Source: Candidatus Thalassarchaeaceae archaeon (GTDB lineage Archaea; Thermoplasmatota; Poseidoniia; Poseidoniales; Thalassarchaeaceae). Taken from it: a stretch of 58,973 nucleotides of DNA. How positions within the stretch are numbered: position 1 is the first letter of the stretch; each line of letters starts with the position of its first letter. This document shows, one piece after another, positions 1 to 58,973 of this stretch. Below the pieces are notes generated by a model. That model was given only the letters and a program-made list of their open reading frames with translations. It ran no database searches and was not told the DNA's origin. Both the position numbers and the translations under genes were made by a program. The stretch is taken from NCBI GenBank assembly GCA_029250605.1, contig JAQXEZ010000010.1, forward strand, positions 1-58,973. Direction: 5' to 3'.

Positions 1-126
1 CTTGGCCCTGTCCTTGGCCCTGTCCTTGGCCCTGTCCTTGGCCCTGTCCTTGGCCCTGTCCTTGGCCCTGTCCTTGTCCTTGGCCCTGTCCTTGGCCCTG
101 TCCTTGGCCCTGTCCTTGGCCCTGTC
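1..126. repeat. 12-bp perfect tandem repeat encoding Gly-Gln-Gly-Gln
   Basis: Unit cttggccctgtc (plus strand) is present in ten identical copies, interrupted once by a 6-base half unit (cttgtc, 73-78). The array starts at or before base 1, so its full length is unknown. It lies in frame in the minus-strand secreted protein and encodes alternating Gly and Gln. Identity at the nucleotide level, third positions included, suggests recent slippage or expansion, or possibly an assembly limit. Confidence 0.95.
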
Positions 127-628
127 CATCCTCTCCTTCGCCACCGCCTTCGGTGCCGCCGTCTCCGGATCCTTCACCTTGGAAATCGGGGTCGTATGCG
201 TCGGGTATTCCGTCGCCGTCCGAATCCGATGCGGCTCCGTCATTGGGGTCGTTTGGATAGGGGTCGTTAGCATCATTGGTACCGTCGCCGTCAGTGTCTG
301 CCGAGTTTGGGTTGGTCCCTGCTTCGTACTCTTCCACGTTGCTTAGGCCGTCACCATCGGGATCGGCCCCACTATCGCTGGCAGAGTTGGGATTGAGGCC
401 GTAGTTGACCTCCCAACCGTCTGGCATACCATCGTTGTCGGTATCTGGGTTATTCATGTCCGTGCCAGCACTTTGCTCCTCTGCGTTGGTCAATCCGTCC
501 CCGTCCCAATCGGCTCCTCCGTCTGAGGGGTCCAGGGGGTCTGATCCATCGGCTCCGACGCCGGTTGATCCGGCCATGAGCACTAGAAGCAGCGCTGTTA
601 TCACACTAGTTTTTTTCTGATATTGCAT
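1..628 (-). CDS. Secreted Ca-binding (thrombospondin type 3-like) repeat protein, partial
   Basis: The gene begins at an ATG at 628 and runs off the window, giving about 209 residues. A short Lys-containing N-terminus followed by a hydrophobic stretch ([16 protein letters not shown]) is a signal peptide, so the protein should be exported. Residues about 30-165 are Asp/Asn/Gly-rich repeats such as [37 protein letters not shown] and [12 protein letters not shown]. These are calcium-binding loops of the thrombospondin type 3 kind, common in marine archaeal and bacterial surface proteins. A Gly/Glu-rich linker then leads into a Gly-Gln-Gly-Gln array that reaches the window edge. An AGGAAGTG ribosome site lies about 10 bases before the ATG. 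The C-terminal part, with any anchor or enzyme domain, is not visible. Partner and substrate are unknown. Confidence 0.85.
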
Positions 629-880
629 TGTAAATTCACTTCCTAATTTTCCGTTAATCCAACAAGTAAAGGATGATTTCTTGGAGCGAGCCTAGACACG
701 AGTCCGAACACCTCGATAACGCTGCACTGAGCGTCATTTCTGGTTTTCCCGAACTCTCGTATTTCTGTCCTGACTCCTCCTTTTCTCATCATCCAATCTC
801 ACTGGCTTTCTCAGGGAACCCTCTGTTCCCTCTAGCTTCGGAGAGGCATGTTACGTATTTCAAGGGTTCCTTTGCCGGTT
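629..880. other. Intergenic, upstream region of the secreted protein gene
   Basis: This 252-base stretch separates two minus-strand genes and should carry the promoter of the Ca-binding-repeat gene. I see no convincing gene: the plus-strand open frame that starts at 673 has no family resemblance, no clear ribosome site and runs into the neighbouring gene. No strong TATA-like element stood out. Confidence 0.5.
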
Positions 881-1312
881 TCAAGGGGTTATCCTCGAAA
901 GCTCGGCCTGAAATCTAGTAGCACCCATTAAATGTAACACTGGGACAATTAGGGAAGAAATCGCAAGAACTCCGAAGAAGAGACCCGACCAGAGTTCTAT
1001 TCCTCGGCCGATGGAGAGGAAGAGGAACCATCCAATTAGAACGGAAATCCATGGGAGGTGCCTCCTGGTGTAAAGCGATAGTCGGGCATTTAGGGTTTCG
1101 TCGGAGTAGAACTGGGGAGTGTCATCAGGGTCGGCTAGTCCATTCTCCACGCCACAACGGGAGCAGACCTGGTATCTGGGTCCGTTCCCGGTGATGAATT
1201 GGGCCTGAGGATAGTTCTGCTTGCACATCCTGCATACTGGCATGATTCTCGTTCCGACCAGACGAGTGTTGTCCTTCAAGGCTACGGTCCTCGTCACTGG
1301 ATCAATCGTCAT
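881..1312 (-). CDS. Zinc-ribbon protein with C-terminal membrane segments
   Basis: A protein of 143 residues not recognised as a named family. The N-terminal half has a treble-clef/zinc-ribbon pattern, CRMC at 27-30 and CSRC at 50-53, likely binding one zinc. The C-terminal half has two hydrophobic stretches (WISVLIGWFLFLSIGR and GLFFGVLAISSLIVPVLHLM), so it is probably a membrane protein with a cytoplasmic metal-binding head. The ATG at 1312 overlaps the stop of the upstream giant surface-protein gene by 11 bases; a TTG at 1315 is an alternative. The overlap implies translational coupling, and the two products may act together at the membrane. Function unknown. Confidence 0.75.
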   Translation of the reverse strand: MTIDPVTRTVALKDNTRLVGTRIMPVCRMCKQNYPQAQFITGNGPRYQVCSRCGVENGLADPDDTPQFYSDETLNARLSLYTRRHLPWISVLIGWFLFLSIGRGIELWSGLFFGVLAISSLIVPVLHLMGATRFQAELSRITP

Positions 1313-4300
1313 CAAGGACGTCGTCCAAGAATGTCACGTCGATGTCCTCGGATTCTTCCTCATCGAGGTCGTCGGCTAGATCATTGAGTCCTTCTAGGCT
1401 GATCTCCTCCGTTTTGGAATCAAGTAGATCTGCCACAGACACATCGGGACCTTGCCACTCCTCTGGAGCGTCTTCAGTGGGGTTCTCGGAGAGTTCCTCC
1501 TCTGGCTCTTCCTCTTCGCTCTGTGATTTCCTTAGGATGGAGCTAGAGGCTATTTCCTCATCTTCCGAGATCCCCATTGCTTCCCTTGTCATCTCCTCCT
1601 CCATCTCGACCTCCTGAGTGCCCATCTCCCATGGCTGTGGAGCGGTTTTCTCTCTGGGTCTGATTATAAGAGCGGCACCGAGGATGACCATGATTGCTGA
1701 AACCATTATTATGACGGTGTTTAGGTCCCCGTCAACCAGTTGGTCGAACCAAGACTCGCCATCAGCCCCTGAACCGTCGGAGGACCTGCCGGGAGATAAC
1801 TCGGATAGAGGATAAACTCGTATCGAATCGACAGAGAGCCTGTGGACTTCGCCATCGAAGGCAACGACTGACAGCCAATATGGTGTCGAGGAACTGACGG
1901 ATGTCGGACCGATGTAGTCGAAAGAAGCGTTTGAGGTAACCGAGGAAGTCACGATGATCGCATCTCTGGTGTCCGAGAATTGCATCGTACTAGCGAAAAC
2001 GGTATAGGATTCCACCTGTGGGTCTTCCGAGTCAGTCCATAGGACCTCAATCCTGGATCCGGTGGCATCCCAGTACGCCATGACCTCAGAAACCTCTGGA
2101 AGGTGAATTCCGGGGTCTTGCGAGTTCTCATCTACAGGACTGATCATTGAAGTCTCGAGGTCGTCGATCCACGCGTTCCCGGAGGTGTCGACTGAAACCA
2201 CCGCAACCCACATCGGAATGTCGGGTTGAATGCCCTCTCCGCTAGAAAGTGCCTCCAGGAGGAACTGCCCACTATGAGTCCTGTCCAGAACCAGAGCCGG
2301 TTCGAGTCCCTCGGCGCTATCGAATGGTGCTCCGGCTACTGCGAAAACCCAGTACTCGGCAATGTCGGGATCGGAACTTGGTGAGAATGAGACGAGGATC
2401 CCGTCGCCTGAGTCCGGAGCCCTGTCCACCAGGGTTGGCGAGGGAACCCTATCCGGAGGGAACAGGTCGCCCCTGTTGTCTATGGGCGTGACTAGAGCCA
2501 TGTTGTCGCTAAAGTCTGAGAGTATCACGTTCCCGGCTATGTCGTGGATCGTGACGGTGACGTAGAGGGGCACATCAGGCGAAATTCGAGATGGTGATAG
2601 TTCATCGGCCTCTGTCCCATACAGAGCTGAAGACAGGGTCACCTCGAGGCGTGGGGAGTTCCCAATCTGCCTCTGATCGATAGTAACAAGGTTGCATGCG
2701 CCGCTTGATTCGCAGGCAGTGCTAACTTCGGTCAAGTCGTTCAGTGGGAAGTCTGACGCCCAAACCGTGTAATGACTGAAGTCTTCTGCCATTGTCCTGT
2801 CCCAACTTACGTCGATTGCCGTGCCGTCGTCGCCGGGATGGTCCCATGCCTGCAATCCTGAGACCATGTCTGGGGGGGTGAATTCGGAGGAGTCGAACTC
2901 GGAGTAACTGGCCGTCTCAACCACTAGTACCTCGTCGACGTTCTGATTGCCCCAGTCGTCAACAGCCACTACCCCTATCCAGTATACCACGTCGTTTTCG
3001 AGTGTTGAGTTGCCAATCGAATCGATTACGACCTCATCGGTGGTGCAATCGGTAACGAACTGTGCTACTGGCCATCCATCTACTGACGTCGGAGCGGTCC
3101 ATCCCGAGGCAGGGAGTATGTAGATGACGTGGAAGGAGCAATCCTCCTCCTGGTTAGGTTCCCATGTCACGATTATCCTGCCCCCCTCATCGTTGGGGGC
3201 GTCACTGACGGTGGTGCCAGTTATCGGTATCGGAGCTATACCATCATTGAGCCCACCTGCTGTGACGACAGGTCCGACCACAGTGGCGTTTGCAGGATCG
3301 AATTGCCCAGATTCGTCCACGCAGACGATTGCAAACCAGTAGGGGACATTGCCGTCTAGTTCGAGAACTGAAGAGTTCCCGGCGGCGAAGGAGAAGTCGA
3401 TTGGGTTCGAGAGGGCAAAGGCATTGGAAATCTCCTGCTGGACAGCCCAAATACGAGTGTATTGGGGATCTAGTTCCTGACAGGCTGACCACTCCGCGGA
3501 AACTGTCCCGGGAGTCCCGCCAGAGACCGGTTGTACCTCTAGCCACCCTGGAGGCGTTGGGATCTCGTCGGTTGGGGTTGCGTTCCCTTCCCACGAAATT
3601 GGGTCTCCAAGGCTACCATCAGAGTACTCAATAGCTACTGCCGCTCTGTATTGCCTCTGGTCTGAGAGTTGTACCTCGGAGCCATTGCTGTTTCCGGTGC
3701 TGAAGACTGCTGTGGTCTGAGACCAATAGGGGATTCTCTGGTAAGCAGGTAGATTGGGGAGATCCTCCTTGGATGGAGTCCACTGTGGGTTGTCCGTGGA
3801 GTCCCACAGATAAATCCTGTATGCCGACCAAGCCGAGTCCTGGGCTGGAAGCCACGATGCATGGAGGATTCCGCCTCCGTCGTTGGGACGGTCATATAGG
3901 CTCGTCATCACCGTTGGCGCCTCTACCCTCTCCCAGTCGTAGGAGACTCGAATCTTTATTCTCCCATCCTGAGGGGATTGCATTTGGAGGTGCACTGTCG
4001 AAGATAGGGCCCCCGGGGGGGTGTTGAAAATCGCAGTCTGGAAAGACTCCTCAATTCTGGAATCGAGAGATGCTAGGTCCCAACTACCTGTATAGTTGAG
4101 GTTGGTGGACTTGGCCCAGACCCACGACCCCCTCACAGGGGAAGAGAATGTCAGTGATCCTGGATAAAGAAGCAAATCGGAGGAGTTTGCTTGGTTTTGA
4201 TCGATTGGAATCGATACCGGGGATTCGTGTGAGACCAAATGGGTGGGCATTCCGGGCCTCGTAGTATCTGTAATGTCAAGCGTCCTGTCTGCGAAAATTG

Positions 4301-7300
4301 CGTTTAGTGGGTATGCCCTCCTCTGATTCTCCCTCGGGACCTCCCGAAGGGTCTCCATCGGCTTGTAGATGTGTAGTCCGTCCTCCCCGAGTACGGCTAG
4401 CCCCATCCACGCATCGGCATCTGCAGCCAAAGCACCCGGCATCTCACCGGTCATGACCACATCGTGGTCCCCCGTTGCCTTGACGATACTAATCTTGCTC
4501 GCTGATATCACTGCAAGGTGAGTCCCATCGGAAGCGAGGTCTGTGATAGGCCAACCCTGCAGGTCAATTGCCCCAGGACCGGCTTCCATGGCCATTGAAG
4601 TTCCATTCCAGTGCACTAGAGGCTGGTTCGAGGTTGCTATGTGGACACCCCAGAGATCTGTTTCGACTGCACTGACGTCGTTGCTGGGAATCATGTCAAT
4701 GTTGTATGTGCCGTTGTATCTGTCCGTTGAGACGTCCCATGCCGCGACCCCCGGCCTGGATGCTCCTTGACCGTTATGCGAGATGAAAATAGCTGAGTCG
4801 TGGTGCAGAGTAATCGTTGAACCAGTGGATGTGTCATTGAAAGTCCTGGAGACTGAGTCTGCATACACAATGCCAGAAACAAAGTCACCGACCAATCCGT
4901 CTGTCCTTCCGATTGTCCCGACGACTCCTAGGTTCTGGTCTAGGACGATCAGACCCGTTGGACCGCCAACGAGAACGGTCCCATTGCCAAGAATTGGTGC
5001 CGGTGGCACGAATAAATGGTTCGAGATTGGTGTCGGGAGACCATCAACCGTGGTAATTGGGTCGTCCCAATCGTTCTTAGTTAGGTTCCAGAGTCCTATT
5101 CCCCCGTGGGTTGAGACTAGGATGTGCTCCCCGTATTCCACGAAGTCTGTGACGATGTTGCTGGGGAGGCCGGCCAGAAGGCTGCCTTGACCCCAGGAGC
5201 GGGTCTCTGGATCGAATGTCTGGAATCCGGCAGAGCTCCCAGCCCAGCCCATGAGTCCGATGAAGATGTTCTCGCCGTCATGGAGTAGGCCGTCCATCTG
5301 GTTGTGTAACGCAGGTGGAGTCTGCTGGACTACCTTCTGGCTGAGGTTGAATGAGAATAGCCCGTTTCCAACGGTCGTGGCCCAAATCTCCTGGTCCACT
5401 AGCATTATTTCATTGATGGATTCGGAGAGGGCATCAAAGCCATACTGCCAATTTACCGAACCATTGTCGAGTAACTCGCCCTGGAGTACGGTGGATGACA
5501 GGGATGAGAACTCCGAGGAGCCGACTGTGACCCAAACGTGAGTCTCGTTGGAAATCATCTCGTGAACGATGCCAGAGGGGAGCCCGACCAACTCGTCGAG
5601 TCCACCCTCGATAAGGCCCGTGCTGTCAAGCCTGTCTACCCTGTTGATTCCAGAGAGGTCCCCAGATCTCCCTATGGCATAGGACCTGGAGCTCCCGGTG
5701 GGAACCCTGACTATGGAACACGAGTCCATTCCCAGGCCGATGACCTGCCCAGAAGTGGCTGATGACCCAGAGGTGATGACTCTAGTAATCCCCCCGCTCC
5801 CGTCATAATGGGAAGCCAATAGTAGATCGTCGTCGTAAAGCATACCGCCCGGGAAGACTGGATCCTCGGAGACGCCCATATCCGGGGTGAGTGTGGCGAG
5901 GAAGTTGTTAGAGGAGTAGTCGAATCGATCGATGCCGACGTTGTCGGTATCGAAGCCGATATACATTATTTCGTTCTCTTCGTCGCAAGCGAGGGCTCGA
6001 ACGTCCTTGTCGGCCATGTTTGAGTTATCTTCAGTAATGGGGGATAACCACTCTTCGGTGATTCCATCCCCGTCATGGTCTCCGAGGTCGAATCGGGCAA
6101 TCCCCCCTCCCACGGCCCACCACTGCCATGCGCTGAACCCGATTGCTACGTGTACGATATCGTGGCAAAGCAAGATGTCGGCTCCGTATCCATCGGGAAT
6201 GTCACTGGTATCGACATCCCAAATCGTCCAGTTGCTGGTGTTTCCTGATAGCCTCATCACATGGGCGTCGTTTCCGTAACCCGATGCCGTCCAGAGATCG
6301 TCTCCAACAACTTTCATGGAGTAGAAGTCTAGCTCCGATTCGGAAGGTAGTCCATCTCCAGGTAGCCAAGAGGATTGCCATGTCTCATTTGATGGATTCC
6401 AACGGAGGATCCCATTCATGCTGGCGAAGAGGTACTCTCCTTGGTACTCAACCATGCCCCTGATCCTTCCATCAACATCGTTCCATTGGTTCAGCAAGGT
6501 CATGTTTGAGGCAGAGAATCGTCTGAGGATGTTGTCTCCATATGCAACCCACATCTCACATGAGGTGTTTAGTGGGAAGCAATCGCCTAGGTATTGGGCA
6601 TTCACCCTGCCTACATCGCCAATCGTTTGTAGATCGTCCTCCCAGTCATCAGAGGTGGTGTTCCACCTCAGAATAGTCCCCGGATCCCCGGATCCACCCC
6701 ATCCGGAGATCTCTACGACGCTGATCCACACCTCATCGCCGATTTGGTTCATTCCGTGGATGACCCCGTTGAAACCCATGCGTTGTCCGGCATCAATTGT
6801 CGATAGTGTCGAATTGTTGTCCAGGTTGATTCTAGTGACCTCGTCCCTCGTGTTCCATGGTTGCCCTCTCTGGGGGGAGTAGAACATCACTCCTTCGACA
6901 ATTAGAATCTCGGCTGGGGAGTAGTTGGGAAGCGTTGGTCCGTCTTGGTTAGCGCCTCGGTCCCATTGAATCAGAGTCGTTTCGTTTACCAAATCAATCA
7001 GAGTGAGCCCGAAGTCTCCTCCAGCCCAAATAGTGCCCTCTTCCCTCCCCTCTATCATGACGGTGACATCGTCGTCCCCGATAATTCCCTGAGAGCCATC
7101 CCACGGCGTGAGCCAGGATCCGGAGGTGAGGTTGAATCGGGCGATTCCTAAGTTCTCAAATCCGAGGTATAGTGTCTCGCCGAATTTGACTACACGTGCT
7201 CTCTCGGTGTCGTCCCCAGCCGTCCAGACCTCCACAACGGTTCCATTTGATGTATTGATCACAGCTGCTCCCTCGGTTGTCCCAGCGTAGAGGAGATCTG

Positions 7301-9893
7301 AGCCGATTGGTTCCACGGAAAGCACGAATCTGGAAGGCATTCCATCGCCTTGCCCCCCTCCTCCATTGCCTCCTCCTGATGTCCAGCAGTCCTCTAGAGT
7401 GAATTGGGATTGGGGGTTGCTTGGGTCGGGCCAGTTCCACATGCATGCTCCCCTATTTGTACCGGCATAGACACCATTAGCATCGCTGGAGACATCGTAG
7501 AACTCGAAGGGATCGTTGTTCCAACCGGGGATGCTGGTTGGAAGCAGATCCCATGTTGAGCCATCCCATCGGGCAAGTCCTCCGTTCGCGTTTGCTCCGG
7601 AGTTCTGTACCTCTGAGCCAATCAGTAAACCACCGTAGAAATCCAATGACAGGGTGTTGACGTCCTCGTCTGGGATGCTGTTTGGATCGTCAGGTGTCCA
7701 AAGGTCGAGGATATCGCTCGTCAGCCTGTCGATGAGTAGAACTCCCAGACCTGGGAGACCGAGATAGATGACATCCCCGTCAACTGCAACGGGAGTTGAG
7801 TCTAGGTTGTCCACACCGAGAGACTGCCATGATCCGATGATGGCAGGAGTACTGAGGTCGATCCTCATCACCCCCGCCTCCTCGGTGGCGATGTACGCTA
7901 TTCCGAATCTGGTTGCGATATCTCGAATCATATCTGAGTCCAGTCCTTCTGACTCAGTGTAAGTCTCGATTACGTTGTTGGAATCTGTCGAGTAGAGTGA
8001 GATTCCCGATTCCGAATGCCCGATGACTAGGATTTCTGTGTTGGAGTCATATGCCAGACTAGTAATAGAGTTGGAGTTCAAGCCTTGGATTGTTTCAAAG
8101 TATGAGCCATCCACATTGCTCAACCTGTGGACTCCACTGCTTGTGGTGCCAACCCAAACCCAACCGTCTTCATCCTGTTCAATTGATGTGATATCGCCAG
8201 GTTCTAGCTGTGAAGTTAGGCTGTCTCCGATGTCGATTGGTTCCTTCCAGAGGTTATCCCTCTTGTCCATTATGTCGATGATGCTCCCAGATGCTATCCA
8301 GAACTCGCCTGCTTCTCCGTCGTCTATTATCGCAGTTACCTCGGCGGCGTCAATTGAAGGGCTGCTGACGAGGTGGAAGGAACCGTCCGAATTGTCCTCA
8401 AGAACCCGTCCGAATGTACCGGATGAGTCGCCGATTATTGCCATTGAACCAGAAGGAGCCCTGAGTAGTCCTCCGGGCCACGCACTGATGCTTGAAGCGG
8501 TTTCTGATAGCCCCAAGTCTTCCAATTGAATGTCGGAACTGAATAGCAGCAAATCGGTGTCGTAGGGTTGTACTTGCTCTTCTCCTAAGATGTAGAGCCA
8601 ACCAGGAACTGTCGCCAGTCCGACTAAATTGTTTGAAGAAAGCCAATTCGAAGAAGTCCAAGAAGGCATCCAGGAATTTGAAGAAAGGTCGAACCTGTCG
8701 ATTCCGGAGTCAGAGGTGGCAATGTAGAGGATATCATCCGAAACTGCGATGTCTGCTATTGAGTTCCCGGAGAGATAGTTGGAATCGTCCAAAACGATGT
8801 TCCTTTCAACATCAAGGGTTGTGGAGTCGTTGGCTGAAACATTGTATTCTATTACACGTACACCGTTTTCCTGAGTTGCTAGGAATAGTTCCCTCCCTTC
8901 GATGTGGATGCCGACTGGTGTCTCTGTATCCGAAGATGTGCAGAACTCAAATGTCTTCCAGAGAGCCCCCTTGGATGGCATTAGGTAGTGCATATTGCAT
9001 TCAGAGATAGCCCAAATAACTCCGAAAATGTCTACCTCCATTGCCATGATTGGATCGGAGAGAGAGAAGTTAGTGTCCACAGGGAAATCGGCCAATGGTT
9101 CTGAGTCAGAAAGACTCAGAGCTGTGACATTTCCCTCGGAATCTCCTACGTAGAGCAGCCCTCTGTTTGGGTCGGAGGTAATTGAACGCCCTTCAATGCC
9201 TGGAGTAATGTCGATAATGCGCTTGTTTGCGTTGTCGTCCAACTGGAGGAGGTCGTCATCAACGAGAATGTGCATCCTCCCATCGATTGGGTTGTAGGCA
9301 CTACCGTGAATCGACACCTCCAGAGGACTGAATGATAGTTTTGGATCGACGGGTCGGAGCGCTTCGATTACCAAATCTGTGATCTCAATGCCTGTGGGGA
9401 TCTGCCAAGAAGCGTCACTGATTGTATTTGGCTTCAGTGAAGCGTCCAAGATGCCCCCCACTAGACTGGGCGGGTTATCGGCGAAGTTGTTTTGCCTCCC
9501 CAAATCACCTCTTCCGCTCCAGTCAAGTATGCTTGTCTGTGTATCCATCACTGCAATCTGAGGTTGATTGGCCCAGTATCCATCGCTTCCGTTTACAGAG
9601 ATCTCTAGAGTAAGGTTGTCAATGACCGCACCGGGCGCGAACTCCAGGAAAAGATCGGCCAATGCAGGTGTTCCATTGGCAGTATCTGCACCAGTGGCAT
9701 CCAAGACTAGCCAGCCTGTGTCGTTGCTGCCGTTCTCTCCCCATGACTTGTCTGAGGCTTCCCCCCTAGTGATGGAGTCCTGTGGCTGCATTTCAAGACC
9801 TGATGGCAGAGATGGATTGGCACCCCAAGGAAGCAGAATCATCAGGACAACTAGGCCAATTGCCTTGATCTTTGCTCGCCCAGTCTTATCCAT
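1302..9893 (-). CDS. Giant surface protein: beta-propeller blades, FN3-like domains, membrane anchor, acidic tail
   Basis: This 2863-residue protein starts at an ATG preceded by GAAGAG. Residues 1-27 are a signal peptide (Lys/Arg then LVVLMILLPWGA). Roughly residues 180-1850 are dozens of short beta-propeller-like repeats of the kind DGWVWVGTTSSGVHRL and GLNSNSITSLAYD, resembling the two-component-regulator propeller (Reg_prop) family. From about 2000 to 2690 come some six fibronectin III-like domains, each with a motif such as DGTAIDVSWD and SHYTVWASD. A membrane span lies near 2722-2744 (VIIMVSAIMVILGAALII), followed by Arg-Pro-Arg-Glu-Lys and a 119-residue tail very rich in Glu and Asp. 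The expected topology is a large extracellular part with the tail in the cytoplasm. It could be an adhesin or polymer-binding surface protein, or a sensor; no enzymatic domain is visible. It overlaps the following zinc-ribbon gene. Confidence 0.85.
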   Translation of the reverse strand: MDKTGRAKIKAIGLVVLMILLPWGANPSLPSGLEMQPQDSITRGEASDKSWGENGSNDTGWLVLDATGADTANGTPALADLFLEFAPGAVIDNLTLEISVNGSDGYWANQPQIAVMDTQTSILDWSGRGDLGRQNNFADNPPSLVGGILDASLKPNTISDASWQIPTGIEITDLVIEALRPVDPKLSFSPLEVSIHGSAYNPIDGRMHILVDDDLLQLDDNANKRIIDITPGIEGRSITSDPNRGLLYVGDSEGNVTALSLSDSEPLADFPVDTNFSLSDPIMAMEVDIFGVIWAISECNMHYLMPSKGALWKTFEFCTSSDTETPVGIHIEGRELFLATQENGVRVIEYNVSANDSTTLDVERNIVLDDSNYLSGNSIADIAVSDDILYIATSDSGIDRFDLSSNSWMPSWTSSNWLSSNNLVGLATVPGWLYILGEEQVQPYDTDLLLFSSDIQLEDLGLSETASSISAWPGGLLRAPSGSMAIIGDSSGTFGRVLEDNSDGSFHLVSSPSIDAAEVTAIIDDGEAGEFWIASGSIIDIMDKRDNLWKEPIDIGDSLTSQLEPGDITSIEQDEDGWVWVGTTSSGVHRLSNVDGSYFETIQGLNSNSITSLAYDSNTEILVIGHSESGISLYSTDSNNVIETYTESEGLDSDMIRDIATRFGIAYIATEEAGVMRIDLSTPAIIGSWQSLGVDNLDSTPVAVDGDVIYLGLPGLGVLLIDRLTSDILDLWTPDDPNSIPDEDVNTLSLDFYGGLLIGSEVQNSGANANGGLARWDGSTWDLLPTSIPGWNNDPFEFYDVSSDANGVYAGTNRGACMWNWPDPSNPQSQFTLEDCWTSGGGNGGGGQGDGMPSRFVLSVEPIGSDLLYAGTTEGAAVINTSNGTVVEVWTAGDDTERARVVKFGETLYLGFENLGIARFNLTSGSWLTPWDGSQGIIGDDDVTVMIEGREEGTIWAGGDFGLTLIDLVNETTLIQWDRGANQDGPTLPNYSPAEILIVEGVMFYSPQRGQPWNTRDEVTRINLDNNSTLSTIDAGQRMGFNGVIHGMNQIGDEVWISVVEISGWGGSGDPGTILRWNTTSDDWEDDLQTIGDVGRVNAQYLGDCFPLNTSCEMWVAYGDNILRRFSASNMTLLNQWNDVDGRIRGMVEYQGEYLFASMNGILRWNPSNETWQSSWLPGDGLPSESELDFYSMKVVGDDLWTASGYGNDAHVMRLSGNTSNWTIWDVDTSDIPDGYGADILLCHDIVHVAIGFSAWQWWAVGGGIARFDLGDHDGDGITEEWLSPITEDNSNMADKDVRALACDEENEIMYIGFDTDNVGIDRFDYSSNNFLATLTPDMGVSEDPVFPGGMLYDDDLLLASHYDGSGGITRVITSGSSATSGQVIGLGMDSCSIVRVPTGSSRSYAIGRSGDLSGINRVDRLDSTGLIEGGLDELVGLPSGIVHEMISNETHVWVTVGSSEFSSLSSTVLQGELLDNGSVNWQYGFDALSESINEIMLVDQEIWATTVGNGLFSFNLSQKVVQQTPPALHNQMDGLLHDGENIFIGLMGWAGSSAGFQTFDPETRSWGQGSLLAGLPSNIVTDFVEYGEHILVSTHGGIGLWNLTKNDWDDPITTVDGLPTPISNHLFVPPAPILGNGTVLVGGPTGLIVLDQNLGVVGTIGRTDGLVGDFVSGIVYADSVSRTFNDTSTGSTITLHHDSAIFISHNGQGASRPGVAAWDVSTDRYNGTYNIDMIPSNDVSAVETDLWGVHIATSNQPLVHWNGTSMAMEAGPGAIDLQGWPITDLASDGTHLAVISASKISIVKATGDHDVVMTGEMPGALAADADAWMGLAVLGEDGLHIYKPMETLREVPRENQRRAYPLNAIFADRTLDITDTTRPGMPTHLVSHESPVSIPIDQNQANSSDLLLYPGSLTFSSPVRGSWVWAKSTNLNYTGSWDLASLDSRIEESFQTAIFNTPPGALSSTVHLQMQSPQDGRIKIRVSYDWERVEAPTVMTSLYDRPNDGGGILHASWLPAQDSAWSAYRIYLWDSTDNPQWTPSKEDLPNLPAYQRIPYWSQTTAVFSTGNSNGSEVQLSDQRQYRAAVAIEYSDGSLGDPISWEGNATPTDEIPTPPGWLEVQPVSGGTPGTVSAEWSACQELDPQYTRIWAVQQEISNAFALSNPIDFSFAAGNSSVLELDGNVPYWFAIVCVDESGQFDPANATVVGPVVTAGGLNDGIAPIPITGTTVSDAPNDEGGRIIVTWEPNQEEDCSFHVIYILPASGWTAPTSVDGWPVAQFVTDCTTDEVVIDSIGNSTLENDVVYWIGVVAVDDWGNQNVDEVLVVETASYSEFDSSEFTPPDMVSGLQAWDHPGDDGTAIDVSWDRTMAEDFSHYTVWASDFPLNDLTEVSTACESSGACNLVTIDQRQIGNSPRLEVTLSSALYGTEADELSPSRISPDVPLYVTVTIHDIAGNVILSDFSDNMALVTPIDNRGDLFPPDRVPSPTLVDRAPDSGDGILVSFSPSSDPDIAEYWVFAVAGAPFDSAEGLEPALVLDRTHSGQFLLEALSSGEGIQPDIPMWVAVVSVDTSGNAWIDDLETSMISPVDENSQDPGIHLPEVSEVMAYWDATGSRIEVLWTDSEDPQVESYTVFASTMQFSDTRDAIIVTSSVTSNASFDYIGPTSVSSSTPYWLSVVAFDGEVHRLSVDSIRVYPLSELSPGRSSDGSGADGESWFDQLVDGDLNTVIIMVSAIMVILGAALIIRPREKTAPQPWEMGTQEVEMEEEMTREAMGISEDEEIASSSILRKSQSEEEEPEEELSENPTEDAPEEWQGPDVSVADLLDSKTEEISLEGLNDLADDLDEEESEDIDVTFLDDVLDDD

Positions 9894-10219
9894 TTCTCTT
9901 CATCTCACACTGACAGTCGGTGCAAAACCATATCATAGTCTAACACAAATGCTCTTAATTCCTCGCAATAAGCCGCAAAAGGTAAGTTTGCGGGTTTAGG
10001 ATAATCCCAAATTATTTCTCTAGCATACATTGGATGAAGTATGTCCCTCATTGTGCAATTTATGAAGGGTAGGGGTGGTCGTCCATGACTTGCTCACTAG
10101 CATAGTCAATGAAAGAGATGAAAGTTGGGAAACACAGCCATATAGGCCGATAATCCCACAATTAGCAATAGGATAGCATCAAAGGAGATGGTGGGGCCGG
10201 CAGCATTTGAGGTGACACA
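9894..10219. other. Divergent intergenic region, no gene seen
   Basis: These 326 bases lie between the divergently transcribed giant surface-protein gene and the malic enzyme gene. They must hold both promoters. Weak TATA-like candidates are gatatgg read on the minus strand near 9930 and ccatatag on the plus strand near 10137. I see no tRNA, no repeat and no credible open frame; the minus-strand frame that starts at 10318 runs through the malic enzyme start and looks spurious. Confidence 0.5.
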
Positions 10220-12508
10220 TTGAGCAACAAGCGGCTGCGCGAGGACGCGTTGAATTACCACTCTTCGGACCCTCCGGGGAAGGTAACCGTCGTTCCAACT
10301 AAGCCTCATGGTACTCAAAGAGACCTTTCTCTAGCCTACTCGCCCGGGGTAGCATACCCTTGTGAAGAAATTAGGGATAACCCAGATGATGTATACCGAT
10401 ATACCTCCAAAGGAAACCTAGTCGCCGTAATTAGCAACGGTACTGCAGTATTGGGGCTTGGGGACATAGGGGCTCTCGCAAGCAAACCTGTGATGGAAGG
10501 GAAGGGTCTTCTGTTCAAAGCATTCGCAGATATTGACGTATTCGATATTGAAGTAGATAGGACCGATGTTGATCAGTTCGTTGAGGCGGTCAAGGCTATC
10601 GCACCGACTTTTGGGGGAATCAATCTCGAAGATATCGGGGCCCCTGAATGCTTCGAGATTGAGAGGAGATTGGTAGAAGAATTAGATATTCCAGTGATGC
10701 ATGACGACCAGCATGGCACCGCAATTATTTCAGGAGCTGCTCTGCTAAATGGACTAGAAGTTGTCAATAAACAAATTGGGGACGTGAATGTGGTAATCCT
10801 TGGGGCCGGCGCTTCGGCAATCTCGTGTGCCAAACATTATGTCAGACTCGGGGTCAAGAGAGAGAATCTAATAATGCTTGATTCAAAGGGGATTATGACC
10901 TCGAATAGGATGTCGAATGGGGAGTTGAACGAATATAAATCTGAGTTCGCAAGAGATATTGACGAGGGGGGAATCGGAGATGCTCTGAAAGGGGCGGATG
11001 TGTTCTTGGGCCTATCAAAAGGAGGATTGGTGGCTCCAGAAATGGTGAAGGCGATGGCGGAAAGGCCCCTCATATTCGCACTTGCTAATCCTGACCCGGA
11101 GATTACCCCGGAGCAGGTTGCTAGCGTTCGAGACGATGCAATAGTGGCAACTGGCAGATCTGATTATCCCAACCAGATTAACAACGTTCTTGGATTCCCG
11201 TACATCTTCCGCGGAGCTCTAGATGTCAGAGCTAGCGAAATTACCGAGAATATGAAGATGGCTGCAACAAAGGCACTAGCTCAACTAGCAAAGGAGCCGG
11301 TTCCCGATGATGTGGCATCCGCATATGGTGGAGAGCAGATGTCATTCGGTCCTGAATACTTGATTCCAAAGCCTTTCGATGCTAGGGTTCTGATCTGGGA
11401 AGCCAGTGCAGTCGCTGAAGCGGCCGTGAATGAAGGGGTAGCGCGAGTATCAAAGAAGGAGTTTGATTTGAATGCCTATAGGGAGAAGTTGGAGTCTCGT
11501 CTAGGTCTAACAAGGTCAATTATGAGGAGAGTGATCAACCAAGCCAAGAGTGACCAGAAGAAGATTGTTTTCTGTGAAGGGGAGGACCCTACAATCGTAA
11601 AGGCTGCTTCCCAGTGCATTTCTGAGAGAATTTGTGTTCCGATCCTTCTTGGACAGAAGAAGAGGATTGAGGCAGTAAAGGAAGAATTGGGACTAGAATT
11701 CGATTGCGAAATAATTGATGTCAGATATGACCCAAGGAGACGTGAGGGTTATGCAGAAGAATTGCATCAACTCCGTGGAAGAAGGGGGATGACCAAAGAG
11801 GATGCTGTGAGGCAACTAAGATCTACGACTTTCTTCGCACCCATGATGGTCAGAATGGGTGATGCAGATGGATATCTGGGTGGAGTTTCCCATCAGTACC
11901 CAGATATCGTTAAACCCTGTTTGCAAGTTATTGGTCCGGACCCAAACTCGCATCGGATTGTGGGCATGTACATGATGACAGTGAATGGACAATTGATGTT
12001 TATCGGAGATGCTACAATCAATATCTACCCTGATGCAAGGACTCTCGCAGAGATTGCGATTCAGACAGCTAAGGTGGCCAAGAGGTTTGGAGTCAAGCCG
12101 AAGGTGGCCATGCTTTCATTCTCCAATTTCGGAACTTCCGCAGAGATGAGAACCGATCGTATCGAAGAGGCGATTGAGATTGTAAGGGAAATTGAGCCGG
12201 ATCTGGTTATTGATGGGCCGATGCAAGCCGATACAGCCCTTGTTCCGGATATTCAGCAAGACTATCCATTCATGTCCTTCGATGGGCCTGCTAATGTTCT
12301 TATTTGTCCAAACCTTGCCTCGGCAAATATAGCATACAAGCTTTTGCAGAGAGTTGCTGGAGCAGAGATGACTGGCCCCATATTGGAGGGTCTTTCGAGG
12401 CCTGCTCACGTGCTGCAACGTAGAGATAGTTCCAGAGACGTGGTTCACATGGCTGCAATATGCGCTGTAGATGCTCAAAGAGCAGCCAAACAGAGGCTAA
12501 TTGACTAA
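10220..12508 (+). CDS. maeB: NADP-dependent malic enzyme with phosphotransacetylase-like C-terminal domain
   Basis: Catalyses oxidative decarboxylation of malate to pyruvate with NAD(P) reduction in the cytoplasm. The N-terminal malic enzyme part shows [12 protein letters not shown] near 37-48, [18 protein letters not shown] near 73, the metal-site stretch [12 protein letters not shown] near 136, MHDDQHGTA near 159 and the dinucleotide-binding [11 protein letters not shown] near 194. From about 427 the protein continues into a phosphotransacetylase-like domain ([20 protein letters not shown]), as in bacterial MaeB, where this part is regulatory and binds acetyl-CoA. Length of 762 matches MaeB. 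The start is TTG at 10220, supported by GAGGTGA five bases upstream. The gene converges on PEP carboxykinase, with the stop codons overlapping. The direction of flux in this organism is inferred, not shown. Confidence 0.93.
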
Positions 12509-14100
12509 ATTGGTTTTGGTCCGGAACTGATTACTTCCTCAGAGCAGCCCTCAGCGTATTGCTCAAAGTTCTCGATGAACATCTGAGCTAGTAGGTTGGC
12601 CACGTTGTCATACCTTTCTCCATCATCCCAAGTCCCTCTGGGTTGTAGTATCCTGTCGGGCACTCCCTCACAAGTTGTGGGAATTTCGAAACCAAACCTC
12701 TCATCCTTGACGAAGACTACGTCCGACAGATCCCCATTGATTGCAGAATTGAGTAGGCTCCTGGTCCAACTAATCTTGATACGACTGCTCGCATCAGCTC
12801 CTCCCGCAATCCAGCCAGTATTAATCAGCCAGCACTTGGCGTTATTTTCTCTGATCTTTTTCGAAAGCAAATCTGCATACATGCTTGGGTGCCTTGGCAT
12901 GAACGGTGCCCCGAAGCAGGTTGAGAACGTTGCTTGGGGTTCTGTTACCCCCATCTCTGTTCCTGCGACCTTGGCAGTGTAGCCTGACATGAAGTGGTAT
13001 GCAGCCTGCTCTGGACTTAGTTTGGAAAGGGGTGGTAGTACGCCAAAAGCATCGCAAGTGAGGAAAACCACGTTTTTCGGGTTCCCCGCCATCGAATCTG
13101 GGGTTCGATTCTGGATGAACTCGATGGGGTATGAGCCCCGCGTGTTCTGAGTTAGAGAACCGTTGTCGAAGTCTGGAGTGCCATCAGCGTTCAGAACCAC
13201 GTTCTCGAGAATTGAGCCTCGCATCTTTGTGGTAGCGAAGATCGCGGGTTCATCCTCTTCAGATAGACGGATCAGCTTGGCATAACACCCCCCTTCGAAG
13301 TTGAAGACGCCATTGTCTGACCATCCATGCTCATCATCACCTACCAGAGCTCGATTGGGGTCGGCTGACAGAGTTGTCTTTCCTGTTCCAGAAAGACCGA
13401 AGAAAAGTGCTGATTCGTTCCCATCCGTATTGGCTGAACAATGCATTGGTAGAAGTCCCTTGGCAGGTAGAATGTGGTTCATTATCGTGAAGATAGCCTT
13501 CTTTATCTCCCCGGCATAATGGGTTCCGCCGATTATCACGAGACCTCTGTCGAGAGCGATGATGACGAAGACGTCAGAGTTGACTCCGTCGCTCATGCTG
13601 GACTTCAACTCGGGAGCATGAAGGATGGTGAACTCTGGGATGTGAGCGGCCAGCTCCTCCTCCGAGGCCCGTACGAACATATTGTGCATGAAGGCTGCAT
13701 GCCATGCCTTCTCTGTGACTAGTCTGACTGGCATCCTGTAGTCTGGATCCGCTCCACAGAAGGCATCTTTGACAAACAGGTTCTCTGCAGCGTTTAGATG
13801 TGCTCGGGTCTTGATCAGAAGCCTCTCAAAAACAGCCGGCGCAGTAGGCCTATTCACCGCCCCCCACCAAACATCCTCCGCCATACCAGCCTCATCCACT
13901 ATGAATCGGTCATTTGGTGAACGGCCAGTCCGCTCGCCCGTTACAGCAAGAAGTACCGAGTCCGAAGTTAGTTTTGCCTCTCCGAGTTCAACTGCTTGTG
14001 TGTGGAGTTCCTCAGAATCGATGTTCCAATGTACCTTTCCACTTGGCTCAAGACCATGCTGAGATAAATCAACGGCCCTTCTCTGAGAGGAACTCTGCAC
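12505..14100 (-). CDS. pckA: Phosphoenolpyruvate carboxykinase (ATP)
   Basis: Converts oxaloacetate and ATP to phosphoenolpyruvate, CO2 and ADP, the first step of gluconeogenesis from C4 acids. The kinase P-loop GLSGTGKTTLSADPNR sits near residues 230-245, followed by VGDDEHGW (metal and nucleotide contacts) and FEGGCYAKLI. The N-terminal GERTGRSPNDRFIV is the substrate-binding signature of the ATP-type enzyme. Length of 531 is typical. The start is GTG at 14098-14100. Its TAG stop shares bases with the TAA stop of maeB on the other strand, a four-base convergent overlap. With malic enzyme it forms a PEP-pyruvate-malate node. The ATP type is more common in bacteria than in archaea, where GTP-type enzymes occur, so transfer into this lineage is plausible. 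Confidence 0.95.
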   Translation of the reverse strand: MQSSSQRRAVDLSQHGLEPSGKVHWNIDSEELHTQAVELGEAKLTSDSVLLAVTGERTGRSPNDRFIVDEAGMAEDVWWGAVNRPTAPAVFERLLIKTRAHLNAAENLFVKDAFCGADPDYRMPVRLVTEKAWHAAFMHNMFVRASEEELAAHIPEFTILHAPELKSSMSDGVNSDVFVIIALDRGLVIIGGTHYAGEIKKAIFTIMNHILPAKGLLPMHCSANTDGNESALFFGLSGTGKTTLSADPNRALVGDDEHGWSDNGVFNFEGGCYAKLIRLSEEDEPAIFATTKMRGSILENVVLNADGTPDFDNGSLTQNTRGSYPIEFIQNRTPDSMAGNPKNVVFLTCDAFGVLPPLSKLSPEQAAYHFMSGYTAKVAGTEMGVTEPQATFSTCFGAPFMPRHPSMYADLLSKKIRENNAKCWLINTGWIAGGADASSRIKISWTRSLLNSAINGDLSDVVFVKDERFGFEIPTTCEGVPDRILQPRGTWDDGERYDNVANLLAQMFIENFEQYAEGCSEEVISSGPKPI

Positions 14101-14237
14101 CCAACTTCCCCCGTTCTTCCGACGGGCATCAAGTCTTCAAGCATTACGGCTCGGGGGAAATTTTCTGCAAGCCATTAACGTTCGAATTGAGTCCATTAGG
14201 GGATGTGATTATGCAATACATGCTCTGTTGCGGAGCG

Positions 14238-17200
14238 ATGACAGGGGATGAGCCTCCAGACAAAATCATCCGAGAAAGGGAGTTCAAGCTTCCTTCGGGA
14301 ATCAATATCGATAATATCGATGTTCCTACTGAGGCGGTGCCTGGAGAAAATTCCGGGATAGTTTCAGAGAAAATAGATGAAGCTATCGGAGACATCTTCG
14401 ATCCCTTCTCTGAATCTGGTGACAACACCCCTGGGAAAATTAGGAAAGATGGAAGTGTGGATAATCCTCCTGAGAGAGATCTGGTTTCTCAAATTTCGAT
14501 AGAGGGAGAGAAGAGGGTAAACTGGATGATCATGGTCTCAATGATTGTTCTATACAGTGCGATTAGTATTCAAATTGGAAGGACTTTTGATTCCTTAGTT
14601 GGAACTTTGCTGCTTATTTCTCTAGCCGCGGTAGGCTTTGGTTTAGGAGAAATTTGGGTCCCCAGGAGGGGTATGAAATTGCTGGGAGTAACCTGGGTTA
14701 TCATTTCAATGAAGGTTCTGTATGGTCTTGCAATAGAGCTCAGGCACTGGGGAGTGATAGAGGATGACTTGTCTCTAGGACTGATATTGGTGCTCCTAGT
14801 TGGAGTCAACATTATTGTCGCATACAGGCATAATCACGATGCTATCGCAGCCCAGTCCACTCTTGTTCTTCTTGCTGTGGGTTCTACTGCTGGAACTGAG
14901 TTTGGTGAAGTGGGCGTTGCAGGTATGATTCTGATGGCGACAATTGTTCTCCACAGTATTGCCATAAACAGAAACTCCGGCAATCTGGCCTCACTAGGAA
15001 TTGCATCATCTAATCTATGGATTGGAATGCATGCTGTAACTTCCCGATTTTCTGTAGGGCCTCTTGACGTTCTTCCTATTGAGAGGCCACTACTTCTCTT
15101 CCTTCTGTTAATGTCCGTTACAGCGATGAACGCATACATGGCCACTAAATTCGCCAAGGAGGAGAACTGGTTCTCGAACGGTTTCGAAACTTTGGGCTTG
15201 GGTAAGCCCGGACTATGGGGGGTTTCCATTTCACTGGGAATGATTGGGGCACTGCTGGCTGTTGCTTCGAATAGAGACGATTTAGGATATGCATTGGGCA
15301 TGGTGACCTTCCTTGGTGGGGCCTTTGGGGGGTCTTATCTTGTAGTAAGGGGCGTCGAGTCTAGACGAGTTTATTTCCCTCTAGTTGTTTCTGCATCGAT
15401 TCTGACAATAATATTGCTAAATGGGAATTATGTGAGAGAGGCTCTCGGGGTATCCGCGTATCAGGTCTTCACTTTGATTGGTTCCTCCGTCACAGTAGCG
15501 ATAATACTCAGGGATCAGAATAGTGTGACAGATAGGGTGCTTTGGATTGGTGCAGTTGCCATATTGGTGGTATTGGTCCTTCTTGTGCCGACTGGGGCCA
15601 AGGATAATGGTGACGGGGGAATCATGCTTTTGGGGATTCTCTCTTTACTCCACATTGGGACCGCTGCTTTGGCGGTAAAGAGGGATTCTCCCTCTCTTTC
15701 CGGGGTGACGGTGCTTCTCCCTTGGTCATGGATCCTTGTTGAGAAATTGATTGAGGAGACCATTCGTACTGTCATGCTAGCTAACGATATCGTCGACTTC
15801 AATGGGGGGGTTCAACTCGAAACTACCCCTATGGCAATTTACCTTGGGATGGCATCCATCCTTCTGTTCATTGTCAACTCAAGAATGGGGGAATCTGGTG
15901 TTAATCTGGCATCTGGTTTCCTGGGGATAACTGAGATTTCGGCTACGATCAGGGATTCTGGAGTGCTCAATCTTTGGAGCATCGGGCTCTGGTTGCCTAT
16001 GCTGACAATTCTCCTACTAGCACAATTTGGAGGATTCACGACAGTTTCTCTTGTGGCTTTGCTAGCGTTGTTGTCGGGATTGCACGTTACTAGTTTCGTT
16101 CTGGGGCTTCGGGATGGGAAGGCAGATGGAATTGTCTGGGCATTAGCACTGACCTTCTTGGTCGTTCAATGGAGACATGGTCTCGATGAGGCAATGATCG
16201 TTCTAATGTGCATCTCACTTGCTTTTATTATGCGTTATGGGGAAGATGGAATCTTCACTCTAGGAATGGGGATGATGTCTGTTCCAATGCTTGTCTTCAG
16301 TACTGGCAGAGATTCAAGTCTGGAGTTGGCGCCACCCGATTGGTTCGATGGACTGAATGGTGGATCTATCTTTGGACCATTACCGGAAGCCGAGGTTTTC
16401 GCACTATTGAGCAGTGTAGTGATGCTTGCAATCTTCTTGCCAAGGGCGGAGGGGATGGAGGCGATTCTGAAGCCGGCATCATCAGCATTGATTCTAATCG
16501 TCATCACAAACGTTCTATCGATGGGATCGAACAGTTTCCTCCTTCAGACTGCTTCGGGGGCAGTGTTTGTAGCGACTTCAGTTTGGCTGATTTCGAGAGG
16601 TGAGGTTAGATCTGAGTTGCGAACCATTGCAAAGAGGGACTCAATTATCAATATGGTTTCTGATGGTTCGATTTCACAAAGTGGGTCCTTGTCTTCATAC
16701 AATCCCAAGGTAGCCGAAATGGAAGAGCTCCGGAGAAAGAAGAGGGAGCTTGCCAAAACCGATGATGTGGCTGAACTACTGACTTCTGAGATTACCCATA
16801 CGCCAATTGTTGGACTAGTTATCCTTGGTATTGTATTGACCGGTGTAACCCTAAACTCTGCAATGGGATCAGGGCCTCTGATTCTAATTGCCGCAGGGGT
16901 TTTCTGTTGCATCATAGTTTTCTTGATTAGGGATCGAACGAGGGGCCTGGAGCTCGAATTACCTCATTTATTAGGCATGGAGATGCCAATTGCTGTGACA
17001 ATATCTGGACTCTGCATGGTTCTAGTTTCGGGACATGTTTTCCCTCCCGGAAGTAGTCCCTACGAATTGCTAGACATGGCGATTGTGACTGTTCTGGTGC
17101 TGGTCCTACTGATGGTTTCGTTATTGCATCAGAAGAATCTTCTAGACAGGATAACCATCGCAATTGATTGGTTTGTTCTTCCATTACTGTTGGCTCGATT

Positions 17201-17984
17201 AGTCGCAATTGCCCTGGGCGGGGCCCTGCCAGCACCAATGATTGTGGATCCTTTTGCTCATGGGCTGTTGGACTGGACTGTTCCATGGGTAATTCTTGAA
17301 TTCATTCTGGTTCTGTGTGTCTTGGTTGGTTTCTGGGTGGATGAAAAGAAAGATGATTTGGGCAGGGAGCATGGATTGAATGGGGTTGGAATTGGTTCTC
17401 GCAGTTTAGCGATAATGATGTTGTCTTTCGGGCCAGCTGGATTGCTTGCTGCTTCTAGTGCGGTATTTCGCAGCCTTAGGACTTCCCAACCATCTGGGCT
17501 TGGGATTGCCCTTCCCGTTGGGGTCTTGGCTTGTTATTCACTAATGCACTGGAATGATGAGTTGTTGACATCAACTGAGTATCTCCCCTGGCTCGTGCTA
17601 TTTCTTGGAGTGGTGGTAATGGGTTGTTGTGCACTTACGGTACCTCTAAATCTGGAGAAGTGGACTGTCACTCTTGCCATTGATGGGCATTTGTTCATCA
17701 TCTCTGGAACAATAATGTTGGGAACGGTGGGTAGTTTCGAACTACCTCTACTACTGATTCTAATGTCTACCACGGTATGGGTTATCGGGATTCTTCAACT
17801 TAGGAAGTCGCTAAGAGTGTGGGGGCTTGCAGATTTGATTGCTGCAATCCTTTGTTCGTTTGTTTTCGCTTCCAAGGGATTTGGTCCATACGAAATTTTG
17901 GTTGGGATGGCGGCTCTAGCATTGGAGTTGGGTGTGATAGCCTGGCTTGGATTATCAAATCAGGATGAACTACGCAGAGACTAG
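14238..17984 (+). CDS. Very large polytopic membrane protein, unknown function
   Basis: From the ATG at 14238 the product has about 1248 residues. After an acidic soluble N-terminus of roughly 95 residues, almost the whole length consists of hydrophobic segments of 18-22 residues with short loops, more than 30 likely membrane spans. A single soluble, charged interruption occurs near 16600-16800 (MEELRRKKRELAKTDDVAELL), dividing the membrane part into a long first and a shorter second block. I see no transporter signature, catalytic motif or nucleotide-binding site. The open frame extends upstream to 13914, but that part lies antisense to pckA and reads as noncoding. ATG 14211 is an alternative; GCGGAG before 14238 supports the chosen start. 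The next gene is a membrane-anchored FKBP-like protein 45 bases downstream, likely co-transcribed. Function not recognised. Confidence 0.75.
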   Translation: MTGDEPPDKIIREREFKLPSGINIDNIDVPTEAVPGENSGIVSEKIDEAIGDIFDPFSESGDNTPGKIRKDGSVDNPPERDLVSQISIEGEKRVNWMIMVSMIVLYSAISIQIGRTFDSLVGTLLLISLAAVGFGLGEIWVPRRGMKLLGVTWVIISMKVLYGLAIELRHWGVIEDDLSLGLILVLLVGVNIIVAYRHNHDAIAAQSTLVLLAVGSTAGTEFGEVGVAGMILMATIVLHSIAINRNSGNLASLGIASSNLWIGMHAVTSRFSVGPLDVLPIERPLLLFLLLMSVTAMNAYMATKFAKEENWFSNGFETLGLGKPGLWGVSISLGMIGALLAVASNRDDLGYALGMVTFLGGAFGGSYLVVRGVESRRVYFPLVVSASILTIILLNGNYVREALGVSAYQVFTLIGSSVTVAIILRDQNSVTDRVLWIGAVAILVVLVLLVPTGAKDNGDGGIMLLGILSLLHIGTAALAVKRDSPSLSGVTVLLPWSWILVEKLIEETIRTVMLANDIVDFNGGVQLETTPMAIYLGMASILLFIVNSRMGESGVNLASGFLGITEISATIRDSGVLNLWSIGLWLPMLTILLLAQFGGFTTVSLVALLALLSGLHVTSFVLGLRDGKADGIVWALALTFLVVQWRHGLDEAMIVLMCISLAFIMRYGEDGIFTLGMGMMSVPMLVFSTGRDSSLELAPPDWFDGLNGGSIFGPLPEAEVFALLSSVVMLAIFLPRAEGMEAILKPASSALILIVITNVLSMGSNSFLLQTASGAVFVATSVWLISRGEVRSELRTIAKRDSIINMVSDGSISQSGSLSSYNPKVAEMEELRRKKRELAKTDDVAELLTSEITHTPIVGLVILGIVLTGVTLNSAMGSGPLILIAAGVFCCIIVFLIRDRTRGLELELPHLLGMEMPIAVTISGLCMVLVSGHVFPPGSSPYELLDMAIVTVLVLVLLMVSLLHQKNLLDRITIAIDWFVLPLLLARLVAIALGGALPAPMIVDPFAHGLLDWTVPWVILEFILVLCVLVGFWVDEKKDDLGREHGLNGVGIGSRSLAIMMLSFGPAGLLAASSAVFRSLRTSQPSGLGIALPVGVLACYSLMHWNDELLTSTEYLPWLVLFLGVVVMGCCALTVPLNLEKWTVTLAIDGHLFIISGTIMLGTVGSFELPLLLILMSTTVWVIGILQLRKSLRVWGLADLIAAILCSFVFASKGFGPYEILVGMAALALELGVIAWLGLSNQDELRRD

Positions 17985-18029
17985 TCTTGAAGTGCCAACG
18001 TTGATGACAGGCGGGCAATTCAGGGATTC

Positions 18030-18992
18030 GTGACGAGGTCGTGGATATCCGACACCCCCGACGAGATTGAGCATCCTCCGATACCATTGGGGCTGAACAG
18101 GATGACCATACCCCGGGCAGCACTAGTCTTGTCCGTAATTACTGGTCTTGGGCTGCTAATTTCGTCTATCTGGGTTGGTCTTTCAGCAATGTCATTCTTA
18201 GAAGATCTGGAAACTTCCTTCGGAACTACTGATGTTGATATCCTCAAGGAGGATGGTCGGTGGTTGTGGGAAGTCGGTTTGCTTTTTGATACGTGTTCGC
18301 CCCGTGAAGATGACTGGGAGTGGCCGGATTCGCTTGCGAGCCAAGACGGTGTTTTCCTCCTGCCGGGAGAGGTGCGCTGCGACTGGCAGCATCAGGGGAA
18401 TGGTGATTCGGCAAGCATAGTAGTCCACAATAGGGGAAATCAGACTCTCAATCTCGTATTGGAGATTAGTGGTGGTGGTGTGGTCTTCGCTGCGAATAGT
18501 CAACCATATCTAATAATCAATGAATTGGGCGCGAATGACAGTACCATTATGGAAATCCATCTGATCGAATCAGTATCCGAGCGTGAGATTAGTATCACTG
18601 CAACTCACATTTCTGTCCTCCAAGCACAGGTTCGGATGGATGTTTCCATCTTCCAGGGTCCTGAGAGTAGGGATATACACATCCAAGATGGTGATTCAGT
18701 AGAGGTCCACTACACGGTTTGGGACGCCGATACAGGTGAAGAGTTGGATGACGGTACTTGGGTAGAAAATGCCGGGGATCCGTGGTTCTCAATCGAAGGT
18801 TTTGGATGGTCGGCAATTGGACTTGATATCGACAACGACAGAGGAGTGGCGTTCCCCCTCACTGACACTGGAACATCCCACGTCACTCTCCTACCCCCCC
18901 CAATTGCGTATGGCAATAGTGAGGATCACGAGCTAGAGGAAACGTGGTTGAGATTCGAATTGAAGTTAGAGAGAGCGCCAGTCTCTGGGTAA
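18030..18992 (+). CDS. Membrane-anchored protein with FKBP-like C-terminal domain
   Basis: A product of 320 residues with one hydrophobic span near residues 28-50 (ALVLSVITGLGLLISSIWVG), so it is probably a signal-anchored protein with the bulk outside the cell. The middle part (about 100-215) looks like an all-beta domain. The C-terminal 100 residues resemble FKBP-type prolyl isomerases: VEVHYTVWDADTGEELDDG matches the first strand pair, WFSIEGFGWSAIGLDI the central part, and LPPPIAYG followed by LRFELKLE the typical end. The active-site aromatic set cannot be judged by eye, so it may be a binding rather than catalytic version. The start is GTG at 18030; ATG at 18102 would still keep the membrane span. 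It follows the giant polytopic membrane protein and may help fold exported proteins. The FKBP assignment is inference from pattern. Confidence 0.65.
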   Translation: MTRSWISDTPDEIEHPPIPLGLNRMTIPRAALVLSVITGLGLLISSIWVGLSAMSFLEDLETSFGTTDVDILKEDGRWLWEVGLLFDTCSPREDDWEWPDSLASQDGVFLLPGEVRCDWQHQGNGDSASIVVHNRGNQTLNLVLEISGGGVVFAANSQPYLIINELGANDSTIMEIHLIESVSEREISITATHISVLQAQVRMDVSIFQGPESRDIHIQDGDSVEVHYTVWDADTGEELDDGTWVENAGDPWFSIEGFGWSAIGLDIDNDRGVAFPLTDTGTSHVTLLPPPIAYGNSEDHELEETWLRFELKLERAPVSG

Positions 18993-19028
18993 TTGTCGCG
19001 AAAGTGACTTGACTAAGTTCCAACGGGA

Positions 19029-20336
19029 ATGGTCATGGATGGAGAGGAGCATTCTCCCATTGTTCCTTCGAAGAGGGGGGTGACCTATGCGAAGAGGAGA
19101 GTCAAACCAGAGTCTTCGAGGAAGGGCGAACCTGCATTCTTCATGGACGAAGGAATGAGGAGACTATCCACCCCATGGTCTGTTGCCTCGATTAGGGCTA
19201 GTCAGATTGATCCTCTGTCACTACCTGCAGGAGTAATTCTAGATGCAGCAGCTGGTTCTGGAGTTCAGCTAATCGCTTTTTCGAAGATATTGAAGAGGCC
19301 TGCACTAGGGATAGAGTTGGACGAGGAAGTTGCCAAGCTTTGTGCTGCGAATATGCAACTAAACTCAGAAGGAGAGGTTCAACGATCGCTGGATCGGGTC
19401 CTAGTGGGAGATGGGAGGGCTGCTGAATCTGCAATCGCATCTTACTGGGCCAGTCTGAGAGATGCTGGGACACGTGCTCACCCTCCAATAGCTATGCTGC
19501 ATATTGATCCAGCGAGACCGAGGGATGCGCAAAACCACAGTCTTGAGGAGATGAAACCAGACATCAAGATGGTTCTGAAGGCCTGGAGCAGCCATTTGCA
19601 GAATGGGCCCAAGGGTCCGGCCGTTCTGTTGGACTTGTCTCCAAGACTAGACACTGTACAAAGAGCCATGGTTGATGGTATTCTCGAAACGACCTTTCCC
19701 GGGGCGTCGAGGACCTGGGAGTGGCTAAGCAGAGGCGGAGGAAGAACCGACAGGCTCTCGGTCTGGATTGGTTCTCTATCTTCAAGCAGTTCGAACAGAT
19801 GCATCAGGGTAGGGAGGAAGAATATCATTGCAAGTATCGAAGGAGAAGGATCAGGGGCTATCGAATCATCTTTCAATAGCGTGATGGAGATACCCCGAGG
19901 AGCTTATCTGACAATAGTTGACCCTGTACTAATTGAGAGTAACCTCCAGAACTCGTGGCACGATAAGGCTGTAGGGGGCGGGGCGGGCTCGTCATGGGTC
20001 CGAATCGAGGGTAGGAGACCGATGCTTATCCATACAGATGAGTTGTCGGAAGATGACGAGGTCAGGGGTTTTGTCGTGGCCACAGGGAAAATTGTACAAC
20101 ACAGACTCTCTGCTCCAGACCTACACACCATAGATCATGTGGCATCCTCTGTAGCAAAAAAGGGAATTTCCAACATCACCCTCAGGTGCAGCCTTGATCC
20201 GGAAATTCATCCGACCCTTCAGAGAAGAATTACTAGGGAGTTGAAAGGAGCTGAGGGGACTAAGGGTTTCATGGTAGATTTTGATGTGCAAAGACCGACT
20301 GGAACTCAGAAGGTGTATGTTGTTTGCAAGGAGTAG
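19029..20336 (+). CDS. Class I SAM-dependent methyltransferase with THUMP-like C-terminus
   Basis: This 435-residue protein has a Rossmann methyltransferase core. Motif I is VILDAAAGSGVQLIAFSKIL near residues 68-87, the acidic adenosine-contact LGIELDEE follows near 97, and a motif IV-like HIDPARPRDAQ lies near 157. The DPAR motif together with an extra C-terminal domain (GFVVATGKIVQHRLSAP onward) resembles the PG_1098-like group of methyltransferases with ferredoxin-like and THUMP-like parts, which suggests an RNA substrate, but neither substrate nor product can be read from sequence. The ATG at 19029 has a second ATG six bases later. It lies just upstream of the ribosomal protein cluster, separated by 61 bases, which fits a role near translation. 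Confidence 0.72.
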   Translation: MVMDGEEHSPIVPSKRGVTYAKRRVKPESSRKGEPAFFMDEGMRRLSTPWSVASIRASQIDPLSLPAGVILDAAAGSGVQLIAFSKILKRPALGIELDEEVAKLCAANMQLNSEGEVQRSLDRVLVGDGRAAESAIASYWASLRDAGTRAHPPIAMLHIDPARPRDAQNHSLEEMKPDIKMVLKAWSSHLQNGPKGPAVLLDLSPRLDTVQRAMVDGILETTFPGASRTWEWLSRGGGRTDRLSVWIGSLSSSSSNRCIRVGRKNIIASIEGEGSGAIESSFNSVMEIPRGAYLTIVDPVLIESNLQNSWHDKAVGGGAGSSWVRIEGRRPMLIHTDELSEDDEVRGFVVATGKIVQHRLSAPDLHTIDHVASSVAKKGISNITLRCSLDPEIHPTLQRRITRELKGAEGTKGFMVDFDVQRPTGTQKVYVVCKE

Positions 20337-20397
20337 GGCACTATAGTGAAAATGGTGGCTGTCCAATCGGTTCAAATAGGGACTGTAGTTCGCGAGG

Positions 20398-20907
20398 ATG
20401 CCCAAAAGGCCACCGAAAGGTGAACACGGGGGAACCGTAATGCCGAAAGTGAACGAAGCAGAACTTGGAGATGACTTCTCATACATCGTCAGAATTGCTG
20501 ACACTGACATTGACGGGTTGAAGCCGATCACCTATGGACTAACGTCCGTCAAGGGAGTTGGGATTAGGACTTCAATGATGATTTGCAGACTTTCTGGAAT
20601 AGATGGAACGAGGCTTGGCGGTCACCTTTCCTCCGACGAACAGGACCAACTCAGGAAGGCAATAGACGATTACGCAACTAATGTCCCTTGGTGGATGGTG
20701 AATCGGCAGAGGGATTTGGAATCGAATGAAGATGCCCATATCATCGCCAACGAAGTGAGCATGACCAAGGATGACGATGTAGCGAGGCTAGCTGAGATCA
20801 AGACATGGCGTGGGATGAGGCACAGGAGTGGGCACAAGGTCAGGGGCCAGAGGCTCAGATCGAATGGACGAAGGGGCTCTGCACTAGGTGTCCAGAGGAA
20901 GAAGTGA
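20398..20907 (+). CDS. rps13: Small ribosomal subunit protein uS13
   Basis: Head protein of the 30S subunit contacting the P-site tRNA and the intersubunit bridge. Recognised by YIVRIADTDIDGLKPITYGL, the helix-hairpin-helix part SVKGVGIRTSMMICRLSGID and the basic C-terminal tail TWRGMRHRSGHKVRGQRLRS, typical of archaeal and eukaryal uS13. At 169 residues the frame includes a 14-residue N-terminal extension (MPKRPPKGEHGGTV); the second ATG at 20440 gives a more usual length and may be the true start. It heads the conserved archaeal order uS13-uS4-uS11-rpoD, with nine bases to the next gene. Confidence 0.96.
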   Translation: MPKRPPKGEHGGTVMPKVNEAELGDDFSYIVRIADTDIDGLKPITYGLTSVKGVGIRTSMMICRLSGIDGTRLGGHLSSDEQDQLRKAIDDYATNVPWWMVNRQRDLESNEDAHIIANEVSMTKDDDVARLAEIKTWRGMRHRSGHKVRGQRLRSNGRRGSALGVQRKK

Positions 20908-20916
20908 GGTGATACA

Positions 20917-21528
20917 ATGGGCGAGCCAAAATTCTCCAGACCACGTACACAGACTCCAACACATCCTTGGAAACAGGCAAGGATTGACGAGGAACACGAC
21001 CTCAAGGAAAGATTCGGATTAAAGAAAGTAGGAGGGATGAGGGAAATCTGGAGGGAGAAGTCCTCCCTTAGAAGGCACCGAAACCAAGCAATGAAGCTTA
21101 TCGGCAGGGTTGATTCCTCAGAGGGTCACTATGCAAAGGAAAAGGAGCAGTTGCTGGGGTCCCTAACAAGAAAGGGTCTTTTGCAAACAGGAGCTGACAT
21201 AGGAGACGTGCTCGAGATAAACGTCGAACACATGCTTTCCAGGAGGTTCCAATCGGTGGTATACTACAAGGGTCTTGCACCTTCAATGAGAGCTGCGAGA
21301 AATCTGATTGTTCACGGGCACATTTGCATCGGCGAACAACGTATGACCGTCCCGGGATATCATGTCCTAAAGGAAGAGGAGGATTCTCTACAATATAGTC
21401 AGAACTCTCCTTTTGCTGATCCTGAGCATCCATTTAGGAAGGATTTGGAGACAATGAGGTTCCAAGAGGAAGATGAGAGTGAAGAATCTGATGAAGCTGA
21501 GGCCACGGCGGACAAGGAGGAGAAGTGA
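20917..21528 (+). CDS. rps4: Small ribosomal subunit protein uS4
   Basis: Primary 16S rRNA-binding protein that nucleates assembly of the 30S body. The N-terminal GEPKFSRPRTQTPTHPWKQAR and the S4 RNA-binding domain (DVLEINVEHMLSRRFQSVVY, ARNLIVHGHICIGEQRMTVP) are characteristic of the archaeal protein. Length is 203 residues with an acidic C-terminal tail (EDESEESDEAEATADKEEK), an extension common in acidic-proteome archaea. A GAGGTGAT ribosome site precedes the ATG. The TGA overlaps the ATG of uS11, so translation is probably coupled. Confidence 0.96.
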   Translation: MGEPKFSRPRTQTPTHPWKQARIDEEHDLKERFGLKKVGGMREIWREKSSLRRHRNQAMKLIGRVDSSEGHYAKEKEQLLGSLTRKGLLQTGADIGDVLEINVEHMLSRRFQSVVYYKGLAPSMRAARNLIVHGHICIGEQRMTVPGYHVLKEEEDSLQYSQNSPFADPEHPFRKDLETMRFQEEDESEESDEAEATADKEEK

Positions 21529-21908
21529 TGGGGCACAAAGCGATTCTGCACATTTACAGCACTTTCAACAATGTGCTAATTACTGCTACAGACCTGACTG
21601 GCGCTGAGACAGTTTGCAAGGTCTCTGGAGGGATGGTGACCAAGGGCGGTAGTGACTCTGGTGGCCAGTTTGCAGCTACTAGAGCTGCAGAGAAGATTGC
21701 TGAGATGCTTTCTGAGAAGGATTTCGACCAAGTAATCGTGAAGTATCGAGGTGCTGGAGGCAACAGATCAAACAGTGCCCCTGGTGCGACGGCGGCCATT
21801 AGGGCATTGACTCGTGCAGGAGTTAGAATTACGAGAATCGAAGATGTGACACCCATGCCAACCGATGGAACCAAGAGCAAGGGTGGACGAAGGGGCAGAA
21901 GAGTTTGA
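21528..21908 (+). CDS. rps11: Small ribosomal subunit protein uS11
   Basis: Platform protein of the 30S subunit that lines the mRNA exit channel. Clear signatures are HIYSTFNNVLITATDLTG, KGGSDSGGQFAATRAAEK, the loop YRGAGGNRSNSAPGATAA and the end DVTPMPTDGTKSKGGRRG RRV. I start it at the ATG at 21528, which shares bases with the uS4 stop (TGATG) and sits six bases after GGAGGAG; a GTG at 21525 is possible. Length is 126 residues, normal for the family. RpoD follows 14 bases later. Confidence 0.96.
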   Translation: MGHKAILHIYSTFNNVLITATDLTGAETVCKVSGGMVTKGGSDSGGQFAATRAAEKIAEMLSEKDFDQVIVKYRGAGGNRSNSAPGATAAIRALTRAGVRITRIEDVTPMPTDGTKSKGGRRGRRV

Positions 21909-21922
21909 ATTGAGGTGAAAAA

Positions 21923-22810
21923 ATGGTGAAAATCAAGATACTAAAAGAGACAGAAGAGAAGATACAGATTCTTCTCTCAAAAACCGACAGAAGTTTTGCC
22001 AATGCACTGAGGAGATCTCTAATTTCTGATACTCCTAAGATGGCAATAGACAGCGTCACATTCCAACTCGGGACAAAGGAGCAAGATGAGGAGATCTGGG
22101 AGACTACGGGACCTCTTCCCGACGAGATGATTGCCCAGAGGCTGGCAATGATACCAATTCCCACTGTGCATGACAAGTTCCACTTCCAAGATGAGTGCCC
22201 CAACTGCAAAGATGTGGTGGAGGAAGAAAGAGGATGTGTGGAATGCCAGATGATTTACACCTGTGTTGTATTTGGTTCTGAAGAGGGTCGCTGGGTTACT
22301 GCTGGGGATATGAAGTACCTAGGAGAAGGATCGCTGGAGATTCCAGATGAGTACAAGAGCATCCCAATTACCAAGCTCCTAAAGGGACAGATGATTGAGT
22401 TCTATGCTACCGCAATAATGGGACGTGGTCGAGAACACACAAAGTGGTCTCCAGTCTGTGGAGTCTCATTCCACCCACGAAGAATAGGAGTCATGAATAA
22501 CAAAAAGAAGTCCAAGATTCTATGGGACATGGACTTGGAAATAAACGCTAAAGACTTCGACAAGGATGGGAAGCTGAAGGACATCGACAAGGTTGCAATC
22601 CTAGTAGATGATTTGAACCATGTTGGAGACGGTACCGAGGCTTCCAGAGAATTCAGTGACGCAGTGACACTGGAAGAAGTCTCTGGGGAGTTCATCTTGG
22701 AGTTCGAAACAGATGGGTCAATGGAACCCAAAGTTGCATTCATGAAGGCAGTTGAAGAGCTCGCAGGAAGGTTTGGCTCCCTTGAGCAGGATCTCGCAAC
22801 AGCACTTTGA
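21923..22810 (+). CDS. rpoD: DNA-directed RNA polymerase subunit D (Rpo3)
   Basis: Assembly-platform subunit of archaeal RNA polymerase, equivalent to bacterial alpha and eukaryal RPB3. The N-terminal dimerisation part shows DRSFANALRRSLISDTPKMAID. An inserted ferredoxin-like domain carries CPNC near residues 92-95 and CVECQMIYTC near 105-114. Four or more cysteines are therefore kept, the arrangement that holds an iron-sulfur cluster in several archaea; whether a cluster is bound here is inferred. The frame has 295 residues, slightly long but within the family. GAGGTGA precedes the ATG. It is the last member of the ribosomal-polymerase cluster in this window; the usual uL13, uS9 and rpoN genes do not follow. 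Confidence 0.95.
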   Translation: MVKIKILKETEEKIQILLSKTDRSFANALRRSLISDTPKMAIDSVTFQLGTKEQDEEIWETTGPLPDEMIAQRLAMIPIPTVHDKFHFQDECPNCKDVVEEERGCVECQMIYTCVVFGSEEGRWVTAGDMKYLGEGSLEIPDEYKSIPITKLLKGQMIEFYATAIMGRGREHTKWSPVCGVSFHPRRIGVMNNKKKSKILWDMDLEINAKDFDKDGKLKDIDKVAILVDDLNHVGDGTEASREFSDAVTLEEVSGEFILEFETDGSMEPKVAFMKAVEELAGRFGSLEQDLATAL

Positions 22811-22843
22811 ATTCCAACAATTCATTACCTATTCACTGGATGA

Positions 22844-23827
22844 GTGACCATGCCTACTGCACTGGGTAGAGGACAATGTGGCGGCCATATTACACTATTC
22901 TTCACGATTGAGGATGTCGTGGATGACCCTGTTGCACAGGGTAGCAGAGGTGCTGGACTTTGCTTGAAGGATGGAGTGGAAACCATAGCGAAAGGCGAAG
23001 ATGGCGAAGGAGAACTGGTTGTCAGATTCCAAGATGGAGACTATGACTCCACAATGTACGAAGATGTTCTAGGGGAGTTGATTAGAGAGATTCCTGAAAT
23101 TCAATCATTCGATTGGGAATTAAACATCAGGATGTCTTTGCCTGCGACACAGGGATTTGGCATGTCTGCTTCTGGAGCAATAGCATCTGCAATATCTGTC
23201 CAGAGGGCAATAGGCATCCCCCACGAAGAATGTCTCAGAAGGGCATTCTTGATTGCCCATATTGTTGAGAGGAAGAGGTCTAGTGGCCTTGGGGACACAA
23301 CTGCTCTTTCATCGGGAGGTGTCGAAAGAAGGATTGCTGCAGGCTCTCCCTTTTCTGGAAATTTTCTCGATCGGGGGCCGGGGATTTCTGAAGGCTGGGC
23401 CACCGATACGTCCGTTCTTCTAGTCTGGAAGGAGAGGACTGGCAAGCATACTTCGAAATATATTGATCACCCTGAATGGAAAGTGAAAATTAGCGAAGCT
23501 GGAGCATCTGCAATGCAAATTATTGGGGAAGGAAATTGGGACTCAGGGAGGTGGTCGGAACTTATTGATAGAGCACTGATTTTTGCTTGTGATAGTGGTT
23601 TGGAGTTTGATGCGTCTAGAACCGAAATAATCGGTGCAGCTAATGAGGCAATTGGAAATTCTGGTTTCTCCGATAGATTGTCGACAATGCTTTGCATGTT
23701 GGGAGAGAGTGTTGTCATTGTCCCTAATGACTATCTTGACGAGGATGATTGGTTAGGTGAACTATCTTCAGCTCTCGAAAGACGGGGTTTCTCAACTTTC
23801 TCAAGTAGGATTGGTGCCCTTAGTTAG
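22844..23827 (+). CDS. Pantoate kinase (archaeal GHMP kinase)
   Basis: GHMP-superfamily small-molecule kinase, most like archaeal pantoate kinase, which phosphorylates pantoate with ATP in the archaeal route to coenzyme A. The ATP-binding glycine/serine loop is LPATQGFGMSASGAIASAIS near residues 97-116. The second motif RSSGLGDTTALSSGGVERR near 145-163 matches the Asp-containing catalytic and substrate region of the family. The N-terminus GRGQCGGHITLFF fits the first GHMP strand. Length of about 325 residues is typical. Start is GTG at 22844 or ATG at 22850. It follows rpoD after 33 bases in the same direction. Its partner phosphopantothenate synthetase is not in this window, so the specific substrate rests on family resemblance. 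Confidence 0.8.
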   Translation: MTMPTALGRGQCGGHITLFFTIEDVVDDPVAQGSRGAGLCLKDGVETIAKGEDGEGELVVRFQDGDYDSTMYEDVLGELIREIPEIQSFDWELNIRMSLPATQGFGMSASGAIASAISVQRAIGIPHEECLRRAFLIAHIVERKRSSGLGDTTALSSGGVERRIAAGSPFSGNFLDRGPGISEGWATDTSVLLVWKERTGKHTSKYIDHPEWKVKISEAGASAMQIIGEGNWDSGRWSELIDRALIFACDSGLEFDASRTEIIGAANEAIGNSGFSDRLSTMLCMLGESVVIVPNDYLDEDDWLGELSSALERRGFSTFSSRIGALS

Positions 23828-23832
23828 ATGGC

Positions 23833-24912
23833 TCAGGACTTCGAATTCTCATGGAAGTCCTCAAGCGGTTTCAAATCAAGAGGGCTGGAGTCGAGCTTTA
23901 TTGCCCCCCTCAGCCTTAGTCCATCGCAGAATCCGTGCCGGTAAACAAGAGCTCCCTGGCCGTATTCTGCGACATATCTGTCTACCTGCTTCTGGGTCTT
24001 CTTCTTCGGGAATTTTAGATCTGCACCGAAGAAGTGCTTTGCATCGATCCACGCACAAGGAATTCCATTGATTCTAACATCATCAAGGAGAAGGAGGTCG
24101 GGCGTAATTATTGCCCTACCCTCACTCTTGGTCTGTTCTTTCAGAAGTTCTTCCTGGCGCCTGAATCTGACACCGACTGATTCGAAATAGCTGCACAGGA
24201 TCTCCTCAAAGACCTCGGCTGCAGTTTGGGTCTCGGTTTGGTTTACCGAGCTTACTCTGTCTACTGATTCGGCTAGTTCGAACTGTTCCTTGTCCCTTTT
24301 GTTTAACTTAGATGGATTCTTGTTTAGTGTATCCTTGATTCTGGTCTTTGTCCACCCTCGACCTGTAAGTATGGCTCTGAAAGTATTGACCGGTGGTGCA
24401 TCGAACCTCTTCGAGAGGGCGATTACGCTTTCTCCGGAGTCGTACCTTCTACTGAGTTCATTGCTTCTACGCATCAATTTTGAATGAGAATATACACTCT
24501 TCTCCTGATTTAATGCTGCCCGCAGAGAAAGAGCCTGTTCCAGACTGATTGGAAGACCGTCGAGTTTTGCTGCAATCTTCTGAACTCTTTCCTCGGGAAG
24601 GAATCCGAATTCTCCGGGGATGCAGGCTATCTTCCCAGCCTTACTTTGAACTTCCTTGGTGACTGCTTTGGTTTTCCATTTGATTTCTACCTTCTCCGGA
24701 GGAGGGTTGATTTCTTTTGGTATCCCCATTGGTCTGGGATTAACAGTAAACCTCGCTAGGGCTCTTTCAATCTCCTCCGATTTAGCGCCTCTACCGTTCC
24801 CTTCCGGAGGGTTGTTTTCCTTCCTCGGGCGGCGGCGGCGCCTCCGACGCCCTCGGCGTCGCTTGGCACTCTCATCTTCACTCAATGGGCATGCCAGATA
24901 TCGGAGCCCCAT
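23833..24912 (-). CDS. CDIN1/C15orf41-like TPD-motif nuclease homologue
   Basis: A 359-residue protein whose C-terminal 110 residues match the TPD domain of human CDIN1 (C15orf41). The eponymous motif ITPDLLLLDDV lies near 270-280, followed by INGIPCAWIDAKHFFG near 282-297 and QVDRYVAEYGQGALVYRHGF near 309-328. The Asp in TPD plus Asp-Ala-Lys forms a PD-(D/E)xK-like nuclease core, related to archaeal Holliday junction resolvase folds. The middle region (YDSGESVIALSKRFDAPPV) looks like a helix-turn-helix. The N-terminus holds a striking Arg run (KRRRGRRRRRRRPRK), probably nucleic-acid binding. It is the last gene of a leuS-DCC-CDIN1 run on the minus strand, 19 bases after its neighbour. Substrate and role are unknown; nuclease activity is inferred. 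Confidence 0.75.
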   Translation of the reverse strand: MGLRYLACPLSEDESAKRRRGRRRRRRRPRKENNPPEGNGRGAKSEEIERALARFTVNPRPMGIPKEINPPPEKVEIKWKTKAVTKEVQSKAGKIACIPGEFGFLPEERVQKIAAKLDGLPISLEQALSLRAALNQEKSVYSHSKLMRRSNELSRRYDSGESVIALSKRFDAPPVNTFRAILTGRGWTKTRIKDTLNKNPSKLNKRDKEQFELAESVDRVSSVNQTETQTAAEVFEEILCSYFESVGVRFRRQEELLKEQTKSEGRAIITPDLLLLDDVRINGIPCAWIDAKHFFGADLKFPKKKTQKQVDRYVAEYGQGALVYRHGFCDGLRLRGAIKLDSSPLDLKPLEDFHENSKS

Positions 24913-24931
24913 GAACCCACCGAGTGAACGA

Positions 24932-25276
24932 CTACTTCCTCATACGGGCGTAGACGTCGTAGAAGTAATCCCGAATTGGCCATGGTAGCAGTGCCATTGT
25001 TGATGCCAAAGGCCATGGAAATCTGAGCTTTCCACAGACTCTCCAGATCGCCGCGCTCTTGGAATGCCACTCCCCTGTGCTGGAGATTAGAAAAATGGAG
25101 TCTAGTCCTTCAAGCCTCTTTGGTATCGTTTTTAGAATTTCAACGCCATTGGGGCTATTCTGTCCGATTAGAGTTATTCTTGATTCTTGGCCTCTCCTTC
25201 TGATGAATTCTGCCCACCGATTACATTTGTTGCATTGATCGTCGAAAAGGACGATATCGGATTTTCTCAAATGCAT
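24932..25276 (-). CDS. DCC-family thiol-disulfide oxidoreductase-like protein (DUF393)
   Basis: A protein of 114 residues beginning with LRKSDIVLFDDQCNKCNRWAE. The Asp-x-Cys-x-x-Cys pattern (DDQCNKC, residues 12-18) after a beta strand is the hallmark of the DCC/YuxK family, thought to be thioredoxin-fold redox proteins. The middle ISSTGEWHSKSAAIWRV and the C-terminal PIRDYFYDVYARMRK match the family pattern. Electron partners are unknown. It starts seven bases after the leuS stop and is followed by the CDIN1 homologue, so all three are probably one transcript. Confidence 0.85.
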   Translation of the reverse strand: MHLRKSDIVLFDDQCNKCNRWAEFIRRRGQESRITLIGQNSPNGVEILKTIPKRLEGLDSIFLISSTGEWHSKSAAIWRVCGKLRFPWPLASTMALLPWPIRDYFYDVYARMRK

Positions 25277-25283
25277 GCTTCAC

Positions 25284-28139
25284 CTAGACAAATGCTATTC
25301 CCGGTTCTAGGGGGAATGATATTCGGGCCTTACCTCCAACATCCTCGGCTTCTCCGGCAGTGTATACCTCGACCGATTCAACCTCTAAGGAAGACGCAAT
25401 GAAATCTGAGTTCTGCTTGATTATCTCGACCTCGTCAATACGTTCTGAAATTAGTGTCCTCTCGCCCTCTAACCAAGTGTGGATTCGTCCCCTAGTCTTC
25501 TTCCCACCCATGGCGATAGAGGTCCAAGTCTGGAAGACTTCCCCTCTTGTTGATTCGTCCTTGAATGCCTCTAGCGACTTGACGTGAGACTGTCCCCCTT
25601 CTTTGAAGTCAAAACCTTCTTGGTGCAGACTGATTGCCTCTGATGCTAAGTCGTTTTTCCATTCGGGAGATGTTTGGATCACCACCTTCGTGATTTCATT
25701 CTCCGAGTGCCTTTCTGCAAGAGCTCTGAGATTTCTACCGCTCGAGATAATTTCTTTGAGGTAATTCTCAAGTGCCAATACTCGAATGTCGTTAGAATCT
25801 GGCTGAAGAATAGGCATCACAAACTTTGCTAGGATGTCATCTCGACCAGTTTTCTTCCAGAATTCTTCAGCAATATGAGGGGTCGCTGGTGCTAGCATAG
25901 GTATCCATCCCTGTAAGAATGTCATTGCAGTGACCCTATCACAGCCCCCTCTACGTAGATACCAATTCCAATCTGATAGCATCTCGAAGTGGCTAATCAT
26001 CACACCCTCTCGAAGGCTAACGTCGGACATTACCTCGACCCATTTCTTCTGATTAACCCTCATCCTGGACATTAGCCAATCATCAATCTCAGAAGGTGAA
26101 TCTGAGAATCGTAATGCTGTATCAACTGCGTCGATTAAAGAAAACATCTGACGATGGTTTGCTTCAAGAGAACTGTCTGACCAATCCATTCCTGCCTCCG
26201 GATTTGCCCCAAACAGAATGAATAGCCTGACAGTGTCGGCTCCGAATCTAGAAATCATCTCTTCTGGACTGACTGTGTTTCCTAGTGACTTGCTCATCTT
26301 TGCTGAACGGCTGGAGAGGGGTTTCCCACAGGAAGGACAATCCAAATCAAAATTGTCTACATGATATTCAGAGTTACAATCCGCGCAGTATGGTGCTGGT
26401 GCGTTGAGCATTCCCTGGCACACTAGTCTACCGAAGGGCTCTCCAACCTCATTCATCCCGGCATCTCTGGTGAATTTTGTAAAGAATCGAGCATAGAGAA
26501 GGTGCATTACTGCATGCTCAATCCCTCCTATGTAGAGATCTACGCCATCCCCCATCCAGTAGTCGACTGCTGCACGGTCGAATGGAGAAGTCTCGTTGTT
26601 TGCATCACAAAATCTCATGAAATACCAGGAAGAGTCGTAGAATGTATCCATTGTGTCTGTCTCCCTCTTTGCATCTCCTCCACAGGAGGGGCATTTGACC
26701 TGAACAAAGGAACTGTGTGATTCTAGTGGATTACCACTCTGTTCCTCAGTAAAGACGACGTCTAGTGGGAGTTCCACTGGAAGGTTTTCTCTGGGAACCG
26801 GGACGACTCCGCAGGAATCACAGTGAATCATGGGAATTGGGGTTCCCCAGAACCTCTGTCTGCTCAGAAGCCAGTCCTTCAGTCGATACTCCACAGTCCC
26901 ATAGCCGGATTTATTCTTCTCAAGAGCAGTAATGACTGCATTCTTTGCATCGTCTCCGGAAAGGCCGTCGAACCCGTCCATCGATGAATTGATCATGGGC
27001 CCATATCCTTCGAATGCCCTAATTAGTGGTGAATGATGGTCTGAATCCTCTTTTTCTTGAAGGACTTGCCTAATCTCTAGATCGTAGGCTTTGGCAAAAT
27101 CGAAGTCTCTCTGGTCATGTCCCGGGACGGCCATTACCGCTCCTGTCCCGTACGAAGCGACCACGAAGTTTCCAGCATAAATTGGGATCTTTTCACCGTT
27201 CATTGGGTTGATTGCATGCCTTCCAAGGAAAACCCCCTTCTTTTCCTTCAACATGTTGATTCTCTCGAATTCTGACATCCTGGCGCATTCGTCCCTTAGG
27301 TTTCTCCATCCTTGTTCCCAATCGGTTCCCATGCACAACTCCTCACATAGTGGGTGCTCAGGAGAAAGTGTGACAAAGGTGGCTCCAAAAATTGTGTCAG
27401 GCCGGGTGGTAAACGCCCCGATTAATGATTCAGAGTCGGCAACTGGGAAGTCAATATGTGCCCCATGTGAACGACCAATCCAGTTTCTCTGCATTGTCTT
27501 GACATTCTCTGGGAAGGAGATGTTGTCTAGTTCATCGAGTAACTCATCGGAGTACTCTGTCATTCTTACGAACCATTGGGCCATGTCCCTCTGAACTACT
27601 TCCAAACCACACCTCCAGCATCTGTTGTTCTTGACCTGCTCATTTGCAAGGACCGTATCACAGTCCACGCACCAATTTACAGGAGCCATTCGCCTTTCGA
27701 CCAGTCCCTTCTCGTTTAGAGTGAGGAACATTTCCTGATTCCAGCGATAGTAATCGACATCGGACGTAGCTAGGAATCGCCGCCAATCGTATGAGTACCC
27801 CATCCTTTCCTGATCGGAACGTATGCTTGAGATGTTGCTGTGAGTGACTGCATTTGGATGGCCGCCCTCCTTCTTGGCAGCATTCTCAGCAGGCATTCCA
27901 AATGAGTCGTATCCCATTGGGTAGAGTACATTCTTCCCCATTAGCCTGTGAAAACGAGCCATTGCGTCTCCGATAGAGTAGTTTCTGACGTGCCCCATGT
28001 GCATGTGACCAGATGGATATGGAAACATCTCGAGGCAGTAGAACTTGGGCTTTGAATCGTCTATTTCAGCCTCGAAAACACTTGCATCGGACCATTCCTT
28101 CTGCCAACGTGATTCAATCTCTTGTGGGTCGTATGCCAT
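25284..28139 (-). CDS. leuS: Leucyl-tRNA synthetase, bacterial type
   Basis: Charges tRNA-Leu with leucine using ATP. The class I signature is MFPYPSGHMHMGHVRNYSIG near residues 38-57 (HMGH), and AKMSKSLGN lies near 613. The editing domain shows TTRPDTIFGATFVTLSPEHP and YGTGAVMAVPGHDQRDFDFA. These motifs, with YDSFGMPAENAAKKEG, are those of the bacterial LeuRS rather than the archaeal/eukaryal form, in which the region reads quite differently. A CADC...CPSC zinc element occurs just before KMSKS. At 951 residues it is longer than most bacterial enzymes. Start is ATG. Bacterial-type LeuRS in an archaeal setting points to ancient transfer. It leads a minus-strand run with the DCC and CDIN1-like genes. 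Confidence 0.96.
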   Translation of the reverse strand: MAYDPQEIESRWQKEWSDASVFEAEIDDSKPKFYCLEMFPYPSGHMHMGHVRNYSIGDAMARFHRLMGKNVLYPMGYDSFGMPAENAAKKEGGHPNAVTHSNISSIRSDQERMGYSYDWRRFLATSDVDYYRWNQEMFLTLNEKGLVERRMAPVNWCVDCDTVLANEQVKNNRCWRCGLEVVQRDMAQWFVRMTEYSDELLDELDNISFPENVKTMQRNWIGRSHGAHIDFPVADSESLIGAFTTRPDTIFGATFVTLSPEHPLCEELCMGTDWEQGWRNLRDECARMSEFERINMLKEKKGVFLGRHAINPMNGEKIPIYAGNFVVASYGTGAVMAVPGHDQRDFDFAKAYDLEIRQVLQEKEDSDHHSPLIRAFEGYGPMINSSMDGFDGLSGDDAKNAVITALEKNKSGYGTVEYRLKDWLLSRQRFWGTPIPMIHCDSCGVVPVPRENLPVELPLDVVFTEEQSGNPLESHSSFVQVKCPSCGGDAKRETDTMDTFYDSSWYFMRFCDANNETSPFDRAAVDYWMGDGVDLYIGGIEHAVMHLLYARFFTKFTRDAGMNEVGEPFGRLVCQGMLNAPAPYCADCNSEYHVDNFDLDCPSCGKPLSSRSAKMSKSLGNTVSPEEMISRFGADTVRLFILFGANPEAGMDWSDSSLEANHRQMFSLIDAVDTALRFSDSPSEIDDWLMSRMRVNQKKWVEVMSDVSLREGVMISHFEMLSDWNWYLRRGGCDRVTAMTFLQGWIPMLAPATPHIAEEFWKKTGRDDILAKFVMPILQPDSNDIRVLALENYLKEIISSGRNLRALAERHSENEITKVVIQTSPEWKNDLASEAISLHQEGFDFKEGGQSHVKSLEAFKDESTRGEVFQTWTSIAMGGKKTRGRIHTWLEGERTLISERIDEVEIIKQNSDFIASSLEVESVEVYTAGEAEDVGGKARISFPLEPGIAFV

Positions 28140-28212
28140 TTACTCAAACACACCGCTGAGTATGGTTTGTATATGCATTACGATTTTGGTTGATGCCTGT
28201 CTCGGAGAAGAT

Positions 28213-28920
28213 ATGCTGTCAGACGGAGAGTTCCATTCGGCAATTTGGGATGATGGAGTGGAGGTTTGGATCACTCAGATGGGGTCACTCATGAATATGA
28301 ATACAGCCTTTGTTGACAGAGCAAATGGTGTTGTTGCAATAATAGATCCATACGATGCTAAAAAATGGATTTCAAAACTAGAGCAAGAGGGTTTGGAACC
28401 AACTCACCTACTCTACACGCACACCCATAGAGATCACGCAGCCGGTTACCCGGGGATGATCAAGAGATACCCAAATCTGGAAGTCTGGGGGCATGAGGAT
28501 GCCAGAGTTCCGAACTTACTTGGTCACATAGTTTTCAGGAATGTGGACTTCACAGATACTTGGAGGAGTTCTCCTGGGGAGAGTGTTGATTGGTCCGCAG
28601 GATCAATTTTTCTTACTGTGACGCATTCTCCAGGGCATGCTCCTGGACATGTTACATTCCATGGTCATGGGGTCTACCATGCTGGTGATTTGCTATTCGT
28701 AAGAAGCGCAGGCAGGGTTGATCTTCCAGGTGGAGATCCCCAAGCCCAACAGAGGAGCCTCATTCGGGCTAAAGAAATCCTCCAAGGACTGCCTCCGGAC
28801 TGGAGGCTCATTCCCGGGCATAGGTATGATGACTTCAAGGGCGAAGTGCCGGACTGGATTAATCTAGGTGATGCGTTGAAGCACAACTACTTCCTTTCTA
28901 ATATCACAATGATTGACTAG
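28213..28920 (+). CDS. Metallo-beta-lactamase-fold hydrolase
   Basis: A product of 235 residues with the MBL metal-binding set: THTHRDHAAG near 70-79 (H-x-H-x-D-H), HSPGHAPGHVTFH near 138-150, HAGDLLF near 156-162 and a final LIPGHRYDDF. This arrangement is that of glyoxalase II-like and persulfide dioxygenase-like enzymes; the substrate cannot be decided. The open frame extends back to 28045, but that region is antisense to the start of leuS and reads as noncoding. The ATG at 28213 is preceded by CGGAGAAG and gives a compact domain. It is transcribed divergently from leuS. Confidence 0.88.
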   Translation: MLSDGEFHSAIWDDGVEVWITQMGSLMNMNTAFVDRANGVVAIIDPYDAKKWISKLEQEGLEPTHLLYTHTHRDHAAGYPGMIKRYPNLEVWGHEDARVPNLLGHIVFRNVDFTDTWRSSPGESVDWSAGSIFLTVTHSPGHAPGHVTFHGHGVYHAGDLLFVRSAGRVDLPGGDPQAQQRSLIRAKEILQGLPPDWRLIPGHRYDDFKGEVPDWINLGDALKHNYFLSNITMID

Positions 28921-28923
28921 GGG

Positions 28924-29409
28924 CTATCTTCTCAGAAGTCGCCTAACCAGACTGCTTTCTTCATCGAGGGAGGATGATTCTTCCTCCCTGACCTTCTTCA
29001 ATGCATTAATTGGGACCCAATCATCTGGTACCAACCTCCATGGTGTCACTCTTGCCATTATTCCAAGGAGGACTTGGCTGCCTGGAATCATGAAAACTCT
29101 GAGAGGTGGGACGACCAAGCTCAGTGCAGCTAAGTCTTCTCTGGCCTGTATTTTCTCCGTCCGGCTAACTCTTCGTCCGATTAGGATGCTGGAGAGTGTG
29201 GTCGAGGTGCGCTTGAAGTGCTCAGCACCGATTTTCGATGTGTCCCAAGCCTTCTCAATGGATTCACCCCACTTGCTAGGTTCCTTTGCTACTTCCTTGA
29301 TTTCGTTCTGTGATTTGTCGGGGAGGCGTCGATATGCTGCAGCAGTTCCAGTGGCCACCCATGGCAACCACCTAACCATGAATCCTGCGAATTTCCTCAA
29401 CCTGCCCAT
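28924..29409 (-). CDS. Small protein of unknown function, faintly LETM1-like
   Basis: A basic 161-residue protein. It begins with a hydrophobic amphipathic stretch (FAGFMVRWLPWVATGTAAAY), continues with a charged helical middle, and has a second hydrophobic part, LSLVVPPLRVFMIPGSQVLL near 92-111, then PWRLVPDDWVP. The order of a Leu/Val-Pro segment, a Phe-x-Ile-Pro-Gly turn and a Leu-Val-Pro end recalls the ribosome-binding domain of LETM1-like membrane proteins, but the resemblance is weak and I would not name it. It starts only four bases after the aceE stop and is probably translated from the same messenger. Function unknown. Confidence 0.65.
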   Translation of the reverse strand: MGRLRKFAGFMVRWLPWVATGTAAAYRRLPDKSQNEIKEVAKEPSKWGESIEKAWDTSKIGAEHFKRTSTTLSSILIGRRVSRTEKIQAREDLAALSLVVPPLRVFMIPGSQVLLGIMARVTPWRLVPDDWVPINALKKVREEESSSLDEESSLVRRLLRR

Positions 29410-29413
29410 AGAA

Positions 29414-32068
29414 TCACTCGGTCTTGTCTATCCTTTGGGATGAGACCCCTCTCGTCTTCATTTCTTTCTCTACGGTTCCCGATGGCAATTCCCCATCCTG
29501 CTCTAATGCGGAGAGTGAAGCTATCACAATGCTATCTGTGTCGATTTCGAAGAAGGTGCGCAGGGCTTCTCTAGAGTCTGAGCGCCCGAATCCATCGGTA
29601 CCTAGGACGACGTACCGTCCTCCAACCCATCTTTGAATCATTTCGGGGACGGAGGAGATGAAATCTGAAGTTGCGATGGTAGGAGTCGCATCTCCAAAAC
29701 ATTCGGAAACGTATGGTTTCGATTCTTTCCCAGGATCGAGGCGCTTATTCCTCTCGTGTTCCATGCCAATTCGTCGAAGTTCTCCATAGGAAGTCACCGA
29801 CCAAATTTCCGATCCGATACCATGATCGCGCAATAGTTCCGTTGCAGCCTCTCTTACAAGATTCAGAATTGGTCCGGAACCTAGTAATCTGACCTTGGGG
29901 CCATTGCCCTCTATCTCTTCAACAATATAGGCGCCTCTGATAATCCCCTCATCGGAGTCTGCCGGCTTTGGCATCTGCTGTTGATTCTCGTTGTACAGCA
30001 TGATGTAATGGAACACATCCAGATTCTCGCCCCACATCTCATCGATTCCATGTCTTATTATTGTCGCGAGTTCGTATGCATAAGCAGGATCCCATGCTCG
30101 GCAGTGGGGAACTGCAGAGGCCATCAGGAGGCTGTGACCGTCTTGATGCTGCAATCCTTCGCCATTCAGTGTCGTCCGGCCTGCAGTTGCGCCCATGAGG
30201 AAACCCCGAGCCCTAGCATCGGCAGCACTCCATATCTGGTCCCCTACTCTCTGGAAACCAAACATTGAGTAGAAGGTGTAGAAGGGAATTGTTGGTGAGT
30301 TGGCGTTCGAGTAAGACGTAGCGCTAGAAATCCATGAGGCTATTGCTGAAGCCTCCGATATCCCTTCCTGAAGCACCTGTCCGGATTCAGATTCCTTGTA
30401 ATTCAGTAGCATCTTGTGATCGACCGGGGTGTACTTCTGCCCCTTTGATGCAAAGATCGCGAACTCACTGAAAAGAGGGTCCATGCCGAATGTCCTCCCT
30501 TCGTCGGGGATGATCGGGACTACCTTGTCACCTATCTCTGACTTCAAGAGGTTCCTCAATAGTCGAACGAAGGCCATGGTGGTAGAAACCTCTTGTCCCT
30601 CTGGGGTTCCTCCATCGAATGCTGCGTAGGTTTCCTCGCCTGGGAGATTAGAGGTGATGTTAGCTGATCTTCTCGAGGGCAGGTACCCTCCGAGGTGTTT
30701 TCTCCGCTCGAACAAATATTCGATTTCATCTGACTCTTCTTCTAGAATGACGAATGGATCATCCTCTAGCCTGGAATCGTCCAAGTTTAGCCCGAGTGCG
30801 TCACGATAAGCAACTAGGTCTTCGAGACTCATCTTCTTCTTCTGGTGTGTAGAGTTTCTTCCCTCGAATGAGTCGATTCCCCACCCCTTTACGGTATGTG
30901 CAAGTATTACAGCTGGCCCATTGGCGGCCAGAGCTGCTTGGTAAGCAGAATATACCTTTATTGGATCGTGCCCCCCTCTGGTCAGTTGCTCGATTTCTGT
31001 GTCGGAGATAGAGGTCCCCAATGCTTGAAGTGATTCACTCCCCGAGAACAACTCATCTCGGAATTCACTAGCGGAAAGAATGCTGAGTCGTTGCCAGTCT
31101 CCATCTGTGACTGCCTCTATTCTTTTCAACAGCTCACCGTTTGAATCTAGTTGGAATATTCTGTCCCACCCAGAGCCCCAGATGACTTTGATTACCGTCC
31201 ATCCTGCGCCTCGATATAGTCCCTCCAACTCTTGAATAATGTTGGAGTTTCCTCGAACGGGGCCGTCTAGTCTCTGGAGGTTGCAATTGACCACGACAAC
31301 CAAATTATCCAACTGTTCTCTACCGGCTACTGCTATTGATGCGATTGCCTCGGGTTCGTCCATCTCTCCATCGCCTAGAAAAGCGAAAACACGACTCTCC
31401 GAAGTATCGGCAAGATTTCTCTGATGGAGGTACTTCCAGAATCTGGCCTGCATTACGGCACCAAGCGGCCCAAGGCCCATGGAGACTGTTGGATACTCCC
31501 AGAATTCTGGCATCAGACGAGGGTGTGGGTATGAAGAAAGTCCGTCTTCGAAAGCTTCCTTCCTGAAGTTTGAGATTTGCTCCCTAGTAATCCGTCCCTC
31601 TAGGAATGCCCGGGAGTAGATTCCCGGGCTAGCATGACCTTGGATGAAGAGTGCGTCTCCTATCCCATTGTGGTCCTTTCCTCTGAAGACATGATTGAAG
31701 CCGACCTCGTACAATGTGGAGCTAGAGGCATAAGTGGAAATGTGTCCACCGATTCCATCCATTCTTCTATTTGCATCTGAGACCATTGCTGCTGCATTCC
31801 AAAGAACGTGGTTCTGGATATTCTTCTCGATTTCCAGATTTCCGGGATACGGTTTTTGCTGTTCGATAGAAATTGAGTTTAGATATGGCGTCCTTGAGGA
31901 GGAAATATCGATTCCAAGAGCCGTTGCCTCTGACAACAGTTCCTGAAGGAGTAGTCGGGCCCGGGAACTGCCAGAGGAAGAGGTCACGGTCCTCAATGAC
32001 TCTAGCCACTCATCGGTCTCTTCTGGGTCCGTATCGGGTAGAGTCTGACGGGGTTTGGTTGGAGACAT
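29414..32068 (-). CDS. aceE: Pyruvate dehydrogenase E1 component, homodimeric type
   Basis: Thiamine-diphosphate enzyme that decarboxylates pyruvate and acetylates the lipoyl arm of E2. Signatures include DGIGGHISTYASSSTLYEVG near 105-124, the fold typical of AceE, FIQGHASPGIYSRAFLEGR, and the ThDP/Mg motif GDGEMDEPEAIA near 233 ending in NCNLQRLDGPVRGN. Length of 884 fits the single-chain alpha2 bacterial enzyme, not the alpha2beta2 type. Most archaea use pyruvate:ferredoxin oxidoreductase, so this gene is a bacterial-type acquisition. No E2, E3 or lipoate ligase gene is in the window; they must be elsewhere if the complex works. It lies within a minus-strand run of zinc-ribbon/TPR protein, GNAT, aceE and the small unknown protein. 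Confidence 0.95.
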   Translation of the reverse strand: MSPTKPRQTLPDTDPEETDEWLESLRTVTSSSGSSRARLLLQELLSEATALGIDISSSRTPYLNSISIEQQKPYPGNLEIEKNIQNHVLWNAAAMVSDANRRMDGIGGHISTYASSSTLYEVGFNHVFRGKDHNGIGDALFIQGHASPGIYSRAFLEGRITREQISNFRKEAFEDGLSSYPHPRLMPEFWEYPTVSMGLGPLGAVMQARFWKYLHQRNLADTSESRVFAFLGDGEMDEPEAIASIAVAGREQLDNLVVVVNCNLQRLDGPVRGNSNIIQELEGLYRGAGWTVIKVIWGSGWDRIFQLDSNGELLKRIEAVTDGDWQRLSILSASEFRDELFSGSESLQALGTSISDTEIEQLTRGGHDPIKVYSAYQAALAANGPAVILAHTVKGWGIDSFEGRNSTHQKKKMSLEDLVAYRDALGLNLDDSRLEDDPFVILEEESDEIEYLFERRKHLGGYLPSRRSANITSNLPGEETYAAFDGGTPEGQEVSTTMAFVRLLRNLLKSEIGDKVVPIIPDEGRTFGMDPLFSEFAIFASKGQKYTPVDHKMLLNYKESESGQVLQEGISEASAIASWISSATSYSNANSPTIPFYTFYSMFGFQRVGDQIWSAADARARGFLMGATAGRTTLNGEGLQHQDGHSLLMASAVPHCRAWDPAYAYELATIIRHGIDEMWGENLDVFHYIMLYNENQQQMPKPADSDEGIIRGAYIVEEIEGNGPKVRLLGSGPILNLVREAATELLRDHGIGSEIWSVTSYGELRRIGMEHERNKRLDPGKESKPYVSECFGDATPTIATSDFISSVPEMIQRWVGGRYVVLGTDGFGRSDSREALRTFFEIDTDSIVIASLSALEQDGELPSGTVEKEMKTRGVSSQRIDKTE

Positions 32069-32143
32069 GTCTGCACTACTGCCCCGCAGGGCAGAATCAC
32101 CAGTCGAGGCGTGTTTTTTGAATGGGTCGTCGTTCTAATCTGC

Positions 32144-32755
32144 TCAAAGAGGGGATGGTCCAGGTCCGATTTCGATGAGATGACACTCGTGCATCGTCCT
32201 CACGCCGGCTACGGTGATAGCAGAATCCCCCGATACGCATCTCTCTCCCTTCCACTTCCTAACGGTCCTAATCACGGTCTTTGAACCCGGGGCGTTGTTG
32301 GGATCGACCTTTACCTCGACAATTATCTCTCCGACCTGTCCCAACCAACCCAAAACAGCATCAATGCTTCGTCGAGCATATCCATGCCGCTGCTCAGAAC
32401 TGCGTACCCAATATCCCAAGTTCCACGTAGCCCTATCAGACCTAGTCACTCTATCGAAACCTATCACTCCAAGCACATAGCCGTCCCATGGACGTATCAT
32501 CATCCAGTGATGGAGGAGTCCGGAGCGCCCCTTGCGCTCGGTATCCTCGATAAAATTCTCAATCTGCGGCCTTATTTCGTTGTCCGGATTTATCCAAGGC
32601 ATGGCCCTAATGACATCAGGCCAAGTTTCTTCAAATGCCTCGACGAATTCTGGGATGTGTGACTTGGATGCTGGTCTAAGGACCAAGGCTTCGTCGACCC
32701 TGATAGACGAGGTTGCCCTCCTATGCATTATTTTCGGGGACGAGCTCCATCGCAT
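32144..32755 (-). CDS. GNAT-family N-acetyltransferase, RimJ/RimL-like
   Basis: A 203-residue acetyltransferase-like protein. Residues about 22-200 follow the RimJ/RimL pattern: LVLRPASKSHIPEFVEAFEE at the start, HHWMMIRPWDGYVLGVIGFD for the central strands, NLGYWVRSSEQRHGYARRSI as the acetyl-CoA binding region and EVKVDPNNAPGSKTVIRTVR, which matches the Asn-x-x-S pattern after strand 5. Acceptor unknown; RimJ/RimL relatives acetylate protein N-termini. An internal Met at residue 10 is an alternative start. It lies 23 bases after the zinc-ribbon/TPR gene and 75 bases before aceE. Confidence 0.82.
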   Translation of the reverse strand: MRWSSSPKIMHRRATSSIRVDEALVLRPASKSHIPEFVEAFEETWPDVIRAMPWINPDNEIRPQIENFIEDTERKGRSGLLHHWMMIRPWDGYVLGVIGFDRVTRSDRATWNLGYWVRSSEQRHGYARRSIDAVLGWLGQVGEIIVEVKVDPNNAPGSKTVIRTVRKWKGERCVSGDSAITVAGVRTMHECHLIEIGPGPSPL

Positions 32756-32778
32756 CAGTTCTGCGTGTCAGAACTTGG

Positions 32779-33948
32779 TTAAGAAGTCAGTTTATCCTTT
32801 GCTCGAGCGACATCTGGGTCTTCTGGGTTAATTTCGTAGGCTGATTCAACCATCCTTTGTGCCTCAGTATTCCTTCCAATTGACATTAGTAGCTTGCCGA
32901 CGGAATAGATCAAAGAAGTCCTATTCCCCAAGTGAGGTCCGACCTCATCAAGAAGGACGGTTGTCTGAGCTTTTTTCTGCTCTTTTGCAGACCTGAAGGC
33001 TGCCTGAAGCTGCTTGATTACTTCTGGAACGGGCCATTCGTCCTGTTGCTGCCAGGGCCAGAAAGAGGGGTCGTTCTGATACAGGGAGGAGTCGGGTTCC
33101 TCTTCTTCCGGTGGGAGGATTGGTGCGGATGGCAGTTGAACTGGTCTTTCGATGTCCGCCTCCGGCTCCTTTTCTTCGTGGATTGGGACCGCAGTAAGTT
33201 TCGGGATGGGAATCGATGGGGCAGGTGGAATTGGGTTCGCATTTGTTAATGGTGAGTCTCCTCTTGCAAATGCGTCCTCGAATTCGTCTATCTTTCCGTC
33301 CCCATCAAAGTCAGCCTCTCCAATACCCTCAACTTCTCTGGCAGGAGAGCCAATTTCGTTGGCTTCAATAATCTCGTTGGGATTCATTGGTTGAGTGAAA
33401 ATTGGGGTCTCAGCGTTTGGTTGGATTAACTCAATTGTTCTGTGATCCAATATCTCTTCCCCTTCCTCTTCGGTTGGGCTTTTGGGTACTTCGAATTTCT
33501 GTACAAATTGAGGGATATCGTCTGCCGTAAGCTCGTACTCCTCATCGATTTCTTCGATTGGAGGGGTGAATGAGTCAAAATCTGGTTTTCTGTCCAATTC
33601 GACGTCATCGCCTTCTCCATATTGCGAGACTTCTACGGTTAAGTCGTCAAATGCAAATGAAGGAGCAATAGTTTCACTCTCCACTTCATTCTCTTCGATC
33701 TCGCTCATCAGTTGATCCAATAGGTCCGTGGACTCGCCATCCCCAAGTCCTGAACTCTGCTGAAAGGAAGGCCGATCTATCTGGTAATAGCATCTCGTGC
33801 AAACCTTGGTTCCCTCTTGGTTCGAGTGTTGACAGGAAGGACATACGATACCCTTGGGGTTAGAATTACTCCATGACTTAAATCTGTCAAATACCAATTC
33901 CGTCCCCCCAGCATTCCCTTTCGATAGTGGTGAACGTTTAATTCTCAC
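32779..33948 (-). CDS. Zinc-ribbon protein with acidic linker, EF-hand-like loop and C-terminal TPR
   Basis: A cytoplasmic 389-residue protein with a modular build. A zinc ribbon (CPSCQHSNQEGTKVCTRC) lies near residues 36-53. A long, acidic, Pro/Glu-rich and probably disordered region follows, carrying one EF-hand-like loop (DFDGDGKIDEFEDAFARG) near 213. The last 90 residues are helical and end in a TPR-like hairpin (LLMSIGRNTEAQRMVESAYE). This suggests a protein-interaction scaffold; I do not recognise a named family. The GTG start at 33948 is only five bases from the helicase start on the other strand; a TTG at 33897, after GGGGGGACGGAA, is a good alternative. Confidence 0.75.
   Translation of the reverse strand: MRIKRSPLSKGNAGGTELVFDRFKSWSNSNPKGIVCPSCQHSNQEGTKVCTRCYYQIDRPSFQQSSGLGDGESTDLLDQLMSEIEENEVESETIAPSFAFDDLTVEVSQYGEGDDVELDRKPDFDSFTPPIEEIDEEYELTADDIPQFVQKFEVPKSPTEEEGEEILDHRTIELIQPNAETPIFTQPMNPNEIIEANEIGSPAREVEGIGEADFDGDGKIDEFEDAFARGDSPLTNANPIPPAPSIPIPKLTAVPIHEEKEPEADIERPVQLPSAPILPPEEEEPDSSLYQNDPSFWPWQQQDEWPVPEVIKQLQAAFRSAKEQKKAQTTVLLDEVGPHLGNRTSLIYSVGKLLMSIGRNTEAQRMVESAYEINPEDPDVARAKDKLTS
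33936..33946. promoter_or_regulatory. Possible bidirectional AT-rich promoter element
   Basis: The sequence aacgtttaatt is the only AT-rich stretch between the divergent zinc-ribbon/TPR and helicase genes. In either direction it lies roughly 25-50 bases from an in-frame start lying inside the nominal coding regions. Inference only. Confidence 0.3.
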
Positions 33949-33953
33949 TGGCG

Positions 33954-35951
33954 ATGGTTTGTTTTGTTGTGACTAGGACTCGTCAAGTAACCGTGATAGG
34001 GGACAGGGTTAGACGGGCATACGTGGGAGACTCTGAGAAAACGGTTCCAAGTCGGTTCAAAAGGAGTCAGGACCATCACGAATCTTACCTGCGTCTGATT
34101 CGATGGGAATTAGACGATGAGTTGGCTATGACTGAGGAGAGACTCAAGAATTGGTCAGAAAAGAAATTAGAAGCGAATGGAATTGCCCTTTTCGGACTGA
34201 ATGCCAAGACTGATGGTTGGTTGTTCGGTCAGCAGATCATTAGGCTTCGACAAGGAGCTGGGAAAGACCTCGGTTCCCATCGATTCAGACAGGGTGACAT
34301 AGTGTTGCTTAGCAGAGGGAGCCCGCTGACCGAGAGGCCAATTGAGGCCATAGTTAGCAATAGGAACCGGAACTCGATTCGAATCGTACTTCCTGAGGCA
34401 CCGCAAGGTCTGCGAAAGGGAACGTGGAGGATTGATAGAGGGGCCAACCGGGTTGCATTCGACAGGATGAGGGATGCGCTCAATTCAATCTTCGAAGAAG
34501 ATGGAAGTGCCCCCCTGAGAGAATTGCTCCTAGGGCTAGTTCACGACCCTGTGGGGACTGCTTCTCTAATTCCTGAGCTAGGTGGGGTTAAGCAAAAAAG
34601 CGCCACACTGCCAAGTGACTTGAATAAGGCTCAGAGGGATGCTGCGAAGAGTGCGATAAGTAGTAGGCTGACGTTGATCCAAGGTCCCCCAGGAACAGGT
34701 AAGACTCACACTGCAGTTAGGATTCTCGAGAACTGGGCGATACTAGACACTGGGACAGTTCTTGCAGTAGCAGACTCAAATGTGGCTGTTGACAACTTAC
34801 TGGAGGGTTTGCTGGAGAGGGGCGTCAGGGCAGTGAGACTGGGGCAGCCCGTCAAGGTTAGAGAGAATCTGAGAACTGCTACAATGGATGCTAGGATGGA
34901 AAGTCATGAATTGAATAGAGATCTAGTGGAGGAAATTGAAAGGAACGAGAAATTGTCTAGAAGGATTAAGGGAATGAGGGGGGGGAAGGAAAAGGGCCTA
35001 GCTCACAGGGACCTGAGCAGGGGGTGGAAGGAAGTGAAGAGGCTCGAAAGGCAAATTAGAGATGACATTCTAGATAGGGCTCAGGTTCTTTGTTGCACCT
35101 GCATTGGTTCTGGGCATGATTTACTCGATGGGAGAAGGTTTTCCCGGGTGCTAATTGATGAGGCAACTCAGGCTACGGAGCCTGCGGCATTGGTGCCCAT
35201 TGTGAAGGGGGCCAGGCAAATCGTATTGGTTGGTGATCACAGACAACTGCCTCCGACTGTGATTTCTCGACGGGCGGGGAATGGGGGTTTGAATCGATCT
35301 TTATTCGAACGACTGGTAGAGATGGGGATCAAGCCTCTACTGCTTAACACCCAGTATCGAATGCACCCCTCAATTTCTGAGTTTCCGAATTCGCAGTTCT
35401 ACGGAGGAATGCTTGAGGATGGTGTAGATGAATCTGAAAGAGAGGCCCCCCCTGGGATGCTTTGGCCCAATTGGGACTCGCCGTTAGCGTTCCTTCCAGT
35501 TGATGGTGATGAGTTGCTTTCACCAGATGGGGCCTCGAAGGAGAATGCCGCAGAAGCATCATGGGTGGTAAAAATTCTGATGGGCTTTGTGGACGATGGT
35601 GGACTTGATCTCACAGACGTTGGGATAGTAACGCCATACGCTGGACAGGTTAGGGCGATTAGGGACATTCTGCCAGAGTCTATGCAGGGGGTTGAGGTTA
35701 GGACTGTTGATGGATACCAGGGTAGAGAGAAGGATGTGATAATCTTCTCTTGTGTTAGGTCAAACTCAGATGGAAACGTCGGTTTTCTCTCTGATCGAAG
35801 AAGGCTTAACGTGGCACTTACCAGATCTAAGCGTGGCCTAGTGGTAGTTGGAAACCCGGATACCTTGAAGCATGATGAAAATTGGAGAGCTTGGATTGAG
35901 CACGTGAGGAGTCGTAAACTTGAGGCATGGCACCTCCTGGGTACAGCATGA
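33954..35951 (+). CDS. Superfamily 1B helicase, UPF1/IGHMBP2/DNA2-like
   Basis: A 665-residue ATP-driven nucleic-acid translocase. Walker A is QGPPGTGKTHTAVRIL near residues 242-257, motif II is VLIDEATQATEPAAL near 399-413, motif III VGDHRQLPPTVIS near 426, motif IV LLLNTQYRMHPSISEF, and motifs V-VI TVDGYQGREKDVIIFSCVRS and RRLNVALTRSKRGLVVVGN. These are characteristic of the UPF1-like group (IGHMBP2, Dna2, Sen1). The N-terminus contains a small beta-barrel-like region (FRQGDIVLLSRGSPLTERPI), as in IGHMBP2. RNA or DNA specificity cannot be told. Start at ATG 33954 is uncertain; GTG codons at 33969 and 33993 are in frame. It heads a plus-strand run with an RDD protein, Sua5 and Map, all closely spaced. 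Confidence 0.92.
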   Translation: MVCFVVTRTRQVTVIGDRVRRAYVGDSEKTVPSRFKRSQDHHESYLRLIRWELDDELAMTEERLKNWSEKKLEANGIALFGLNAKTDGWLFGQQIIRLRQGAGKDLGSHRFRQGDIVLLSRGSPLTERPIEAIVSNRNRNSIRIVLPEAPQGLRKGTWRIDRGANRVAFDRMRDALNSIFEEDGSAPLRELLLGLVHDPVGTASLIPELGGVKQKSATLPSDLNKAQRDAAKSAISSRLTLIQGPPGTGKTHTAVRILENWAILDTGTVLAVADSNVAVDNLLEGLLERGVRAVRLGQPVKVRENLRTATMDARMESHELNRDLVEEIERNEKLSRRIKGMRGGKEKGLAHRDLSRGWKEVKRLERQIRDDILDRAQVLCCTCIGSGHDLLDGRRFSRVLIDEATQATEPAALVPIVKGARQIVLVGDHRQLPPTVISRRAGNGGLNRSLFERLVEMGIKPLLLNTQYRMHPSISEFPNSQFYGGMLEDGVDESEREAPPGMLWPNWDSPLAFLPVDGDELLSPDGASKENAAEASWVVKILMGFVDDGGLDLTDVGIVTPYAGQVRAIRDILPESMQGVEVRTVDGYQGREKDVIIFSCVRSNSDGNVGFLSDRRRLNVALTRSKRGLVVVGNPDTLKHDENWRAWIEHVRSRKLEAWHLLGTA

Positions 35952-35960
35952 GGTGCATGA

Positions 35961-36533
35961 ATGAGCGATCATGACTCACCAATCTCAATTCAAGGCGGAG
36001 GGACGCTGGCGAAAGCGATAGTCTCCCAGGAGAATGGTCATTGGTCGGTTCCAGATGGGGCAATCCTAGCCTCATGGGCAAGGAGGTTAGTGGCCTTCGT
36101 GATTGATGTCACAATCGTATACTCGGTACTGAATCTGTCAACAGGAGGGATGGTGGCAAATGCATTGAATGTGAATATATGGATATCTTCTGACTTTCAC
36201 TACTCGGTTGCGTTCGCTGCTATATTGCTTGCCAGTCACTGGCTATATTGGAGAGTGACTGGTTTGATTTTCTCAAGATCCATAGGCCAGAAGTTACTTG
36301 GGATCGCGATAGTGAAGGATAATGGGGATGCGGTGTCCAGTCAGATGTGGGACACTAGGGCAGCGGGAAAGCTCCTGTACCTAATACCCGTATTGAACAT
36401 CTACTTCGGCATCTATGAGTTGGCTAGAATTTCACAGAGACACACCCATCAGTCAAATCTTGACCTTCGGGTAGGGACGATTGTTGCGCATTCTGCTTCC
36501 CTACCTCCAGGAAGTAGGAGGCATATCGGATAG
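35961..36533 (+). CDS. RDD-family membrane protein
   Basis: A 190-residue inner-membrane protein. The Arg/Asp pair that defines the family appears as ASWARRLVAFVIDVTIVYSV near residues 35-54. A second span lies at VAFAAILLASHWLYWRV, and the conserved FSRSIGQKLLGIAIVKDNGD follows the membrane part. RDD proteins are widespread and often uncharacterised; some act in ion or amino-acid homeostasis. GAGGTG precedes the ATG, nine bases after the helicase stop. The next gene (Sua5) starts eight bases downstream. Confidence 0.88.
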   Translation: MSDHDSPISIQGGGTLAKAIVSQENGHWSVPDGAILASWARRLVAFVIDVTIVYSVLNLSTGGMVANALNVNIWISSDFHYSVAFAAILLASHWLYWRVTGLIFSRSIGQKLLGIAIVKDNGDAVSSQMWDTRAAGKLLYLIPVLNIYFGIYELARISQRHTHQSNLDLRVGTIVAHSASLPPGSRRHIG

Positions 36534-36541
36534 GTGGAAGT

Positions 36542-37144
36542 ATGGATGATGTCGTTGAGTGGGTACGTTCTGGGAAGTGTATTGTCTATCCTACCTCCAC
36601 ACTTCCTGCCCTGGGTTGCATCCCGGAGCCAAGTGCTCTAGATGCGTTATTTGAGATAAAGGGCAGACCTCGGAGTGCGCCTGTAAGTCTGGGGGTAGCC
36701 AATCTTAGCCAAGCTAGTGAAATTGTCGAGGTCCCAGATGATGTGTACGAAATAATAGAGGAGTTCCCAGACGGGTCTCTGACCATTGTTCTCAGCCCAA
36801 GAGAAGAGATGGACGTTCGTCTAGGATCTAAGGGTGTAGCTGTTCGTGTGGTCTCAGACCCAATGGCTAGAGGACTTCTCCTCAGGACCGGCCCACTGAC
36901 TGCCACCAGTGCTAACCATTCAGGTGAAGAGCCCTTGCTGGATTGCAGCGCAGCCGCGGATTATCTATGTACCTCGGAACATGCTGTTTTGGGAGTTGAT
37001 GGGGAATGTCATGGGGGTCTACCCAGTACTTTGATAGCATGGCATACGGTCTGCAGTACGCCTGAGTCGCTGAAGATAGAGGTAGTTAGAGAGGGGAAAG
37101 TCAGTTCCGAGGAAGTTTTTGCATGGTGGAAGAGGAGGACCTGA
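36542..37144 (+). CDS. Threonylcarbamoyl-AMP synthase (Sua5/YrdC/TsaC)
   Basis: Makes threonylcarbamoyl-AMP from threonine, bicarbonate and ATP, the first step toward the universal t6A37 modification of ANN-decoding tRNAs. Family hallmarks are CIVYPTSTLPALGC near residues 13-26, LFEIKGRPRSAPVSLGV near 36-52 (the Lys-Gly-Arg substrate motif), GVAVRVVSDPMARGLL, and PLTATSANHSGEEPL near 119-133. At 200 residues it is the short YrdC form without the C-terminal Sua5 domain. Its 3' end overlaps map by 22 bases, so the two are co-translated. The Kae1/Bud32 partners are not in this window. Confidence 0.92.
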   Translation: MDDVVEWVRSGKCIVYPTSTLPALGCIPEPSALDALFEIKGRPRSAPVSLGVANLSQASEIVEVPDDVYEIIEEFPDGSLTIVLSPREEMDVRLGSKGVAVRVVSDPMARGLLLRTGPLTATSANHSGEEPLLDCSAAADYLCTSEHAVLGVDGECHGGLPSTLIAWHTVCSTPESLKIEVVREGKVSSEEVFAWWKRRT

Positions 37145-38136
37145 AGCAATGGAGAGATGCGGGCCACGTTGCCAGAAGAACGCTAGAGGGGATCAAAGGC
37201 GAGATTGTAGCTGGGAAGCAGTGGTCAGAAGTCATAGAATCTGCTGAGAGGTTCATCAAGAGGCACGGGGGGAAGGCCGCCTTCCCCGTGACGATCTCAG
37301 TTAACGATATGGCTGCCCACTATACAACGAACTCCGAACTGACTCCTCCCGAGGGATTTGAGGGAGAGATGGTTTTCCAGAAGGGAGATCTTGTCAAGCT
37401 CGATGTTGGGGTTCACATCAAAGGAGCATTGGGGGACAATGCTCTAACGATCGAGGTCGGGAACGGAGGGGAGCACACTGAACAAATTAGGGCAGCCAGG
37501 GATGCCAGGGATGCAGCAATCGAGAAGATGCACCCTGGCACTCCTTGGCATGTGATTGGAGAGGCTGCCCAACAAGCATCAGTGGATGCTGGGTTTGAGC
37601 CAATCAGAAATCTAAGTGGTCACAAGATGGAGAGGTGGAACCTTCACTCAGGCGTGTCAATACCCATGTATGCATGTGGCCCGAGAAACCCGAGCTACAA
37701 AGGAGAAGTGGAAGCAGGAGGAGTATATGCAGTGGAACCATTCAATACCACTGGAAAGAGTGGGATGATCGAGAATGTCCCGCCCTCTGATTCAGCCAAC
37801 ATTCTACGAGTGACTGGGGATGTTAGGATTAGGAAGGCCCTCTCGAAGGGCAAGTTGAAGCCTCTTGGGGCAACCATGGCAAGATACATAGAAGAGCGAT
37901 ACAACACTCTTCCATTCGCAGAGAGGTGGGCATCTCCACTGCTAAGCAAGCCGTTCCCAGAAGAGGATGCCGATGCACTGAAGAGGAAATGGAACGCTCT
38001 TGTTAAGAAATTGACCTCGATTAGGTTTCTTGAGGTCTATAGTGCTCTAAGAGATGCCGATAGAGGAAATGTTGGGCAGTTCGAGCATACTGTTTTCATT
38101 ACTGAAGGCGGTCCAGAGATCCTTACCGTAGAGTGA
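37123..38136 (+). CDS. map: Methionine aminopeptidase, type II
   Basis: Removes the initiator Met from nascent proteins. The dimetal site is visible: His near residue 66 (AHYTTN), Asp near 94 (KLDVGVHIKGALGDNAL, with the second Asp), His near 167 (LSGHKMERWNLHSGVSIP), Glu in VYAVEPFNTTG and Glu in HTVFITEGG. The helical insertion between the second and third metal-ligand groups (PPSDSANILRVTGDVRIR onward) is that of type II enzymes of archaea and eukaryotes. Length of 337 is normal. It starts inside the end of the Sua5 gene. A 169-base spacer separates its stop from the convergent EamA gene. Confidence 0.95.
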   Translation: MVEEEDLKQWRDAGHVARRTLEGIKGEIVAGKQWSEVIESAERFIKRHGGKAAFPVTISVNDMAAHYTTNSELTPPEGFEGEMVFQKGDLVKLDVGVHIKGALGDNALTIEVGNGGEHTEQIRAARDARDAAIEKMHPGTPWHVIGEAAQQASVDAGFEPIRNLSGHKMERWNLHSGVSIPMYACGPRNPSYKGEVEAGGVYAVEPFNTTGKSGMIENVPPSDSANILRVTGDVRIRKALSKGKLKPLGATMARYIEERYNTLPFAERWASPLLSKPFPEEDADALKRKWNALVKKLTSIRFLEVYSALRDADRGNVGQFEHTVFITEGGPEILTVE

Positions 38137-38305
38137 ATTCTCAGAATAATAAGAAAACTGGCGATTACCGGCTAATTTCTCACAATGATTAACTATTGCC
38201 GACTTTCTGGTCCGACCGTACAGGACGAAAGGTTCTCGCTGAGTGCATCCCATCCCCTCGCAATTATCTCTCTCCTGTACACCTTACTAGGGCGGCCGGA
38301 GGGTT

Positions 38306-39229
38306 CTATTCAGCCGCATCTCTGCTGGCTTCAGCAGTACCAAACACGGTTACTGCAATTATCGCCGCGAATATCAGTGACATACCTCCAATCTGCTGAA
38401 TTGATGGCTTCTCAGAGAGAATGATGACCCCCCATAGAATTGTTAGAACGGGTTGGAGAAGGATGGCGAATGAGGTGTGGGCGGCTGGAAGTCTTGGTAG
38501 AGCGTATGTGATGGCGATCCACCCAATTACCTGGCAAGAGACAGCGAGCAGGATGATCCAACCGTGTCCAGGCCAAGTGAACGAGAAGTCAATTGGTTCT
38601 ATGTCAAGACTTGAGAGAGGCAGTATTCCAACAATGAGAAGCCCCGTTGCTCCTCCCGCGGTAGCATCCAATTGAAGATTGACTGATGGTGCACGGATTC
38701 GATTTGAGAATCTGTAGAGGATAAGGAATGAGGAGTAGAATATCGCTGCAACTATCCCTCCCACTACGCCCTTTATTGGGTCGTCTCCATATGGTTCATC
38801 GTCCCAAATTCCTGAGATGAACAGTAGGCCCAGCATTACCATTGGTAGAGCTAGTAGTATCATTCGATTCGGCCTTTCTCCAAACAGCCACCAACTGACC
38901 AGAGTTACGATAATTACCTGAGAGTTACCAATCAACGTTGCGATTCCACTTCCAATGTAGTCAATAGCACTGTGATATCCAGCGAAATCGATTGCAAGAA
39001 GCAAACCAGCAGAAAAAGCAAGCATCCTATTCTTTCTCTCCCTCTGGTCATCCTGATTCAAGTACCAGACAAGGAATATCAGGATTGGGAGAGCGTATAG
39101 CATCCGGAAGAACGCTCCTGTGATGGGGCTGGTGCCGGATTGAATATACAACAATGGTGCGAAAGAGAGCAGCATGGCTCCGAACAGCGCGATTAGCATG
39201 ATTCGCCGGTCATCGGCCGGCTCAGACAT
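38306..39229 (-). CDS. EamA/DMT-superfamily transporter
   Basis: An integral membrane protein of about 307 residues with ten hydrophobic segments in two similar halves, the drug/metabolite transporter plan. The first half contains MLSFAPLLYIQSGTSPITGA and IATLIGNSQVIIVTLVSWWL, the second GWIAITYALPRLPAAHTSFA and PVLTILWGVIILSEKPS, both matching EamA consensus regions. The substrate, possibly an amino acid or metabolite, cannot be inferred. I prefer ATG 39229 preceded by GAGTGAGG over GTG 39241, which would overlap the glutaredoxin stop. It is third in a BolA-glutaredoxin-transporter run. Confidence 0.88.
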   Translation of the reverse strand: MSEPADDRRIMLIALFGAMLLSFAPLLYIQSGTSPITGAFFRMLYALPILIFLVWYLNQDDQRERKNRMLAFSAGLLLAIDFAGYHSAIDYIGSGIATLIGNSQVIIVTLVSWWLFGERPNRMILLALPMVMLGLLFISGIWDDEPYGDDPIKGVVGGIVAAIFYSSFLILYRFSNRIRAPSVNLQLDATAGGATGLLIVGILPLSSLDIEPIDFSFTWPGHGWIILLAVSCQVIGWIAITYALPRLPAAHTSFAILLQPVLTILWGVIILSEKPSIQQIGGMSLIFAAIIAVTVFGTAEASRDAAE

Positions 39230-39237
39230 CCAATCCC

Positions 39238-39570
39238 TCACTCTGGAGCAAGAATCTTCTGGAGATCTCCAGACTCATACATTTCTAGAACTATGTCTGA
39301 ACCCCCAATCAGTTCTCCGTTGATGAATACCTGAGGGATGGTTGGGAAGTCTGACCACTCCTTCAATGCGGATCTGGCTCTGGGATCAAGTAGGACATTT
39401 ACGCAGGCAAATGTCTCCATACCTAGTTCGGCGATTACAGAGCTGAGGACTTGAGCGCCTCTTGCGGAGAATCCACACTGGGGCTGTTCTGGTGTGCCCT
39501 TCATAAAAATCACAATTTGGTTTTCGTCAACAACTTGTTGCAGCTCTTCGGGCGTCCAGTCAAAACTCAT
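39238..39570 (-). CDS. grxD: Monothiol glutaredoxin, CGFS type
   Basis: A glutaredoxin-fold protein of 110 residues with the CGFS site at about 32-35 (TPEQPQCGFSARG). Members of this type bind a [2Fe-2S] cluster with glutathione or another thiol and deliver or sense iron-sulfur clusters, often with BolA. Other hallmarks are DFPTIPQVFINGELIGGSDI and the glutathione-site Lys in VIFMKGTP. ATG 39570 follows GGAGTGA; a GTG at 39579 that overlaps the BolA stop is an alternative. The partner BolA gene lies immediately upstream, a pairing that supports joint function in cluster transfer. Low-molecular-weight thiol in this organism is unknown. Confidence 0.95.
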   Translation of the reverse strand: MSFDWTPEELQQVVDENQIVIFMKGTPEQPQCGFSARGAQVLSSVIAELGMETFACVNVLLDPRARSALKEWSDFPTIPQVFINGELIGGSDIVLEMYESGDLQKILAPE

Positions 39571-39575
39571 CTCAA

Positions 39576-39899
39576 TCACTCCTTCCTTGGTCTGCGGATA
39601 TGCACCCCATAGAACTCATGCTCTTTACCATGTGGGTCGAAAGCAGTTTGAGTGGATGCTTCGGCTTGCTCCGGGGTCATGCACTTCAAGTCAAGAGCAT
39701 GGACGGTGTTGTTGGAAATGTACTCCTTGAAGTGATTCAGTATTGGCCTCTGCCTCTGAAGGGGCAACACTCCCTCATAGCTTTCTGATGTCACTCTGAC
39801 ATGGAAGTGGTCACCGGACCCGTGCAAATCGGTTGCTTCGACCATGGCATCGGGAACGACCTTGAGAATCTCTTGCCTCATCCACTCGACTGTTACCAT
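39576..39899 (-). CDS. BolA-family protein
   Basis: A small 107-residue protein matching BolA/YrbA: VEATDLHGSGDHFHVRVTSE near residues 20-39 and LPLQRQRPILNHFKEYISNN, followed by VHALDLKCMTPEQ. The conserved His in the HFHV stretch and the Cys near 73 are candidate ligands for a shared [2Fe-2S] cluster with the CGFS glutaredoxin. The gene overlaps or abuts the glutaredoxin gene, suggesting co-translation. It is first of three genes in the run; the upstream spacer to rpe is 30 bases. BolA is common in proteobacteria and eukaryotes, and much less so in archaea. Confidence 0.92.
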   Translation of the reverse strand: MVTVEWMRQEILKVVPDAMVEATDLHGSGDHFHVRVTSESYEGVLPLQRQRPILNHFKEYISNNTVHALDLKCMTPEQAEASTQTAFDPHGKEHEFYGVHIRRPRKE

Positions 39900-39929
39900 T
39901 GAGTCTGGTAGGAGGGGTTCGGATATAAA

Positions 39930-40610
39930 TTACATTTCGAGAGATTTAGTAATGGACTCGAGGTTCTCTCTGATGGAGCCTTGGTTGTTTATCAGTCCTG
40001 AGCCGACAACGGCAATATCGATTCCCCATTCGGATACCAATGCCGCATTGTGATCTTTTATCCCACCGTCTATCATCAGTTTTGTCTCTCTACCACCATT
40101 TTCAATCTGAGAGTCAATTGCCTCGCGGAGTGATCTTACCTTTCCCTCTACTTGGGGGATGAAAGATTGGCCCCCCTTTCCAGGGACTACGGACATTACC
40201 AGAACTAAATCAAGTTCAGTAAGGAAAGGGAGAAGCCCGTCAATTGGGGTGTCAGGGTTAATCACACATCCGGATTGAACTCCTGAACCGTGCAAATCAG
40301 AAATCAATTTTGGAAAATCCTCTACTGCCTCGATATGTGCAATTACCATATTGGCGCCGGCATTTGCATATTGCTCCCACGCCTCCTCGGCATTTGTTAT
40401 CATCAGGTGACAATCTATGAACACCGCGGGGCCAACTCTTTCTCTGACTGATTTGATCAATGCGGGTCCAAAGGTGATTGTGCGATTGACGACCCAATTC
40501 CCATCCATGACGTCCATGTGCAACCAACCAATTCCAGCCTCTATCGCCTCATCGATGGTTTCGCCTAATCTGCAGAAGTCTGCCGTAAGTATGCTAGGTG
40601 TAATTTCCAT
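39930..40610 (-). CDS. rpe: Ribulose-phosphate 3-epimerase
   Basis: Interconverts ribulose 5-phosphate and xylulose 5-phosphate in the pentose phosphate pathway. TIM-barrel signatures are ITPSILTADFCRLGETIDEA at the N-terminus, the metal-ligand stretch LHMDVMDGNWV near residues 30-40, IDCHLMI near 64-70, MSVVPGKGGQSF near 139-150 (usually Asn-Pro-Gly-Phe-Gly-Gly) and MIDGGIKDHNA near 177-187. Asp and His metal ligands are kept. Length of 226 is normal. It is divergently transcribed from trxA across 112 bases, and its stop lies 30 bases before bolA in the same direction. Confidence 0.94.
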   Translation of the reverse strand: MEITPSILTADFCRLGETIDEAIEAGIGWLHMDVMDGNWVVNRTITFGPALIKSVRERVGPAVFIDCHLMITNAEEAWEQYANAGANMVIAHIEAVEDFPKLISDLHGSGVQSGCVINPDTPIDGLLPFLTELDLVLVMSVVPGKGGQSFIPQVEGKVRSLREAIDSQIENGGRETKLMIDGGIKDHNAALVSEWGIDIAVVGSGLINNQGSIRENLESITKSLEM

Positions 40611-40722
40611 ACTCGCTCGTTGATTGGGAAGGGGTTTCGGTTCTCAATCTCTTCTAATCCAACCTAACCAATAACACACATGTTGATATGATGGGAAACA
40701 ATGGGTTGCATTAGGTAGAATT

Positions 40723-41040
40723 ATGGGCAAGGTTATCGATACTGGTGATACAGACTTTGATGTAACAACAAAGAGCGATGAGTGGGTGCTAGCTGATTTC
40801 TGGGCACCATGGTGCGGGCCATGCAGAATGGTTGGCCCAGTCCTTTCACAGATTGCCCAGGAAAGAGAAATCACCATTGCAAAGGTAAATACCGATGTCA
40901 ATCCTCTTACTTCAGGGAGGTTTGGCATTAGGGGCATTCCGGCACTGATTCTATTCAGGAATGGGGAGATGGTGGATAGAATGACTGGTGCGATGCCCAA
41001 GCAGAGTATGGATTCCTGGCTAGACAGGCATATGTCCTAG
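40723..41040 (+). CDS. trxA: Thioredoxin
   Basis: A small dithiol oxidoreductase of 105 residues. The active site WAPWCGPCRMVGP has cysteines at 31 and 34. IRGIPALILFRNGEM contains the cis-Pro of the thioredoxin fold. The reductase gene is not in this window. The stop codon overlaps the stop of the convergent STAND-type regulator gene by four bases. Confidence 0.95.
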   Translation: MGKVIDTGDTDFDVTTKSDEWVLADFWAPWCGPCRMVGPVLSQIAQEREITIAKVNTDVNPLTSGRFGIRGIPALILFRNGEMVDRMTGAMPKQSMDSWLDRHMS

Positions 41041-42593
41041 TCCACGGTATTGTTCAGTTTTCTCAAGCGCTCTTCTAATGGCTTTCCCACATCTCTCAGT
41101 AGTCTGGATCTGAGGGCCTCATGCAACCACATCCCTTCTTTCAAATCTAACATTAAACCCCTCTCAATGAGCTGTGCTGGGGGCGTTCCATCAATATCTG
41201 CAGCAATTGCCAACTTCTCCCAGGGAACCGGACGTTCGGAAGTGGCTAGAATTGAAAGAATCTCTCTATGCTCATCTGGGAGAACATTCAGAATTTCTTC
41301 ATCCAAGAATCTAAGCCAGTCCTCGTGTAGAGTCTGTCCGTACATTTCCAGTAATTCTACTGCAAGGGGGTGACCCCCGGTAATCCTATGGATCTCCGAA
41401 GCAGCAGCATTTTCTGGGACTTGTATCATTTCTATCCACGCTTCAATTTCTTCTTTAGAAAGCCCGGATAGCGACAGCTCCGAAACCTTGTCTAGGGTGT
41501 GAACATATCGACGATCATAGAAGGCTAGACTTGTTCTGGAAATCATCAATAGCCTGAGTTTAGTTTTCTCAGCAGTCTGAAGGAGGGCACCGAAGAGGTG
41601 ATCGCCCTTAGTTCCGATATTGTGGACATCATCTAACACTACAAGAATCTCATCCGATTGGCCTCCATCCTCCGTGTCATTGATGTTATGCTTTTCATCC
41701 AACAAGTGGGCTGTTAATCGTCTCCTAAAAGCGTCTATCTCCAGTCTAGCTGCAGGCTTGTAGGGAAGGGTCTCCAAGATACTGTAAGGATCTTCTGAGT
41801 CCCCAGTGATGCCGATTCGGTGAAGCAGGCTTGTTGCAATCCCCAGTGGAGAGTCCCAGGGATGGCAAGGATAGTACATCGTCTCGAGATTGGGATTTGC
41901 ATCCATCATCTCTGAAATCCAATGGGATGCTAGTGTTGTCTTGCCGCATCCAGCGATACCAGAGATAACTAGCAATGGTTTTTCGGAATTAAGCCACTTG
42001 TCCAGTTCGCCCAACTCATCCTTTCTCCCATGGACTGTGCGTGTCTTTGGAGGATTTGTATGGTAGGTGGAATGAGCCCCAGTGAGTACAGAGATTGATC
42101 CTGGTTCTGGTTTATCTTCGTTTTTTCTAACTAGCGCACCGAATCGAATGTCTCCAAAATTTAGGACGCCCTCGTGTTGGGCGTGCATCAAGATTTGAAG
42201 CAGGCTGAGTCCGGCATGCAACTTATTGGCGGCCTCGTCGGCTCTGATTTCCAGAACATTACCCTCTTTCGATCTTACCAAGATATTGAGCGAACGTAGT
42301 TCAGAAATTCTCTCTCTCGCTAGTTCCCTACCATCATCTGTTAGTTGCCATGTCTTTTGTCTGCGATTGTCTCCTCTGACCGACCTACTGTGTTGAGAAA
42401 TATACCCCTCAGAAATCAATTGCCTCATAGCTCTCGAGACATTTGGGGGGTGCAATGCGCAAGATTCTGCAATCCCAGAACGAGTGACTTCGGATGTGAC
42501 TGAGTAATGATCGGCTTGGAAGTCCTGTTCCCAAAGATGCAGAACTATTCTATCAGAAACGGGCACGTTGGGTCGAGAATCGTTGCGTGCCAC
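41037..42593 (-). CDS. Winged-helix plus STAND-type NTPase, putative signalling regulator
   Basis: A 518-residue protein combining DNA binding with an AP-ATPase-like switch. Residues about 10-105 form a MarR-like winged helix (CALHPPNVSRAMRQLISEGY, QKTWQLTDDGRELAR). A charged linker follows, then VHGRKDELGELDKWL, Walker A ISGIAGCGKTTLASHW near 209-224, Walker B EILVVLDDVHNIG near 315-327 and a sensor-like LLMISRTSLAFYDRR. The C-terminal part has a winged-helix-like extension (ITGGHPLAVELLEMYG, then an LPDEHREILSIL stretch), as in STAND proteins. No terminal repeat sensor is visible. It may bind DNA and change transcription upon ligand and nucleotide binding; targets are unknown. The GTG start at 42593 lacks a clear ribosome site. 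It lies between trxA and the ferritin-like gene. Confidence 0.82.
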   Translation of the reverse strand: MARNDSRPNVPVSDRIVLHLWEQDFQADHYSVTSEVTRSGIAESCALHPPNVSRAMRQLISEGYISQHSRSVRGDNRRQKTWQLTDDGRELARERISELRSLNILVRSKEGNVLEIRADEAANKLHAGLSLLQILMHAQHEGVLNFGDIRFGALVRKNEDKPEPGSISVLTGAHSTYHTNPPKTRTVHGRKDELGELDKWLNSEKPLLVISGIAGCGKTTLASHWISEMMDANPNLETMYYPCHPWDSPLGIATSLLHRIGITGDSEDPYSILETLPYKPAARLEIDAFRRRLTAHLLDEKHNINDTEDGGQSDEILVVLDDVHNIGTKGDHLFGALLQTAEKTKLRLLMISRTSLAFYDRRYVHTLDKVSELSLSGLSKEEIEAWIEMIQVPENAAASEIHRITGGHPLAVELLEMYGQTLHEDWLRFLDEEILNVLPDEHREILSILATSERPVPWEKLAIAADIDGTPPAQLIERGLMLDLKEGMWLHEALRSRLLRDVGKPLEERLRKLNNTVD

Positions 42594-42670
42594 AGAAATA
42601 ACGGTGGAGGATTAGAGCATCAAGGTTCGGGACTAATGGATGTAAGACTTTCATGGACCAAGGGGTCGTG

Positions 42671-43129
42671 CTAATCCTTCAGCATCATCCTCAATTCCTC
42701 GACCGAACGCTGTTCATCGAAGTACACTACTTCCAGTGAATCATAAAGCTCTGTATCTCCAATTTTCTCCACTAATGGCAATATCTGACGATACGTCTCA
42801 ACGGCTTTCTTTTCGGTTTCATATGCCTCGGTCAGCATCTCCTTGTAGTTCGAAGTGTGGACAATTGGAGTATCATCACGCTCTGTAATTGCAGTGCCAT
42901 CTAGTTTGACAATTGCAGAACGGACAGTTGCAGCATGAGTAACGGATTCGTTTACCTCGTTGTTGAAATGGGCAGTTAAATGAAGCCTGTGAATACCAGA
43001 AACATATGCAGAGTAATGAGCATACAATGCTATTGCTCTGAGCTCCCATGCAAGTGCTCGATTGAGGGCATTGACAAGTTGCTTCTCCGACATCCCTTCT
43101 GCCTCAATGCTTGAATGGTGGCGAGTCAT
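42671..43129 (-). CDS. Ferritin-like/Dps-like diiron protein
   Basis: A 152-residue four-helix-bundle protein. Helix 1 has ALAWELRAIALYAHYSAYVS, helix 2 HFNNEVNESVTHAATV (a Glu-x-x-His-like arrangement), helix 3 EAYETEKKAVETYRQIL and helix 4 YFDEQRSVEELRMML. These acidic residues and histidines fit the diiron centre of ferritin or bacterioferritin-like proteins; the short loop between helices 2 and 3 is typical. Probable roles are iron storage or peroxide protection. ATG 43093 is an alternative start with a better upstream AGAAGGG. It is divergently oriented to the M32 carboxypeptidase gene, and follows the STAND regulator in the same direction. Confidence 0.85.
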   Translation of the reverse strand: MTRHHSSIEAEGMSEKQLVNALNRALAWELRAIALYAHYSAYVSGIHRLHLTAHFNNEVNESVTHAATVRSAIVKLDGTAITERDDTPIVHTSNYKEMLTEAYETEKKAVETYRQILPLVEKIGDTELYDSLEVVYFDEQRSVEELRMMLKD

Positions 43130-43201
43130 ATCAACGCTCGCTTTGGGAGAAGATTTCAGATTGGCCGGAACATATGTGTCTTGGTCCTCTTTGGATGGGT
43201 C

Positions 43202-44704
43202 ATGGGTGCATACGAAGAACTTCTTGTGAGGCTGAAGGATATTGACTTGATTGGTCAGATTGGGAGTCTTCTAAGCTGGGATCAGGAGGTGCTGATGCCC
43301 CCCAAGGCTGCACCATTGAGAGCAGAGCAGCTTGCATGGATCTCAAAGACAGCCCATCAGAGGCTCACTGACTCTAAGATTGGATCTTGGTTGGAAATGC
43401 TTGAGTCGGATGATGATCTTAATGAGGTTCAGAGGGCGAATATTAGGCTCGCAAGGGAGTCTTACGACAGAGCAACCAGATTGCCAACAGAATTCGTCGA
43501 AGAGATGGCGAAGCACAGATCTAAGTCGCTTGTTTCTTGGACTGAAGCTCGTGAAAAGGACGATTTCTCTATTTTCCGAGATGACCTTGCCATAGCGATT
43601 GAGCACGCCCGGAAGAGAGCGGACTTCTATGGTTACGAAAACCTGCGATATGATGCGTTGCTTGACTTGTATGAAAGTGGCCTTACCGTGCAGAGGTTAG
43701 ATCCTCTTTTCTCTGGACTCAGGGACAATGTTGCCCCGCTAATCAAAGCGGTAGTTGACAATGGGAATAGGCCTGATATGTCATGGTTAGAGGAGAACTC
43801 ATGGGATCAGACTGCTCAAGAAGAGTTGAGCCAGAGAATTTCAGAAGCAATTGGCTTTGACTTCTCAGCGGGAAGGAGAGATCTGTCGACCCATCCTTTC
43901 TGCGGCGGACCAAATCCAGATGATGTTAGGTGGACAACTCGATACAGGGAAGACGAGCCCTTCGGTTCTTTATTCGGTTCGATGCATGAGACTGGACACG
44001 GTACCTATGAACAAGGGCGACCCAGAGACTTTGACTTCCAACCGGTCGGAAAGGCGAATGGGCTGGGAATTCATGAGAGTCAGAGTCGCCTTTGGGAGAA
44101 TCAAGTGGGAAGATCAAGGGAGTTTTGTGAGTGGTCCCTGCCTCTTTGGAAGCAGTGCTTCCCGGACAACATGGAGGGAGTTGGAGCTGAGCAGTTGTGG
44201 CAAGCAGTGAATTTAGTAGAGCCTGGCCTAATTAGGGTAGATGCGGATGAGGCTACTTACAACTTACACATCATGATTAGATATGAAATTGAAAAACAAT
44301 TAATCGCAGGTGAAATAGAAGTTGACGAATTGCCTGACGCTTGGGATGAGATGTATCAGGAATACCTCGGAATAAAGGCCCCTAATCATTCTCTTGGGAT
44401 TCTGCAGGATATTCATTGGTCAATGGGTGCAATCGGTTACTTCCCCACATATACCCTGGGAAATCTATACGCAGCCCAACTACTTGAGGCTGCAAGGGGG
44501 GATCTGCCCGATCATGATGGTCAGATTAGAAGCGGTCAATTTGAAGATCTTCTAGGTTGGATGAGAGAGAATGTCCACAACAGAGGGAGCGTGCTAAAAC
44601 CAGCGGATCTAATCAAAGAGGCTACTGGTGCGGTCCCATCACCCGATGCTTTCGTAAGATATCTGACTTCGAAGGTAGAGAGGCTTTACGGGGTAAGTGC
44701 TTGA
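43202..44704 (+). CDS. Thermostable carboxypeptidase, peptidase family M32
   Basis: Zinc-dependent carboxypeptidase of the Taq type that trims residues from peptide C-termini in the cytoplasm. The zinc site is MHETGHGTYEQG near residues 260-271 (HExxH variant His-Glu-Thr-Gly-His), and the third ligand Glu lies in GIHESQSRLWENQVGRS near 288-304. Length of 500 matches the family. The open frame runs upstream to 43115, but that part overlaps the ferritin-like gene on the other strand; ATG 43202 starting MGAYEELLVRL fits other M32 proteins. The next gene begins 19 bases after its stop. Confidence 0.93.
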   Translation: MGAYEELLVRLKDIDLIGQIGSLLSWDQEVLMPPKAAPLRAEQLAWISKTAHQRLTDSKIGSWLEMLESDDDLNEVQRANIRLARESYDRATRLPTEFVEEMAKHRSKSLVSWTEAREKDDFSIFRDDLAIAIEHARKRADFYGYENLRYDALLDLYESGLTVQRLDPLFSGLRDNVAPLIKAVVDNGNRPDMSWLEENSWDQTAQEELSQRISEAIGFDFSAGRRDLSTHPFCGGPNPDDVRWTTRYREDEPFGSLFGSMHETGHGTYEQGRPRDFDFQPVGKANGLGIHESQSRLWENQVGRSREFCEWSLPLWKQCFPDNMEGVGAEQLWQAVNLVEPGLIRVDADEATYNLHIMIRYEIEKQLIAGEIEVDELPDAWDEMYQEYLGIKAPNHSLGILQDIHWSMGAIGYFPTYTLGNLYAAQLLEAARGDLPDHDGQIRSGQFEDLLGWMRENVHNRGSVLKPADLIKEATGAVPSPDAFVRYLTSKVERLYGVSA

Positions 44705-44723
44705 AATTTGAAAGAGGTGCTCA

Positions 44724-45812
44724 ATGACTTTGGCAAGTCTGGAGAGTTATTCCTCCTACGTTAGAGAGGTTGACGGTGAATGCGTTTTCGTGAGGATTGC
44801 GAGTAATCTTCTTTTCTCGGGCTCCAGGTCTGGAGAAGTTGCATGTTGGGATATCCCTAGTGGCATGGAGATGTGGAGGTTGAGTTTTGAAGGACCGTGC
44901 TCCGATTCAGACTGCGATGATGACGTGTTTTTCTGTACTGAGTCCGATAACATTCACGCAATTGGGACGAGTTCTGGCGATGTAATTTGGAGTCTCAAAT
45001 TGGAAGGTTCGAGTGACTTTGTTCGCGTATCTAATGGATTTGTCTGGGTCACAACCTCGGTCTACAACTTTGAGATCCAAGACTACTCAGAGGGGGCTGT
45101 CTGGCAAATCGATTTTGAAGGAGAGGTACGGAATAAGTGGGAGAACCCTGGCAGAGCATGGTCATTATCGGATCAGGGGGGCAAATTGGTAATTGGCCTC
45201 AGTCGCCCTAGATCTGGTTATGCTATAGTTTCTGATAGTGGGTTAGACTATCCGGAGTTGGAACAACCCCAACCGGTGACAATTGGAAACGGAGGAGGGG
45301 ATGAGCCCGTAGTACTAGGCCATAGCAATGGGATGGTCACAGAGGTTGTTGACCATAGAGTAGAGTCTGTTTCTCAAGTCGAGTCGTCGATTCGAGCAAT
45401 CGACTACTTTGGTGGTTGGGTAGTTGGAATGGATTCTGGAGGTGTTTCTTCTAGCGAATATTTTGGTTCGTGGTCCATTAATCTGAATGGCGTAATTGAT
45501 GTTCTCTGTTTTGGCCCGTCGTTAGATTCTGACAAGGGCGTATGGGTACCTTCATCGAGGGATGGTGAATCTGTAATCTCACTGATTAATCCCAAGGGAG
45601 GAGTTGTGGAAATGGAAATCGCCCATCATTCTAGAATTGTATCTGCTTTCAGTGATGAAGAGGTAATTTGCTTTGGAGATAATGCTGGTTGCATCTGCAT
45701 TGTCGAGGGTGATGTGCTTCGGCGCCGTTTCTCCAGACCAGTTGAAGAAATAGCAGAGGAAGATAGTAATTCGGAGCTGCGAAGGAAAATACGCGGACTG
45801 CGCGGAGGTTGA
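44724..45812 (+). CDS. Cytoplasmic beta-propeller repeat protein, PQQ/WD40-like
   Basis: A 362-residue protein with no signal peptide. It is made of short beta-strand repeats such as LLFSGSRSGEVACWDIPSG, IHAIGTSSGDVIWSLKLEG and VICFGDNAGCICIVEGDVL, so it should fold as a beta-propeller of six to seven blades, related to WD40 or PQQ-type repeats. No catalytic residues are evident; such proteins usually act as interaction platforms. A short charged C-terminus (EEDSNSELRRKIRGLRGG) follows. GAGGTG sits eight bases before the ATG. It probably shares a transcript with the M32 peptidase gene. Partners unknown. Confidence 0.78.
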   Translation: MTLASLESYSSYVREVDGECVFVRIASNLLFSGSRSGEVACWDIPSGMEMWRLSFEGPCSDSDCDDDVFFCTESDNIHAIGTSSGDVIWSLKLEGSSDFVRVSNGFVWVTTSVYNFEIQDYSEGAVWQIDFEGEVRNKWENPGRAWSLSDQGGKLVIGLSRPRSGYAIVSDSGLDYPELEQPQPVTIGNGGGDEPVVLGHSNGMVTEVVDHRVESVSQVESSIRAIDYFGGWVVGMDSGGVSSSEYFGSWSINLNGVIDVLCFGPSLDSDKGVWVPSSRDGESVISLINPKGGVVEMEIAHHSRIVSAFSDEEVICFGDNAGCICIVEGDVLRRRFSRPVEEIAEEDSNSELRRKIRGLRGG

Positions 45813-45876
45813 ATTTGCAGTGGAAAAATACTCCCAATGACCCCTATTTCCAGTGAACTGCGACAATATTTACGAA

Positions 45877-45886
45877 ATGTTTATGA
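45877..45886 (+). promoter_or_regulatory. TATA-like element upstream of the candidate structured RNA
   Basis: The sequence atgtttatga within an AT-rich stretch lies about 27 bases before base 45908, where the paired part of the RNA candidate begins. That is the normal spacing from an archaeal TATA box to the transcription start. No open frame with a recognisable protein follows. Confidence 0.45.
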
Positions 45887-46066
45887 GCCACCCATTACCC
45901 TGTGTTCTTTGCCGCTCCGGGGGAGTGGTGTGAGGGCGCTTCGGCGCGACTCGCGGGCCACAAAAACTGAGCCTCGAAACCGAGGCGGTAGAACCGAGAA
46001 ACGAAAGGATCTCGGGGAAAGGCTGGAGCGTCTGTGGACGCGAAGGTCGCGGCAAATAAATCGGAC

Positions 46067-46194
46067 GAACTGGAGGAAACGAAGGGGAGAGCGAGATAGG
46101 AGCTGAAGAGATACATGTGCGTAGGGGGAAGAGAATAATCCTGGGTCACATAGGTGGGGAACGAAGGGGAGAGAACTGGAGGAAACGAAGGGGA
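46067..46194 (+). repeat. Two copies of a 22-base purine-rich direct repeat
   Basis: An identical 22-base element beginning gaactggaggaaacgaag occurs at 46067-46088 and 46173-46194, 106 bases apart. A partial third copy (acgaaggggaga) lies at 46160-46171. The surrounding 46060-46340 is strongly purine-rich on the plus strand. The copies lie inside the RNA candidate, not in a gene. Confidence 0.8.
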
Positions 46195-46380
46195 AGGAAG
46201 CTGAGGGAAACACTGGGCAACAAGGGCGGGGAGACCCGTGGAGAAGCTAGTATCGAGACGTGGAGGGAAAAGCGGAGACGAAGTACCCGAAACGGATGCG
46301 GCGAATGAGAGGGAGATCTCACGTGAGTCGGAAAATGACAAAGGAAGAGCACGAAGTTCCAGAGTCGTCTACCCGGGGAA

Positions 46381-46402
46381 ACCTGGGCCTTCGGGCCCAG
46401 GT
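46381..46402. other. Perfect 9-bp hairpin with UUCG loop
   Basis: ACCTGGGCC pairs with GGCCCAGGT around TTCG. The cUUCGg type loop is among the most stable known in RNA. A flanking CCGGG/CCCGG pairing (46373-46377 with 46407-46411) extends it. It belongs to the 3' module of the RNA candidate; it could also slow polymerase coming from the fumarase side. Confidence 0.8.
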
Positions 46403-46418
46403 GACACCCGGACCCTGC

Positions 46419-46497
46419 GGAGTTAACAGGGGGGGAAGCTCCCCCATGTGCGGAACCCCCTGTTGCTCCCACCTGATTCGGCCCATATTCTTCTTCT
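46419..46497 (+). terminator. Stem-loop followed by a pyrimidine-rich run
   Basis: GGAG and AACAGGGGG (46419-46433) pair with CCCCCTGTT and CTCC (46456-46469) around a loop that can itself form GGGGG/CCCCC. The run ATTCTTCTTCT follows at 46487-46497. This could end a plus-strand transcript before the convergent fumarase gene; archaeal terminators are mainly T-rich, so the call is tentative. Confidence 0.35.
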
Positions 46498-46523
46498 AGA
46501 CAGAAACGTAGTCGTATGTCTTC

Positions 46524-48125
46524 TTACGAGCTCGGGCCTGTCATTTCCCTAGGTTTTACCCATTCTGAAAACTGATCATCGGTGAGAAACTTGAGTTGGA
46601 TGGCGCTCTCTCTAAGGGTCAGCCCTTTCTCGTGAGCGTTCTTTGCAATTTTAGCAGCATTGTCGTACCCTATGTGAGGGTTTAGTGCAGTTACCAGCAT
46701 CAATGAGTTCTCCAAATGGTCAGAAATTTTCTCTTCGTTCGCTTCCAAACCGATAACACACTTGTCGGAGAAGGATACGCAAGTGTCGGAAAGTAGTCTT
46801 ATGCTGTGCAAGAGGTTGTGAATCATCATTGGCTTGAATACATTCAACTCGAAGTTTCCCTGACTTCCACCTATAGAAATTGCAGTGTGATTACCCATTA
46901 CCTGGCAGCAAACCATTGTCATCGCTTCTGATTGGGTTGGATTCACCTTTCCAGGCATGATGCTGGATCCTGGCTCATTAGCTGGAAGGGCAAGTTCTCC
47001 AAATCCGCACCTGGGCCCAGAACCTAGCCATCGAATATCATTGGCGATTTTCATGAGAGATGCTGAGAGGGTGTTGAGTGCTCCGGAGGCAGCGACAATG
47101 GCATCGTGTGCAGCGAGTTGGGCGAACTTGTTTTCGGCACTAATGAAAGGGAGCCCGGTCTTCTCGGCTATCTTCTTGGCGACCAAGTCTGCGAAGTCGG
47201 GATGGGTGTTCAGCCCCGTACCAACGGCAGTTCCGCCCAGAGCGAGTTCAAGTAGGTCATTCAGTGCTGTTTGGATCCTGATTAGGCCAGCATCCAACAT
47301 CGAAACATATGCTCCGAACTCTTGGCCTAGAGTTAGCGGGACGGCATCCATCAGATGAGTTCGTCCAATCTTGACAATATGCGCGAACTCATCTGCCTTT
47401 TCAGCCAGGGAAGTTCGAAGTTTCTGCACAGATGGGATGAGTCGGTGCTGGATCTCCTCTGCTGCAGCGATATGCATTGCAGTGGGGAATGTGTCATTGC
47501 TAGACTGGGCGCGGTTAACGTGGTCATTCGGGTGGACAGGGGATTTGCTTCCCAGCTTCCCTCCTGAAGACTCTATGGCTCTATTTGCAATTACCTCATT
47601 TGCATTCATGTTAGTCTGGGTTCCCGAACCGGTCTGCCAAACCCTGAGTGGGAAATGGTCGTCAAGAGACCCGGAAATTACCTCTTCGCATGCCTGTGAA
47701 ATGAGGGTTCCAACATCATCTTCGAGAGATCCCAGAAATACGTTTGTCTCGGCGGCTGCCTGCTTAAGAATCCCAAACGCTCGGATGACTGATCGGGGCA
47801 TCTGGTCTTCGCCAATATCGAAGTTGATTAGCGACCTAGCAGTTTGTGCTCCGAAATATCTGTCTGTTGGCACCTCAACTTCCCCCATAGTGTCTAGCTC
47901 AATCCTAACCTTCCCACGGACACCCTTGGGAGCCCTTGAAACGGATGATTTGGTAGCTATCTGATGGGCATTGCCCCCTGTGAGCGAAGACTCAATCATC
48001 TTGGAGACAGTTGCCGATCTGCCCTTCTCACGTCCCTGACCAACCCGTGCATCCAATCTTCTAGCCAAATCCTCTGGAATGCTGACAGTGATTATTCTAC
48101 GATCGCCGACTCTGTGCTTTGCCAT
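46524..48125 (-). CDS. fumC: Class II fumarase with fused N-terminal ribbon-helix-helix domain
   Basis: Hydrates fumarate to malate in the TCA cycle. The fumarase part begins near residue 70 ([20 protein letters not shown]). It contains [18 protein letters not shown], the substrate-binding [40 protein letters not shown] and the family signature [17 protein letters not shown] near residue 385. Class II enzymes are oxygen-stable and need no iron-sulfur cluster. Residues 8-50 ([20 protein letters not shown], then [14 protein letters not shown]) match a ribbon-helix-helix of the CopG/MetJ type, normally a DNA-binding dimerisation fold. A linker of about 20 residues joins the two. The frame is continuous, without a frameshift. 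A TATA-like element lies 26-35 bases before the ATG, so the messenger may be nearly leaderless. A direct DNA role is inferred and would be unusual. Confidence 0.92.
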
Positions 48126-48150
48126 GTTGTCTCGATTAATAACTTATTAA

Positions 48151-48160
48151 TAAATATATT
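48151..48160 (-). promoter_or_regulatory. TATA box of the RHH-fumarase gene
   Basis: On the minus strand the sequence AATATATTTATTAATAAG is strongly TATA-like; its core sits 26-35 bases before the ATG at 48125. With normal archaeal spacing transcription would begin within a few bases of the ATG, and no ribosome site is visible, consistent with a leaderless messenger. The palindromic TTATTAATAA at 48144-48153 could also be an operator. Confidence 0.6.
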
Positions 48161-48171
48161 CTTTCTTGGTT

Positions 48172-48654
48172 TCAGACCCGTTCTACCTTGATGATCTTCT
48201 GAGGTGACGACGGCCTGTCGCCAGAGCGTGTCTCTGTGGATTCGATTGCCCTAACCACTTCCATCCCCTTGGCGACCTCTCCGAATACTGCATGTCTACC
48301 GTCGAGCCATGGAGTGACTACGGTGGTGAGGAAGAATTGCGACCCCCCGGTGTTCGGACCTGCATTTGCCATTGAGAAGATGCCTGGCTTGGCATGCTTC
48401 TTTCCTAATGCTGAAGGCTCGCAGGGAATTTTCCAACCCGGGCCCCCCGTCCCGGCCCTTCCATTGTTTGCATCACTGGAGTGGGGGCACCCTCCTTGGA
48501 TCATGAAGTCCTTGATGACACGATGAAAGTGTAATCCGTCATAGAATCCGTCATCCACCAATTTTAGGAAATTCCCAGTAGTCTCTGGGCATTCGTCAGT
48601 ATACAACTCTATGTCAATTTCTCCAGCGCTTGTAGTCATCCTCACGTAAGTCAT
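48172..48654 (-). CDS. Peptidyl-prolyl cis-trans isomerase, cyclophilin type
   Basis: A single-domain cyclophilin of 160 residues that speeds proline isomerisation during folding. Conserved stretches are FHRVIKDFMIQGGCP near residues 43-57 (catalytic Arg and Phe), GIFSMANAGPNTGGSQFFLT near 91-110 and WLDGRHAVFGEVAKGMEVVR near 115-134. No signal peptide is present, so it is cytoplasmic. ATG 48654 gives the usual N-terminus TYVRMTTSAGEIDIELY; a TTG at 48681 would add nine residues without family support. It lies between CsaA and the RHH-fumarase, all on the minus strand, with 44- and 46-base spacers. Confidence 0.94.
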   Translation of the reverse strand: MTYVRMTTSAGEIDIELYTDECPETTGNFLKLVDDGFYDGLHFHRVIKDFMIQGGCPHSSDANNGRAGTGGPGWKIPCEPSALGKKHAKPGIFSMANAGPNTGGSQFFLTTVVTPWLDGRHAVFGEVAKGMEVVRAIESTETRSGDRPSSPQKIIKVERV

Positions 48655-48698
48655 ATTGTGTATCGGCCGTTCCAAGTTCAATATGGTATGGTTGGTGG

Positions 48699-49097
48699 CT
48701 ATGCTACCGTTGAACCGGGAAGTGTCCCCTCTGGAATCTCCAGAAGCCTAACAGTTCCGTCTGCATCGAGAGCACCCAGAATAAGGAATTGGGAAACGAA
48801 CCCGGTCGGTAGTGTCTTTTCTCCAAGATTTATCACGGCTACTACTGATCTGCCGATTAGCTGCGATCGGGAGTAGTTTGTGATTTGTGCAGAGCTCCAT
48901 AGTTTTCCTACCACGGGTCCGAAATCCACTCTAATCTTGTAAGATGGCTTTCTCATCTCCGGGAACTCTTGAACATCATCGATAACTCCAGACCTCATAT
49001 CTATGGAGAAGAACTCCCCTATCCCGATGTACTCTTTTCGATCTAGTTTGGAGGGATGATAAGGTAGGCTCTCAGAGTCTATTTCATGCTGCCCCAT
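48699..49097 (-). CDS. csaA: CsaA-like tRNA-binding (OB-fold) protein
   Basis: A 132-residue protein of the CsaA/secretion-chaperone-like group, an OB fold related to the tRNA-binding domain of aminoacyl-tRNA synthetases. Key stretches are FFSIDMRSGVIDDVQEFPEM, KPSYKIRVDFGPVVGKLWSS AQITNY, LIGRSVVAVINLGEKTLPTG and FVSQFLILGALDADG, matching the family nearly throughout. It is reported to bind tRNA and unfolded proteins in other organisms. The ATG at 49097 lies just five bases after the pyrE stop; the longer open frame upstream overlaps pyrE and is unlikely. Probably co-transcribed with pyrE. Confidence 0.88.
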   Translation of the reverse strand: MGQHEIDSESLPYHPSKLDRKEYIGIGEFFSIDMRSGVIDDVQEFPEMRKPSYKIRVDFGPVVGKLWSSAQITNYSRSQLIGRSVVAVINLGEKTLPTGFVSQFLILGALDADGTVRLLEIPEGTLPGSTVA

Positions 49098-49101
49098 TTG
49101 T

Positions 49102-49686
49102 TCAACTCGCAATTTCTGACTTGAGAGTAAGTGGGATGAGGGGGATTCCTGCTTCTTGAAATGCTTCCAAGCCCCCTTCCTGCCTGTCCAATATGGTGAT
49201 GCAGGATGCCACATCACATCCCATCTCCATTAGCCTCTTCGCTGCCTTCAATGCGGACCCTCCAGTAGTGGTCACATCTTCCAAGAGTACTATTCTGTGG
49301 CTACTCTCAAGACTTGAGCCCTCTATTCCAGGTGGGTTTCCTGTCTTCCTTCCTCCTCTTCCCTTGGGCTCCTTCCTAACTATGAATCCCTTGAGTGGAG
49401 AGCCTCGTCCAGCCTTTGCAATTGCAATTCCAGTGAGGGGGACTGCTCCCAGTTCGAGCCCCCCGACAGCATCTACTTGGCCGATTTTCTCAATTTGGTG
49501 ATGAATAAGCACCCCCAATAGATGGGCACATTCGGGATCCATCATCACTGGTTTCATGTCGAAGAAGTGCTTGCTCTTCCTTCCACTCGCAAGGGTAAAG
49601 TCCTCTTTTTCGGAGTAAAGATAAGCCAAGTCTCGAATCCTCTCGATCAGCCTTTCTCTCGCCTGCTCTACTGTAGTTGATGTCAT
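49102..49686 (-). CDS. pyrE: Orotate phosphoribosyltransferase
   Basis: Joins orotate to PRPP, giving orotidine 5'-monophosphate in pyrimidine synthesis. The PRPP loop VLLEDVTTTGGSALKAAKRL lies near residues 133-152. Other family parts are FTLASGRKSKHFFDMKPV and GGLELGAVPLTGIAIAKAG. A Lys/Arg-rich loop (IVRKEPKGRGGRKTG) matches the flexible catalytic loop. Length of 194 is normal. It is divergently transcribed from the PolD large-subunit gene across 128 bases and starts the run pyrE-csaA-cyclophilin. Confidence 0.94.
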   Translation of the reverse strand: MTSTTVEQARERLIERIRDLAYLYSEKEDFTLASGRKSKHFFDMKPVMMDPECAHLLGVLIHHQIEKIGQVDAVGGLELGAVPLTGIAIAKAGRGSPLKGFIVRKEPKGRGGRKTGNPPGIEGSSLESSHRIVLLEDVTTTGGSALKAAKRLMEMGCDVASCITILDRQEGGLEAFQEAGIPLIPLTLKSEIAS

Positions 49687-49814
49687 TCTACCCGTTATGG
49701 CCTAGACGAAATGGGATGAAGGTTGCCTTAGTTGGAGTGGATTTTCGACGAGATGACGGTCAATGTTCTTGGACGGTCGTCTCCGAGTGGGGGGTGCTGT
49801 AGCGAGGAAGAGCC

Positions 49815-52800
49815 ATGACCAATAGCCCAAAAATCGCGGAAATGGACATTGACAGGCTCGAGTCAGAGCGAATGGCATACTATGAATCACTGGACGAGAG
49901 GATAGAGCAGGCATATTCAATCGCTAGCGTTGCAAAAAAGAAGGGTTTGGATTTTTCAGAGTCGATCGAAATTCCCAGAGCATCTGATTTGGCAAGCAGG
50001 ACGGAGAAGCTACTCGAAGACCCGTATCTATTCATTGACCCAACAAAGCGGAGTCGCCCGCCTTTGAAAATCGAGGGTCGACTTAGGGGCCTTCTCCTGG
50101 AGCACGACCGGGAAACGGCGGCAATCATGATCGCAATTTCTGTGACAAAGGAAATGCATGCGGCGACCGGCGATAGAAGGAGGGCCATAGACTCTGGTCT
50201 GAGAGTTGGCCTTGCAGTACTTACCGAAGCAGTCCTAGTTGCTCCTCTAGATGGAATTGGAGATGTCAGAATCATGAACAATGCTGATGGTTCTGAGTTT
50301 CTTTCAATCGACTTCTGTGGACCAATAAGGGCTGCAGGGGGTACAGCCCAAGCCCTAGGTGTCCTCATTGGGGACATTCTGCGAAGGGAAATAGGAGTAG
50401 GCAGGTACATCCCAACGATCCCCGAAGTGGAGAGAGTAAAGGAAGAATTTGGACTATATCGAGCCAATCTCCAATACAAGCCTCCTCCGGAGGAGACAGA
50501 GACCATTGTCAAAGAGTGCCCAGTAATGATTAACGGCGAAGAGACGGAGAGAATGGAATGTGCTGGCTACAAAGAAGTCAAGAACATAGTCAATGAAAAT
50601 GGCACCTTCAGAACCAGAGTTAGAGGTGGTGTAATGTTGGTAATTGGTGAAGGCTTGTGCCTCAAGGCACCAAAAATTCAGGCTCACACGGAGAGGCTGG
50701 ACGTCCCCGGTTGGGATTTCATTTCCGAATTCGTTGACAAGCAGAAGGGTGGAGACTCCAAGGGCCCGGAGGAGAAGCGAAGGCTGATCAAAAAGGAGGG
50801 AAAATACATGGAAGACGTGATTGCTGGTAGACCGGTTTTTGGTGAACCACGTGAGCCTGGTGGATTCCGACTCAGATATGGGAGAAGCAGGGCGACTGGA
50901 CTCGCTGCTGCAGGTATAAATCCGATTACGATGGAGGCAATGGGGGGTTTTCTGGCAGTTGGCACTCAAATGAAGATTGAGGGGCCTGGTAAGGCATGTG
51001 CAGTCACCCCCTGCATTGAGATTGATGGGCCGACCGTACTCAAGAAGGACGGAAAGTTCCTGAGGGTATGTACTGAGAACCAATGGACTGAGTGTGAAGG
51101 TGAGCTGGATTCAATTTGGGATGCGGGGGAAATACTGCTGGGATATGGGGAATTCCTAGAGAACAACAAACCACTAGTCCCCTCATCATACTCCATAGAT
51201 TGGTGGGCGGTAGATGTTGCAGATTCGCTTGACACACATGAAAAGGTCGAGAAATTCTCTGAAATCCTTGGAGTGAAAAGGTCCAATCTCCCCCCTGGAA
51301 TGCCCTTCAATGGAGCAATAAAACGTGGAGGAGAGTCATCGTTGGAGAGATATTGGAGACGGATGGAATGGATTTCTTTCCTCAAAGTTTTGGACATATC
51401 TTGGAGTCAGGTTCGAGACATCGCGATTTGCCACGGCACGGCTGTCCCCCCTCCTTGGAATCATTGGTGGTCTGACCTACCAATTCAGTTCGTTCCTGAA
51501 TTAGTTGATTCGATAATTGAGAAAGGATGTATCGAAGATTCGATGCTTAGAATTAGAGATGTAGTGACTGGGTGGCCATACTCGCCGGATGGGGAAAAAA
51601 TCTCTTTAGGCCAACCGATATTGGGAGAGTGGCCTCGTTGGACAGAAATATCACGACATGGGCTGGTCAAATCATCTCTAATGACACTGGGAATAGAGCA
51701 TCTACACGAAGGCTCAGACATATTGGTTCCAAAACACTGGGAGAGTCTATTGGATGGACTGGGGCTGGATGATTCTCTTGGGAAGATTGTTGCCCGGAAG
51801 GACGTGAAGCCTATCGTATCTGATATTGCAGACAAGATCTCCAACTACCAAAATGAGGTTCAATCTGCTGAACTGGGTTCAGAAGGGCTGGAGGCACGGA
51901 GTAGATTGGATGACTACCGAGTAGAACGAACTCTGCAAATAGTCAGAAGAGTCTCCGTTCTTCCCAGATGGGAGGATTCAATCCCATGTAGAATTGGGGC
52001 TAGGATGGGGAGACCGGAGAAATCGGGAGCCAGGGTGATGAGCCCCCTCGTACACTCTATCTTCCCGATTGGTGATAATGGAGGGCCACAGAGACTAGTA
52101 TCAGAAGCCTCGAAAAAGGGATCGATTAGAATCGTGGTAGGCCCTAGAATCTGCCAGACATGCGGGAAGGAAAGCCCGCATGTCACATGTCATCACAGAC
52201 CGGATCCATCTGAGCCAGTGGAATGCGGCGGGAAGACTATCAGTGCCCCTAGAAGGAAGAGGGGGAGAAGAAAAGGGGAGAGGACCGCAGTCAATCTTGG
52301 CTCCATTATCGAGGTAAAGAGAAGGAAGCTCGGACTGGATAGAATCCCAAAGAAAATCAAAGCCGTCAAGGGACTATTCTCCGAAGAGCAGTCTCCGGAG
52401 CAGTTGGAGAAGGGAATTCTCAGAGGCCTACACGGAGTTTCTGTTTTCAGAGACGGAACCTCTAGATTTGACATGAGTGATGTCCCGGTCACACACTTCA
52501 AACCATCAGAAATCAAGACACCATGGAAGAGATTGGTGGAACTGGGTTATACTCACGATTTCATGGGAGAGCCATTGAAGAATGACGATCAGATATTGGA
52601 GTTGCTACCTCAGGACTTCATCCCTTCTAGTTTGGCTTCCGACCACCTTCTATCCACTTGCTCATTTGTTGATGACCTACTGGTTAGGTTCTATGGGATG
52701 GGTGCTTTCTACGAGGCAAAGAGTCTGGACGACATAGTGGGGCATATCGCCATTGGCCTCGCCCCCCACACCTCTGGAGGGGTTGCATGCAGAATCATCG

Positions 52801-53666
52801 GTTGGACTGATGCTTCCGCTGGGTATGCCCATCCCCTCTTCCATGCTGCAAAGAGGCGGAATTGCGATGGTGACGAAGACAGCATAATGATGCTGATGGA
52901 TGGTTTGCTAAACTTCACTCAAACAATACTACCGGCAAACAGAGGAGGGAGAATGGATGCCCCCCTTGTCCTGACAACTAGATTGAATCCGAGTGAAATT
53001 GACAAGGAGGCATTGAACGTGGACTGCTCTTGGAGTTACAGCAGGGAGTTCTACGAGTCGACCCTTGGACAGCCACATCCGAAGGAAGTCAGGGGTTTGG
53101 TGGATATAGTCGAGAATAGGCTTGGGATGATCGGAGAAATACGAGGGTACGGGTGGACTCATGATTCTGGTCCACTGGACGCTGGTCCGGAAAACTCCTC
53201 TTACAAGACTCTCGTTACCATGAAGGACAAGTTGGACAGTCAGTTGAGTCTGGGGAGGTTGTTGCGTCCTGTTGCGGCAGAGAGAGTCGCGAAACAAGTG
53301 ATTGAGTCTCACTTCCTACCAGACATGAGGGGGAACCTGATGGCATACACGAGACAGAAGATTAGGTGCGTAAAATGTGGCGAGTCGTACCGTAGGATGC
53401 CGCTGGCAGGAAAGTGCATCAAGCACAAGGCTAGGCCTTCAGGTGGTTTCACAGGAGGGGAAATGGACTCCGGATGTGGTGGGAACATTGTACTTACTGT
53501 CTCAGAGGGGGCGGTCAGGAAGTATATCCAGATCACCGAGGAAGTAATGGAGGAATATGGAGTGGATGACTACACGAAGCAGAGGGTCGGATGGATGTCG
53601 TCGAGTGTAGATTCGCTGTTCAACAACGACAGGGTCACTGTGATGACCCTAGAGGACTTCATCTGA
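49815..53666 (+). CDS. polC: DNA polymerase D large subunit (DP2)
   Basis: Catalytic subunit of the archaeal replicative polymerase D, absent from bacteria and eukaryotes. The N-terminus SPKIAEMDIDRLESERMAYY and FLSIDFCGPIRAAGGTAQAL match the family. The catalytic double-psi barrel stretch with its acidic metal ligands is NCDGDEDSIMMLMDGLLNFT near residues 1015-1034, followed by LPANRGGRMDAPLVLTTRL. Zinc modules are CQTCGKESPHVTCHH near 780 and the C-terminal CVKCGESYRRMPLAGKC near 1185 with a later CGGN. Length of 1283 is at the upper end for intein-free DP2; I see no intein motifs. Start ATG 49815 follows GAGGAAGAG. The small subunit DP1 is not in this window. Its 3' end overlaps the prepilin peptidase gene by eight bases. 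Confidence 0.97.
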   Translation: MTNSPKIAEMDIDRLESERMAYYESLDERIEQAYSIASVAKKKGLDFSESIEIPRASDLASRTEKLLEDPYLFIDPTKRSRPPLKIEGRLRGLLLEHDRETAAIMIAISVTKEMHAATGDRRRAIDSGLRVGLAVLTEAVLVAPLDGIGDVRIMNNADGSEFLSIDFCGPIRAAGGTAQALGVLIGDILRREIGVGRYIPTIPEVERVKEEFGLYRANLQYKPPPEETETIVKECPVMINGEETERMECAGYKEVKNIVNENGTFRTRVRGGVMLVIGEGLCLKAPKIQAHTERLDVPGWDFISEFVDKQKGGDSKGPEEKRRLIKKEGKYMEDVIAGRPVFGEPREPGGFRLRYGRSRATGLAAAGINPITMEAMGGFLAVGTQMKIEGPGKACAVTPCIEIDGPTVLKKDGKFLRVCTENQWTECEGELDSIWDAGEILLGYGEFLENNKPLVPSSYSIDWWAVDVADSLDTHEKVEKFSEILGVKRSNLPPGMPFNGAIKRGGESSLERYWRRMEWISFLKVLDISWSQVRDIAICHGTAVPPPWNHWWSDLPIQFVPELVDSIIEKGCIEDSMLRIRDVVTGWPYSPDGEKISLGQPILGEWPRWTEISRHGLVKSSLMTLGIEHLHEGSDILVPKHWESLLDGLGLDDSLGKIVARKDVKPIVSDIADKISNYQNEVQSAELGSEGLEARSRLDDYRVERTLQIVRRVSVLPRWEDSIPCRIGARMGRPEKSGARVMSPLVHSIFPIGDNGGPQRLVSEASKKGSIRIVVGPRICQTCGKESPHVTCHHRPDPSEPVECGGKTISAPRRKRGRRKGERTAVNLGSIIEVKRRKLGLDRIPKKIKAVKGLFSEEQSPEQLEKGILRGLHGVSVFRDGTSRFDMSDVPVTHFKPSEIKTPWKRLVELGYTHDFMGEPLKNDDQILELLPQDFIPSSLASDHLLSTCSFVDDLLVRFYGMGAFYEAKSLDDIVGHIAIGLAPHTSGGVACRIIGWTDASAGYAHPLFHAAKRRNCDGDEDSIMMLMDGLLNFTQTILPANRGGRMDAPLVLTTRLNPSEIDKEALNVDCSWSYSREFYESTLGQPHPKEVRGLVDIVENRLGMIGEIRGYGWTHDSGPLDAGPENSSYKTLVTMKDKLDSQLSLGRLLRPVAAERVAKQVIESHFLPDMRGNLMAYTRQKIRCVKCGESYRRMPLAGKCIKHKARPSGGFTGGEMDSGCGGNIVLTVSEGAVRKYIQITEEVMEEYGVDDYTKQRVGWMSSSVDSLFNNDRVTVMTLEDFI

Positions 53667-54651
53667 TTAGGTATGCAAGAGGGTCGCCAAGAAGCAGCAT
53701 CGGCAGAATTGCCAAGAATAGGTACACCAGGAAGGGGTGCTTCCTGGTAATCCAGACGCTATCCAAGCCCATTTCCTCCAATAGTGCCAAATCGGATTCC
53801 CTCTCTGTGCCAATGGTCGACTTGCTGGACGGGAGGATTCGGTTCACAACGGCGTTTTCACCGTCCTTCTGGATTATCTCGGTTAGAATCCAAGATGGTT
53901 TTTCATCCATCTCTGAGAATTGGCTGACCTCGGAGATTTTCTCCTTGGTGGCGTGCCATGCCATCTTCAAATCGGGGATGGAGGTGATGTTTCCCCTGGT
54001 TGCATTGTGAATGAAAATCACGGGTGGTGCGATGAGGAATGCTGCGGCGGCCCATACGAACATGACCACAGATGGTGGCATCCTGAATATTGGGTCTTCA
54101 GCGAGTGGGTAAATCTGCTCGGGAACGAAAGCCCAAGATGGGAAGAAGAGTGTCACTAGTATGAGCGCCTTCACGTCCGCCCCTCCTGGAATTAGTCCGA
54201 ATCTCCATGAGCCGTAGAATGCTGTTGCAGTCAGTAACGCCCCGATCATGCTCCACCAAAGTGCGGTGTTAGGGGACTCGTCGCCGAGTACCAGATTGAC
54301 AAAGTCTGTTTCGGAGTATGAAATCGCACCTCCGACCAGTCCCAAGGCACCTAGGGAATAGAGCATCGCGAGAGCTGCCTCTCGTCGGCCCCATTCTCCT
54401 AATTCTCTGAGGTCGGGAGGAGCCGAGAAGCAGAATGAGAAGGTAGCCAATAGGGCGAAGGCCATGCAGATGTTCTCAATCCCTGCGTTTGATGATGCCA
54501 TCTCGAGCAATAGTACCAGGGAGGCCGGTATTGACCACCTGATCCAGTGATCATCCCGGACGGAGAGGGTTTGGAAATCTGATCTAGCCGCTGCGAACAT
54601 GCATAGGACGAGAAGAGAAATCCGGAGAGTGGAGAGGAGTGGGTCGGCCAT
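53659..54651 (-). CDS. Prepilin/pre-archaellin peptidase (A24 family)
   Basis: A polytopic aspartic protease of 330 residues that cleaves class III signal peptides of archaellins or pilins. The two catalytic Asp candidates are in FAAARSDFQTLSVRDDHW near residue 25 and in LIPGGADVKALILVTL near residue 157, the latter matching the GxGD-type motif with Gly-Gly-Ala-Asp. Several hydrophobic spans surround both. A soluble insert of about 70 residues (KEKISEVSQFSEMDEKPSW) precedes a final span. It lies 45 bases after the ArlJ gene in the same direction, which suggests it serves the neighbouring secretion module. Gene could equally be named flaK or pibD. Confidence 0.85.
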   Translation of the reverse strand: MADPLLSTLRISLLVLCMFAAARSDFQTLSVRDDHWIRWSIPASLVLLLEMASSNAGIENICMAFALLATFSFCFSAPPDLRELGEWGRREAALAMLYSLGALGLVGGAISYSETDFVNLVLGDESPNTALWWSMIGALLTATAFYGSWRFGLIPGGADVKALILVTLFFPSWAFVPEQIYPLAEDPIFRMPPSVVMFVWAAAAFLIAPPVIFIHNATRGNITSIPDLKMAWHATKEKISEVSQFSEMDEKPSWILTEIIQKDGENAVVNRILPSSKSTIGTERESDLALLEEMGLDSVWITRKHPFLVYLFLAILPMLLLGDPLAYLIR

Positions 54652-54696
54652 GCCGATAGGCTGACCTCCGGTGTCATCAAGGCTTCTGCGCTATCG

Positions 54697-56499
54697 CTAG
54701 CCGCCGGATGCGAATAGTCCGACAGACTGATCCAATATCCAAGCGCTGAAGAAGTTCGCAAGTCCAGCTACCCACATCATCTGGATCATCTGCCCCAGGA
54801 CTAGGGTCGTCCCACCCCCCCTGATTCTCGCGGTGATGAGCCCCAGAACAACGATGGAAATTACGACGAGGAACGAACCCATGTAGCTGAAGACGCGGAT
54901 ATTCTGATCTATCCCGCCGGTCTCAGCGAGAGCGGGTAGAGCCACGTCAACTCCCCCTGCTGCAGTTCCCACATTACCCGCACCGTCCACCAGGCCTTCG
55001 GCGACCGATGCAATGGTCTCACCCAGGCCGGCAATGATGGAGGTGGTGATGTTCAGCGCGATAATCATCGCAATCAGAAGCCCGTAGGACACGCTCCTCA
55101 TCACACTAGCAGAAATCTGCCTCCTCTGTCGCAGACCCAGGAGGCTGGTCGTGCTTTGTGAGACCATGTCACCCACCAGACCGGCCTCACCAGTGGACGA
55201 TGAACCCTCGATGAAGACCCTGGTGAACCGTGAAACTAGCATCGAGTTGTTGTCAGCTGCGAACCAGTCCCATGAGTAATCGCTGTCGATTCTCATCGAG
55301 AGCCTCTTCTCGAGGTTCGAGATTGAGTCGTCTAGTGCTCCGAAGTCGATTCCGGAAAGCGCCTTGACCATTGCACTCGGCTCCTGTGCCCTTGCCTGTG
55401 CAGTTCCACCGAAAGCCCTGATGAACTCAGGGAATGCCTCATCCCTCCTCCTTACTCGTGTCTCCTCCTGAAGGGTGAGCATAGCCGGTGCGAGGAGGGG
55501 GGACATCATGGCGGCAATTACTAGAAGCCCGTAGTAGTTCCATTGGTCGAATAGTATGTTAGTTCCGAATGTGACGAATACCGCGGTGACCAAGATGACC
55601 ATAATGGTGCCAAGGATCGCGGCGAATATCCACGACCTCCTCATGTCGATGGCCTGCTCGGTGTTGAATCCGTGCTTGGCGAAAAGATCCTCATCTGGGA
55701 TAACCAGTGTGAATAGGTACCACGCAGCAATCTGCAGGAATGCGAATAAGGCGCCGGCCAAGAGTACCCACCTGGCTCTCAGGATGACTGCGAATGGATT
55801 GGTCGTGTCTGATCCCGTCTGGAAGAGGATTAGATGCAGTCCTGCCACCACCAGTAGGAGAAGCCCGGTTGTGGTCAGTGATACGAACGTCTCTCTGAGG
55901 GTGTCAAGCTGCTCTAGCCTAGCATCGTAGATTGTGGTATACGCCTGATTGAATGTTTCGTTCTCGCTAGTGAAGAACTCCCCGATCGGTTGGCCCACTT
56001 CCACGGAGAAGGCCATCCTGTCCAGGAAATCGCTCCAGATCGCGGATGGGCTTTGACGGCCCACGATCCTGGCTGCCTCAGGGAGGTTTGTGTGCCATTT
56101 GGTGACTAGGGTCTCAATCGCTTGGATCTCATGTGCAAGGGCACCATAGTCGCCCATCTCCTTCAGAACGTCGAACATCCCCTTCTCTGCGGATTCGCCC
56201 AACGAGAGGATCCCCATCCTTGTCATGAACATGTGCATGTCCTGCTCGATCTGGATAGCCTCTGCGGAGACCTGTGCTATTGGGTATGCTATCGTCGCAG
56301 AAAAACTGAGCAAGGGAAAAACAAGGACCAGGAAGACTGCGCTGACACCGGTGATGACATCGCTAACCGTGAACCAGACCGCGAGGCCTGCGATTAGCCC
56401 AAGCGTCGTCGCAGGGAGGGAGAAGAAGAGCAGGTACCTGCTGAATGGCATCCCAAGTCGCAGGAGGGCGATTTGCCAGGTGGTCGCCTTGTCCTCCAT
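54697..56499 (-). CDS. arlJ: Archaellum/type IV pilus assembly membrane protein ArlJ (TadC/GspF-like)
   Basis: Membrane platform of the archaellum or a type IV pilus-like machine, partner of the ArlI ATPase. The 600-residue protein has several hydrophobic spans (LLFFSLPATTLGLIAGLAVW, GLLLLVVAGLHLILF, LLIAMIIALNITTSIIAGLG and others). Its two cytoplasmic segments show the T2SSF pattern: FMTRMGILSLGESAEKGMFD with EVGQPIGEFF, and the second RRRDEAFPEFIRAFGGTAQ, with LVGDMVSQS TTSLLG. It is 11 bases from arlI. Whether the machine is an archaellum or a pilus cannot be settled here, because no archaellin or arlF/arlG gene is visible. Confidence 0.9.
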   Translation of the reverse strand: MEDKATTWQIALLRLGMPFSRYLLFFSLPATTLGLIAGLAVWFTVSDVITGVSAVFLVLVFPLLSFSATIAYPIAQVSAEAIQIEQDMHMFMTRMGILSLGESAEKGMFDVLKEMGDYGALAHEIQAIETLVTKWHTNLPEAARIVGRQSPSAIWSDFLDRMAFSVEVGQPIGEFFTSENETFNQAYTTIYDARLEQLDTLRETFVSLTTTGLLLLVVAGLHLILFQTGSDTTNPFAVILRARWVLLAGALFAFLQIAAWYLFTLVIPDEDLFAKHGFNTEQAIDMRRSWIFAAILGTIMVILVTAVFVTFGTNILFDQWNYYGLLVIAAMMSPLLAPAMLTLQEETRVRRRDEAFPEFIRAFGGTAQARAQEPSAMVKALSGIDFGALDDSISNLEKRLSMRIDSDYSWDWFAADNNSMLVSRFTRVFIEGSSSTGEAGLVGDMVSQSTTSLLGLRQRRQISASVMRSVSYGLLIAMIIALNITTSIIAGLGETIASVAEGLVDGAGNVGTAAGGVDVALPALAETGGIDQNIRVFSYMGSFLVVISIVVLGLITARIRGGGTTLVLGQMIQMMWVAGLANFFSAWILDQSVGLFASGG

Positions 56500-56510
56500 T
56501 TGACCACGAC

Positions 56511-58256
56511 CTAATGATTAATTCCAGTCCATGTCTCAATAGAGGAGGCGAACCTATCCCATCCTTCCTTGTAGTAGACGTCCAGAAGGTCGAACACGTC
56601 GTCGTAATGAGTGAGGTCGCGGTCGCACATAATCTGAATTGCCTCGGTCCTCCTCTGAAGCTCGTCGTAGATGTCCCTCTTGCTCCTGAATCCCATCCTA
56701 GGTGCGATCTTGTTCTCCAGCATGTCTGATTGGAACATCCCCCTGAAGTAGACCTCGTCCGCAACGGGATCCCACTCGAACATGTTCCGAGTCAGGATCC
56801 CATCTGCGGTCTTGTCGAATCCGATGACCTCGCTTACCCCTGTGATCCTCCGTGCAATCCCACCCCCAGGTGCCTCGACGACCTCTTGGAAGATTGCGAA
56901 ATTGAGATTGTCGAAGAATCGAGCTGGGACGTTGATGGGGTCCCCAGTGAATCTCTGAATCAGTTTGACTATGTTTGAGGCGTGGAATGTCCCCATAACT
57001 GGGTGCCCTGTCTGCATTGCTTGGAAGGCGATTGCGCCCTCCACACCCCTGATCTCACCGATGATGATGTATCTGGGCCTGGATCTGAGGGCCGCCTTCA
57101 ACAAGTCGAACATCTCCACTCTGGAGTCCTCGTTCTTCGAGTCTCTGGTGATCAGCCGCTGCCAGATGGTGTGGGCGACCTTGACCTCGGGAGTGTCCTC
57201 TGCGGTGTATATCTTCACGTTGTGATCGATGAACGGGAGAACGGCATTGAGAGTGGTTGTCTTCCCGGATGCGGTCTCTCCGGATACCAGACACGACATC
57301 CCCGACTCTAGACCTAGCCAGATATATGCCGCCATCTGGGCGGATAGCGTCTTCCACTTGATCAACTGGATGATTGAGATAGTTTCCTCGGCGAACTTCC
57401 TGATGGTGAACGAAGAGCCTTGAATCGAAACGTCGTCGCTGTAGATGATGTTTATTCTCGAGCCATCTAGCAGGGCTCCGTCGACGATTGGCTTGCTGTC
57501 GGAGACTGGCCTCCCGATGCGCTCTGACATCGATCTGAGGTACTTGGTAAGTAGATCCTGGTCCTTGAACGCGATGTTCGAAGTCAGCATCGGGAATACC
57601 TTGTGGTCCATGTTAATCCTCGTAAGCCCGATGGAGTGGATGTCCTCTAGCATCTCGTCAGCCAGAAGCGTCTCTAGTGGGCCGTTGTTGACCAGATCCC
57701 TCACTACGACGTACTTCAGACGGTCCAGCTGCTCTGGCGTCACCTTCAATGGCGCCTCTCCCAATCCGATTAGCTCTCTGGCTTGGTTGACCAACGGGTT
57801 GGAGAGGATGGAGGATTTCGTGGTCGTGGTCATCTCATCCATCATCTCGTGTATCATTCCGATGAACTCGGCGTCGTTGTCGAATCGCTCCTTCTGAGGT
57901 GCGTCTCTGAGGAGCCTTTCTACGATCTGGTCCCTTATATCCTCCTCATCCATAGTGATGGTTGGCTCTAGGCCGAACCAGAATGTGTTCCCGGCTCCCT
58001 CCGCTCCCTCTGGTGGTGAGTATACGTGGGCGAAGCATGGTGGCCTGGTAGCGTAGATCAGGTTCCGGGGGCTGACGCTCTTCGCATCCCTGTCTAGGGG
58101 GCCGTAGTATATCGGTCTGGAACCGTGCTTTTCCTCGAACTCCTCGATCCACTCGCGGATGTGTGGGTATTCGGCCATTAGCCCGCCCAAGTCACCTGGC
58201 TCGATGTTGAATGTCGGCCCTTCTGGTTCTTGTTCCTCTTCCTGCTCCGTGACCAT
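56511..58256 (-). CDS. arlI: Archaellum/type IV pilus motor ATPase ArlI
   Basis: A secretion ATPase of the PilT/VirB11 superfamily that powers assembly and, in archaella, rotation. Walker A is CLVSGETASGKTTTLNAVLP near residues 317-336; the Asp box and Walker B region reads RSRPRYIIIGEIRGVEGAIA near 389-408, with a His box GHPVMGTFHASN near 415-426. The N-terminal part contains PPCFAHVY and a two-helix region typical of archaeal FlaI. Length of 581 is normal. Start is ATG 58256. It lies 11 bases after arlH and 11 before arlJ, the conserved H-I-J order. Confidence 0.95.
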   Translation of the reverse strand: MVTEQEEEQEPEGPTFNIEPGDLGGLMAEYPHIREWIEEFEEKHGSRPIYYGPLDRDAKSVSPRNLIYATRPPCFAHVYSPPEGAEGAGNTFWFGLEPTITMDEEDIRDQIVERLLRDAPQKERFDNDAEFIGMIHEMMDEMTTTTKSSILSNPLVNQARELIGLGEAPLKVTPEQLDRLKYVVVRDLVNNGPLETLLADEMLEDIHSIGLTRINMDHKVFPMLTSNIAFKDQDLLTKYLRSMSERIGRPVSDSKPIVDGALLDGSRINIIYSDDVSIQGSSFTIRKFAEETISIIQLIKWKTLSAQMAAYIWLGLESGMSCLVSGETASGKTTTLNAVLPFIDHNVKIYTAEDTPEVKVAHTIWQRLITRDSKNEDSRVEMFDLLKAALRSRPRYIIIGEIRGVEGAIAFQAMQTGHPVMGTFHASNIVKLIQRFTGDPINVPARFFDNLNFAIFQEVVEAPGGGIARRITGVSEVIGFDKTADGILTRNMFEWDPVADEVYFRGMFQSDMLENKIAPRMGFRSKRDIYDELQRRTEAIQIMCDRDLTHYDDVFDLLDVYYKEGWDRFASSIETWTGINH

Positions 58257-58267
58257 TCAAAACCCTC

Positions 58268-58973
58268 TCATGCAACCGCTGTGATGTCCACGATGAATCC
58301 CATCTCTGGCATCACCTTCCAGCCTATTCTCTCCGTCACCGGTCCCGCTGCCCTTAGGAACCTAGTTACTCCCACGGTTCTCACCATCTGCCCTCCGACG
58401 ACTGCAGTCATCATATCCAAGACGATTTCGGCGGAGTTCTTCATGTCCCTGAGGACTCCGCCTTCCATCTCATCTGGATCGATGGTGAGTATCAGTGTCC
58501 TCCCTTCGGATGTGAATCTCCTGAGGATCCTCATCAGATCCTTGCCGGACATCTCTTCGGGCATCAGTTCGGAGGCCCTGTCGATGATGACGACCTCGGC
58601 CTCTTTTGATGCCGGGGAATCCAGTATGTCGAGTAGTGAGACGCTCTCTTCAGATGGCTCTGCTATGACTCCGAAGCTGGAGATCAGATGGAATGAGCCC
58701 TCGTCGATCCTCTTGTCCATGTAGTAACCGATGCTAGCAACCTGCTCGAGCCACCCCCTAGTGGTTAGTTCGGTTGTGAAAAGCGACACCCTGACGTCGT
58801 TTGCCGTCATCCCGAAAGACATTCTCTGGCCTATGATGCTCTTCCCGGAGCCTATCCCCCCGCAGACGAGCATGAGTGCCCGGTTCGGGATTGCAGTTCC
58901 CATGCTCTGGCCTAGGCTGTCTTGGATGACGCCGAACTCGAAGTTGTCAACGTTAGGAGGGCTTGACAATTCG
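58268..58973 (-). CDS. arlH: ArlH/FlaH ATPase (KaiC-like), 5' end at or past the window edge
   Basis: RecA-fold regulator of the archaellum motor that binds ATP and docks to ArlI. Walker A is LVCGGIGSGKSIIGQRMSFG near residues 35-54, and the Walker B-like strand is EVVIIDRASELMPEE near 124. Only a TTG at 58969 is in frame within the window, and the frame stays open to the edge. FlaH proteins usually have some residues before PNRALMLVCGG, so the start may lie outside. It begins the H-I-J-peptidase run on the minus strand. Archaellin and other arl genes would be expected just beyond the edge. Confidence 0.9.
   Translation of the reverse strand, partial: ELSSPPNVDNFEFGVIQDSLGQSMGTAIPNRALMLVCGGIGSGKSIIGQRMSFGMTANDVRVSLFTTELTTRGWLEQVASIGYYMDKRIDEGSFHLISSFGVIAEPSEESVSLLDILDSPASKEAEVVIIDRASELMPEEMSGKDLMRILRRFTSEGRTLILTIDPDEMEGGVLRDMKNSAEIVLDMMTAVVGGQMVRTVGVTRFLRAAGPVTERIGWKVMPEMGFIVDITAVA

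Follow-up and report, generated by a model that had tools for sequence, protein, structure and literature searches.

A class II fumarase with an N-terminal ribbon-helix-helix domain in Poseidoniales archaea, and a conserved element in the promoters of the fused genes

The DNA-binding domain of proline utilization A (PutA) is a ribbon-helix-helix (RHH), and the enzymes BirA, NadR, PepA and PyrH have other DNA-binding folds. Escherichia coli PutA is described as a single-target trigger enzyme, in which metabolic activity is combined with a DNA-binding domain whose one target is the putA-putP intergenic region, and BirA, NadR, PepA and PyrH are given as other E. coli trigger enzymes, i.e., enzymes that double as transcription regulators (PMC8249747). 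In this study, we analyzed a 58,973-nt stretch of DNA from a Candidatus Thalassarchaeaceae archaeon (contig JAQXEZ010000010.1; hereafter, the window), in which a class II fumarase is joined to an N-terminal RHH domain. The likeness to PutA lies in the combination of a metabolic enzyme with a DNA-binding-type domain, and an action of the window fumarase on its own promoter is proposed by analogy. PutA differs in being a bacterial proline dehydrogenase that is switched by proline and the membrane and acts on a divergent putA/putP operator; BirA, NadR, PepA and PyrH differ in belonging to other pathways. RHH regulators of the CopG/NikR type share the strand-helix-helix pattern and the Pfam RHH_1 family with the window protein, but they are stand-alone proteins and are not joined to an enzyme of the TCA cycle. 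Conversely, class II fumarases without an extension share the core of the window protein (fumarate hydratase 3e04, for example, is matched from residue 69), but neither 3e04 nor the others have an N-terminal RHH domain within the match. In the open-licence (as opposed to subscription) papers of PMC, our searches turned up no fumarase described as having a DNA-binding domain. A survey of archaeal fusions lacks the word 'ribbon' in the part of its text consulted, where the passage on fumarate hydratase concerns class I subunits (PMC11237513).

The fused ORF (46524..48125, minus strand) encodes 533 amino acids plus a stop and is open from its ATG with no internal stop. Residues 73-533 (46527..47909, minus strand) constitute the fumarase core, with matches to TIGR00979, Lyase_1 and FumaraseC_C. 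The match to TIGR00979, the NCBIfam model for class II fumarate hydratase, covers residues 73-529 and scores 782.2 bits against a cut-off of 664.75, and the protein also passes a broader model for the aspartate ammonia-lyase subfamily (NF008909; 544.9 vs. 510 bits). The fumarase signature segments, GRTH among them, are invariant in 29 of 29 aligned relatives. The initial annotation had read the ORF as a complete fumarase with all signatures, fused in frame to an RHH at residues 8-50, and both parts of that reading stand: the ORF encodes an RHH domain followed by a complete fumarase of class II, with hydratase activity predicted. Matches to the 46 distinct PDB sequences found at E-values up to 1e-50 begin at residues 54-74 of the window protein. 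A search of its own genome returned a single other match at 26% identity, which is probably another member of the lyase superfamily.

The RHH domain occupies residues 1-50 (47976..48125, minus strand), with a strand at about residues 9-16, helix A at about 18-28 and helix B at about 36-49, and is followed by a hypervariable linker at residues 51-72 (47910..47975, minus strand), delimited by column entropy and a low pLDDT in the structural model. Taken alone, the window copy matches Pfam RHH_1 weakly at residues 12-38 (E-value of 0.054 for the whole protein, 0.0036 for residues 1-78 and 0.0017 for residues 1-52), and its score of 18.7 bits lies just under the curated cut-off of 20.5. When 33 orthologous domains from the 74 distinct fused proteins in hand were scanned against Pfam, RHH_1 was matched by all 33 at E-values up to 1, the best being 4.5e-6. 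The identity of the domain, for which a comparison with RHH families had been suggested, is thus settled by the family as a whole in spite of the sub-threshold window copy. The AlphaFold2 monomer model of the domain alone contains a strand at residues 9-12 and helices at 18-28 and 36-49 with modest confidence (mean pLDDT of 68). In the full-length model, the order of strand, helix and helix is unchanged with the RHH at low confidence, and residues 46-59 fall under a pLDDT of 50. A PDB search with an RHH profile (A1) at E-values up to 10 returned solely five chains of nickel-responsive regulators, so that NikR-type chains are the nearest PDB sequences, although weakly (best E-value of 1.4). No PutA chain was among these matches, and the enzyme core of the window protein is that of a fumarase.

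The extension is translated and is under strong purifying selection, unlike the variable linker that follows it. The start codon is an ATG at the identical residue in 74 of 74 distinct fused proteins (genome G070, outside this set, has V at the start residue), and the nearest in-frame stop upstream lies only 1-14 codons away in 64 of the 74 and 18-45 codons away in the others. Mean column entropy is 0.91 bits over residues 1-50, 3.0 bits in the linker (around residues 51-69) and 0.63 bits in the core. Among 12 pairs of relatives, dN/dS was 0-0.09 for RHH residues 1-49 (10 computable pairs), 0-1.19 for the linker (11 computable) and 0.01-0.07 for the core (11 computable). Because of the uniform position of the ATG and the low dN/dS of the RHH, the extension is more than a chance in-frame addition.

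The initial annotation had proposed a search for this architecture across Poseidoniales, and it was found to be common in the order. A protein search matched 144 of 145 Poseidoniales genomes at an E-value of 0.001, in six of them by a distant match only. With eight loci set aside because they run into a contig end, are N-masked or could not be read, and with L017 removed because it duplicates L292, 136 copies were readable, of which 93 are fused (92 genomes) and 43 are unfused (41 genomes), with one genome, G077, having both. By sequence, enzyme and DNA-binding-type domain are therefore united in one polypeptide in 92 of the 132 genomes with a readable fumarase start. The 13 uncounted genomes comprise six with set-aside loci only and seven without a close match; part of the RHH is visible at the set-aside loci of G119 and G026. 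Unfused copies start near residue 70. Two families make up this distribution, f1 and f2, which on the names of similar loci would be Thalassarchaeaceae and Poseidoniaceae, respectively. In f1, which holds the window, 64 of 67 readable copies are fused and the three exceptions make up genus g8, and f2 has 29 fused and 40 unfused copies. Outside the order, we found no fused match when the RHH profile was run over 389 genomes of the phylum (Poseidoniales included) at E-values up to 1e-4; three weak matches outside the order lay in open frames of 81-137 amino acids, none of them fused. Likewise, a protein search of 243 phylum genomes turned up no match outside the order with a start before residue 48 at E-values up to 1e-60.

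In a FastTree phylogeny of 125 fumarase cores (87 fused and 38 unfused, with the RHH left out), the fusion label needs six changes, at least five of them on starred branches, against a mean of 32.5 when labels are shuffled. On this midpoint-rooted tree, the distribution is most simply read as one old gain followed by about five losses. Relatives lacking the extension had been named as grounds for abandoning the fusion. Such relatives do exist (the 43 unfused copies), but 92 of 132 genomes are fused, and on the midpoint-rooted tree repeated loss from a fused ancestor is the simplest account of them. Several candidates were discarded along the way. Genome G084 and contig G004:C16, an apparent loss and a stand-alone domain, are both contig-edge cases. 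A plasmid-borne fused relative was also considered: among the five listed of 364 matching plasmid records, the alignments of two gonococcal ones begin at residue 19, and one of their ORFs, judged by eye, is without an RHH. Seven pattern matches bearing on a viral origin were obtained, and none was confirmed. One genome bin, G077, holds an unfused (L146) and a fused (L147) fumarase gene together, and contamination or transfer is possible there since the unfused gene groups with genus g12. At another locus (L145; G047:C6:90500-96000), a very divergent RHH is joined to fumarase although the rest of the clade is unfused, and an exact TTTATTAATAA precedes the gene; we read this fusion as a late remnant or a re-gain.

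Since RHH domains are obligate dimers, the domain might mediate dimerisation or protein interactions, so as to tether or stabilise the fumarase, and have no part in transcription control. The variability of the linker would agree with such a role. Fumarases without the domain are common, however (43 of 136 readable copies), one of them (L086) was scanned and passes the TIGR00979 cut-off with 762 bits, and a purely structural role would leave the promoter element described below unexplained. We regard this explanation as very improbable.

Upstream of the fused gene, a 17-bp dyad, ATTAATAA-G-TTATTAAT (48135..48151, minus strand), ends 9 bp before the ATG with 8 of 8 arm positions matched, and constitutes a candidate operator. 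It overlaps TTTATTAA (48147..48154, minus strand; -29 to -22), hereafter the core, which is a putative TATA box. Among fused promoters of at least 45 bp, 90 of 92 have the core within one mismatch (70 exact and 20 with one mismatch), 89 of them at -28 to -32 and one scored at -44. By comparison, it was found in none of 43 unfused promoters, the best of which has three mismatches. The longer 19-mer TTTATTAATAANTWATTAA, comprising the core and its dyad extension, occurs within three mismatches in 68 of the 92 fused and again in none of the 43 unfused promoters. The initial annotation had noted an exact palindrome in this promoter. There is indeed a palindrome, TTATTAATAA, at 48144-48153, and it is conserved, but the conserved element extends beyond it, the TATA box may account for its first half, and in most genera it is unremarkable as a palindrome for DNA this rich in AT. 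The best 8+8 palindrome reached a shuffle p of up to 0.05 in 19 of 87 distinct fused promoters and was clearly above shuffles only in genera g1, g10 and g12, and palindromicity was dropped as evidence. The case for the element rests instead on its conservation and exclusivity, because palindrome strength seldom beats shuffles. Additional copies were seen in places. Five of 87 loci (L226, L227, L239, L242 and L247), in genera g10 and g12, have the element twice, with the extra copy farther upstream, and at L012 the element and its flank are duplicated about 40 bp upstream, possibly as an assembly artefact because Ns lie nearby.

A TATA box of a near-leaderless archaeal transcript is expected where TTTATTAA sits, and this position, together with the promoters of a sister order, makes it probable that the core is such a box. 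This raises the alternative that the element is a strong core promoter only, a TATA box with an AT-rich start region, and that the RHH acts elsewhere or without sequence preference. Consistent with that alternative, several fused genera retain little beyond the TTTATTAA core, and in the sister order the promoters have a TTTTTAATA-like box at a similar place, separate from their repeated element. Three observations argue against it. First, in 46 distinct promoters from six f1 genera, information content per column amounts to 1.95 bits for the core and 1.45 bits for the extension, as opposed to 0.39 in the 30 bp before and 0.34 in the 6 bp after; the alignment was anchored on the core, which inflates the value for the core and not for the rest. 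The conserved extension lies downstream of the core and mirrors it. Second, TTTATTAA is found in 42 of 53 fumarase promoters vs. none of 144 further promoters from these loci. This control is weak, given that some starts may be miscalled, and its promoters show no clear TATA signal. Third, an exact match to the 18-bp TTTATTAATAANTNATTA occurs nowhere else in the 145 genomes. On balance, we consider the core-promoter explanation unlikely, if the most serious of the alternatives.

The 18-bp pattern merits closer attention. Across the 145 Poseidoniales genomes, TTTATTAATAANTNATTA has 41 exact matches, every one of them upstream of a fused start; the distance is no more than 45 bp for 40 of these and 327 bp for the remaining one, where an N gap intervenes. 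As the pattern was drawn from fused promoters, its presence there is partly by construction, and it is the absence of the exact pattern elsewhere that counts as evidence. When one mismatch was allowed, 76 matches were obtained, compared to, by our tally, 45 for the reversed-pattern control. Of the 35 one-mismatch sites, 17 are at the promoter and two, from genus g12, represent a second copy 56-57 bp upstream; the other 16 lie elsewhere, a number below that of the control. Within the 1.48-Mb window genome, TTTATTAATAASTWATTAA matched within three mismatches at this site only, plus its own overlapping reverse reading, although this count alone proves little because the reversed-pattern control also gave two matches. 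The 11-mer TTTATTAATAA with one mismatch gave four matches in that genome, two of which are this site, and nine in the control. It is conceivable that a separate regulator, such as a stand-alone RHH protein, binds the element and that the fused RHH has a different role. The window genome does encode a second RHH protein (L161:1604-2035, on contig G000:C7; Pfam RHH_1 E-value of 6.9e-5), and weak stand-alone RHH matches recur in family f1. Nevertheless, only one locus in the genome was found to have the element, which immediately precedes the RHH codons and is absent from 43 of 43 unfused copies, and we judge a separate regulator improbable.

The link between element and domain has its weaker points. 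At three mismatches, the 19-mer is missed in 24 of the 92 fused promoters, namely all of genera g4, g6, g14 and g20, the single promoter of g11, four of 12 in g13 and one of four in g2. Among the larger groups, the RHH of g14 is the most different (GRSAWIV in place of GRSATI), and its promoter has TTTAATAAC with other sequence downstream. When fused and unfused copies were contrasted at five independent points on starred branches, the core went the same way as the domain in 5.0 contrasts on average and the 19-mer in 4.2, with neither ever going the opposite way, but a sign test cannot reach 0.05 since the independent contrasts number just five. Moreover, because the domain adjoins the element at 9 bp, one 5' deletion could remove both jointly. 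At the unfused locus L095, both neighbours of its fused relatives are retained, with 32 bp to the upstream gene, and at the unfused L106 the upstream neighbour is retained at 43 bp. In the window, the upstream neighbour is a cyclophilin-type peptidyl-prolyl isomerase on the same strand (48175..48681, minus strand; Pfam PF00160). Such a gene also precedes many fused and some unfused copies, and we treat it as context outside the mechanism.

The reading we prefer, and which we consider probable, is that the RHH-fumarase is a PutA-like, single-target trigger enzyme that represses its own promoter, with DNA binding predicted. RHH segments from two subunits of the fumarase tetramer would pair to form a DNA-binding dimer, and this dimer would bind the dyad in the fumarase promoter, which overlaps the TATA-like core and continues downstream of it. 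Once bound, it would compete with TBP/TFB, and expression of fumarase would be damped as the protein builds up; repression, as opposed to activation, seems the likelier outcome. It is tempting to speculate that fumarate or malate in the active site alters DNA binding. The earlier suggestion that the fumarase regulates its own gene has indirect support from a conserved promoter element that accompanies the fused genes, with DNA binding predicted. If autoregulation is correct, a TCA-cycle enzyme with a DNA-binding domain of its own would directly tie flux to transcription in uncultured archaea, which are abundant in the surface ocean and in which gene regulation is little known. With a short domain and a putative operator narrowed to about 17 bp, the idea lends itself to tests in vitro without culturing.

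A parallel arrangement was found in a sister order of the same class (f3), presumably Marine Group III, and provides a second test of the same principle. Of its 21 genomes, 18 were matched, two of them partially, and all 18 loci (L311-L328) encode a different N-terminal domain of roughly 95 residues (YTSIRVTKEV...) on a core of the fumarase/aspartase family. Fumarase activity is less certain here because the cores of the two proteins scanned fall below the TIGR00979 cut-off (522 and 518 vs. 664.75 bits) and one of the two exceeds the threshold of the aspartate ammonia-lyase subfamily model (527 vs. 510), as the window protein does. The N-terminal domain looks RHH-like by eye only; it gave no RHH match in Pfam, NCBIfam, PHROGs or the PDB and no profile match to the Poseidoniales RHH. 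Of its three weak matches in the phylum outside f3, the two inspected were uninformative. In 18 of 18 promoters of these genes, a TATA-like box is preceded by a repeated 34-bp element, GTATGCA-AAA-TGCATA..., which is degenerate in G417. With up to one mismatch, GTATGCAWAWTGCATA was found in 18 of the 21 genomes and, among the matches listed, always just before such a gene, and the reversed-pattern control gave one match. The site in G420 is likewise positioned immediately in front of such a gene, which is cut off inside the domain by the end of the contig. Tentatively, we suggest that two sister orders each wired fumarase to its own promoter, with an RHH and an AT-rich dyad in Poseidoniales and with another domain and the GTATGCA-AAA-TGCATA repeat in f3. 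Both enzymes would then be single-target regulators that read a TCA-cycle intermediate and set their own synthesis, and domain and operator would be kept or lost together in sub-lineages.

Elsewhere in the window, a short purine-rich tandem repeat with a 24-bp unit in 2.3 copies lies downstream of the fumarase gene (46156-46211), and a very long ORF of roughly 2860 codons occupies positions 1302-9893 of the minus strand.
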